This document shows, in pieces, positions 1 through 37,782 of a DNA stretch of 37,782 bases. A model generated the notes under the pieces. That model searched no databases. It was given only the letters and a program-made list of their open reading frames with translations, and was not told the DNA's origin. The stretch's first letter is position 1, and each line of letters opens with the position of its first letter. A program made the position numbers and the translations under genes. Location: the NCBI GenBank assembly GCA_903904755.1, contig CAIVDV010000044.1:1-37782 (forward strand), read 5' to 3'. This DNA comes from an uncultured Acidobacteriaceae bacterium (GTDB lineage Bacteria; Acidobacteriota; Terriglobia; Terriglobales; Acidobacteriaceae).

Positions 1-329
1 CCGAACCAAATGCGGGGCATGGAAAAGTGGAAAGCAAAGAACGCTTACCACTTTTCCACGCCCCCGACTGCGGCTATCTGACTAACTCGGTAACTGCGCT
101 ACACTAACAATCTCGCTGGTACAAAAGATCGGGCAGGCCACAGGGACTGTTTTAGGACGAACCGGTGGCATTAATCTAGTCCACAAATAGCTGACGAATT
201 AGAATGCCTAATCCATCGTGGCCGGAAGAGTACTCCAAAACTCACCGACGCGTCAAACATTACAGGATGTTCATGTTTTTAGGGAGTCATCATTGCGGCA
301 ATGGCGCTCCCGTCCCTGCTACTCCGGGA
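1..329. other. Non-coding stretch with one hairpin
   Basis: No convincing gene is visible on either strand. The only structure is an inverted repeat at 17-30 / 48-61: the arms match at 13 of 14 positions (core GGAAAAGTGG / CCACTTTTCC) around a 17-nt loop. No T-run follows it, so it is not an obvious intrinsic terminator. The rest appears to be decayed sequence next to the broken gene at 330-816. Confidence 0.4.
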
Positions 330-816
330 TAACCGTATCCGGTTCTCGATGTGCAGGGCTAAATCACTGAAACAACCCGGGTGCCACCGCAGCCGCCGTC
401 AACTCATCTAGTTCTGGGTCAGAGAATTGATGGCAATCTGCATGCAAGACAGCAGCATTCACAGCGCTCCCGCCAGTGTGATGCCAATCCGAATTGCGGA
501 AGCCTGCCTTTTCAAAGTCCGTGGAAGGGCCGACTTCATATCTGTCCACTGCATCAATCTGCTCCGCAGTCGCGCCTTTCAGCGAAGCCCGATCACGGTG
601 GGAGCTTACACAGTATTCACAATCATCAGCGCGCCACGCGAGTTGACACCGGTTCCTTGCATATCGACTGGAGTGCGTCATCCCCAGGCAACGGCTTCAG
701 CAGGGCAGCCAAGCCAATAGCCCGTCCAGGGGCGCTCGACACCGCCACGAATATGAACGGAACGACCCCACGCTCGTCGTGCAACTGTCGTAGAGCGGTT
801 CAACCTGCGTAGCCAC
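330..816 (-). pseudogene. Decayed carboxymuconolactone decarboxylase / AhpD-like gene
   Basis: Fragments of one AhpD-fold protein are spread over the three minus-strand frames. The first fragment starts at a GTG near 816 and reads VATQVEPLYD. The second, after a frame change near 780, reads ERGVVPFIFVAVSSAPGRAI and ends at a stop near 620. The third (about 681-364) carries the family core CEYCVSSHRDRA with the Cys-x2-Cys-x3-His arrangement, followed by a G-A-T-A-E-Q-I helix. A fourth fragment after the stop at 364 (DLALHIENR) resembles the family's C-terminus. Intact members reduce peroxides or decarboxylate lactones through the two cysteines. At least two frameshifts and one premature stop make a working product unlikely. 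The assignment rests on the CxxC core and on the order of the fragments; sequencing error is a less likely explanation because there are several lesions. Confidence 0.7.
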
Positions 817-878
817 CTCCCCGCGCTCAAACGAGTGGACGAGAGAATCGGACGATTTGGTAGCAGCTCCGGTCATCA

Positions 879-908
879 AAATGGCTCCAGTTGAAACCGG
901 AGCCATTT
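879..908 (-). terminator. Putative intrinsic terminator of the TonB-dependent receptor gene
   Basis: A perfect 10-bp inverted repeat (AAATGGCTCC / GGAGCCATTT) with a 10-nt loop lies about 45 bp beyond the receptor stop codon. Read on the minus strand, the second arm runs into TTTTG, giving a short U-tract. Position and shape fit a rho-independent terminator; the U-tract is short, so termination may be partial. Confidence 0.6.
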
Positions 909-952
909 AGGCTTGCACCATCATTCATGAGCGAGAAACTGCGATCTCTCCC

Positions 953-3900
953 CTAGAACGTGAAGCGAGCACCGAACTGGAACTGCCGAGGCAGGTTAGC
1001 ATCCGAAGTTATCTGGCCAAAGCCAGACATATTGTCGGCCGTCGGTGTCGGGTTCCAGAAAACGTTCGGATATCCGAACTGAACCGAGTTGGTCACGTTG
1101 TAGCTGGAAACCTCCAGCCGAAGGTTTCGCTCTCCACCCAAGGTCAGATTCTTAAAGAGCGAAATGTCCAGATCATGAGCTCCATCGGTACGTACACTGC
1201 CCAGTGTCGCCGGGGCGGTGCCAGGAACAAACTGTCTCGTCGGCTCAGAGAAGCAAGTGTAGTTAAACCACATAGCGGCTGTATGCGGCGCACCTTTCCC
1301 GGGGTCGCAGGTCAGGTCCACCCTCTGGGCAAAATAGGGGTTGCCTGTACCATTAGGGCTTGCAATCGGTACGCCCGTACTCACGTAGGCAATCGTATTG
1401 ATTGTCCAGCCCCCCAGCGCCTCATCTGCCAACCCGTGAAGGTGAATCTTCCTGCCCTTTCCGACGGGCAGGTCGTACGACGCCTGCCAGTTGAACTGAA
1501 ATTTCACATCCTGCGCGCTGATGCTGTGCTCGAGATTCAGATTTTGCCAGTCCTGAGCAGCGCCTGCGCCATGAAAACCAATGAATCCAAGCGGCGGGGC
1601 TCCGTCGTCGGTCATGATTTTGCCCCAAGTAAAGGTGGCCAGCGTGGTGAAGTGATTGCTCATGCGTTTCTCCACTTTGGCCTGCAGCGAACTGTACTCC
1701 GAATCACCTCCGGGGTAAGCGTGAATGTTCACGCCGTTGCCTGCGCCATAGTTCCCGGTGCTGAACTGGGGATACTTCTGCAATGCGAACCACTGCGGGA
1801 CAGTTGCCGAGCCATACCACGCATTGGTGCTGGGTAGAATCCCCTCCCAGGGGTTTGCCACCATGCATGCAGTGGAACCAGTAATACAGAGGCCGTCGCC
1901 GTATTTCTGGATATCTCCGAGAGAAAGTTGGTTCAGGTCTGCATTGCCAAGGGGCAGGAAGAGTCCGCGGCTGCCAACATAGGCCGCACTCACAATCGTC
2001 TGATGCGGGAACTCGTACTCCAGACCAAAGTTGAAGTTGTAGGTGGTCATCGTTCGCTGGGAATGGAGAACAGTATTCAAACTGCCGCCGAGATTGGTTG
2101 CAGCACCCAGCGATGCGCCGGTGAGTTGCACAACACCCTCAGGAAAAGGATTGCTGAGCGAGTAACAGCCAGCGACATCCCCGTTGTTTACGCAATCGGA
2201 GGTGCTGTTGAAAATTGTGTTCCCGTCTGCGTTGTACTGCGTTCCGTTCCAGTTCGTAACCGTGGAAAAGCCATCGCTGTTGAGGGACGGATTGGCAACC
2301 ATCTGTGCGCTTGGCCCGTAGTAGATTCCCCCGCCTGCACGCACCAGCAAGTGCTTGGCAGCTTGCCACGACAGCCCGACACGCGGTCCCAGGTCGCCGA
2401 GGTTGACTGCGAACGGACTGCGGTTGCCGCTTCCAACAAAACGCTCCCCGCCGGTGAGCGCCACGCCATTCGGTGTGAAACTCAGGTTCGGATCAAAGTA
2501 CTCAAGCCGATTGTGCCGCTCTGTTCTGCCGCCAAAGATGTCCCAGCGCAAACCGACAGTGAGAGTCAGGCCATGCGCGATATGGTAAACATCCTGCGCA
2601 AACGCGGCGTAATATGGGTTGGCTTCAGCCGCAAAAATGTCCTTGGTAAAGTTGTAAGACTCGTACCCGGGTGCCTGTCCCATGCCCAGCAGGAACGAAG
2701 CAAAATCGCTTCCGTCCCCGGCAAAAGCTGTGGAGCCAGTCGCGGAGTTGTCAAAACCATACAAACCGCTCGGAGACGGCGGCTGGCCGATATTCATAAA
2801 TTTCCGCTGGTACTCAATTCCAGTGCTCAGCTCCTGCTTCCCAATCACATTGCTATAGGTTGCGTTCGCATCCGAGTTTTCGCTTGCGAACTGAAAGGTG
2901 TTCCAGTTCGCCGTTCCGCCAATCATCGAAGTAAAGTTGCCAAAAGCGATAATGGGCAGCGTTTTGTAGGTCTCCTGATCCGCCAGTGCCTGTGGGAAGC
3001 CCAGACTCGAAATGTCATATCCAATCTGCCTCGGATCGCCCCCCTGATTCTCGAAGTGGCGCGTAAACGAGTAGCGCAACTGGAGCATCGAGGTCGGAGT
3101 CAACGTCAGATCATCGGCAAGCAGAATATTCCTGCCGTTGGTAATGTTCTGGTAGTAGTTTGCATCCCACATACTCTTGAAGAAGTTGTAGTTGGAAAAG
3201 AATAGGCGGTCGAAGGAAAAGCGGCCAAAAATACGCTGCTTTTCGCTTTGGTACCAGTCCAGGCGAATGTCGAACTTCTGCGCGTTGTATGGATCCAGAC
3301 CAGGCAGGTATAGATTGTTGATGTGGTAAGGACCAGTGCCATCATTGTTCGGCTCGGGGAACTGCGCGGCGAATTTGAGTGCAATCGGGTTCAGGTTTTC
3401 TGCGGGAATCTTGTTCCCGTCAAAAGGTTTGCGAGTTCCATCCTCGTTGTCTGGGGCGAGCGGGTTGTAGATGGTGTAACTGTCTCCCGAGAAGTCTCCT
3501 GTGCGCTCCGCATCCGTCGGAACCGTAAAGGTGCCACCGCCGTCAAACTGCTTCTGCTGGGTTGCCTCGTAGTCAGCAAAGAAGAAAAGCTTCTTGTGAA
3601 GGATTGGGCCACTGATAGCTCCGCCTTCCTGGTAACGGTAGTAGTCAGGCGCAGAGCTGCCGGGATTGTTCAGCTTGTTCATGTAGTCATTCGCCGCAAG
3701 CGCATTGGGGCGGATGTAAACGAAGGCGTCTCCATGAAAACTGTTGCCGCCCCCCTTGCTGGCCAGACTGATAACGCCGGCACCACCACTCTCATACGAA
3801 GCGGGCGTGTTCTGCGTCTCGACACGATATTCGTCCACCCCATCTTCAGGAACCTGGAATGCTGGGATGATGCTGGCTGCGTTGTTTTCCGCGATTCCAA

Positions 3901-4546
3901 GCGGGCTCCCATCAAGCATGTAGTACACAGAACCCTGCAGCGCGCCGTTAATGGTGTACGAGGAAACATCCGCGCCGGGGCGGGAATTGAAAATTGCTCC
4001 GGTGTCCGAGGAGTTGGGAGTACCGTTCGCAGGATTGACGCCGGCACTCAACTGCACCAGTTGGAAAACATCTCGTGTCAGAAGTGGAACCCTGTCAATG
4101 ACTTCGGAGGAAATGAGCTGACCGACGGTCGAGTTGCTGGTCTCCGTCATGTCCGCTGTCGTGGTGACGGTGACAACTTCACTCACCGATCCTATTTTGA
4201 GCGCAAGATTTACCGTACTGACCTGGTCAATGCTGACACCCACGCGCTGCTGCGCTACGGACTCAAACCCTTCGTGACTGGCGGTGACTGTGTACGTCCC
4301 AGGAGTGAGCGAGACAAACGAATAGATTCCCGCCGCGCTTGAAACCGTAGTGAGGCTGATGCTGGTGGCCTGATTGAGCGCCACAACCTTTGCGCCAGGC
4401 ACGATGGCGCCCGTCTGGTCTGTCACCGCACCACTGATTCCACCGCGCCCGGCTTGAGCAAATATCTGCGGAGCCAGCGTTACCAATTGCAAGCCGACGA
4501 GGCAGTGAAGACAGAATCGAGAGAGCATTCTTGCGGTAGGCATCAT
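953..4546 (-). CDS. TonB-dependent receptor, Oar-like, with carboxypeptidase-regulatory domain
   Basis: A 1197-residue outer-membrane receptor expected to import a ligand, probably an oligosaccharide given its neighbours, using TonB/proton-motive energy. A signal peptide spans residues 1-30 (cleavage near IFA-Q). Residues about 35-115 form a carboxypeptidase-regulatory-like Ig fold (GGISGAVTDQTGAIVPGAKV). A plug region follows (about 130-250), then a long barrel rich in aromatic and Asn residues ending in FGARFTF, whose terminal Phe is the usual beta-barrel assembly signal. No clear TonB box is visible, as is common in this family. The gene is transcribed divergently from the LacI-type regulator, with a candidate operator about 30 bp before its start. 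Expanded families of such receptors are typical of Acidobacteriota; the substrate cannot be read from the sequence. Confidence 0.93.
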   Translation of the reverse strand: MMPTARMLSRFCLHCLVGLQLVTLAPQIFAQAGRGGISGAVTDQTGAIVPGAKVVALNQATSISLTTVSSAAGIYSFVSLTPGTYTVTASHEGFESVAQQRVGVSIDQVSTVNLALKIGSVSEVVTVTTTADMTETSNSTVGQLISSEVIDRVPLLTRDVFQLVQLSAGVNPANGTPNSSDTGAIFNSRPGADVSSYTINGALQGSVYYMLDGSPLGIAENNAASIIPAFQVPEDGVDEYRVETQNTPASYESGGAGVISLASKGGGNSFHGDAFVYIRPNALAANDYMNKLNNPGSSAPDYYRYQEGGAISGPILHKKLFFFADYEATQQKQFDGGGTFTVPTDAERTGDFSGDSYTIYNPLAPDNEDGTRKPFDGNKIPAENLNPIALKFAAQFPEPNNDGTGPYHINNLYLPGLDPYNAQKFDIRLDWYQSEKQRIFGRFSFDRLFFSNYNFFKSMWDANYYQNITNGRNILLADDLTLTPTSMLQLRYSFTRHFENQGGDPRQIGYDISSLGFPQALADQETYKTLPIIAFGNFTSMIGGTANWNTFQFASENSDANATYSNVIGKQELSTGIEYQRKFMNIGQPPSPSGLYGFDNSATGSTAFAGDGSDFASFLLGMGQAPGYESYNFTKDIFAAEANPYYAAFAQDVYHIAHGLTLTVGLRWDIFGGRTERHNRLEYFDPNLSFTPNGVALTGGERFVGSGNRSPFAVNLGDLGPRVGLSWQAAKHLLVRAGGGIYYGPSAQMVANPSLNSDGFSTVTNWNGTQYNADGNTIFNSTSDCVNNGDVAGCYSLSNPFPEGVVQLTGASLGAATNLGGSLNTVLHSQRTMTTYNFNFGLEYEFPHQTIVSAAYVGSRGLFLPLGNADLNQLSLGDIQKYGDGLCITGSTACMVANPWEGILPSTNAWYGSATVPQWFALQKYPQFSTGNYGAGNGVNIHAYPGGDSEYSSLQAKVEKRMSNHFTTLATFTWGKIMTDDGAPPLGFIGFHGAGAAQDWQNLNLEHSISAQDVKFQFNWQASYDLPVGKGRKIHLHGLADEALGGWTINTIAYVSTGVPIASPNGTGNPYFAQRVDLTCDPGKGAPHTAAMWFNYTCFSEPTRQFVPGTAPATLGSVRTDGAHDLDISLFKNLTLGGERNLRLEVSSYNVTNSVQFGYPNVFWNPTPTADNMSGFGQITSDANLPRQFQFGARFTF

Positions 4547-4571
4547 GGCGCATCCTCAGAAAAAGTGTTGA

Positions 4572-4585
4572 TTAAAACGTTTGAA
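4572..4585. promoter_or_regulatory. Candidate LacI-family operator
   Basis: The sequence TTAAAACGTTTGAA contains the perfect 8-bp palindrome AAACGTTT with the central CG typical of LacI/PurR-type operators. It lies about 26 bp upstream of the receptor start codon and about 210 bp before the regulator's GTG start, inside the divergent intergenic region. Binding by the adjacent regulator is an inference from position and symmetry. Confidence 0.5.
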
Positions 4586-4790
4586 CATCTTGGATTGTTA
4601 CTGTAAGATGATTCCCGATAGCTGTCAAGGGGAAATCACGGGCGGTCGCTTTCGTGCTGGATTGACTGCCCTAAACCGTGTAAAGTCTACCTGCGAATCC
4701 AGAATCTGCTTCCGGGTTCGCCGTTTTGAGGCCAGGAGTGCAGTCCGAGTTTTTCGAATGCTCCTGACGTTCCGTGTGGGAGGTAAGCAA

Positions 4791-5867
4791 GTGCCGCAAC
4801 GAAAGTCTGGCCACGTTACTCTGCTGGATATCGCCCGCGCCTGTGGCTACTCAGTTTCGACCGTATCCATTGTTCTCAGCGAGGCACCACTCTCACAAAA
4901 CGTCGCGGCAAGCACGCGCGAGCAAATTCGCGCGATGGCCAGCCAACTGGGGTATCACCCGGATGCCTATGCACGTTCACTTAGGCGAAGACGCAGCCAG
5001 ACAATCGGGGTTCTCGCGTTCGACCTCTCTGATCCATTCTGCCTCCCAATTATGCGCGGAATTCAATCGGAAATGCAGCGCGGCGGATACCTGCCCATGT
5101 TGATGGATGCGCAGACGCATCGAAAACTTTTCGATAGCTATCTGAAGATGGTGCTGGAGCGGCGCGCAGAGGCTGTAATTGTGATTGCAAGCTGGATTTT
5201 TGAAGAAGCCAACCTGCTCGCCGATATGGAAAAGAACAACGTTCCGATAGTAATCGTCGGCCGGGATTTGACCAGCCGAGGGATTCCGTCCATCGCCGTT
5301 GACAACGAGGAAGGCGGAGCCCTCGCGATGCGCCACCTGCTCGAATTGGGACACCGCGACATTGCCGTCGTTCGCGGCCCTGTGGAAATGTTTGACAGCG
5401 AGCCGCGCTGGAACGGCGCTCGCCACGTGGCTGCTCAAATGGGAATCACAATTGATTCACAACTGATATTCCAATTGCCCGATCTGGTTGGCCCGGATTC
5501 CGGCTTCGAAGGAGGCGCAAGTCTCGCAAAGGCGATGCTTGCAACCGGGCGCAAATTTTCTGCTGTCCTGGCATTCGACGATTTGACGGCGCTCGGAGTG
5601 GTTCGCGGTCTGAGCGAGTCCGGTCTGCGAGTGCCCCAGGACTGCACTGTGGTTGGTTTTGATGATGTGTTACCCGCTTCTGTCGCAACTCCTGGCATCA
5701 GCACGATTCGGCAACCTCTCGCAGAGATGGGCTCTATTGCAGCTCAATGGGTTCTGAAGGCAATCGAGTCCGGCCAATCGGCCCCTGCAAATCCGCCCGA
5801 AGTTCACTGGGCCCAGCCGCAGTTGGTCATTCGCGGATCTTCTGCCCCACTGCATGGCACTGAATAG
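4791..5867 (+). CDS. LacI-family transcriptional regulator
   Basis: A 358-residue repressor. The GTG at 4791 was chosen as start because GGAGG lies 7 nt before it and because it puts the helix-turn-helix at the N-terminus, as the family requires; the frame is open further upstream but that extension is not protein-like. Residues 9-30 (VTLLDIARACGYSVSTVSIV) are the LacI DNA-binding helices and hinge entry. From about residue 64 onward a periplasmic-binding-protein-like sugar sensor begins (TIGVLAFDLSDPFCLPIMRG) and runs to the end (VVGFDDVLPASVATPGIST). Its position between the receptor and the GH2 gene suggests that it controls the locus in response to a sugar. The effector is unknown. Confidence 0.93.
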   Translation: MPQRKSGHVTLLDIARACGYSVSTVSIVLSEAPLSQNVAASTREQIRAMASQLGYHPDAYARSLRRRRSQTIGVLAFDLSDPFCLPIMRGIQSEMQRGGYLPMLMDAQTHRKLFDSYLKMVLERRAEAVIVIASWIFEEANLLADMEKNNVPIVIVGRDLTSRGIPSIAVDNEEGGALAMRHLLELGHRDIAVVRGPVEMFDSEPRWNGARHVAAQMGITIDSQLIFQLPDLVGPDSGFEGGASLAKAMLATGRKFSAVLAFDDLTALGVVRGLSESGLRVPQDCTVVGFDDVLPASVATPGISTIRQPLAEMGSIAAQWVLKAIESGQSAPANPPEVHWAQPQLVIRGSSAPLHGTE

Positions 5868-5983
5868 TTTCAATGCTCCCTCGCGGCGTTCCGTTGGCCG
5901 ACTGTATCACGTCAGTCACTGAGCGCAGAATCAATCGATCGCCCCTGTGCTTTCTGTTCACTTTGGTGGATGCAGGAAATCAA

Positions 5984-6022
5984 GGGATGCATGCACCCCG
6001 CAGTTAATCCTGAGAACTGCGG
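5984..6022 (+). promoter_or_regulatory. Two inverted repeats in the leader of the GH2 gene
   Basis: At 5984-5998 there is GGGATGCATGCACCC, with the 8-bp palindrome TGCATGCA at its centre. Overlapping its end is a perfect 8-bp inverted repeat CCGCAGTT (5998-6005) / AACTGCGG (6015-6022) with a 9-nt loop. The second arm ends 11 nt before the GGAG ribosome-binding site of the GH2 gene. They could be an operator or an mRNA hairpin affecting translation; neither role is shown. Confidence 0.35.
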
Positions 6023-6043
6023 CACAAACAAATCGGAGCTTCC

Positions 6044-8695
6044 ATGAAGAACTTCCGCATCAATATCTCCTGGCTGCTGTTTTTAATCTCGTTCATAGTT
6101 CTAATCAACTCGGTCAATGCTGCCACTTCGACTCCACTTGCCGAAGGTTGGCAATTGCAATCCGCCTGCAGAATCACCGCCACCGGTGCAGAGATTTCGA
6201 GTGCCGACTTTTACAGCGACACATGGATTTCGACCAAGGTGCCAAGCACCGTTGTCGCGGCTCAAACCAAAGCGGGTGAACTCCCAGATCCTTATTTCGG
6301 GACGAATTTGCGGCAGTTTCCGGGGATGGACTACCCAATTGGAAGCATTTTTGCCAATATGCCTATGCCGGTGGACAGCCCTTACCGATGCGGTTGGTGG
6401 TACCGCACTCAGTTCAAGGCAAGTGGCGCGGCAGGCAAGCGGACCTGGTTGCACTTTGGCGGCATCAACTATCGCGGAGAAATCTGGCTGAATGGCCAAC
6501 GGATCGCTGGTCAGGAGACGGTAGCTGGTGCCTACCGAACGTATCAATTCGATGTCACAGGGTTGTTGAAAGCGAGCGGCGAGAACACGCTTGCGGTTGA
6601 AACGTTTGCACCTACAGAGAAAGACCTCGGCATCAACTGGGTGGATTGGAATCCGTGCCCGCCGGATAAAGATATGGGCCTATGGGGTGCCGTGGAATTG
6701 GTTACAACAGGTGCTGTTACGGTGCGTTCGCCGCTTGCGATTACCCACTTCCCAGAGGATTCTTTGAACATGGCGGAAGTTACGGTGTATGCCGAACTAC
6801 ACAACGCACTAGACCGCCCAGTGAGCGGCATCGCAAGTGGGACGGCTGCCGGCGTTGCCTTCGAACAGCCTGTCGCCTTGGCAGCGAATGAAAGCCGCAC
6901 AGTCGTGTTTTCTCCCGAGCAGTTCCCTGTTCTCAATCTGCATAATCCAAAACTCTGGTGGCCAGTGCAGATGGGTGATCCTCACCTTGAGAAACTGACG
7001 GTCAGGTTTAGCGCAGCAGGAGAAGTCCCGGACGAGAAGACGGTTGACTTCGGCATTCGCGAAGTGACCAGTGAGAAGACGACGAATGGCAGCAAGCTTT
7101 TTCGCATCAATCGCAAGCCAATCCTGATTCGCGGGGCCGGCTGGTCACAGGACATGCTGCTGCGCACAGACAGCCAGAAGCTGCGTAATGAAATTCGCCT
7201 GGTCAAGGAGATGCACCTTAACACCATTCGTTTGGAAGGAAAACTCGAAACCGAAGAGTTCTTTCGCCTGGCAGATGAACAGGGCATTCTCGTGATGCTG
7301 GGATGGTGCTGCTGTGACCATTGGGAGCACTGGGCAGACTGGAAGCAAGGTGATTTGGAAATAGCAACTGCCAGCCTGCGCTCGCAGTTGCTGCGCCTGC
7401 GTCATCACCCCAGCTTGCTGGTTTGGCTGAATGGCAGCGACAATGCTCCTCCAGCAAATGTCGAAAGTGCCTACCTTGCGGTGGAAAGCGACGTACACTG
7501 GTCAAATCCCATTCTCTCGGCTGCGTCGCAGGAAGTTACTACTGTGACAGGTGAGGCTGGCGTGAAGATGACCGGGCCGTACGACTACGTTGCGCCGAGC
7601 TATTGGTACGTGGACAAAGCTCACGGCGGTGCTTGGGGTTTCAATACTGAGACCAGTCCCGGGCCGGCAATTGCTTCCCGCGCAAGCCGTGCCAAGTTCC
7701 TCCCTGATCCGGATGCCTGGCCACCGAGCGCGAACTGGCAGTACCACAACGGCAGCGGAAAGTTCGCGCAACTTACGGCGTTCGATGGTGCGATGGAAGC
7801 AGTGTATGCCAAGCCGAGATCAGCGGCAGATTATGACCGGATCGCTTCCACCATGGAGTACGATTCCGAGCGGGCGATGTACGAGGCTTACAGCAAAAAC
7901 AAGTATGACGCGACCGGCATCATCCAGTGGATGCTGAACAATGCATGGCCGTCGATGATCTGGCACTTGTACGACTATTATCTGGACGCGGGAGCAGGCT
8001 ATTTTGCAACGCGAAAGGCTTGCGAACCGATGCATATCCAGTACTCGTATGACGACAGGACAATCGTTGTGGTCAACAGCACCTACGCTACGGCGGAAGG
8101 ACTTACAGCGACTGTGAACGTGCACAACCGCGACTGGAAGCTGGTATTCACTCAATCAGCGACAGTGGACGCGTCAGCAGACAGTTCGCAGCGCGTCTTC
8201 ACAATCCCCGAAGCACTTTATTCCGGAGCAGACCGATTGCTGCTGATTGATTTGTCGCTCAAGAATTCGAAAGGTGAGTTGGTGAGCCGGAATTTCTACT
8301 GGATTCCAACGACGCTGACTACCTTCGATTGGCCCGCGACGGACTACACCCACACGCCAGCAGCCCGTCATGAGGATTTGACCGCACTGAATTCCCTGCC
8401 GAAGGCATCTGTAACCTCTGCGGCCACTCTGACGAATGTGGATGGGAAACGGGTGATCAAGGTAAAGTTGGAGAACTCTAACGATGCCCTTGCGTTTCAA
8501 CTTCACGCCGCAATTCGAATGCCGAAGGGAGAACTGATCGCCCCGGTCTATTGGTCAGACAACTGGATTGAGCTTGTTCCGGGCGAATCGACTGTGCTGA
8601 CTGCAGAGATTCCCGCAAATGCTTCCGACGCAGTCGTGGAACTTGACGGCTGGAATATTCAGCCCGCTACCCTTGTGCCTGCCTTGGCGCGGTAA
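6044..8695 (+). CDS. GH2 exo-beta-D-glucosaminidase-like glycoside hydrolase, secreted
   Basis: An 883-residue enzyme with a signal peptide (residues 1-26, cut near VNA-A), so it acts in the periplasm or outside the cell. The order is that of glycoside hydrolase family 2: jelly-roll sugar-binding domain (about 40-205, LHFGGINYRGEIWLNG), Ig-like domain (about 206-345), TIM barrel (about 346-660) and C-terminal beta domains. The pair WLNGSD (Asp466) and FNTETSPG (Glu536) matches the acid/base and nucleophile arrangement of the CsxA exo-beta-glucosaminidase subfamily, which has Asp469 and Glu541. That subfamily removes GlcN from chitosan oligosaccharides; relatives are beta-mannosidases, so exact specificity is uncertain. 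GGAG lies 6 nt before the ATG. The permease gene begins 2 nt after the stop, so the two are co-transcribed. Confidence 0.88.
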   Translation: MKNFRINISWLLFLISFIVLINSVNAATSTPLAEGWQLQSACRITATGAEISSADFYSDTWISTKVPSTVVAAQTKAGELPDPYFGTNLRQFPGMDYPIGSIFANMPMPVDSPYRCGWWYRTQFKASGAAGKRTWLHFGGINYRGEIWLNGQRIAGQETVAGAYRTYQFDVTGLLKASGENTLAVETFAPTEKDLGINWVDWNPCPPDKDMGLWGAVELVTTGAVTVRSPLAITHFPEDSLNMAEVTVYAELHNALDRPVSGIASGTAAGVAFEQPVALAANESRTVVFSPEQFPVLNLHNPKLWWPVQMGDPHLEKLTVRFSAAGEVPDEKTVDFGIREVTSEKTTNGSKLFRINRKPILIRGAGWSQDMLLRTDSQKLRNEIRLVKEMHLNTIRLEGKLETEEFFRLADEQGILVMLGWCCCDHWEHWADWKQGDLEIATASLRSQLLRLRHHPSLLVWLNGSDNAPPANVESAYLAVESDVHWSNPILSAASQEVTTVTGEAGVKMTGPYDYVAPSYWYVDKAHGGAWGFNTETSPGPAIASRASRAKFLPDPDAWPPSANWQYHNGSGKFAQLTAFDGAMEAVYAKPRSAADYDRIASTMEYDSERAMYEAYSKNKYDATGIIQWMLNNAWPSMIWHLYDYYLDAGAGYFATRKACEPMHIQYSYDDRTIVVVNSTYATAEGLTATVNVHNRDWKLVFTQSATVDASADSSQRVFTIPEALYSGADRLLLIDLSLKNSKGELVSRNFYWIPTTLTTFDWPATDYTHTPAARHEDLTALNSLPKASVTSAATLTNVDGKRVIKVKLENSNDALAFQLHAAIRMPKGELIAPVYWSDNWIELVPGESTVLTAEIPANASDAVVELDGWNIQPATLVPALAR

Positions 8696-8697
8696 AA

Positions 8698-10065
8698 ATG
8701 GAAAACATGATCGAAGCATCCTCGTCCAATCCCGCCCCCGGCCTGCGGCGAAGCCTGCGCTTCTGGGATCTGGTGCTGTATGGCATCATTCTCATCCAGC
8801 CCACTGCGCCAATGCCCAGCTTCGGCGTCATCTACCAGGAGGCACGCGGTCACGTGGTCACCGCGATTCTGCTTGCCATGGTTGCCATGCTGTTCACTTC
8901 CATCAGCTATGGGCGTATGGCGAGGCTTTATCCCCACGGAGGATCTGCGTTTCTATACGTCGGTAAGGAGATTCATCCCAGCGCTGGATACATGACCGGT
9001 TGGTGCCTGGTAATGGACTATGTATTGAACCCGCTCATCTGTACCATCTGGTGCAGTCGGGCTGCAATGAACTTCCTTCCCCTCCCGGCGGATCCGATGG
9101 CGCAAAAGTTGGTGTATATAGCTTTTGCCGTCTTCTTTGCGGTGCTGTTTACGATGCTCAATCTGAATGGCGTGGAAACATCAGCACGCATCAATCAGGG
9201 CATGGCTGCGGCCCTGGGAGTGGTGATCTTGCTAGTGCTGGTGGCGGCTGTGAACTGGCTGTTTCATCTCTCGCATCCGAGTTCGGCCTTCTTCCTTCGC
9301 CCGTTCTATGACCCGGCCACGTTCAATACAAGCGGGCTACTGCGTGGCACCTCGATTGCCGTGTTGACGTATATCGGATTTGACGGCATTTCGACGCTGA
9401 CTGATGAGGCTCAGGAACCTGCGCGCAATGTTCCTCGGGCGATTGTGCTGACCTGCCTCGTAACGGGAATTCTGGCAAGCGTGGAAGTGTATGTTGCGCA
9501 GTTGGTTTGGCCAACAGGACTCGCGTTTCCGGATGTTGACACTGCCTATGTCCACGTATCCGGCCGGATGGGTGGGCCGATTCTGTTCCTGATCGTGAAT
9601 GCATCGCTGCTGCTGGCCAATATGGGTAGCGGTATGGCTTCGCAGTTGGGCGCGGCGCGTTTGCTCTTTGCCATGGGGCAGGATGGTGCGTTGCCGCGAA
9701 AGTTTTTCGGCACTGTCGATGCGAAGAACAGGATCCCGCGCAACAACGTTCTGCTCATTGGCGGAATTTGCCTGCTTGGCGCGCTGGTCTTCAGCTATCA
9801 ACTTGGAACGGAGTTGCTGAACTACGGTGCACTGTTGGCATTTATGGGGGTAAACCTGTCGTCGATGCTGCGTGGCTGGCGGCAGGGACGGTTCCGTCAG
9901 TGGCTTCCCATCCTGCTTTCATTCGGAGGCTTTGTGACTTGCCTGTTTTTGTGGGTAAATCTTGGTCCGCTTGCACGCATCGCCGGCACAGGTTGGGCGC
10001 TGTTGGGCATCCTGCTTTGGATTGTGCGCCGCAACCAGACTGCGCTACCGGATGTGGCGGTCTGA
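8698..10065 (+). CDS. APC-family permease
   Basis: A 455-residue inner-membrane transporter with about 12 hydrophobic segments. The N-terminus (LRFWDLVLYGIILIQPTAP) and the stretch GFDGISTLTDEAQEPARNVP are the TM1 and TM6-7 signatures of the amino acid/polyamine/organocation superfamily. Members are proton- or cation-coupled importers, normally of amino acids or amines. The ATG lies 2 nt after the GH2 stop, so translation is probably coupled. An APC permease in a glycosidase operon is unusual. It might carry an amino sugar or an amino acid released from a glycoconjugate, but this is inference only. Confidence 0.88.
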   Translation: MENMIEASSSNPAPGLRRSLRFWDLVLYGIILIQPTAPMPSFGVIYQEARGHVVTAILLAMVAMLFTSISYGRMARLYPHGGSAFLYVGKEIHPSAGYMTGWCLVMDYVLNPLICTIWCSRAAMNFLPLPADPMAQKLVYIAFAVFFAVLFTMLNLNGVETSARINQGMAAALGVVILLVLVAAVNWLFHLSHPSSAFFLRPFYDPATFNTSGLLRGTSIAVLTYIGFDGISTLTDEAQEPARNVPRAIVLTCLVTGILASVEVYVAQLVWPTGLAFPDVDTAYVHVSGRMGGPILFLIVNASLLLANMGSGMASQLGAARLLFAMGQDGALPRKFFGTVDAKNRIPRNNVLLIGGICLLGALVFSYQLGTELLNYGALLAFMGVNLSSMLRGWRQGRFRQWLPILLSFGGFVTCLFLWVNLGPLARIAGTGWALLGILLWIVRRNQTALPDVAV

Positions 10066-10123
10066 GACGGGGAGACTTAAGGTTTTCCCCAGTTCATCCA
10101 GCAGGATATAGTGGTCAGTCGAG

Positions 10124-12442
10124 GTGCATGTGATTCGTTCTTCGCGTTTTTTTCTTCCCGTTGTTCTTGCTGTATTCATGGCCGTCCCGCTGTTGGCACA
10201 GGATGTGCAGAACAACCCGCAGGGGGAGCAGATTCCAGGCCCGGCATGCGGGGACGTTCCGCAGTGGAATGGTGCAAAGCCGCGGACCTGCCAACCGCAG
10301 GAGTTTGGCGCATGGCTGGCCGACGTGCGCCATTGGCGAGACGAGCGCCGGGTTCGCGTTGGGTACGAGGCGCAGACTGCGGCGGCTTACAATGAACCAC
10401 AGCTGGCCTGGACGCAGTCGAGCTTTGTGCAGCCGCAGATGATGGTGCACGACCGGTATTTCTACGACCCTGCAACGCAGCGCTATACGGTGGACAAGTA
10501 CCTGTCAGATGTTGAAGCGCGGTACGGCGGCATTGACAGCGTGCTCATTTGGCATACCTACCCGAACATCGGCATCGATGACCGCAATCAGTTTGACCTG
10601 TTTGCGGATTTGCCGGGCGGCTTGCCTGCGGTGAAAGCGATGGTGGAGGACTTCCATCGCCACGGGGTGAAGGTTTTCTTTCCAGTTATGGTTTGGGACC
10701 AGGGCACGCATACACCGGATGGAGAATTTTGGGCTCAACTCAGTAAGGAACTCGCGGCCGTGGGAGCGGACGGAGTGAACGGCGACACTCTCGACGGAAT
10801 TCCGCAGGCGGCGGCAGAGCGTGCCGTGAAACTGAAACACCCACTGGCGCTGGAGCCGGAAGTTGGGTTGGCTTCAGACGAAGCGGTAGCGTGGAACGGC
10901 ATGAGTTGGGGCTATTGGCACTACGACTTTGTACCCGCAATCAGCCGGTACAAGTGGTTGGACACGCGGCACATGGTAAATATCTGCAATCGCTGGGCAC
11001 ATGACCATCTCGACGATTTGCAGAATGCTTTTTTCAACGGCGCAGGATTTGAGAGCTGGGAGAATATCTGGGGCATCTGGAACCAGATGACGCCACGCGA
11101 TGCTGAGAGCCTGCGACGGATTGCTGCGATTGAGAGGGCATATGCCCAACAATTGGCAACTCCAGACTGGGAGCCGCACACACCAACGCGGATACATGGA
11201 GTGTTTGCAAGCAAGTGGCCCACGGCAAGCCAGACGCTGTGGACGCTGGTGAATCGCAATCCGTATCCGGTGGCGGGCGGGCAGTTGCGGGTTCCGACTG
11301 TGGCGGGGACGCGCTACTTTGACCTGTGGAATGGGGTCGAGTTGCATCCTCTTGTAGAAGATGGTCGCACGACTCTGGAGTTCCCCATGGAGGCGAATGG
11401 CTATGGAGCGGTGCTGGCAGTGAGCGCGCCGTCCACAAACGCTATGGCTCTGATGGACAAAATGAAGAAACTGGCTGAGCGCCCGCTGCTTTCCTACTCG
11501 ACGCAGTGGAAAACGCTGACAGAAACCATCGTTGAGATTCCGGCGACGAAGCCTGCGAACAGCGCGCCCGAGGGCATGGTGCGGATTCCTGCGGGGGAGT
11601 TTACTTTCCGCGTCAACGGGATCGAGATTGAAGGCATGGATGATGAGGGTGTAGATGTGCAGTACCCATGGGAGCCCTCAGCGCGGCGATACCATGAGCA
11701 GCACATGACGATTAAGACTTTCTGGATGGACAAATATCCGGTGACAAATGCGCAGTTCAAGCGGTTCCTGGATGCAACGCACTACCTGCCGGCAGATGCG
11801 CACAACTTCCTGCGCGATTGGCAGAATAACAGTTATCCGCAGGGATGGGCGAACAAGCCAGTGACGTGGGTTTCAATCGAAGATGCGCGCGCCTATGCTA
11901 CATGGGCTGGAAAACGGCTGCCGCATGAATGGGAGTGGCAATACGCGGCGCAGGGGAATGACTTCCGGCGCTATCCATGGGGATTTGAGAACCAGCCCGG
12001 TGGAGCTACAGCGACAGCCACAACTTCGACTTCAGTAATGGACGCGCTGGGAACATTAGCGCAATTTGACCAGTTTGGGCAGCCGGTGCCGCAGCCTGCA
12101 ACGGCTGGGCAACTGGCCATGCCCGGCCCTGATCGTGGACGGCAAATGCAGCCTGCAAGCGACGTGGACGCACACCCGCGCGGAGCCAGCTCCTTTGGAG
12201 TGATGGACCTGATAGGTAACGTTTGGCAATGGACCGACGAGTATCGCGATGAGCACACTCGCTACGCAATCCTGCGCGGAGGGAGCCACTATCAGCCGCA
12301 GGGGTCGAAATGGTATTTTCCGCAGGGGTATGAGCTGAGCCAGCACGGAAAATATCTACTGATGGCGCCGAGCCTGGACAGGAGCGGAACGGTTGGATTC
12401 CGCTGCGTTCAGGATGCCGGGGAAGCAGTCCAGGCCCCGTAA
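10124..12442 (+). CDS. Secreted barrel-like domain fused to a sulfatase-modifying-factor (FGE-like) domain
   Basis: A 772-residue protein with a signal peptide (residues 1-25, LLA-Q). Residues about 60-450 look like a glycosidase-type (beta/alpha)8 barrel of no family I can name: DSVLIWHTYPNIG, FHRHGVKVFFPVMVWDQG, then GDTLDG (Asp221, Asp224) and EPE (Glu244, Glu246) at strand ends. From about Glu483 (EGMVRIPAGEF) to the end it is an FGE-sulfatase/SUMF1 domain (FWMDKYPVTNAQFKRFLDA, GKRLPHEWEWQYAA, GNVWQWTDEY, LRGGSH, GFRC). The two cysteines with which true formylglycine-generating enzymes oxidise sulfatase Cys are absent in the stretch after LRGGS, so it is probably a binding or non-FGE homologue. 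The start is GTG at 10124 (GTG 10130 also possible), 58 nt after the permease gene. It probably belongs to the GH2 operon. Confidence 0.75.
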   Translation: MHVIRSSRFFLPVVLAVFMAVPLLAQDVQNNPQGEQIPGPACGDVPQWNGAKPRTCQPQEFGAWLADVRHWRDERRVRVGYEAQTAAAYNEPQLAWTQSSFVQPQMMVHDRYFYDPATQRYTVDKYLSDVEARYGGIDSVLIWHTYPNIGIDDRNQFDLFADLPGGLPAVKAMVEDFHRHGVKVFFPVMVWDQGTHTPDGEFWAQLSKELAAVGADGVNGDTLDGIPQAAAERAVKLKHPLALEPEVGLASDEAVAWNGMSWGYWHYDFVPAISRYKWLDTRHMVNICNRWAHDHLDDLQNAFFNGAGFESWENIWGIWNQMTPRDAESLRRIAAIERAYAQQLATPDWEPHTPTRIHGVFASKWPTASQTLWTLVNRNPYPVAGGQLRVPTVAGTRYFDLWNGVELHPLVEDGRTTLEFPMEANGYGAVLAVSAPSTNAMALMDKMKKLAERPLLSYSTQWKTLTETIVEIPATKPANSAPEGMVRIPAGEFTFRVNGIEIEGMDDEGVDVQYPWEPSARRYHEQHMTIKTFWMDKYPVTNAQFKRFLDATHYLPADAHNFLRDWQNNSYPQGWANKPVTWVSIEDARAYATWAGKRLPHEWEWQYAAQGNDFRRYPWGFENQPGGATATATTSTSVMDALGTLAQFDQFGQPVPQPATAGQLAMPGPDRGRQMQPASDVDAHPRGASSFGVMDLIGNVWQWTDEYRDEHTRYAILRGGSHYQPQGSKWYFPQGYELSQHGKYLLMAPSLDRSGTVGFRCVQDAGEAVQAP

Positions 12443-12490
12443 AGGGCTACCCACTGCGCCGACTTCCCGGGAAGAGATTCTCGACCTTGA

Positions 12491-12784
12491 TTACAGGCTC
12501 TTGAGTATCTCTGCTTCGGCCTGAAGCCAGTCGTTCTGGTCGAGGCCGTGGTGACCACCACGCTGCTCATAGATTTCGTAAGCGCGAACACGTACCAGTT
12601 CGCTCACGTTCTCAACAGACTTCACAGCAGATGCGGCCTTCTTCGCGGGTGCCTTGGGCGCTCCGGCCTTCACTGCCTTCGGAGCAGCTTCCTTCTTGGG
12701 TGCCGCGGCCTTTGCGGCAGGGCTTGCGGTGGTGGACTTCTTGGCGGGCTTCACAGTCTTGGTATCACTCTTCTTGGTCGGCAC
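12491..12784 (-). CDS. DUF2934 protein with basic Lys/Ala/Pro-rich N-terminus
   Basis: A 97-residue protein. Residues 1-55 are low-complexity Lys/Ala/Pro (histone-H1-like: KKSDTKTVKPAKKS, APKAPAKKAA). Residues about 62-97 are the DUF2934 module (VRVRAYEIYEQRGG, then HGLDQNDWLQAEAEIL). Function is unknown; the basic tail suggests nucleic-acid binding but that is only inferred. The start is a GTG with GGAG about 10 nt upstream. The gene faces the fusion gene, with 48 bp between the stops. Confidence 0.75.
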   Translation of the reverse strand: MPTKKSDTKTVKPAKKSTTASPAAKAAAPKKEAAPKAVKAGAPKAPAKKAASAVKSVENVSELVRVRAYEIYEQRGGHHGLDQNDWLQAEAEILKSL

Positions 12785-13185
12785 TAAGGCTGTTACTCCA
12801 TATCAGATATTTCCGCAATGCGCACCAGCTAGGCTGGCGCAATTCACGGATTAGTTTCAGTATAGCGAAAGCGTCAAATGATTCCTACCGGACTACGGTA
12901 CTGGCAAGTATGCGCGAAGGCTTGTCAATTGATTGTTTTATAAGTAAATCGCTTTTACGGGGTACGGTCTCAGTTGATGCGTCAGGCTTTGCGGAAACCA
13001 ATTCAATCGGTTTAAGAGGAAACATTTACATTACTGAAAACAAGTTCTGCGCCGAAAGATGCATTGCGAGACCGCCAAATGGAATGGTGCGATATTTTTG
13101 CACCTTTCCTGCGCGAAGACATGCAAATGCCTGGCCATACGGCAAGCACGGCGCTGGATTAGGCAAGTTGCGACCGCTGGAAGTC
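12785..13185. other. Non-coding gap of about 400 bp
   Basis: No credible gene. It is more AT-rich than its surroundings (a TTGTTTTATAAG run near 12931). It contains one imperfect hairpin at 12818-12841 (TGCGCACCAGC, TAG, GCTGGCGCA). It probably holds the promoter of the DUF2934 gene and the untranslated end of the six-hairpin gene. Nothing else is recognised. Confidence 0.4.
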
Positions 13186-15792
13186 CTAGTGCGCGGGGTG
13201 GGCCTTTGAACGATTGAAATCGAGAGCCAATTGCACGGAACGAGGTGCTGGCGAAGCGGTGTTAGCCGACGGTTCAGCGATGTCGAGATGCAGAAGGATG
13301 GCTCCGTCTGGCTGAGCTTCTGCCGTCGCGCCGGTGATGTTCTGAAGGGGCCAAGGGGTTCGGATAAGGAGTGTCTGTGGAGCCAGCGCGAAGGTTTCCG
13401 TATCAATGGTGAGGCGAGAACCGTCAAGAATTGTGGTGGTGATGCGAAGGCTGTGGTCGGCCTCGCCAAATTCCGTACGGGTGACGGGCGCAGTGACTTC
13501 GATTCCGCCCTCCCATTTGAGGGTAATTGAGGTTTCGCCTTCGGTCACTGGGATTTCGAGAACAGCGTTCGATTGCTGCGAGGTGGTCTCTAGCGTTGCG
13601 CGGATTGGCTTCCCATTGAAGGTCGTTTGGAGATTGCTTGCGCCAAGAGGCAACAGGGGCGCGTAGATGAGGTGGACCGGTACGCCTGTATGGACGAGAT
13701 GCAGGGTAAGCGTCGTGGGTCCGCGGGTGACTTGAAGGTCGGTGCGAGCGGTTCCCGTTGTGATGTTTCGAAGAGACAGTCGTGACCAGTCAGCAGGCAG
13801 GTGGGGGGCAAAGTGGATCGTGCCGGCGCCGGCATCGATGCTGAGGCCGAGCAGGCCGTGGACAGTGGCATTGAGGAAGGCTGCAGAGGACCAAGTCTGT
13901 TCTGGCACCGACTCACCCTGGGGACGGAACCGGTCGCCGGCCATCACCTCGTTCATGTGGCCAAGTGAGTCGGTATCGAGCCATGGGAGAAGCGATGCCC
14001 AGGTTTGCCACGCTTGCAGAGGGCGTCTGGCAGTCCAGAACGCCTCAGCTACAGCGGCGGTGCCGATAGCCCAGACGCTGCCTTTGGCGTAGGAATGGGG
14101 ATCGTAGCCGGCTGAGCCGGCCTCAACGCTGCGCGTGCCCCATGGGGTTTGGAAGCCACTACCGGCCAAGCGAGTGAGGACCGATTCTTGCTGGGCTGGG
14201 GAGAAAATCGACGACGAGAGTGCGTCGACGGGGCCGATGCGGATCTCCCGCGCAGGCTGGTTCGCGGGAGTGTAGCCGCTGATCCAGAAGTTGTCTTTCG
14301 TGCTCCAGTAATGGGTTCCTATCGCGCGGCTGGCTTTCTCTGCGGATTGGGATGCAGAGGCTGCGGCGTTTGAGTCGCCAGCGACGGTGGCGAGATGAGC
14401 ATAGGCGGTGCTGGCCTGGACCCAACTGGTAGAAAGGCCTGGGTCGTCAAGAATGCGATCCTGCTCGTTACCGCCCTCTTTGTCAGCGGGGATGAGGGGC
14501 AGGCCCGTGGCCGGATCGACGATGGACTGGCAGTAGCGGTAGGCGGCCTGGAGCGCAGGCCAATGGGCGCGAACAAAGGTGGTGTTGCCACTGGCATTGA
14601 CGTAGTTGTAGACCTCGGTGAGGAACTGGAACGTGACGTCAACGTGGACGTACATGTAGGGAAATTTGTGTTCCCAGTCGATAAAGGTGGCACTCTGGGA
14701 CAGTTCGTGCCAGATCATGCCGTTGGATTTGTTTTGGTAGCTGAGGATGAATTCAAGTTCCTGGCGAACACGGGCAAGGTCCCCGGCGGCAAGGCTCCCG
14801 TCGGCTGCGAGGAGACCGTCGCCAGCGAAGAACCAGTCGTATTGTGGGCGGCGGCTGGCGCGGGATGGGCCGAAGCCCGCGACGAATCCGCAGCCAAGGG
14901 TAGGGCTGCAGACCCAGGCCTGATCGAGGGCAACTTCGGACCAGGCAAAGGCGGAGTTCACGCGTTCGTCTGGGGTGGTGAGTTGAAGGACGGTGTCGTG
15001 AAACTTTCGGTCGTGGAGGGCGGCCTGGGCCTCCAAGTCTGCCGAGCGAGTGCTGAGGCTGCGGTAGAGCGTGGCGGGGCTGGCATCGTGCGCGGGGTTG
15101 AGAGCGACGACGAGTTGGGCTTGGCCCTGCGCATCGGGGTGGATGGTGAGGCCGAGTTCGAGAGGTTTGTCGCTTAAGGTGGTGCGGTTGCCCATTTGGT
15201 CGTAGGCGATGGTGGAGGGAGAGCCAATGACGGCGGAGAAGCCGTTGGCCGGTTCACTGAGGAGATACGCGCCGATGCCGGCGTCCCATTGCGTGGATTG
15301 GCCGCCAAGCCCGCCGGGCCACATTAGGTCGAGTACTGGCGTCGCGTGAATCTGGATGTCGAGACCGGGAGCACCCTCAACCATGTAGGTGACGATGGTG
15401 CCGGGTTGGTCGAGGGGGACGAAGATGCGTTCGCGAACGAGAAAATCGGGGCCGAGATAGATGCGGGTGACGGCGTGGGGTTCGTACTGGACGCGGGTGA
15501 GGATGTCAGTGCCGGGGATGGCAGTGGTTGCACCGGCGGGGAGGAAGGCAATTCGGTAGCCGGTGAGGATTTGGAAGGGGTAAACCCAGAATTCGAGGCC
15601 GGCAGTGGCGTAGCCGGCAACCATGCCCTGCTGGCCGTGGGCGGCGACGAAACGTCGAGGGCCGACGGCGGTGGTTTCCCGCAGCAGCGGGGCGGGTGTG
15701 TCGGAGGGCCGTACGGCAGATTGCGCGATTACCGGAGCGGCAGCAGCAAGGGCAAGCGCAAGGCCTGCGACGAATCGGTTACGAAGGTACAT
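13186..15792 (-). CDS. Secreted six-hairpin (amylo-alpha-1,6-glucosidase-like) glycosidase
   Basis: An 868-residue protein with a signal peptide (residues 1-24, VIA-Q). After a beta-sandwich N-terminal part (about 40-260) comes an (alpha/alpha)6 barrel with the GDE-type landmarks YDWFFAGDG (318-326), WHELSQ (361-366), FPYMYVHVDVTFQFL and, near residue 613, NEVMAGD followed by VPEQTWSSAAFL. A C-terminal beta region of about 220 residues follows. In glycogen-debranching and related six-hairpin families the acidic residues of these motifs do catalysis, so Asp325, Glu363 and Glu near 614 are candidates. The substrate is unknown. A secretion signal argues against intracellular glycogen and for an external oligosaccharide. 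The gene is divergent from the sugar-porter gene. Confidence 0.75.
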   Translation of the reverse strand: MYLRNRFVAGLALALAAAAPVIAQSAVRPSDTPAPLLRETTAVGPRRFVAAHGQQGMVAGYATAGLEFWVYPFQILTGYRIAFLPAGATTAIPGTDILTRVQYEPHAVTRIYLGPDFLVRERIFVPLDQPGTIVTYMVEGAPGLDIQIHATPVLDLMWPGGLGGQSTQWDAGIGAYLLSEPANGFSAVIGSPSTIAYDQMGNRTTLSDKPLELGLTIHPDAQGQAQLVVALNPAHDASPATLYRSLSTRSADLEAQAALHDRKFHDTVLQLTTPDERVNSAFAWSEVALDQAWVCSPTLGCGFVAGFGPSRASRRPQYDWFFAGDGLLAADGSLAAGDLARVRQELEFILSYQNKSNGMIWHELSQSATFIDWEHKFPYMYVHVDVTFQFLTEVYNYVNASGNTTFVRAHWPALQAAYRYCQSIVDPATGLPLIPADKEGGNEQDRILDDPGLSTSWVQASTAYAHLATVAGDSNAAASASQSAEKASRAIGTHYWSTKDNFWISGYTPANQPAREIRIGPVDALSSSIFSPAQQESVLTRLAGSGFQTPWGTRSVEAGSAGYDPHSYAKGSVWAIGTAAVAEAFWTARRPLQAWQTWASLLPWLDTDSLGHMNEVMAGDRFRPQGESVPEQTWSSAAFLNATVHGLLGLSIDAGAGTIHFAPHLPADWSRLSLRNITTGTARTDLQVTRGPTTLTLHLVHTGVPVHLIYAPLLPLGASNLQTTFNGKPIRATLETTSQQSNAVLEIPVTEGETSITLKWEGGIEVTAPVTRTEFGEADHSLRITTTILDGSRLTIDTETFALAPQTLLIRTPWPLQNITGATAEAQPDGAILLHLDIAEPSANTASPAPRSVQLALDFNRSKAHPAH

Positions 15793-16115
15793 CCAGGTTC
15801 CCCTTTGTGGTGCACGGATGAATTACCGAAGGCGACGCGGCATTGGCCTGAAACCGTGAGCCATTATAGTTCCGCAGCGCTGCAGGGTCGCGGCCCAGCG
15901 GTGAGAGGATGGTGTACCCGATGAGAGTCGAATGTTCCAGCGAATGAGCGTTTCAATGGCACTTGCTCACGATAGACTGGTTGCGCGCACTGCATTGCGT
16001 CTTTTCAACTGCCAGATCTGGCTGACCGATAGGTGGCGGAGTGGCGGGAAGACCGGGCAAAAACCGCGCACACGGACAAGCCTTGACGCCTGACGCTCTG
16101 CCAAACCCTGCCACC
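15793..16115. other. Divergent intergenic region
   Basis: It holds the promoters for the six-hairpin gene (-) and the MFS gene (+). A half-site resembling the candidate LacI operator (TTGAAACG, read on the minus strand) occurs near 15948-15955, but there is no full palindrome. No gene or clear hairpin is seen. If the MFS gene starts at its GTG (16041), the last 75 bp are coding. Confidence 0.35.
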
Positions 16116-17876
16116 ATGAATCGCGGATATAACCGCTTCCTGCTCTTCGTCGCCGGCCTGGGTGGGCTGCTTTATGGCATCGACGTAGGCATTATTGGCG
16201 GGGCACTGCCGTATCTGAATGCAACGACGCATTTGTCGGCGGCGGAGTCCTCAGCAATTGTCGCGGCGGTGTTGCTGGGCAGCGTGATTTCGACGCTGTT
16301 CGCAGGGTTGCTGGCGGACTGGATGGGACGCAAGCCACTGATGGTGCTGTCGGGGCTGGCCTTTGTCGCGAGTGTGCCGGTGATTGCGCTGTCGCATGGA
16401 TATGAGGCGCTGCTGGCGGGGCGGTTGCTGCAGGGGGTGAGTGCGGGGCTGATAGGGGTGGTGGTACCCCTGTATCTGGCCGAGTGCCTGTCGGCCACGG
16501 CGCGGGGCAAGGGAACGGGGATCTTCCAGTGGATGTTGACGGCGGGGATATTTGTGGCGGCGTGCATGGGGATGTACTACAGCTACCGGGTGGATGCGGT
16601 GGCGGCGGTGGCGAGTGCGGAGAAGGTGCTGGCCTACAAGGAGTATGTGTGGCGGAGCATCTTCTGGATGTCGATGCCGCCGGGGGCGCTGTTTGTGGCG
16701 GGGTCGCTGATTGTGGGTGAGAGCCCGCGGTGGCTCTTCCGGAGGGGCAAGCGGGAGGCTACGCTGAAGGCTCTGCTGCGGTCGCGGAACCAGGAGCAGG
16801 CCGAACTGGAATTGCACGAGATGGAGCAGAACCAGACTGCGGCCAGGGCCGGCGAGACGAAGAAGTCTGGCGTGCGGGAGTCACTGCTGAAGCGGAAGTA
16901 CATCTGGCCGTTCCTGCTGGCGTGCCTCATCCTGAGCTGCAATACGGCAACGGGCGTGAACTCGGTGATTGGGTTCAACACAATCATCCTGCTGCAGAGC
17001 GGATTGAGCGACCTGGCAGCGCATTGGGGCTACGTCCTGCTGACGGCGGTGAACTTCTTCATGACGATGCTGGGGATGACGCTTGTGGACCGGAAGGGCA
17101 GGAAGTTCTTGCTGGTGCTCGGCACAAGTGGAATCATCGTCTCGATTGTGAGCGTGGGCGTGATGTTCCTGCGAACGGAGCACTACTCAGTTGACCGGCG
17201 CGATGCGGTGCAGGCGCTGGTTACGACGGACGGGAAGCTAAGCCTGCGGTTTGATATAGCTCATGCGCAGCAGTTGCTTGCGGCTGGTAGCGAAGGGAGA
17301 AATCTTGATGCAGCCCATGTTTCGCTGGCAGTGATTTACAGTTGCGGTGACTTTTCGGCGGCGACGAATTTTGTGCGGTCGGACGATGCGGCGGCGACGC
17401 CGCTGGAGGCGACGCGGGAGGCTTGTTTGCCTACGAATAAGGTGGACTCGTTTTTCAAGAATCCGTTTGCGGATTTGGACAAGTCCCGGGTGGCCCCCGT
17501 GCACATTGACAAGGCGGTGATTGGGCTGGTGCCGGACAAGGGGCACGGGTGGCTGGTGGCGCTGGGGTTGTACCTGTTTATGGCGAGCTATGCGGTGGGG
17601 CCTGGCGTATGCGTTTGGCTGGCGCTGAGCGAGCTGATGCCGACCAGGATCCGGTCAAACGGCATGAGCATTGCGCTGCTGATCAACCAACTGGTTTCGA
17701 CGACCTTGGCAGGGATCTTCCTGCCGTTCGTGGCCAAGCACGGGTACTCCAGCATTTTCTTCCTATTTGCCGGGTTCACGCTGGTGTACTTCGTGGTTGC
17801 GGCATTCTTTTTGCCGGAGACCAAAGGCAAGACTCTGGAGGAGATTGAGGCGCACTTTGCCGGCAAGCCGGCTTGA
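16116..17876 (+). CDS. MFS sugar-porter transporter with a large extra loop
   Basis: A 586-residue inner-membrane symporter of the sugar-porter family. Landmarks are GGLLYGIDVGIIGGALPY (TM1), GLLADWMGRKPLMV (loop 2-3), VPLYLAECL, GESPRWLFRRGK (loop 6-7) and FLPETKGKTLEEIE (end of TM12). Between about residues 360 and 480 there is an insert of roughly 120 hydrophilic residues, with several Cys, not found in typical 460-500-residue members. It should lie in the periplasm. The ATG at 16116 starts just before TM1 but lacks a Shine-Dalgarno; a GTG at 16041 preceded by AGGTGG would add 25 residues and is also possible. The substrate is probably a monosaccharide released by the neighbouring glycosidases. 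Confidence 0.87.
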   Translation: MNRGYNRFLLFVAGLGGLLYGIDVGIIGGALPYLNATTHLSAAESSAIVAAVLLGSVISTLFAGLLADWMGRKPLMVLSGLAFVASVPVIALSHGYEALLAGRLLQGVSAGLIGVVVPLYLAECLSATARGKGTGIFQWMLTAGIFVAACMGMYYSYRVDAVAAVASAEKVLAYKEYVWRSIFWMSMPPGALFVAGSLIVGESPRWLFRRGKREATLKALLRSRNQEQAELELHEMEQNQTAARAGETKKSGVRESLLKRKYIWPFLLACLILSCNTATGVNSVIGFNTIILLQSGLSDLAAHWGYVLLTAVNFFMTMLGMTLVDRKGRKFLLVLGTSGIIVSIVSVGVMFLRTEHYSVDRRDAVQALVTTDGKLSLRFDIAHAQQLLAAGSEGRNLDAAHVSLAVIYSCGDFSAATNFVRSDDAAATPLEATREACLPTNKVDSFFKNPFADLDKSRVAPVHIDKAVIGLVPDKGHGWLVALGLYLFMASYAVGPGVCVWLALSELMPTRIRSNGMSIALLINQLVSTTLAGIFLPFVAKHGYSSIFFLFAGFTLVYFVVAAFFLPETKGKTLEEIEAHFAGKPA

Positions 17877-18359
17877 AGTGCGCTGATTTCACCCGGAAGA
17901 GCGACGTCGAACACGGCCGGATTCTGCGGAAAAGTTGTGCCTTCCAATGCGTTTTCCGGAGCAGGTAACCATGCAAAAGGGGGGGTGGGGTGTTTTTGCC
18001 ATTTTCCCCCTGCTCAAGTGGTTGAAAATATGAGACTTGACGGGTGGTTACCGGGTGCATTTTATGCCGTTTTTGTGCACTTTTTGCGCGTTTTGGGGGG
18101 ATTTTGAAGCTCGCCCTCGGCAACGGTCCCGCTGCCGGGCTGGTTTTTCGGATGAGTTCTGACATGGAAAATCCCCCTCTGGATGACTGCTTCCATTGTG
18201 TGCTTTTGGGAGAAATTCCCGGCAGGGCCGCAAGGGATTTCTTTTGGGGCGTAGTGGTTTTTTTTGTTGGGTTTGGCGCTCGCGGGGAAATTTGGGGCGC
18301 TTGACAAGTCAGGGATCAGGGGTCAGGGGTCAGGGGTTACGGCTTGAGTGATTTTCGGG
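17877..18359. other. G/T-rich non-coding region
   Basis: About 480 bp without a credible gene. It is full of homopolymer runs: seven G near 17980, eight T near 18250, several runs of four to six T or G. It also has short echoes such as GGTTACC and TGCATTTTATGCC / TTTTTGTGCAC between 18040 and 18085. The composition is clearly unlike its neighbours. It could be a non-coding RNA, a repeat element or decayed DNA; none can be shown. Confidence 0.35.
18309..18336 (+). repeat. Tandem heptamer TCAGGGG
   Basis: Three exact copies of TCAGGGG (18316-18336) preceded by one degenerate copy (TCAGGGA, 18309-18315). It lies just downstream of the Xre gene stop. It is a short G-rich microsatellite of unknown role. 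Confidence 0.75.
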
Positions 18360-18674
18360 TTATTTTCCCGCCAGGAGGTCGATGCGGACGCTGCCTTCGG
18401 GGAAGACGGCCTGGATTTCGAGCTGGCCACCCATGGCCTGGATGTAGCTGCGCAGGGTGCTGAGGTACATATCGGTGCGCTTTTCGAGTTTGGAGACGGT
18501 GCTCTGGTTGACACCGAGGACCTGGGCAAGGCTGGTCTGGGTGAGCTGGCGAGCGGCACGGAGTTGCTCCAAGGGGATGTCCGCGAGGAGTTCTTCTTTG
18601 CGCCGAGCAATCTCGGCCTGGGACTCCGGGCTGATTTTGGCTTTGAGTTCGCTCCACTTTTTGCAGGTTGCCAT
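18360..18674 (-). CDS. Xre/HigA-type helix-turn-helix protein, orphan antitoxin-like
   Basis: A 104-residue DNA-binding protein. An N-terminal helical part with IARRKEELLADIPLEQLRAA is followed by an Xre helix-turn-helix at about residues 46-66 (TSLAQVLGVNQSTVSKLE) and a C-terminal beta segment (GGQLEIQAVFPEGSVRIDL). This layout is that of HigA-like antitoxins whose toxin gene usually lies directly upstream. No toxin frame is found in the 296 bp upstream, so it is an orphan here. AGGAG lies 6 nt before the ATG. It may repress its own promoter. Alternatively it is a free-standing regulator. Confidence 0.82.
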   Translation of the reverse strand: MATCKKWSELKAKISPESQAEIARRKEELLADIPLEQLRAARQLTQTSLAQVLGVNQSTVSKLEKRTDMYLSTLRSYIQAMGGQLEIQAVFPEGSVRIDLLAGK

Positions 18675-18970
18675 TGTTTTCTCCTGATGTGCTTGAGGCT
18701 GTTTAAGGCAAGCTTGTGCAGGCCAAGTGGCGATTGCCGAGAGTGTGCAGGGGCTGAAGCCCGTCCTTCCTTATCGGGCATCCTCGGCACGACTGAAGTC
18801 ATGCCCTTTTACAAAGCGCCCCGACAGAGTCCTTCACTGAGAGCCCAATGACAAGGGTTCTGGATCATCCTTGGTACAGGGATGGTTATTCCATAGAAGG
18901 ACTATTCCTTCCAGTGAATATTGATTGGGGCCAAGGCGGTGCGTTTGAGCGACCCCGATAGACTAGAAGG
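18675..18970. other. Intergenic region between Xre gene and tsaD
   Basis: No gene. It carries the promoters of two divergent genes, a REP-like double hairpin (18750-18805) and a small perfect inverted repeat GAAGGA / TCCTTC (18896-18901 / 18906-18911) about 60 bp before the tsaD start. Confidence 0.4.
18750..18805. repeat. REP-like double hairpin
   Basis: Two small stems with the same loop, TGAA: GGGC-TGAA-GCCC (18751-18762) and GGCACGAC-TGAA-GTCATGCC (18786-18805, seven of eight pairs). Paired short palindromes with a shared loop are typical of REP-type intergenic repeats. A related stem (GGGCTTTAAGGCCC) lies near 25510. Confidence 0.45.
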
Positions 18971-20449
18971 ATGAGCGGAAGCGGGTTGATTCTGGGGATT
19001 GAGTCGTCTTGCGATGAGACGGCGGCGGCGGTGGTGGAGCGGGGCGAGCGGACGCTGGGGAGCGTGGTGGCCTCGCAGATTGGGCTGCATGCCGCGTATG
19101 GCGGGGTGGTGCCGGAGTTGGCAAGCCGGGAGCATCTGCGAAATGTGGTGCCGATTGTGCGCGAGGCGCTGCGGCAGGCGGGCTGTGGGTTGGAGGATTT
19201 GGACGCGATTGCGGTGACGAACGGGCCGGGGCTGGCGGGTGCTCTGCTGGTGGGGATTACGTATGCCAAGGCGCTGGCGTTTGCGCTGGGGAAGCCGCTG
19301 ATTGCGGTGAATCACCTGGAAGGGCATATCCACGCGGTGCTGCTGGAGGAGCGGCAGAGGGGGAAAGGCAGCGGAGTTAGCGGGGTTAGCGGGGTTAGTG
19401 GGGTTAGCGGGGTTAGCGGAGTTAGTGGGGTTAGTGGGGTTAGTGGGGTTAGCGGGGTTAGTGGGGTTAGCGGGGTTAGCGGGGTTAGTGGGGTTAGCGG
19501 GGTTAGCGGGGTTAGCGGTGGGGTGGAGGACGCGGGATTGGTGGTTCCCACCCATTCGGCAAAGAGCGCCGAATGGATGGGGCACCCGGCGAGGGTGGGG
19601 CACCCGGAGGTGGGTACAGGACGGGACACTGAAGGCGTGGACTGGGGGATGGCGATGCCGGCGCTGGCGCTGGTGGTGTCGGGTGGGCATACGCACTTGT
19701 TTCTGGCGCGGCCGCATGCTGATGGGCCGGCGGGCGGATGGCGGTATGAGCTGGTGGGCCGGACGCTGGATGACGCGGCGGGCGAGGCATTTGACAAGGT
19801 AGCGAAGCTGCTGGGGCTTGGATATCCGGGTGGGCCGTGGATTGACAATCTGGCGCGGCTGGGCGATCCCAGGGCGGTTCCGTTCCAGTTTGCACAGATC
19901 AAGGTGAAGTCGCACCTGGAGGGGAAGGCACCGAGGACGAAGGGTGCGCTTACGGCTCCGATTGCGGACCTTGACCGGCATTTTCTGTTTTCGTTTTCGG
20001 GAATCAAGACGGCGGTGCTGAGGCATGTGGAGACACACGGGATGCGGGCCGCGGCTGAGGCACGTGCGGCGGCGCTGCTGGAACTGGGAGCGAGTGGGCG
20101 GGCGGTGACGTGGCAGGACGCGGCGCCGCTGTGCGACCAGGCGACGCTGGATTTGATTGCGAGCTTTCAGCACGCGGTGGTGGAGAACCTGGTACGGCGG
20201 ACGATGGCGGCGGCCGAGGCGGTGGGCGCGGCGAGCGTGCTGGTGACGGGCGGGGTGGCGGCGAACCGGGAGCTGCGGGAGAGATTTGCGGCTGAAGCGG
20301 CGAAGCGCAGGCTGCCGGTGGCGTTCCCAACGCTGGCGATGTCGACCGACAATGCGGCGATGATTGCGGCGGCGGCGTGGCCGCGGTTTTTGGCTGGGGA
20401 TTTTGCGGGGCTGGAGCTGGAGGCGAATCCGAGGTTGGTGTTGGTTTAG
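18971..20449 (+). CDS. tsaD: tRNA N6-adenosine threonylcarbamoyltransferase TsaD with repeat-derived insert
   Basis: This cytoplasmic enzyme transfers the threonylcarbamoyl group to A37 of ANN-decoding tRNAs, with TsaB and TsaE. The ASKHA/Kae1 hallmarks are present: GIESSCDET near the start, metal ligands His115 and His119 (NHLEGH), VSGGHT (His240), [19 protein letters not shown], and STDNAAM with ligand Asp460. At 492 residues it is about 150 longer than usual. Most of the excess lies between HLEGH and VSGGHT, where E. coli has about 19 residues and this protein about 115. The insert starts with sixteen Ser-Gly-Val units (134-181) encoded by a 9-bp tandem array and continues through a palindromic repeat (encoding [13 protein letters not shown]). 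It probably forms a disordered surface loop. A second, smaller insert lies near residues 360-390. The stop TAG sits at the edge of another array. Confidence 0.95.
19370..19513 (+). repeat. 9-bp tandem array inside tsaD, 16 units
   Basis: Sixteen uninterrupted 9-bp units. The main unit is AGCGGGGTT and variants have GGA for GGG or AGT for AGC. Because the unit is a multiple of three, it is read in frame as (Ser-Gly-Val)16. On the opposite strand it reads as repeated Leu-Thr-Pro. Related arrays lie at 20451-20549 and 25123-25158. Confidence 0.97.
19541..19590. repeat. Palindromic element copy 1 (within tsaD)
   Basis: GTGGTTCCCA is followed by a perfect 9-bp inverted repeat (CCATTCGGC 19552-19560 / GCCGAATGG 19568-19576) and then ATGGGGCACCC. 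It shares its left end (GTGGTTCCCAC) and right end (GGGGCACCC) with copies at 20570, 27911 and 31651, while the stem sequence differs between copies. Here it is translated as part of TsaD. Confidence 0.85.
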
Positions 20450-20450
20450 C

Positions 20451-20549
20451 GGGGTTGGCGGAGTTAGCGGGGTTGGCGGGGTTAGCGGGGTTGGCGGGGT
20501 TAGCGGAGTTAGCGGGGTTAGCGGGGTTAGCGGGGTTAGCGGAGCTAGT
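20451..20549 (+). repeat. 9-bp tandem array downstream of tsaD, 11 units
   Basis: Eleven units of GGGGTTAGC or its variants (GGGGTTGGC, GGAGTTAGC, final GGAGCTAGT). The array begins one base after the tsaD stop codon, and the TAG itself is the TTAGC part of the preceding partial unit. The unit is the same as in the array within tsaD, shifted in phase. Confidence 0.95.
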
Positions 20550-20569
20550 GCGCAGAGGACGGGGGATTG

Positions 20570-20609
20570 GTGGTTCCCACGTCCCAAATGCGGGACGTGG
20601 GGCACCCGG
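20570..20609. repeat. Palindromic element copy 2
   Basis: A perfect 10-bp inverted repeat CCCACGTCCC (20576-20585) / GGGACGTGGG (20592-20601), loop AAATGC, within the shared frame GTGGTTCCCAC...GTGGGGCACCC. It follows the second 9-bp array after a linker (GAGGACGGGGGATTG) that closely matches the linker after the tsaD array (GAGGACGCGGGATTG). Confidence 0.85.
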
Positions 20610-20774
20610 ACAGTGGTGGAAACCGAAGAGGCGAAGGACGGGAGCGAGCGGACAGGGATGGGCGGGATGGGCCGCTGATACAATCTTGGGGGGACAAGCC
20701 GGGGGATTTCGCCTGTTTTGGTTGGGGATTGAGCCTGGGGTGACCTGTGGATTTGAGGACTCGAGACCCGTCGA

Positions 20775-22253
20775 ATGAGTGTGCGATTATTTAATACCTT
20801 GAGTGGACAGCAGGACGAAGTGACGGCCGCGGATGGCGACGTGCTGCGGATGTATGCCTGCGGGCCAACCGTTTATGACTTTGGCCATATTGGCAATTTC
20901 CGGACGTTTCTGCAGGTGGATATTCTGCGGCGGACGCTGAAGCTGACGGGGATGAAGCTGCGCCACGTGATGAATATTACGGACGTGGACGACAAGATTA
21001 TCCGGAATGCGACGGCGGCGGGGATTCCGATTGGGGAGTACACGGCGAAGTATACGCAGGCGTTTCTGGAGGATCTGGCGAGCCTGCAGATTGAGGAGCC
21101 GGAGATATTGTCGCGGGCGACGGAGCATATCCCCGAGATGACGGCGCTGGTGGAGAAGCTGGCGGAGGCCGGGGCGGCGTACAAGACCGAGGACGGGAGC
21201 TGGTACTTCAGGCTGGCGGCGTTCCCGGAGTACGGCAAGCTGAGCAAGAAGGACCTGGAGGGGATGACCGACGGCGCGCGGGTGGACGTGGACGAGTATG
21301 AGAAGGACTCGGCACGGGACTTTGCGCTGTGGAAGGCTACCAAGCCGGGGGAGACGAGCTGGGAGACGCCGATTGGGCCAGGGCGGCCTGGGTGGCACCT
21401 GGAGTGCTCGGCGATGGCGATGAAGTACCTGGGCGAGAGCTTTGATCTACACGCTGGCGGCGAGGATTTGATGTTTCCGCACCACGAGAACGAGATTGCG
21501 CAGAGCGAGAGCGTGACGCATAAGCCGTTTGCGCGGCACTGGTTCCATGTGCGGTTTTTGCTGGTGGACGGTCGGAAGATGTCCAAAAGCGAAGGGAACT
21601 TCTTTACGCTGCGGGATTTGCTGCTGAAGGGGTATCGTGCCTCGGCGATTCGGCTGGCGTTGATTTCGGTCCCGTACCGGCACCAGTTGAACTTTACGTT
21701 CGACGGGCTGACGGAGGCGACGAACGCGATTGACCGGCTGCGAACGTTTGTAGAGCGGCTGAAGGGCGCGACGCTGGCGGCGGGGACGACGGACGAATTG
21801 CAGGCGGCGGCGGCGAAGGCTGAGGCGGAGTTTGTGGCTGCGCTGGAGAACGACCTGAATACGGCGGAGGCGCGTGCCCCGATTTTTGACCTGGTGCGGA
21901 CGGTGAACGCGGCACTGGATACGGGCAAGGTGCTGGCGGGCGACCGGGAGCGGGCGCTGGAGGTTCTGGCGAAGTTTGACGCAGTGTTTGCGGTGGTGGC
22001 GGATAACGATGCCGCACCGACGGCTGCGGCGCTGGCGTGGGCTGAGGCGAGCGGAAGGATGGAGCTGGTTGCGCCGGAGCTGCTGGCGCGGCAGTCGATT
22101 ACGGACGCGGAGATTGAAGGGCTGATTGCGGAGCGGAACAATGCGCGGAAGCAGCGGAACTTCAAGCGGAGCGACGAGATTCGCGATGAGCTGGCGGCGA
22201 AAGGTGTCATGATTGAGGACTCGCGCGAAGGCGTGAAGTGGAAGCGGAAATAG
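20775..22253 (+). CDS. cysS: Cysteinyl-tRNA synthetase
   Basis: A 492-residue class I aminoacyl-tRNA synthetase that charges tRNA-Cys. The HIGH signature is GHIGN (from residue 37), within CGPTVYDFGHIGNFRTF, where Cys29 is the first zinc ligand. Further zinc ligands lie in WHLECSAM (Cys near 211) and in the HHENEIAQSE region (about 236-245). The KMSKS loop is exact (268-272, KMSKSEGN). The C-terminal helical anticodon-binding part ends in ERNNARKQRNFKRSDEIRDELAAKGV, the usual end of this enzyme. Length and layout are normal. It follows tsaD on the same strand but is separated from it by 325 bp of repeats, so it may have its own promoter. Confidence 0.97.
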   Translation: MSVRLFNTLSGQQDEVTAADGDVLRMYACGPTVYDFGHIGNFRTFLQVDILRRTLKLTGMKLRHVMNITDVDDKIIRNATAAGIPIGEYTAKYTQAFLEDLASLQIEEPEILSRATEHIPEMTALVEKLAEAGAAYKTEDGSWYFRLAAFPEYGKLSKKDLEGMTDGARVDVDEYEKDSARDFALWKATKPGETSWETPIGPGRPGWHLECSAMAMKYLGESFDLHAGGEDLMFPHHENEIAQSESVTHKPFARHWFHVRFLLVDGRKMSKSEGNFFTLRDLLLKGYRASAIRLALISVPYRHQLNFTFDGLTEATNAIDRLRTFVERLKGATLAAGTTDELQAAAAKAEAEFVAALENDLNTAEARAPIFDLVRTVNAALDTGKVLAGDRERALEVLAKFDAVFAVVADNDAAPTAAALAWAEASGRMELVAPELLARQSITDAEIEGLIAERNNARKQRNFKRSDEIRDELAAKGVMIEDSREGVKWKRK

Positions 22254-22333
22254 GCAACGGGCGCATGGATTTTGGCGTAAGCTGAGGAGCACATGGCGCA
22301 AGGCTGGCCAGGGTGTTTTGCCGGAGGGTGCGG

Positions 22334-22531
22334 ATGGAATTCGAGATTGTGTTCGACCGGGAAGCTGACGGCCGTTGGATCGCGGAGATTGAGAGCCTTC
22401 CGGGGGTACTGGCATATGGCAGCAACCAGCATGAGGCACGATCGCGGGTGGAGGCGCTGGCGTTGCGTGTGATTGCGGACCAGATTGAGCAGGAACAGAG
22501 TGCTCCGGAGCAGGTTCGGTTTGTAGCGTAA
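22334..22531 (+). CDS. hicB: HicB-like antitoxin
   Basis: A 65-residue protein with the HicB antitoxin fold: EFEIVFDREADGRWIAEIES, then LPGVLAYGSNQHEARSRVEALALRVI. This is the partial RNase-H-like domain that neutralises HicA. It has no C-terminal helix-turn-helix or ribbon-helix-helix, unlike longer HicBs, so DNA binding is not evident. The start was placed at the ATG 22334 because GGAGGG lies 6-8 nt upstream; an earlier GTG is possible. The probable HicA gene starts 40 nt downstream, so the order is hicB-hicA, the reverse of the classic arrangement. Confidence 0.82.
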   Translation: MEFEIVFDREADGRWIAEIESLPGVLAYGSNQHEARSRVEALALRVIADQIEQEQSAPEQVRFVA

Positions 22532-22571
22532 CTTGCCAATGCTTGAAGCAGCCGAGAGATAGAGAATCCCA

Positions 22572-22805
22572 ATGGGAAAGCAGCCAGGCTGGCCGTCGAC
22601 GAGTGCGAGGGTTGTATTGCGGGCGTTGCTGCGCATTGGCTGGCGAGAGAAGCCGCGGACCAGCAAAGGCGGTTCGCACAAGCAACTGACGCATTCGGAT
22701 TTTGCGTATGAATATACCTGGGCGTTCCATGATGGTGTGGAGATTGGCCCGGTGATGCTGGCGAAGATTGCGAAGCAAACGGGGCTGAACCCGGAGGATT
22801 TGTAA
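22572..22805 (+). CDS. hicA: HicA-like toxin (mRNA interferase)
   Basis: A 77-residue protein with the double-stranded-RNA-binding-like HicA fold. The landmarks are ALLRIGWREKPRTSKGGSHKQLTH, with the catalytic-type His36 in GGSH, and the end IGPVMLAKIAKQTGLNPEDL, which matches the HicA pattern of Ile-Leu-Lys-x-Ala-Gly-Leu-x-x-Glu-Asp-Leu. HicA toxins cleave mRNA without ribosomes until bound by HicB. The partner lies directly upstream. The N-terminus is a little longer than usual. It may be co-transcribed with the DUF4337 gene 11 nt downstream. Confidence 0.8.
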   Translation: MGKQPGWPSTSARVVLRALLRIGWREKPRTSKGGSHKQLTHSDFAYEYTWAFHDGVEIGPVMLAKIAKQTGLNPEDL

Positions 22806-22816
22806 AGGAGCTGCGT

Positions 22817-23362
22817 ATGGAAGCGAATGAATCGATGGAGCTGAAGGAGCAGGCGGAAGAGGCGCGCAGCGAGCGGCATATGCAGCCGGTGGCGTTTACG
22901 ATGAGCCTGCTGGCGGTGCTGGTGGCGGTGACGACTGTGCTGGGGCACAGGACGCATACGCAGGCGGTGCTGAGCCAGGACCGGGCGACGGACACGTGGA
23001 ACCAGTACCAGGCGAAGAAGATTCGCGACCACGATACGGAGCTGATGGACAAGCTGCTGACCGTGGTGGCGCTGGCCGACCCGGCAGGCGCGAAGAAGGA
23101 CGCGGAGGCCGACAAGGCGAAGATGGAGAAGTCTGCCGGGGAGATTGAAGAGCTGAAGCAGAAGGCTGAAGGGCTGGAAGCGCAGGTGGAAGAGGCGGAG
23201 CACCAGGCTGACCGGCTGGACCTGAGCGAGGCTTTGCTTGAGATTGCGCTGGTGGTGACGAGCATTACGCTGCTGACGCGGCGACGGATTTACTGGTATG
23301 TGGGGATGGGCTGCGGTGCGGTAGGGATTGCGTCGGCGGTGACTGCATACCTGCTGCTGTAG
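22817..23362 (+). CDS. DUF4337 membrane protein
   Basis: A 181-residue protein of the DUF4337 family; its function is unknown. There is a transmembrane helix at about residues 25-45 (PVAFTMSLLAVLVAVTTVLG), a charged coiled-coil-like region (about 80-135, Lys/Glu/Ala/Gln-rich), and two hydrophobic segments at the C-terminus (ALLEIALVVTSITLL and YVGMGCGAVGIASAVTAYLLL). AAAGGAG lies 6 nt before the ATG. It begins 11 nt after the hicA stop, so read-through transcription is likely. Confidence 0.82.
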   Translation: MEANESMELKEQAEEARSERHMQPVAFTMSLLAVLVAVTTVLGHRTHTQAVLSQDRATDTWNQYQAKKIRDHDTELMDKLLTVVALADPAGAKKDAEADKAKMEKSAGEIEELKQKAEGLEAQVEEAEHQADRLDLSEALLEIALVVTSITLLTRRRIYWYVGMGCGAVGIASAVTAYLLL

Positions 23363-23406
23363 GGCCCGGCGACGGGTTTGCGGGGCGGTGATAGAATCGC
23401 GGCATC

Positions 23407-24075
23407 ATGAAGAGCGCATTTTTTGCAACGATTCTGGCGCTGGCCCCGGTGGCCGGGATGTGTCAGGCTACGGCCGGGGCCCCGGCGGCTGCTCCTGCGT
23501 CGGCTAGCTCTGTATTTACGGGAGAGCTGGGCTACAGCTTTGCCTATCCGGGAGACTGGGAGTTCGTGGATACAAAGCCGATGATGCCGGCGGCCCACCA
23601 GCAAGCGGCGGAGAACGCAACGACGGATCCGGAAAAGAAGGGCGCGGAGTGTGCGCAGATTGGGTTTCTGGTGCGGAGTGGGAATCCGCCGTCGGTGATT
23701 ATGTCGCTGACGCTGGCGTTTGACTGCTTTGGGTCAAAGTTTTCGCAGGATGATTTGCCGTCGCTGGGAGAAGGGATTGCCGGCGGGATGAAGAAGAACT
23801 TTGACACGGCGGATCCGATGTATGACGCGTACAAAATAGGCTCGCACCGGATATGGATTGAGCGGGCGAAGGGCAGCGTTAAGGGCCACTCGGAGGTGAC
23901 GTACACGCTGGAGACGGCGTGCACGATTCTGGACAAAGGGATGGTATGCCTGTTCACGATGGCCAAGGATGATGCGGCGCTGGCGCTGTTTGAGAAGAGC
24001 GCGGTGACGCTGGAAGGCGAGAAGGCGGATGCTCTGGTGCCGGCGACGGTGTTTGCCGGGGACAAGAAGAAGTAG
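23407..24075 (+). CDS. Secreted PsbP/Mog1-like protein of unknown function
   Basis: A 222-residue protein with a signal peptide (cut near residues 19-25, MCQA), then an Ala/Pro-rich linker. The phrase LGYSFAYPGDWEFVD is the N-terminal strand pattern of PsbP/Mog1-like domains, and TYTLETACTILDKGMVCLFTMAKDD with a final helix fits the same alpha-beta fold. Conserved Cys residues (CAQ, FDCF, TACT, MVCL) could form disulfides. No enzymatic motif is seen. It is convergent with the EamA gene, with only 18 bp between stops. Confidence 0.65.
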   Translation: MKSAFFATILALAPVAGMCQATAGAPAAAPASASSVFTGELGYSFAYPGDWEFVDTKPMMPAAHQQAAENATTDPEKKGAECAQIGFLVRSGNPPSVIMSLTLAFDCFGSKFSQDDLPSLGEGIAGGMKKNFDTADPMYDAYKIGSHRIWIERAKGSVKGHSEVTYTLETACTILDKGMVCLFTMAKDDAALALFEKSAVTLEGEKADALVPATVFAGDKKK

Positions 24076-24093
24076 CCCAGGAAGAAGGAAGAG

Positions 24094-25092
24094 TTATTCG
24101 GCCGCCGGGACCTGCATGGGTTCCGGCGGTTGTGTTTTTGGGCCATCGGGCCTTTTGCCGACCTGGGCGCTGGTGAGGAGGGCGACGGCGAGAACGATGG
24201 CGGCCATGCCGGCGACTTCAGTGGGTTCGAGGTGCTCGCCGAGGAGGAGGACGCCGAGCAGGACGGCGACGATGGGGTTGATGTAGGCGTAGGTGGCGAC
24301 CTTGGCGACGGGGACGTGCTCCAGGAGGTAGACGTAGCTGGAGTAGCCGATGAGGGAGCCGCCGGTGATGAGCCAGGCCATGGCGCCGAGTGCGGGGCGG
24401 TTCCAGTGGGCCTGGGGCCAGAGGCCGAGGATGGTGGCCATGAGGGTGTTGAAGATGCCGGCGAAGATCATTTGCCAGGCGGCGGCGACGAAGCTGTTGA
24501 CGGGGAGTCGCTTGCGGCGGGAGTAGAGGCTGCCGATGGTCCAGGAGAGTGCACCAGCCAGGCAGGCGGCGACACCGAGGAGGCGTGGAGTGTCGGCGAG
24601 GAAGCCGGAGTGGGCGAGGGTGCGGAGCTCCGGGATGAGCAGGGTGACCATGCCGAGGAAGCCGAGGCCGACGCCGAGCCAGCCGCGGCGGCTGAGGGGC
24701 TCGCCGTGGGGGAGGGCCATTTCCAGCAGGGCGACGTAGATGGGGGTGGCGGCGTAGATGAGCGAGGCGAGGCCGGAGGGGATGGTGCGCTCGGCGTAGA
24801 CGAGAGAGACGTTTGCGCCGGAGAGCAGGAAGAGGCCGATGATGGCGAGGGAGCCCATGGCGGGCCAGGGCCAGACGATGCGGAGACCGCGCCAGCGGCA
24901 CCAGAGCATGAGGATGGAGCCGGCGATGAGGAAGCGGGTGCCAGAGAGGAGGAAGGCGGGGAGTTGCTGGGAGCCGATGCGGATGGCGGTATAGGTGGAG
25001 CCCCAGAAGAGGTAGACGCAGGCGAAGGCGAAGACGATGGAGGCGAGGGATGCAGCGCGGGAGTGGCCAGAATTGTGGGCGGGAGAGGACAT
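24094..25092 (-). CDS. EamA/DMT-family exporter
   Basis: A 332-residue inner-membrane protein with about ten hydrophobic helices in two EamA repeats (about 15-150 and 165-305). The first opens with FACVYLFWGSTYTAIRIGSQQLPAFLLSGTRF, the typical start of drug/metabolite transporters of the RhaT/YedA type. The second contains WTIGSLYSRRKRLPVN and ends with YINPIVAVLLGVLLLGEHL, the signature of the last helices. Members usually export amino acids or other metabolites; the substrate is not predictable here. The gene is monocistronic on the minus strand. The 9-bp repeat array 3 lies about 30 bp before its start codon and may fall in its promoter or leader. Confidence 0.9.
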   Translation of the reverse strand: MSSPAHNSGHSRAASLASIVFAFACVYLFWGSTYTAIRIGSQQLPAFLLSGTRFLIAGSILMLWCRWRGLRIVWPWPAMGSLAIIGLFLLSGANVSLVYAERTIPSGLASLIYAATPIYVALLEMALPHGEPLSRRGWLGVGLGFLGMVTLLIPELRTLAHSGFLADTPRLLGVAACLAGALSWTIGSLYSRRKRLPVNSFVAAAWQMIFAGIFNTLMATILGLWPQAHWNRPALGAMAWLITGGSLIGYSSYVYLLEHVPVAKVATYAYINPIVAVLLGVLLLGEHLEPTEVAGMAAIVLAVALLTSAQVGKRPDGPKTQPPEPMQVPAAE

Positions 25093-25122
25093 GGGATGGA
25101 TTTATGGTATCGCCTTTTCAGC

Positions 25123-25158
25123 GGAGCTAGCGGGGTTAGCGGGGATAGCGGAGCTAGT
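25123..25158 (+). repeat. 9-bp tandem array 3, four units
   Basis: Four degenerate units: GGAGCTAGC, GGGGTTAGC, GGGGATAGC, GGAGCTAGT. It is the same unit as in the arrays inside and after tsaD. Like array 2 it ends with GGAGCTAGT. Confidence 0.88.
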
Positions 25159-25182
25159 GGGATGGTTGAGGTCGAGGGAGTA

Positions 25183-25205
25183 GTGGTTCCCACCCAGCGG
25201 GTGGC
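25183..25205. repeat. Palindromic element copy 3 (short form)
   Basis: GTGGTTCCCACCC followed by AGC and GGGTGGC: a 6-bp stem with a 3-nt loop. It keeps the shared left end GTGGTTCCCAC but lacks the right end GGGGCACCC. It again follows a 9-bp array after a G-rich linker of about 24 bp. Confidence 0.7.
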
Positions 25206-25209
25206 GTTT

Positions 25210-25256
25210 AGCGAGTTAGCTGCGGCTTCGCCGCAGTAGCAAGTTAGCAAGTCAGC
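25210..25256. repeat. AGTTAGC hairpin element copy 1
   Basis: AGTTAG leads into a perfect 7-bp stem CTGCGGC (25220-25226) / GCCGCAG (25230-25236) with a TTC loop, followed by TAGCAAGTTAGCAAGTCAGC. A second copy with a different stem sequence lies at 31127-31165. The flanking TTAGC motif is also the core of the 9-bp arrays. Confidence 0.7.
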
Positions 25257-25676
25257 GGGATTCGCGCTTCGGAGAGAGGGTACTCGCCATCCTTATCTTC
25301 TGCGTGCTATGCTCACCGCATCCCAAAGGGAATGGCGGAGCGATGCGCGTGAGTTGGCTGAAGACGATGAGAGAGGCTGCTGAGAGTGGCAGTGTGGCTC
25401 TTGTTGCGGGAGCCTTGCCGTGCCAGAACCGTCCGAGCCTGTTTTCGGGCGACTAATTCCCTTCCCTGCTGCGCCCCGCAATGGATGGCGGGAGGTTCCG
25501 GCAGCCCAGGGCTTTAAGGCCCGAGGGCAACAATTCTTCCCAACCTGAGATGAACCCAATGTGCGATGAGGCGGAGCTGCATCCGTCGGTTGCGTGGGTG
25601 GAGTTCAGGAGCGAAGGCCGGAAGAGGCAATGGCGACAGGCACTGAGGCCTGCCCCAACCGCAGAGGAGAAGAGCC

Positions 25677-27074
25677 ATGATGCATCCCGATCTTTATGAA
25701 AAAGTTGGCCCGAAGCTGAAGGGTCCGATACCGGGGCCGAAGGCGGCAGCGCTGGTGGAGCGTGACGAGCGGCTGATGAGCCCGAGCTATACGCGCGGGT
25801 ATCCGCTGGTGGCCAAGCGGGGGCGCGGGCTGCGGATTGAGGACGTGGACGGGAACGAGTTCCTGGACTTTGCGGCGGGCATTGCGGTGACCTCGACGGG
25901 GCATTGTCACCCTGAGGTGGTGGCGGCGATTCAGGCGCAGGCTGCGGAGCTGATTCACCTGAGCGGAACGGATTTCTACTATGAGCAGATGCCGGCGCTG
26001 GCGGAGCGGTTGAGCGCGATTGCACCGATGCCGGGGCCGCACAAGTTCTACTTTGGCAACTCGGGCGCTGAGGCGGTGGAGTGCGCGCTGAAACTGGCGC
26101 GTTACCACACGGGGCGGCAGAACATCATCGCGTTTCATGGAGCGTTCCATGGGCGGACGATGGGCGCGCTGAGCCTGACGGCGAGCAAGCCGCAGCAGAA
26201 GCGGCGATTTGCGCCGTTTGTGCCCGGAGTGACGCATGTGCGGTATCCGTACGCGTACCGGGGCTGCAGTGGCACCGGGCACCAGGCGGAAGAGGCGTTT
26301 GCGCTGGGTTGCGCGCGGTATATCGAAGAAAAGCTGTTCAAGACAATGCTTCCGCCGGAGGAGGTGGCCGCGATTTTTGTGGAGCCGATCCAGGGCGAGG
26401 GCGGGTATGTGGTGGCGCCTGACTGCTTTATGCAGGAGCTGCGGCGGATTTGCGATCGGCACGGGATTCTGCTGGTGGTGGACGAGGTGCAGTCGGGCGT
26501 GGGGCGCACGGGCAAGTGGTGGGCGGTGGAGCATACGGGCGTGCAGCCGGATATCGTCTGCATGGCCAAGGGAATTGCCTCAGGGATGCCGCTGAGCGTG
26601 TGCATGTCGCGGGCAGAGGTGATGGACTGGGTGCCGGGGAGTCATGCCTCGACGTATGGAGGCAACCCGGTGGCGATTGCAGCGGCGCTGGCGACTTTGG
26701 ACATTCTGGAGCGCGGTGGAATGGCGAACGCTGCGAAGGTCGGCGCGCAGATTCTGGAACGGCTGGAAGGGTGGAAGGCGACGCACCCGACGGTGGGCGA
26801 CGTGCGCGGGCGCGGGCTGATGATTGGCCTGGAGCTGGTGAAAGACCAGGGCACGCGCGAGGTTGCACCGGCGTTGCGGAACCGGGTGGAAGAGATTTGC
26901 TTTGAGAAGGGGCTGCTGGTGCTGGGCTGCGGAGAGACGTCGATCCGGCTGTGTCCGCCGCTGATTGTGAGCGAGGATGAGGCGACGGTGGCGATAGACA
27001 TTCTGGAAGAGGCGCTGACGCAGGCCGAGCACGAGCATATCCGCGGGGCGGGCAAGGATGCTGCGGGAGCGTAA
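25677..27074 (+). CDS. Class III PLP aminotransferase (GABA / acetylornithine type)
   Basis: A 465-residue cytoplasmic fold-type I aminotransferase. It shows the class III landmarks: DVDGNEFLDFAAGIAVTSTGH, FGNSGAEAVECALKLAR (phosphate-binding Gly-Ala), FHGAFHGRTMGALS, VEPIQGEGGY, VDEVQSGVGRTGKWWA (Asp contacting the PLP ring nitrogen) and the Schiff-base Lys298 in MAKGIASGMPLS. The Asn/Tyr pattern GTDFYYEQM and the long N-terminus resemble enzymes annotated as 4-aminobutyrate aminotransferase. Acetylornithine or other omega-amino substrates are possible. GAGGAGAAGAG precedes the ATG. It stands alone between a repeat-rich region and the UPF0102 gene. Confidence 0.9.
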   Translation: MMHPDLYEKVGPKLKGPIPGPKAAALVERDERLMSPSYTRGYPLVAKRGRGLRIEDVDGNEFLDFAAGIAVTSTGHCHPEVVAAIQAQAAELIHLSGTDFYYEQMPALAERLSAIAPMPGPHKFYFGNSGAEAVECALKLARYHTGRQNIIAFHGAFHGRTMGALSLTASKPQQKRRFAPFVPGVTHVRYPYAYRGCSGTGHQAEEAFALGCARYIEEKLFKTMLPPEEVAAIFVEPIQGEGGYVVAPDCFMQELRRICDRHGILLVVDEVQSGVGRTGKWWAVEHTGVQPDIVCMAKGIASGMPLSVCMSRAEVMDWVPGSHASTYGGNPVAIAAALATLDILERGGMANAAKVGAQILERLEGWKATHPTVGDVRGRGLMIGLELVKDQGTREVAPALRNRVEEICFEKGLLVLGCGETSIRLCPPLIVSEDEATVAIDILEEALTQAEHEHIRGAGKDAAGA

Positions 27075-27221
27075 CGCAGATGTGACGGAAGCTGAAATCG
27101 GGCGGGTCGCGTTTGGGAAGATGGTTTCCCCGGCGCGGCCCGTTTGCATTTGGCGGGGAAAGGCGGGAGAATCGAGTGCAACTTGCCCCTGCTATTACAA
27201 ACCCGCACGAAAGCCCTGGAG

Positions 27222-27671
27222 ATGGGCGTGGCCGCGCTGGACTGGCTGGCGGCGAAGCGCGGGCGCGTGGTGGAGATGCCGGAGCATCTGGAGACGGGAG
27301 AGCGGGGGGAGCTGGCGGCGGTGTTTTACCTGGCGGGCAAGGGATGGAAGGTGGTGGCACGGCGGTGGAATGAGGGGCCAGTGCGTGGGGACCTGGACCT
27401 GGTGGCGTGGGATGGGGAAGTGCTGGTTTTTGTCGAGGTAAAGACGCGCACCACGGTGGGCCTGGCTGCGCCGCAACTGGCGGTGGATATGCGCAAGCGG
27501 CGGGTGCTGCGGCGGATGGCGCGGCAGTATCTGCGGCACCTGCCGGGAGATGCGCCGCCCACGACGCGGTTTGACGTGATTACGGTGGTGGAGCTGGCGG
27601 GGGAGCCGCGGCGGATTCACCATATTCCGGCAGCGTACGGATGGAGTGAGCGGGAGCGAGAGCGGTATTAG
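27222..27671 (+). CDS. UPF0102 / YraN-family nuclease-like protein
   Basis: A protein of about 149 residues in the YraN (UPF0102) family, related to Holliday-junction-resolvase-type nucleases. The core is TGERGELAAVFYL, then ARRWN, RGDLDLVAWDG (Asp57, Asp59) and FVEVKTRT (Glu72-x-Lys74), the PD-(D/E)xK active-site pattern. Biochemical role is unproven for most members. The ATG 27222 gives a short N-terminal helix (ALDWLAAKRGR), as seen in acidobacterial homologues; an upstream TTG (27144) would add 26 residues. Its TAG stop overlaps the iscX TAA stop on the other strand within the four bases TTAG. Confidence 0.85.
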   Translation: MGVAALDWLAAKRGRVVEMPEHLETGERGELAAVFYLAGKGWKVVARRWNEGPVRGDLDLVAWDGEVLVFVEVKTRTTVGLAAPQLAVDMRKRRVLRRMARQYLRHLPGDAPPTTRFDVITVVELAGEPRRIHHIPAAYGWSERERERY

Positions 27672-27886
27672 CTTTGCGCGTCCTGGTACTCTTCCAGCCA
27701 TGCCATCTGGATGGCTTCGAGCTTGGGCTCGTTGGATTTGGCTGGGTCGTCGGCAAAGCCGGGGAGTTCGGTAACGAGGCGGTGGAGATCGGTGAAGCGG
27801 ACGGTAAGGGGGTCCGTGTCAGGGAATTTCTCCTGCAGTTGAATGCCGATTTCTTCGGCGTCGGTCCAGTGGATTTCGCGGGGCAT
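27668..27886 (-). CDS. iscX: IscX, Fe-S assembly accessory protein
   Basis: A 72-residue acidic protein matching IscX (YfhJ): IHWTDAEEIGIQLQEKFPDTDP, VRFTDLHRLVTELPGF, DDPAKSNEPKLEAIQMAWLEEY. IscX binds IscS and iron and adjusts the rate of Fe-S assembly on IscU. It is the last gene of the isc operon, as in proteobacteria. AGGAG lies 8 nt before the ATG. A palindromic repeat lies in the 78-bp gap after fdx. The stop codon overlaps that of the convergent UPF0102 gene, so no room is left for a separate terminator. Confidence 0.94.
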   Translation of the reverse strand: MPREIHWTDAEEIGIQLQEKFPDTDPLTVRFTDLHRLVTELPGFADDPAKSNEPKLEAIQMAWLEEYQDAQS

Positions 27887-27910
27887 TTTGGGGTCTCCTG
27901 AGATCTGTCA

Positions 27911-27956
27911 TTCCCACATCTCCCGGCAAAAGACGCCGTGAGATATGGGGCACCCG
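27911..27956. repeat. Palindromic element copy 4 (fdx-iscX gap)
   Basis: TTCCCAC...TGGGGCACCCG frames a 15-position inverted repeat (27913-27927 / 27935-27949) with two mismatches. Its ends match copies 1, 2 and 5. It fills most of the gap between fdx and iscX, so it is transcribed in the isc mRNA. Confidence 0.8.
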
Positions 27957-27964
27957 AACATTTG

Positions 27965-28375
27965 CTATTTGTTGTCGGCGAGGGTGAGGGGTTTGCCTTC
28001 GGAGGTGTAGTTGCGGTTCCACTTGGGGATTTCGACGACGTACGTGCCGGGGCGGGTGATGACGGCCTGGCAGCCGAGGCGGGAGTTGAGCTGCTGGTCG
28101 GCGGCCATCTCCATGCGGTCGATTTCGTCGTCGTCGGCCTCGGAGATGCCGGCTTCACCTTCCTTGACCCAGATGTGGCAGGTGGTGCAGGCGCAGGAGC
28201 CTCCGCAGGCGTGGTCGAGGAAGATGTCGAAGTTTTCCGCGACGTCGAGGAAGCTCATGGGCTTGCCGTGGTGGTCGTAGGGGAGTGTGCCGTATTCGAA
28301 TTCGACGGTTTTGCCTTCGGGCTGGAAGGTGACGCGGACTAGTTTGTCGGCGGGGATGATTTTGGTGTCGGTCAT
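27965..28375 (-). CDS. fdx: Isc-type [2Fe-2S] ferredoxin
   Basis: A 136-residue adrenodoxin-type ferredoxin that supplies electrons for Fe-S assembly on IscU. Ligands are Cys57-x5-Cys63-x2-Cys66 and Cys102 (HACGGSCACTTCHIW and LGCQAV), the vertebrate/Isc-type spacing. An additional Cys61 sits inside the loop. EADDDEIDRMEMA is the acidic interaction helix typical of this group. The N-terminus is slightly longer than in E. coli Fdx (111 residues), and a basic C-terminal tail extends past the core. It is 17 nt downstream of hscA in the isc operon. Confidence 0.94.
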   Translation of the reverse strand: MTDTKIIPADKLVRVTFQPEGKTVEFEYGTLPYDHHGKPMSFLDVAENFDIFLDHACGGSCACTTCHIWVKEGEAGISEADDDEIDRMEMAADQQLNSRLGCQAVITRPGTYVVEIPKWNRNYTSEGKPLTLADNK

Positions 28376-28392
28376 AAGTCTCTCAATCCTTA

Positions 28393-30357
28393 CTATTCGA
28401 ATTCCGCGGGGGCGAACTGGTGGGGGGCGTGGATGGTGTCGGAGGAGTGGAGTTGGTCGCCGGCGACCTGCATGGTTTTTCCGCGCATAGCGCTGGAGAC
28501 CGCCTGGTCCATCATGAGTTCGGCAAAGCGGCGGGTGGTTTGGTCGAGTGCGGTGACGCAGAGTCGGATGATGGCGAGGTCGGAGCCGAGCTTGGCGGCC
28601 TCAAGGGCGCGGGCGGTGGACTCGATGGCGCCGACTTCGTCGGGGGTGAGGAGCTGCCAGGCGGGGTTTTCCGGGGCCTTGGCGACGGCGGCGAGGATGG
28701 TTTCGGCTTCGAGGCGGGCCTCAATGAGCTGGCGCTGTTCGAAGTCGGCCTCGGCGTTGTCGAAGGAGTCGAGGATCATGGTCTCGACCTGGTCGTCGGT
28801 GAGGCCGTAGGTGGGCTTGACCTCAATGGATGCCTGCTGGCCGGAGCGCTGTTCCCGGGCAGAGACCTGGAGGATGCCGTTGGCGTCGATGAGGAACTTG
28901 ACCTCGATGCGGGGCAGGCCGGCGGGCATGGGAGGGATGCCCTTGAGGTCGAAGCGGGCCAGCGAGCGGCAGTCGGAGGCGAGTTCGCGCTCGCCCTGGA
29001 CGACGTGGATGGCGACGTTGGTTTGGCCGTCGACGCCGGTGGTGAAGTGCTCCGTGGCGGAGGCTGGGATGGTGGAGTTGCGCTGGATGATGCGGGCTAC
29101 AACGCCACCGAGGGCCTCAATGCCGAGCGAAAGGGGGGTGACGTCGAGGAGGAGGAGATCGTCGGTTACGGCGGAGGAGCCGGCGAGGATATTGGCCTGG
29201 ACGGCTGCGCCGAGAGCGACGACTTCGTCGGGGTTGAGGTCCGTGTGGGGCTGCTTGCCGCGGGCGGAGAGGTGGAAGAGCTGGTCGACGAGGGTGCGGA
29301 CGGCGGGGATGCGGGTGGAGCCGCCGACGAGGACGACTTCGTCGATTTGGTCGGGGGTGATGCCGGCGTCGGCCATGGCCTGGCGGCACGGAGCGGCGGT
29401 GCGGGCGAGGACGCCGGCGATGAGCTGCTCGTAGACGGGGCGGGGGATTTCGCGCTGGTAGCGGAGGCCGCCGGGGAGTTCGAGGTCGAGGAGGGCGGCG
29501 GGCTGTGTGGAGAGAGCGATTTTGGCTTCGATGACGGCTTTGCGGACGGCCTGGATGGCGTCGGGCTGCTGGCGGAGGTCGATGCCGTGGTCGTTGAAGA
29601 TTTCGTCGATGGCGACGGCGGAGAGGAGGTTGTCGATGTCGTCGCCGCCGAGGTGGGTGTCGCCGTTGGTGGCGATGACCTCGAAGATGCCGTCGTTGAG
29701 CTTGAGGATGGAGACGTCGAAGGTGCCGCCGCCGAAGTCGTAGACGGCGATGATGCCTTCCTTGGCGCGGTCGAGACCGTAGGCGAGGGCGGCAGCGGTG
29801 GGCTCGTTGACGAGGCGGAGGACGTCGAGACCGGCCATGCGGCCGGCGTCGCGGGTGGCCTGGCGCTGGGCGTCGTTGAAGTAGGCCGGGACCGTGATGA
29901 CGGCCTTGGTAACGGGGGAGCCGAAGTAGCGCTCGGCGTTGCGCTTGAGCTGGCGGAGGACGTAGGCGGAGATTTCCGGCGGGGTGAAGGTGAGCTCGCC
30001 GAGGCGGATGCGGAGGACTTCGCCGGGCTGGAGATCTTCAGCCAGGTGGAAGGGGAAGAGCTTGAGCTCTTCGCGGACGTCTTCGAGGCCGCGGCCCATG
30101 AGGCGCTTGACGGAGTAGATGGCGCGCTCCGGAGTGGCGATGAGGGAGCGGCGGGCTGTGTTGCCGACGGTGACGGTGGGGCGGGAGCTTTCGGCGGCCG
30201 GGTCAACGGGGTCGAGGGCGACGATGGAGGGGACGAGGTTGGAGCCGTCAACGCCGGGGATGACGACGGGCTGGTCGCCCTGCATGTAGGCAACGAGGGA
30301 GTTGGTGGTGCCGAGGTCGATGCCGACGACGCGTTCGATGGAGGTATTTTCAGACAT
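28393..30357 (-). CDS. hscA: HscA, Hsp70-type chaperone for Fe-S assembly
   Basis: A 654-residue Hsp70 that, with HscB, takes over IscU by recognising its LPPVK motif and aids cluster transfer. The start at 30357 ([20 protein letters not shown]) puts the ATP-binding phosphate-1 loop at the N-terminus; the open frame upstream is not protein-like. The nucleotide domain shows [34 protein letters not shown] and [15 protein letters not shown]. The linker and substrate domain follow ([17 protein letters not shown]). It lacks the Gly/Glu-rich EEVD-like tail of DnaK, as expected for HscA. The start lies 16 nt after the hscB stop. Confidence 0.94.
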
Positions 30358-30373
30358 AATGAGCCAATAATTC

Positions 30374-31081
30374 CTAAAGAGCTGGGGTTGCGAGGGCGTC
30401 TTTGACGTCGCGAACGAGGTTGCGGAGGTAGCGCCTGCGGTCGAGCAGGGATGCCATGGACTTGAGGGCGGCTGCGCGGGCGGTATCGTCGCCGGAATCC
30501 CAGAGGGCGGCCTGGGATGCGAGGTCGGAGTCGACCTGGGCGAGGAGGCCGTCAAAATGGGCCTGGGCGCGGGTGAGGTCGGCGGTGAGGGCGGGGTCGT
30601 CTTCGCCCATTTTCTGATTCATGCGGAGCTCTTCGAGCTGCATGTTGAGCTCGAAGACCTCTTCGAGGAGGTCGGCGGGGGGCTGGCGGTCAGCAGATTT
30701 GTTGCGGCCGGCGTTCTGCTCGCCGACGCCTTGGCCCTTGAGTTCGAGTAGGTACTCGGTGCGCTGGACGGGGTCCTTGAGGGCGCGGTAGGCATCGTTG
30801 AGGAGCGCGGTGGCGGCGAGCGACCAGGCCTGTTCGCCTTCCGAGGCGCGGGCGAAGCGATCAGGATGGAGCTTGCGGCTAAGGCGGTGGAACTCGCGCT
30901 CGAGTGCGGCCAGGTCGAGGGTGAGGAGGGGCTGGCCCCCCGTGACGGCGGCGAAGGCCTGGAAGTAGTTGATGCCGGCAGAGGGCTGAACCTTGCCGCA
31001 GTGCGGGCAAAGCAGCGGGGATGCGGCCAGGCTGGCGTGGCATGCCCAACAGTTGGATTCGTTTGTGCGAGGAGTATCCAT
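30374..31081 (-). CDS. hscB: HscB J-domain co-chaperone with N-terminal zinc ribbon
   Basis: A 235-residue J-protein that stimulates HscA ATPase and delivers IscU. Residues 11-28 hold CWAC and CPHC (Cys11, 14, 25, 28), a zinc-ribbon as in human HSCB but absent from E. coli HscB. The J-domain follows from about residue 38 (NYFQAFAAV), with HPD at 72-74 (LHPDRF), and the C-terminal three-helix IscU-binding domain ([16 protein letters not shown]). The start at 31081 was chosen because it precedes the zinc ribbon directly; a TTG-type start 16 codons upstream is less likely. The long gap before it (94 bp) contains a hairpin repeat. Confidence 0.92.
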
Positions 31082-31126
31082 GGTTGATAACAGCGAATCG
31101 TTCGAAGCTGGGTTGACCAGGAGCAG

Positions 31127-31165
31127 CAAGTTAGCCGCGGCTCAGCCGCGATAGCAAGTCAGCAA
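31127..31165. repeat. AGTTAGC hairpin element copy 2 (iscA-hscB gap)
   Basis: CAAGTTAGC, then the stem CGCGGCT (31136-31142) / AGCCGCG (31144-31150), then ATAGCAAGTCAGCAAGT. The flanks match copy 1 at 25210-25256 while the stem bases have changed in a compensated way. It lies in the intercistronic gap of the isc operon. Confidence 0.7.
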
Positions 31166-31175
31166 GTTCTGTGGG

Positions 31176-31616
31176 CTATGAGAAGGAGGAGCCGCAGCCG
31201 CAGGAGCGGGTTGAGTTGGGATTGATGAAGTTGAAGCCCTGGCGCATGAGGGTCTGCTCGTAGTCGAGGGTCATGCCATGGAGGTAGAGGAAGCTTTTGG
31301 GGTCGACGAAGATGCGGACACCGTCGAACTCGTAGACGCGGTCGCGCTCGCGGGGGCGGGTGTCAAAACGGATGGAGTAGGAGAGGCCGGAGCAGCCGCC
31401 ACCGAGGACGCCGAGACGCAGGCCGCCCTCTTCCGGAGAGACGCCTTCCTTGGCCATGCCCGAGCGGATCTTTTCGATGGCGCGTGGGGTGACCTCAATT
31501 CCCTTGCCTGGCGCTTTCGGGGCGGCGGAGGGGATTTGGTTGGGGGTGGGCGAGACCGGGAGGGCCGGCGCGTGGGCCGGCTGGTTTGCGGTCTGGATGG
31601 TGACAACGTCCTGCAT
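31176..31616 (-). CDS. iscA: A-type Fe-S carrier IscA/ErpA
   Basis: A 146-residue A-type carrier that receives clusters from IscU and passes them to target enzymes. The three cluster cysteines are Cys75 (GGGCSGLSYSIRFD), Cys139 and Cys141 (TRSCGCGSSF). The core (EVTPRAIEKIR to the end) is about 107 residues, the normal size. The N-terminus has about 38 extra residues rich in Pro and Ala (HAPALPVSPTPNQIPSAAPK), probably disordered. A start inside the frame closer to the core is not available as a strong ATG with ribosome-binding site, so the long form is kept. It is third structural gene of the isc operon. Confidence 0.92.
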   Translation of the reverse strand: MQDVVTIQTANQPAHAPALPVSPTPNQIPSAAPKAPGKGIEVTPRAIEKIRSGMAKEGVSPEEGGLRLGVLGGGCSGLSYSIRFDTRPRERDRVYEFDGVRIFVDPKSFLYLHGMTLDYEQTLMRQGFNFINPNSTRSCGCGSSFS

Positions 31617-31650
31617 GATTTTGTCCCGTTGGAGTTTTTGGTGAAGGATT

Positions 31651-31699
31651 GGTTACTCCCACCCTTTCCGCAAAAAGCGCGGAAAGGATGGGGCACCCA
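31651..31699. repeat. Palindromic element copy 5 (iscU-iscA gap)
   Basis: GGTTACTCCCA, then a perfect 9-bp stem CCTTTCCGC (31663-31671) / GCGGAAAGG (31679-31687) with loop AAAAAGC, then ATGGGGCACCC. The ends match copies 1, 2 and 4. It lies between iscU and iscA and is therefore transcribed in the operon. Confidence 0.85.
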
Positions 31700-31720
31700 C
31701 AGTTGTTCGATGCGCCCGGA

Positions 31721-32134
31721 TTAGTGGGCGGCGACGGTGGCGGTTTCTTCGACGCCGTTCTTCTTCTTCCAGTCGCCGATGGCGGCGCGGATGGCGTCTT
31801 CTGCCAGGACCGAGCAGTGGATCTTGACCGGGGGAAGGGCAAGTTCCCTGACGATGTCAGTGTTCTTGATTTCGAGAGCTTCGGAGACGGTCTTGCCCTT
31901 GACCCACTCGGTGGCGAGCGACGAGCTGGCGATGGCGGAGCCGCAGCCGAAGGTCTTGAACTTGGCTTCTTCGATGACCTGGGTTTCAGGGTTGACGCGG
32001 ATCTGGAGGCGCATGACGTCGCCGCACTCCGGCGCGCCGACGAGGCCGGTGCCTACGGTTTCAGAGCTCTTGTCGAGGGCGCCGACGTTGCGGGGATTGT
32101 TGTAGTGGTCGATGACCTTATCGCTGTATGCCAT
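31721..32134 (-). CDS. iscU: IscU, Fe-S cluster scaffold
   Basis: A 137-residue scaffold on which [2Fe-2S] clusters are built. It has all key residues: Cys37 (PECGD, with Asp39), Cys64 (KTFGCGSAIASSS) and Cys107 (KIHCSVLAEDAI), plus the HscA recognition motif LPPVK at about residues 100-104. Length is close to the E. coli protein (128). The C-terminus adds a short tail (ETATVAAH). The ATG at 32134 is preceded by AAAGGAG; the open frame further upstream is not protein-like. It is 58 bp downstream of iscS. Confidence 0.97.
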   Translation of the reverse strand: MAYSDKVIDHYNNPRNVGALDKSSETVGTGLVGAPECGDVMRLQIRVNPETQVIEEAKFKTFGCGSAIASSSLATEWVKGKTVSEALEIKNTDIVRELALPPVKIHCSVLAEDAIRAAIGDWKKKNGVEETATVAAH

Positions 32135-32192
32135 GGTGTGAATCTCCTTTGGGGAAGTGTTTCCTGGTGCGGGTTGGCGGGGAAGCCGAGGT

Positions 32193-33446
32193 TTAGTGAG
32201 CGGCCCACTCGATCTTGCTGAGGTCAATGCCTTCCTTGACCATTTCGTAGAGCGGGGAGAGTTCGCGGAGGTGCTTGACGATGCCGATGATCTTGTCGGC
32301 AACGTAGTCGCACTCAGCCTGGGTGTTGAAGCGGCCAAGGCCGAAGCGGATTGAGCTGTGGGCGACGTCGTCACCGAGGCCGAGAGCCTTGAGGACGTAG
32401 CTGGGCTCGAGGGTGGCCGAGGTGCAGGCCGAACCGGAGGAGACAGCGACATCATTGATGCCCATCAGGAGGCTTTCGCCTTCGACGTAGACGAAGCTCA
32501 TGTTGAGGTTGCCGGGGAGGCGATGCTCCCAGCTTCCGTTGACTTCGACGTAGTCGAGCGCGGCTTCAAGCTTGGCGCGGAGGCTGTCGCGCATGGACTG
32601 GAGGCGGGCTGCCTCGGCGGGCATCTCAGCCTGGGCGATGGCGCAGGCCTGGCCAAGGCCGACGATGCCGGGGACGTTGAGGGTGCCGGAGCGCATACCG
32701 CGCTCGTGGCCGCCACCGTCGATTTGGGCAGCGATCTGGACGCGGGGGTTGCGGCGGCGAACGTAGAGTGCGCCAACGCCCTTGGGGCCGTAGAGCTTGT
32801 GGGCGGTGATGGACATGACGTCGATGTTCATGGCCTGGACGTCGATGGGAATCTTGCCGACGGCCTGCACGCCATCGGTGTGGAAGATGACGCCTTTCTC
32901 GTGGCAGAGCTTGCCGATTTCCGCGATGGGCTGGATGACGCCGATTTCGTTGTTGGCCGCCATGATGGAGACGAGGATGGTCTTGTCGTCGATGGCGCGC
33001 TTGAGGTCTTCGATGTCAATGAGGCCGTCGGCCTTCACGGGCAGGTAGGTGACGCGGTAGCCGTACTTCTCGAGGCGCTTGCAGGTGTCGAGAACGGCCT
33101 TGTGCTCGGTGACCTGGGTGATGATGTGGTTGCCGCGCTCGCGGTACATTTCCGCAATGCCCTTGATGGCGAGGTTGTTGGACTCGGTGGCTCCGGAGGT
33201 GAAGATGATTTCCTTGGGGGTTGCGCCGATGAGGGAGGCAATCTGCTCGCGGGCGGTTTCGACGGCCTGCTCGGCGTCCCATCCAAAGGAGTGGTTGCGG
33301 CTGGCGGCGTTGCCGAATTTGGTGGTGAAGTAGGGCAGCATCGCTTCCAGCACACGGGGGTCCATGGGGCTGGTGGCGTGGTTATCCATATAGATGGGGA
33401 GGGTGACGCCGAGGGGAAGATTCTGGGTGATTTCTACGGTGCTCAT
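32193..33446 (-). CDS. iscS: IscS cysteine desulfurase
   Basis: A 417-residue PLP enzyme that takes sulfur from cysteine for Fe-S clusters and tRNA thiolation. Landmarks are [35 protein letters not shown], the PLP lysine Lys217 ([12 protein letters not shown]) and the persulfide Cys341 in the long flexible loop ([17 protein letters not shown]), as in group I NifS/IscS. Length is slightly above E. coli IscS (404), owing to a 15-residue N-terminal extension. GGAG lies 7 nt before the ATG at 33446. It follows iscR by 55 bp. Confidence 0.97.
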
Positions 33447-33501
33447 TGGTGTCTCCACTTGAAACATTCGAAAACTTGCCGCTGTGCGGGCAGGAGCGGG
33501 G

Positions 33502-33969
33502 TTATTGGGTAAGGCTGGTGAGTGAGATCAACTGGCTTGCGTCGGCGGCGCGCTGGGCAGCCGTTTCGTGATCGACGAGGTCGTAAATGCTGATGCTGCG
33601 CAGGACGCCCGCGATGCTTTCGTTGACGCGGGCGAGGGGTTCCTTGACGGTGCAACTGGGTTCGAGGTCGCATCCCTTGCTGCCCTTGGTGCAGGAGGTG
33701 ATGAAAAGGGGCCCGTCGATGGCGTGAATGACCTCAAAGGCCGAGATGGTGCCGGCGGGCTTGGAAAGCGCATAGCCGCCGTTCATGCCGGCGTGGGAGC
33801 GAAGCAGGCCAACCTTGGTGAGGCGCTGGAGGACCTTGGCGAGGAGCTGGGGAGGGATGCGGTAGGTGTCGGCGATGTCCTTGGCGCTGACAGAGACCAC
33901 CTCAGGATGCTCGGCGAGGTACTTGAGCGCCATCAGCCCGTAATCCGCTTTCTTGGTGAGCCGCAGCAT
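33502..33969 (-). CDS. iscR: IscR, Rrf2-family Fe-S regulator
   Basis: A 155-residue winged-helix regulator that senses Fe-S status and controls the isc operon. The DNA-binding half is [62 protein letters not shown]. The cluster ligands Cys93, Cys100 and Cys106 ([15 protein letters not shown]) are present; E. coli IscR uses Cys92, 98 and 104, so the first spacing here is one residue longer. GGGAGGA precedes the ATG by 7-8 nt. The promoter directly upstream has a perfect inverted repeat over its -10 region, pointing to self-repression. Confidence 0.94.
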
Positions 33970-34002
33970 CGTGGATTCCTCCCGTAGAACTCCGACTTGT
34001 TC

Positions 34003-34043
34003 GGTCGTAGTTTGAGTATACGACCATTATTGTCGGCGTTCAA
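34003..34043 (-). promoter_or_regulatory. isc operon promoter with overlapping inverted repeat
   Basis: On the minus strand TTGAAC (34043-34038), a 17-nt spacer, and TATACT (34020-34015) form a good sigma-70 promoter about 45 bp before iscR. A perfect 7-bp inverted repeat GGTCGTA / TACGACC (34003-34009 / 34019-34025, 9-nt spacer) overlaps the -10 box and the expected start site. This is where an autorepressor such as IscR would bind; binding itself is inferred. Confidence 0.7.
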
Positions 34044-34168
34044 TGGCCGGGTGGTCAGGGGCAAGGATTTTTTTCATCCTGTGGTATCGGGCGGGGCGAT
34101 TTTGCGGGGAGAATCGGGCTGGATTTGCCGGTGGTGAACCTGAGAAGCATGTTTTCGCTTGCACCCCC

Positions 34169-34197
34169 TTGGACAAATTGCTGTGGCTCGATACAAT
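34169..34197 (+). promoter_or_regulatory. Promoter of the small zinc-ribbon gene
   Basis: TTGGAC (34169-34174), a 17-nt spacer and TACAAT (34192-34197) make a sigma-70-type promoter. Transcription would start near 34204, only 14 nt before the first in-frame ATG (34218) and 35 nt before the second (34239). Confidence 0.55.
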
Positions 34198-34238
34198 CTG
34201 GCGCATGGACCGGCAAAATGCGGTCTCGACCAAAAACC

Positions 34239-34406
34239 ATGGCAAGCGCTTGCAAGCACCCCAAAGTCCGAGTGGTCTCCCGTCATGATGATGCGGAGTT
34301 CGTGGAATGCACTGAATGCGGAGAGGTATTTGACTCCGACGAGTTCCGGGATATGGAGCTGGAAGAGAAGGCCCGCCAGCTCGCCGCAGAGCCGGACGGC
34401 GAATAA
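34239..34406 (+). CDS. Small zinc-ribbon-like protein
   Basis: A protein of 55 residues (62 if the ATG at 34218 is used). Cys5 and His7 (ACKHPKVRVV) together with Cys24 and Cys27 (VECTECGEVF) form a one-knuckle zinc-ribbon pattern, followed by an acidic helix (SDEFRDMELEEKARQLAAE). No ribosome-binding site is clear for either start. A promoter is visible directly upstream. Function is unknown; proteins of this kind can bind nucleic acid or protein partners. Confidence 0.6.
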   Translation: MASACKHPKVRVVSRHDDAEFVECTECGEVFDSDEFRDMELEEKARQLAAEPDGE

Positions 34407-34466
34407 GAGACGCGCTGCGGGGCAGCGTGAGATGGGTGACTGACGCGGCCTGGAGGAATCGGGCGG

Positions 34467-35102
34467 CTATTCCGGCTTGCTGCCGGGGTTGCCTGCGAGT
34501 TCAAGGCGGCGCGAGGCGACCAGTGCATAGTGGAAGCCGGAGGCCACGGTAAGGATGATGGTGGCGTTGAGGGCGATGGTGCGACCCTCATTGACCCACG
34601 CCTGGACCGAGGGCTGATTGGGCATCTGGCTGAGCAGGACAAAACCAATGGCGATGACCTGGCTGAAGCTGTTTGCCTTGCCGAGGAAGGTGGGGTGGAA
34701 GTCGCGCAGGGTGGTGGTGTTGTAGAGGATCCAGGCGACGAGGAGCATGCCGATATCGCGGCCGAAGACGACGGCGGCGATGCGGGGCTCGAGGATTCCC
34801 ATCCAGGTAAGGACGAGGAAGAGGGAGCTTAGCATGACCTTGTCTGCGATGGGGTCAAGGTACTGGCCGAGGCGGGTTCGCTGGCGGAGGATACGGGCGA
34901 GGGTGCCGTCCATGGCATCCGTGATTGCGGCAACGAGGAAGATTCCGAAGGCCAGAGCGAAGCGGTGTTCGAGGACGGTGACCACCAGGAATGGGGTCAG
35001 CGCGATGCGAACCATGGTGAGGAGATTGGGCGCAGCCAGCAGCGGATTCACGGGGGTGATTCCGGAGAGATTCAGATCGGCCGCTCCCCTGCCTGTACTC
35101 AT
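34467..35102 (-). CDS. CDP-alcohol phosphatidyltransferase (PgsA-like)
   Basis: A 211-residue inner-membrane enzyme. It contains the full CDP-alcohol motif Asp62-x2-Asp65-Gly66-x2-Ala69-Arg70-x8-Gly79-x3-Asp83-x3-Asp87 (TDAMDGTLARILRQRTRLG and QYLDPIADK), which binds metal and CDP-diacylglycerol. About five to six hydrophobic helices follow the usual order, beginning with APNLLTMVRIALTPFLVV, as in phosphatidylglycerophosphate synthases. Cardiolipin-synthase-type members of the same family are not excluded. The ATG at 35102 was chosen because it opens just before the first helix; the upstream open frame is low-complexity Pro/Thr and unlikely to be translated. It stands alone, next to the tRNA-Val gene. 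Confidence 0.88.
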   Translation of the reverse strand: MSTGRGAADLNLSGITPVNPLLAAPNLLTMVRIALTPFLVVTVLEHRFALAFGIFLVAAITDAMDGTLARILRQRTRLGQYLDPIADKVMLSSLFLVLTWMGILEPRIAAVVFGRDIGMLLVAWILYNTTTLRDFHPTFLGKANSFSQVIAIGFVLLSQMPNQPSVQAWVNEGRTIALNATIILTVASGFHYALVASRRLELAGNPGSKPE

Positions 35103-35311
35103 CAACAGAATGTTAACGCAGTCCAATGTTGTTTGCCGACTGGATGTGCAAGAAGGGTGAGCGGGGATGTCTGGATGGAGTGCTTGTGGGGTGTCAGGGG
35201 TTGTCGGGAGGGCCGGTTTTGGGGGAGTTTTGGCGGGGGTTTGGCCTTCGCGGGGCAAAGCTGTTAAACTTTGAAAGTTGCCGAGGGCACCCGCCCCGGC
35301 CGTAACGACGC

Positions 35312-35388
35312 AGGCGCGTAGCTCAGTTGGTTAGAGCGCTTCCTTGACACGGAAGAGGTCGTTGGTTCGAATCCAATCGTGCCTACCA
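35312..35388 (+). tRNA. tRNA-Val (anticodon GAC)
   Basis: A 77-nt cloverleaf with acceptor stem AGGCGCG / CGTGCCT (one G-T pair), D-arm GCTCAGTTGGTTAGAGC, anticodon stem CTTCC / GGAAG around loop TTGACAC, T-arm with GGTTCGAATCC, discriminator A and encoded CCA. The anticodon GAC reads GUC/GUU valine codons. Its 3' end borders an integrase gene, so it is the likely island attachment site. Confidence 0.96.
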
Positions 35389-35432
35389 ATTATCGATTCA
35401 AAGACATCCTAGACAGTCCAATGAGACTCGAT

Positions 35433-35466
35433 AAGCCGCTGATAAATCAGTGGCTTTTGTCTTTTT
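35433..35466 (+). terminator. Intrinsic terminator after tRNA-Val
   Basis: The stem AAGCCGCTGAT (35433-35443) / ATCAGTGGCTT (35446-35456), ten of eleven pairs plus one G-T, is followed by TTGTCTTTTT. It lies 45 nt after the tRNA and is the strongest intrinsic terminator in the window. It also makes a translation start at 35450 for the integrase implausible. Confidence 0.85.
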
Positions 35467-35501
35467 ACGTCCAAAGGCGTACTGTGGAAGCCATGTTCCC
35501 G

Positions 35502-35573
35502 TGGGGGTACATCTGGGGGTATCAATTCCAGAATTTGGGGGTACCGGAGAAATCCGACCCGAAGTTGGGGGTA
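35502..35573 (+). repeat. Four direct repeats of TGGGGGTA
   Basis: Exact copies start at 35502, 35514, 35536 and 35566, spaced 12, 22 and 30 bp, between the tRNA-Val terminator and the integrase start. Such clustered direct repeats near an attachment site fit arm-type integrase or excisionase binding sites. They could instead regulate the integrase promoter. Confidence 0.7.
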
Positions 35574-35578
35574 CACGC

Positions 35579-36796
35579 ATGGCGCTGACTGATACAGAAA
35601 TCCGCCGCTCCAAGCCTGGAGCCGCTCCATACAAACTTTCCGATGGTCATGGTCTCTACCTGCTAGTCAAGCCCAACGGTGGACGGCTGTGGCGCTGGAA
35701 GTATCGCTTCGATGGCAAAGAGAAGCTCATGGCACTTGGAACCTACCCGGAACTGTCCCTGGCCGACGCCCGTGAGCGCCACGCAATGGCCCGTAAGCAG
35801 CTTGTCAACGGAATCGACCCAATGGGGGAGCGCAAGGCCGAGAAGACCGCCGTCATAGTCGCCACGGAACACACTTTCAACAAGATTGCCGAGCAATGGC
35901 TGGAGCACTGGCGCGGCAACAAGAGCACCCGCCACTCTGAGACAACCCGGAACCGCCTCAAGGCCAACGTCTACCCGATTCTGGGGGAGAGGCCAATCGC
36001 GGAAGTCGAGCCAATGGAGCTTGTCCGGCTTGCCAAGGACATCGAAGCTCGTGGAGCCTCTGACATGGCGAAGCGGATTCTCCAGATTGTCGGCATGGTC
36101 TGCCGCTATGCCGTGGCGCACGGATACGCCAAGCGCAACCCTGCCGCAGAGATTCGCCCCTCAGACATCCTGAAGCCCACGCGCAAACAAAACATGGCGC
36201 GCATCGATGCCAAAGAGCTTCCGGCGCTGCTCCGGGCCATTGAAGTCTACGAGGGACGACAACTGACGCGGTTGGCAATCAAGCTCATGGCCCTCACATT
36301 TGTCCGCACCAGTGAACTGATTGGGGCGCGTTGGGAAGAATTCGACTTTGACGCCCGGCGCTGGTCGATTCCCGCAGCCCGAATGAAGATGAAGACGCCG
36401 CACATTGTGCCGCTTTCCTCTCAGACCATCGAAGTTCTGGAGCTTTTGCAGACAATCTCAGGGAGCGGAGCACTTGTCTTTCCCGGTGAGCAGTATGCGA
36501 ACAAGCCGATGTCCAATATGACCATCCTAAAGGCGCTGGAGCGCATGGGCTACAAGGGCCGCATGACTGGCCACGGCTTCCGTGGGCTTGCATCCACGAT
36601 CCTGCATGAGCAAGGCTATAACCACGACCATATCGAACTGCAACTTGCCCACGCCCCGCGCAACGAAGTCTCAGCAGCCTACAATCATGCCCTCTATCTT
36701 GAGCCGCGCACGCGGATGATGCAGGACTGGGCGGACTTCTTGGAGCAGACACGTCGCGGCGGCAAAGTACTGCCATTTCGGAGTACAGCCGCATAA
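35579..36796 (+). CDS. P4-type tyrosine integrase
   Basis: A 405-residue site-specific recombinase. The N-terminal DUF4102 arm-binding domain (ALTDTEIRRSKPGAAPYKLSDG, LYLLVKPNGGRLWRWKYRF, ALGTYPELSLADAR) is followed by a SAM-like core-binding domain (about 95-195) and the catalytic domain with Arg243 (FVRTSELIGARW), His332-x2-Arg335 (HGFRGLAST), His358 (LAHAPRNEV) and probable nucleophile Tyr368. This type inserts islands at tRNA 3' ends, matching the tRNA-Val upstream. The ATG at 35579 is used because earlier in-frame starts lie in the terminator. The set looks complete and functional. It is convergent with the second recombinase, 9 bp apart. Confidence 0.93.
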   Translation: MALTDTEIRRSKPGAAPYKLSDGHGLYLLVKPNGGRLWRWKYRFDGKEKLMALGTYPELSLADARERHAMARKQLVNGIDPMGERKAEKTAVIVATEHTFNKIAEQWLEHWRGNKSTRHSETTRNRLKANVYPILGERPIAEVEPMELVRLAKDIEARGASDMAKRILQIVGMVCRYAVAHGYAKRNPAAEIRPSDILKPTRKQNMARIDAKELPALLRAIEVYEGRQLTRLAIKLMALTFVRTSELIGARWEEFDFDARRWSIPAARMKMKTPHIVPLSSQTIEVLELLQTISGSGALVFPGEQYANKPMSNMTILKALERMGYKGRMTGHGFRGLASTILHEQGYNHDHIELQLAHAPRNEVSAAYNHALYLEPRTRMMQDWADFLEQTRRGGKVLPFRSTAA

Positions 36797-36805
36797 TTCG
36801 GAAGG

Positions 36806-37782
36806 CTACTGCTCAGGCGGTAGGCTCACTCCTTCCGCCTTGAACTTGCGGAAAACTGCCTCTGCGATAGCGTCCGGGCCGGATTGATGAAGTGCTGGAC
36901 TTCCGGAGTTCATTCCCTTGAAAATCTCTCCCTGCCGTTCAGTCGCCACCGTTCCATAGTTCCTGAGCGTAGTCAGAACTTGTTCATGCCCCGAGTTCTG
37001 ACTCCATGCCTTGTAATCCTCAACGGAACGGCACATCTCTCCGCCGAGCCTCGTCAACGTCTTGCGTATGCTATGCGGGTTGAAATACGGCAAGCCTGCC
37101 TGGGTGAATGCTTCCCTGAAGATCGTCCGAATGGGTCCGGCATCGCTCCAATTTGCCCGCTTCAAACCTACCGGCTCAAACTGGTGATTCTGCCCCAATG
37201 CCATTTCAGTCGCCGGAAACAGTGGATCGTCTCCGCCCCATAGCTTCTCTTTGATGAGGAAACTCACCCAGTTCTCTACAATCTGCCGGACCTCTTCGCC
37301 CACGGGAAAGAAGTAGGTGGTAAACGTCTTACTGAATTTTGTCTTCACCTCGCGGGCATCCTGGTAAACGCAGCCTTTCTTCAGGTCCAAATGCTTTAGC
37401 TTCATCGAAGCAATCGCCGAATCCCTTCCGCCGGTCAAGAGCACGAAGGCCACCAGCGCCCGATTCCTGCGTTCCAACTCGTTCCCTTCCGGCATGGCTG
37501 CGATCACATGCCTGACCTGCTCGAGCGTCGGCGATGGCCGCTCGCGATGGGCCGTTGCCACTCGCACATCCTTATCCGACAGATTGAAGTATTCGGCATC
37601 GGAATACTGGAGCCGGGCTTTGTACCCCGGCTGCCCGGCAAGCCAGAAGAAAAAGTCTCTCAACTGCTTCAGCGTGGCGTGCAGCGTCGCCTTGCTCAGC
37701 TTCTCCCCGGACCTCTGGCTGGTCTGCTCCGTCAGGTGGCGCTTGAAGGCAATCGCCTGCTCATGGTGGAACGCTTTGAAGC
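36806..37782 (-). CDS. Second tyrosine recombinase, 5' end cut by the window
   Basis: The frame is open from its stop at 36806 to the window end (at least 324 residues), so the N-terminus lies outside. The visible start includes a SAM-like core-binding domain (KATLHATLKQLRDFFFWLAG). The catalytic domain has LLTGGRDSAIASMKLKHLDL (Arg), NPHSIRKTLTRLG (His-x2-Arg) and SGHEQVLTTLRNYG (His and nucleophile Tyr). It differs from the neighbouring P4-type integrase and resembles phage/ICE XerD-like recombinases. It could serve the same island or a second one nested within it. A TTG at 37663 is a possible internal start but the open frame beyond it continues with protein-like sequence. Confidence 0.85.
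   Translation of the reverse strand, partial: FKAFHHEQAIAFKRHLTEQTSQRSGEKLSKATLHATLKQLRDFFFWLAGQPGYKARLQYSDAEYFNLSDKDVRVATAHRERPSPTLEQVRHVIAAMPEGNELERRNRALVAFVLLTGGRDSAIASMKLKHLDLKKGCVYQDAREVKTKFSKTFTTYFFPVGEEVRQIVENWVSFLIKEKLWGGDDPLFPATEMALGQNHQFEPVGLKRANWSDAGPIRTIFREAFTQAGLPYFNPHSIRKTLTRLGGEMCRSVEDYKAWSQNSGHEQVLTTLRNYGTVATERQGEIFKGMNSGSPALHQSGPDAIAEAVFRKFKAEGVSLPPEQ

Follow-up and report, generated by a model that had tools for sequence, protein, structure and literature searches.

The composite repeat described here has counterparts in several bacterial systems, as far as the available portions of the papers cited describe them. RAYT genes flanked by inverted REPs are known, as are BIMEs, which are mosaics of short repeats (PMC2817692, PMC6006769; see also PMC3116915). 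Our repeat resembles this REP/BIME/REPIN and RAYT (TnpA-REP) complex in having short dispersed palindromes, with a RAYT gene lying between two inverted ones, in combining hairpins with other short motifs as a mosaic, and in stems that vary while their pairing is kept. It departs from it in that the complementary strand next to the stem reads CGGGTGC, and not the 5'-foot GT[AG]G given for REPs (PMC6006769, PMC2817692), in that stems vary strongly within one genome, and in that the hairpin has a tandem array attached. We call the hairpin REP-like, but because its foot lacks GT[AG]G we do not class it among the canonical REPs, although it appears to work like one.

TIRYT genes and TIRtrons, which include a group from Acidobacteria, have RAYT-like transposases with inverted repeats that lack the GTAG tag, some in repeated families (PMC3733652). 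The acidobacterial members share with our system a RAYT-like transposase flanked by untagged inverted repeats, while the foot, GGGGCACC, differs from the published TIR motif GGGGWSAS when compared by eye with the available text description (PMC3733652). The G-rich heptamers of Xanthomonas and Nostoc are likewise tandem units (GGGGACT occurs there and here), often four in number, near gene ends and sometimes in convergent pairs, but the available text links no hairpin module or transposase to them (PMC4692102). The BOX repeat of pneumococcus is also a composite, with a tandem part whose copy number varies; however, it has another sequence, belongs to other bacteria and, in the available account, carries fixed modules on both sides of its tandem part (PMC3049150). 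In a search of the open-access literature, no description of a RAYT-linked hairpin fused to a G-rich array came to light. REP hairpins and G-rich tandem arrays, short bacterial repeats that as a rule are discussed separately, are here physically joined in a fixed order and polarity.

Three copies around tsaD

The window, by which we mean the whole stretch of 37,782 nucleotides that was analysed, from an uncultured Acidobacteriaceae bacterium, contains tsaD at 18971-20449 (Pfam PF00814) and cysS at 20775-22253 (PF01406). By direct reading and TRF, an array, a G-rich linker and a palindrome stand together at 19370-19607 (element A, hosted by tsaD), at 20446-20609 (element B, which begins in the tsaD stop codon and stops short of cysS) and at 25120-25203 (element C, upstream of a minus-strand gene for an EamA-type transporter), the third palindrome being degenerate. 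The parts of these elements and the other related sites in the window are as follows:

18255..18337, plus strand: leader-like module (91.7% over 24 bp) ending CTTGACAA, then a 7-bp GGGGTCA array
19370..19518, plus strand: element A, 9-bp array of about 16 units, in frame in tsaD as a Gly-Val-Ser repeat (TRF: 16.6 copies)
19517..19542, plus strand: element A, G-rich linker GGTGGGGTGGAGGACGCGGGATTGGT
19543..19589, plus strand: element A, long-class REP-like hairpin, foot GGGGCACCCGG
19590..19607, plus strand: element A, what is left of another hairpin, of type CTAGCCAC..GTGGCGAGG, namely its 3' end (CGAGGGTGGGGCACCCGG), assigned by eye
20446..20549, plus strand: element B, 9-bp array of 11 units that overlaps TAG, the stop codon of tsaD (TRF: period 9, 10.8 copies, 20446-20542)
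20550..20571, plus strand: element B, linker GCGCAGAGGACGGGGGATTGGT
20572..20609, plus strand: element B, short-class REP-like hairpin, foot GGGGCACCCGG
25120..25156, plus strand: element C, 9-bp array of 4 units, the first and last being GCGGAGCTA
25157..25204, plus strand: element C, G-rich linker and degenerate hairpin GGTTCCCACCCAGCGGGTGG (5' arm only)
27913..27954, plus strand: REP-like hairpin, foot GGGGCACCCGG, without array
31658..31697, plus strand: REP-like hairpin, foot GGGGCACCCGG, without array

An earlier note on this DNA had reported 11 units after tsaD and 16 units inside it, each followed by nearly the same linker and a palindrome, and both descriptions hold: at the 3' end of the gene the array is followed by AGAGGACGGGGGATTGGT and then GGTTCCCACGTCCCAAATGCGGGACGTGGGGCACCCGG, within the gene by GGAGGACGCGGGATTGGT and then GGTTCCCACCCATTCGGCAAAGAGCGCCGAATGGATGGGGCACCCGG, and the linker common to the two is AGGACGSGGGATTGGTGGTTCCCAC. 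The third copy that it listed, four units with a G-rich linker and a short palindrome near 25123-25205, is also present, its units being read from 25121 and its palindrome consisting of the 5' arm only. The 9-bp unit on which that description was built is correct for elements A, B and C, but arrays elsewhere may be 7-mers and the fuller element has further modules. No hairpin was seen after the leader and GGGGTCA array at 18255..18337. A repeat of another type, a GC hairpin (GCTGCGGC..GCCGCAG) with TAGCAAGT units, lies at 25213-25256 and 31124-31170 of the window and occurs also at L203.

A REP-like hairpin family and a linked RAYT

The 3' end of the element is a REP-like hairpin with a constant foot, TGGGGCACCCG, and a variable stem. 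Copies occur on both strands, and the pattern CCCAN{8,38}TGGGGCACCCG has 37 matches in the genome itself against one in the reversed control, nested matches being counted, which makes the hairpin a short palindrome in many dispersed copies, as RAYT-associated REPs are. The same pattern is frequent in seven congeners (G001 25, G002 53, G007 23, G009 30, G010 35, G011 46, G012 31) and sparse in the others (two each in G004 and G014, none in five), with 2 matches in total among the reversed controls of 25 genomes. The matches in G007 are nested ones of a short hairpin type, CCCACCCAAGCGG..TGGATGGGGCACCCG, and partly clustered; that genome has no RAYT match. A stricter pattern for the whole hairpin, GGTTCCNACN{4,34}GGGGCACC, finds seven matches genome-wide, of which one (C46) looks like chance, and none in the control; another, GTGGGGCACC, was over-strict (matches in 3 of 41 genomes) and was set aside for the broader patterns. 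That the parts are chance neighbours in a G-rich genome might be argued from the 11-mer GTGGTTCCCAC, which is scarcely commoner than its reversed control (7 against 5 genome-wide) and is for that reason weak evidence alone. The hairpin counts (7 against 0, 37 against 1) speak against such coincidence, as do the association of hairpins with arrays and the shuffles of a mini-palindrome given below, and we reject it as highly improbable.

Folds of at least nine pairs were found at 39 of the 43 hairpin sites scanned in this genome, a scan that left out six loci (L285-L290) judged to be chance matches in coding sequence. Stem pairing among 11 of its own 40-mers reaches 98.6%, and 21 Watson-Crick pair types occur there, against means of 84.7% and 15.8 after shuffling; among 18 congener sequences the stems are 94.0% paired against 82.1%. 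The foot and the outer four pairs are invariant in both sets, which were partly selected on them. Distinct inner arms number 8 among the 11 own and 12 among the 18 congener hairpins, a pattern that resembles continual re-pairing more than copies of one sequence.

Covarying stems would also be expected of a functional RNA or terminator that acts at gene ends in transcripts, by termination, stabilisation of 3' ends or G-quadruplex control, and that was dispersed by ordinary duplication and selection. Array B does overlap the stop codon of tsaD, and Xanthomonas and Nostoc have comparable G-rich arrays close to the ends of genes, but the study that described those arrays was unable to find a regulatory role for them (PMC4692102). 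Element A, moreover, is in frame inside tsaD, copies lie on both strands and are RAYT-linked, and an Rfam search of the window gave one match, a tRNA at 35312-35385. We regard a transcript function as decidedly unlikely to account for the repeat.

One Y1 transposase in this genome, on C57, exceeds the RAYT cut-off (NF047646, 105.9-106.9 bits against 80), and its gene (L134) is flanked by inverted hairpins ending GGGGGCACCC, with a GGGGCA-type foot. The comparison of the palindrome with REPs made in the earlier note is supported, and the REP-associated transposase for which it advised a search has a candidate in this RAYT. Our survey of RAYT flanks took in 30 loci from relatives and from this genome, of which 25 could be framed (L125 of G002 is among those outside the framing). 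The six RAYTs most similar to our own, of 24 matched (L132, L137, L150, L135, L121 and L142), all have inverted hairpins with GGGGCA-type feet, although the foot departs after GGGGCA in L135 and L142, and one side of L142 reads GGGCACC; less similar RAYTs have other flanking repeats, or none by the framing method used, and the one RAYT locus examined in G009 (L128), like that in G011 (L129), is not foot-flanked. The hairpins at L150 belong to the long class seen in element A, those at L137 to the short class of element B. The hairpins around our own RAYT have a stem type unlike those in the window, and the upstream one, CCCCGGTCCCCAAGTGCGAGGGACCGGGGGCACCC, recurs letter for letter in the composites L322, L329 and L339, where it is preceded by heptad or nonamer arrays (L329 and L339 satisfy the array rule given below, and L322 has a weaker array).

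Across the genus, at least 20 hairpin matches are found in 7 of 7 genomes with a RAYT over the cut-off and in 1 of 8 without (P 0.0014), the exception being G007 with its 23; the cut of 20 in this Fisher test was set after the counts had been seen, and related genomes are not independent. Two other candidates for the cognate enzyme were rejected: the Y1_Tnp on C15 is a transposase of the IS200 type (63.3 bits against a cut-off of 55), the copy on C9 falls below the RAYT cut-off (75.9 bits against 80), and the flank fetched for each lacks a foot hairpin. The idea that the element was spread by an enzyme coded elsewhere stands in so far as a RAYT exists on C57 and its flanking hairpin recurs in composites; mobilisation by that RAYT is inferred. 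The hairpin would be a non-coding unit, recognised single-stranded and probably processed in trans by the C57 RAYT.

Arrays joined to hairpins

Under a single array rule (period 6-10, score at least 11 within 130 bp), an array lies 5' of 11 of the 39 hairpins in this genome and 3' of two, and 28 have none. Heptads or nonamers make up 10 of the 11 arrays on the 5' side (that at L206 is of a 6-mer) and neither of the two on the 3' side. The chance expectation is about 0.07%, a rough figure that rests on a rough count of 45 arrays. The genome-wide search by which the earlier note would have refuted the association thus did not refute it. Among congener hairpins, taken from 20 regions each of G010, G001 and G002 (35, 25 and 53 matches) and pooled, an array is 5' of 2 and 3' of 1 in 68, and the difference on the 5' side is clear (11/39 against 2/68, Fisher P 0.0002). 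Since so few congener hairpins have a 5' array, the association belongs largely to this lineage. In another set of 23 hairpins from relatives, some of them already among the 68, two had an array 5' and one had an array 3'. The fusion is rare rather than unique, because another Acidobacteriaceae MAG has a clear case, an array and then a complete hairpin (L075), and L087 is a variant. Acidobacteriota account for 17 of the 32 array stretches found in named genomes outside this species.

The claim of the earlier note that unit, linker and palindrome recur as one arrangement is supported, and that arrangement is polar, but arrays and hairpins are also found singly: beside the 28 hairpins without an array, 7 of the 14 own nonamer loci read have no hairpin, six have a complete one within 170 bp or just beyond, and element C has a partial one. 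Among 23 heptad loci read by eye, four are followed by a footed hairpin and three by a variant, with three further matches outside this count.

The fuller modular order begins with an array of G-rich units of 7 or 9 bp, continues in many copies with a TCGAGC-n-GCTCGA mini-palindrome, and then has a linker of about 30 nt, the hairpin CCCA..TGGGG and CACCCGG. The mini-palindrome followed by CCCA has 46 matches in this genome (the palindrome being read both ways), none in the control and at most two per congener; it is absent from all three of the window's elements A, B and C. In 33 distinct contexts, an array lies within 65 bp on the 5' side in 12 and on the 3' side in one, against 0.075 in shuffles; excluding L001 and L049, which were fetched through their arrays, the count is 10 of 31. 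Farther out, an array is 5' in 1 of 32 contexts and 3' in none. A hairpin end lies 3' of the mini-palindrome in 29 of the 33, a biased figure because contexts came partly from a pattern requiring the downstream CCCA and partly from hairpin loci; the regular expression behind it was written after contexts had been seen.

These contexts bear on a further reading, that of target preference, by which the hairpin inserts beside pre-existing G-rich arrays, perhaps where G-quadruplexes keep the DNA open as single strands, and the two are neighbours and not one element. The units do differ between copies (7-mers and 9-mers) and free-standing arrays are common. However, many loci share the mini-palindrome and linker between array and hairpin; in G011, where hairpins (46 matches) and nonamer arrays both occur, none of the six nonamer loci read has a hairpin within 170 bp; and an order of variant units is common to four loci. 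This last, GCGGAGCTA, GCGGAGTTA, GCGGGGTTA and GCGGAGCYA, is found at L343, L347, L351 and L355 (the last without a hairpin) with different flanks, and was retrieved with a pattern fixing the first two units only; because it recurs in this way, an array can be copied as a module. We consider insertion beside existing arrays improbable, if less so than a transcript function, and favour a joined, modular repeat.

The arrays themselves differ between loci in having 7- or 9-bp units, and at L339 and L011 heptads are followed by nonamers. Among own nonamer arrays of at least three units, 24 of the 26 read have 3-5, a preference for about four that is typical of G-rich heptad and nonamer SSRs; for this reason the 16 and 11 units of elements A and B are outliers. 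A leader of about 50-60 bp (GTGGTTTGTTTTGTTGGG..GGTTGACA), ending in a -35-like TTGACA, precedes arrays at L193, L328, L331, L338, L340, L203 and 18255-18310 of the window; 5' of nonamer arrays, GTGGTTTGTTTTGTTGGG..TTGACA is confined to a few loci, among them L193, L328, L331, L338 and L340. Mirrored nonamer pairs, an array, a short core and an inverted array, occur at L060, L062, L078, L081 and L354. A different composite, TCGAGCTTCGCTCGA and then a hairpin of the GACAGCC..GGCTGTC type, makes up many of the 11 and 15 matches in G020 and G023, which belong to other genera.

Orthologous sites and a proposed origin of the joined form

The loop of tsaD that holds element A could be read in 21 of 28 loci from relatives, 12 of them congeners, and none of the 21 has an array or hairpin there, the loop being short; in 8iey chain A, the best solved homologue matched, the same junction is two residues. 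Element B is missing from the tsaD-cysS gap in G002 and G011, the congeners in which that gene order was recognised, where by eye about 20-35 bp separate the tsaD stop from a conserved TACAAT box, against about 240 bp here. Both positions therefore have relatives without the copy; neither a target duplication nor an exact insertion boundary was found, the insertion edges not being fixed to the base. At element A's loop in G001, another species, tsaD (L096) has degenerate heptad-like G-runs without a hairpin; this fits insertion beside existing arrays, and the TsaD loop may be a place where such repeats land or grow repeatedly.

Taken together, we think it somewhat probable that the repeat is a BIME-like mosaic of short repeats, in which a REP-like hairpin was joined to a G-rich array and spread to several loci in this lineage. 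On the 5' side the hairpin would have gained a linker, often the TCGAGC-n-GCTCGA mini-palindrome, and a 7- or 9-bp G-rich array. The joined form would then have spread to several loci, array and hairpin perhaps moving together, as is supported by the shared module order and by orthologous sites without copies. At tsaD two copies lie 1 kb apart, and slippage during replication would be the simplest way for their arrays to have reached 16 and 11 units, given that 3-5 is the usual number. Element A is presumably tolerated within tsaD because it is in frame and in a surface loop.

If the two modules do travel jointly, a single-strand transposase would offer expandable arrays a way to become established beside genes and, once, inside an essential tRNA-modification gene. 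A wider and much more tentative proposal, which we think rather doubtful, is that the G-rich 7- to 9-bp arrays of many bacteria are not purely products of slippage, but modules travelling with RAYT-handled hairpins, whose joined form is caught here. If true, it would account for the seeding of telomere-like repeats prone to form G-quadruplexes, both at the ends of genes and within them.

Two observations concern the genes around the arrays. At heptad loci between codirectional genes (L027-L056, G000), the G-rich strand is opposite the genes in 13 cases against 0, of 19, and heptads are closer to the 5' gene in 10 of the 19, which is no signal of asymmetric distance; both counts come from a crude ORF caller. 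Nonamer arrays also lie in an apparent alanyl-tRNA synthetase gene, named by eye, at about 1500 in both L344 (G022) and L348 (G011), about the same place in two genera, and P0002 (G022) is open across the array.
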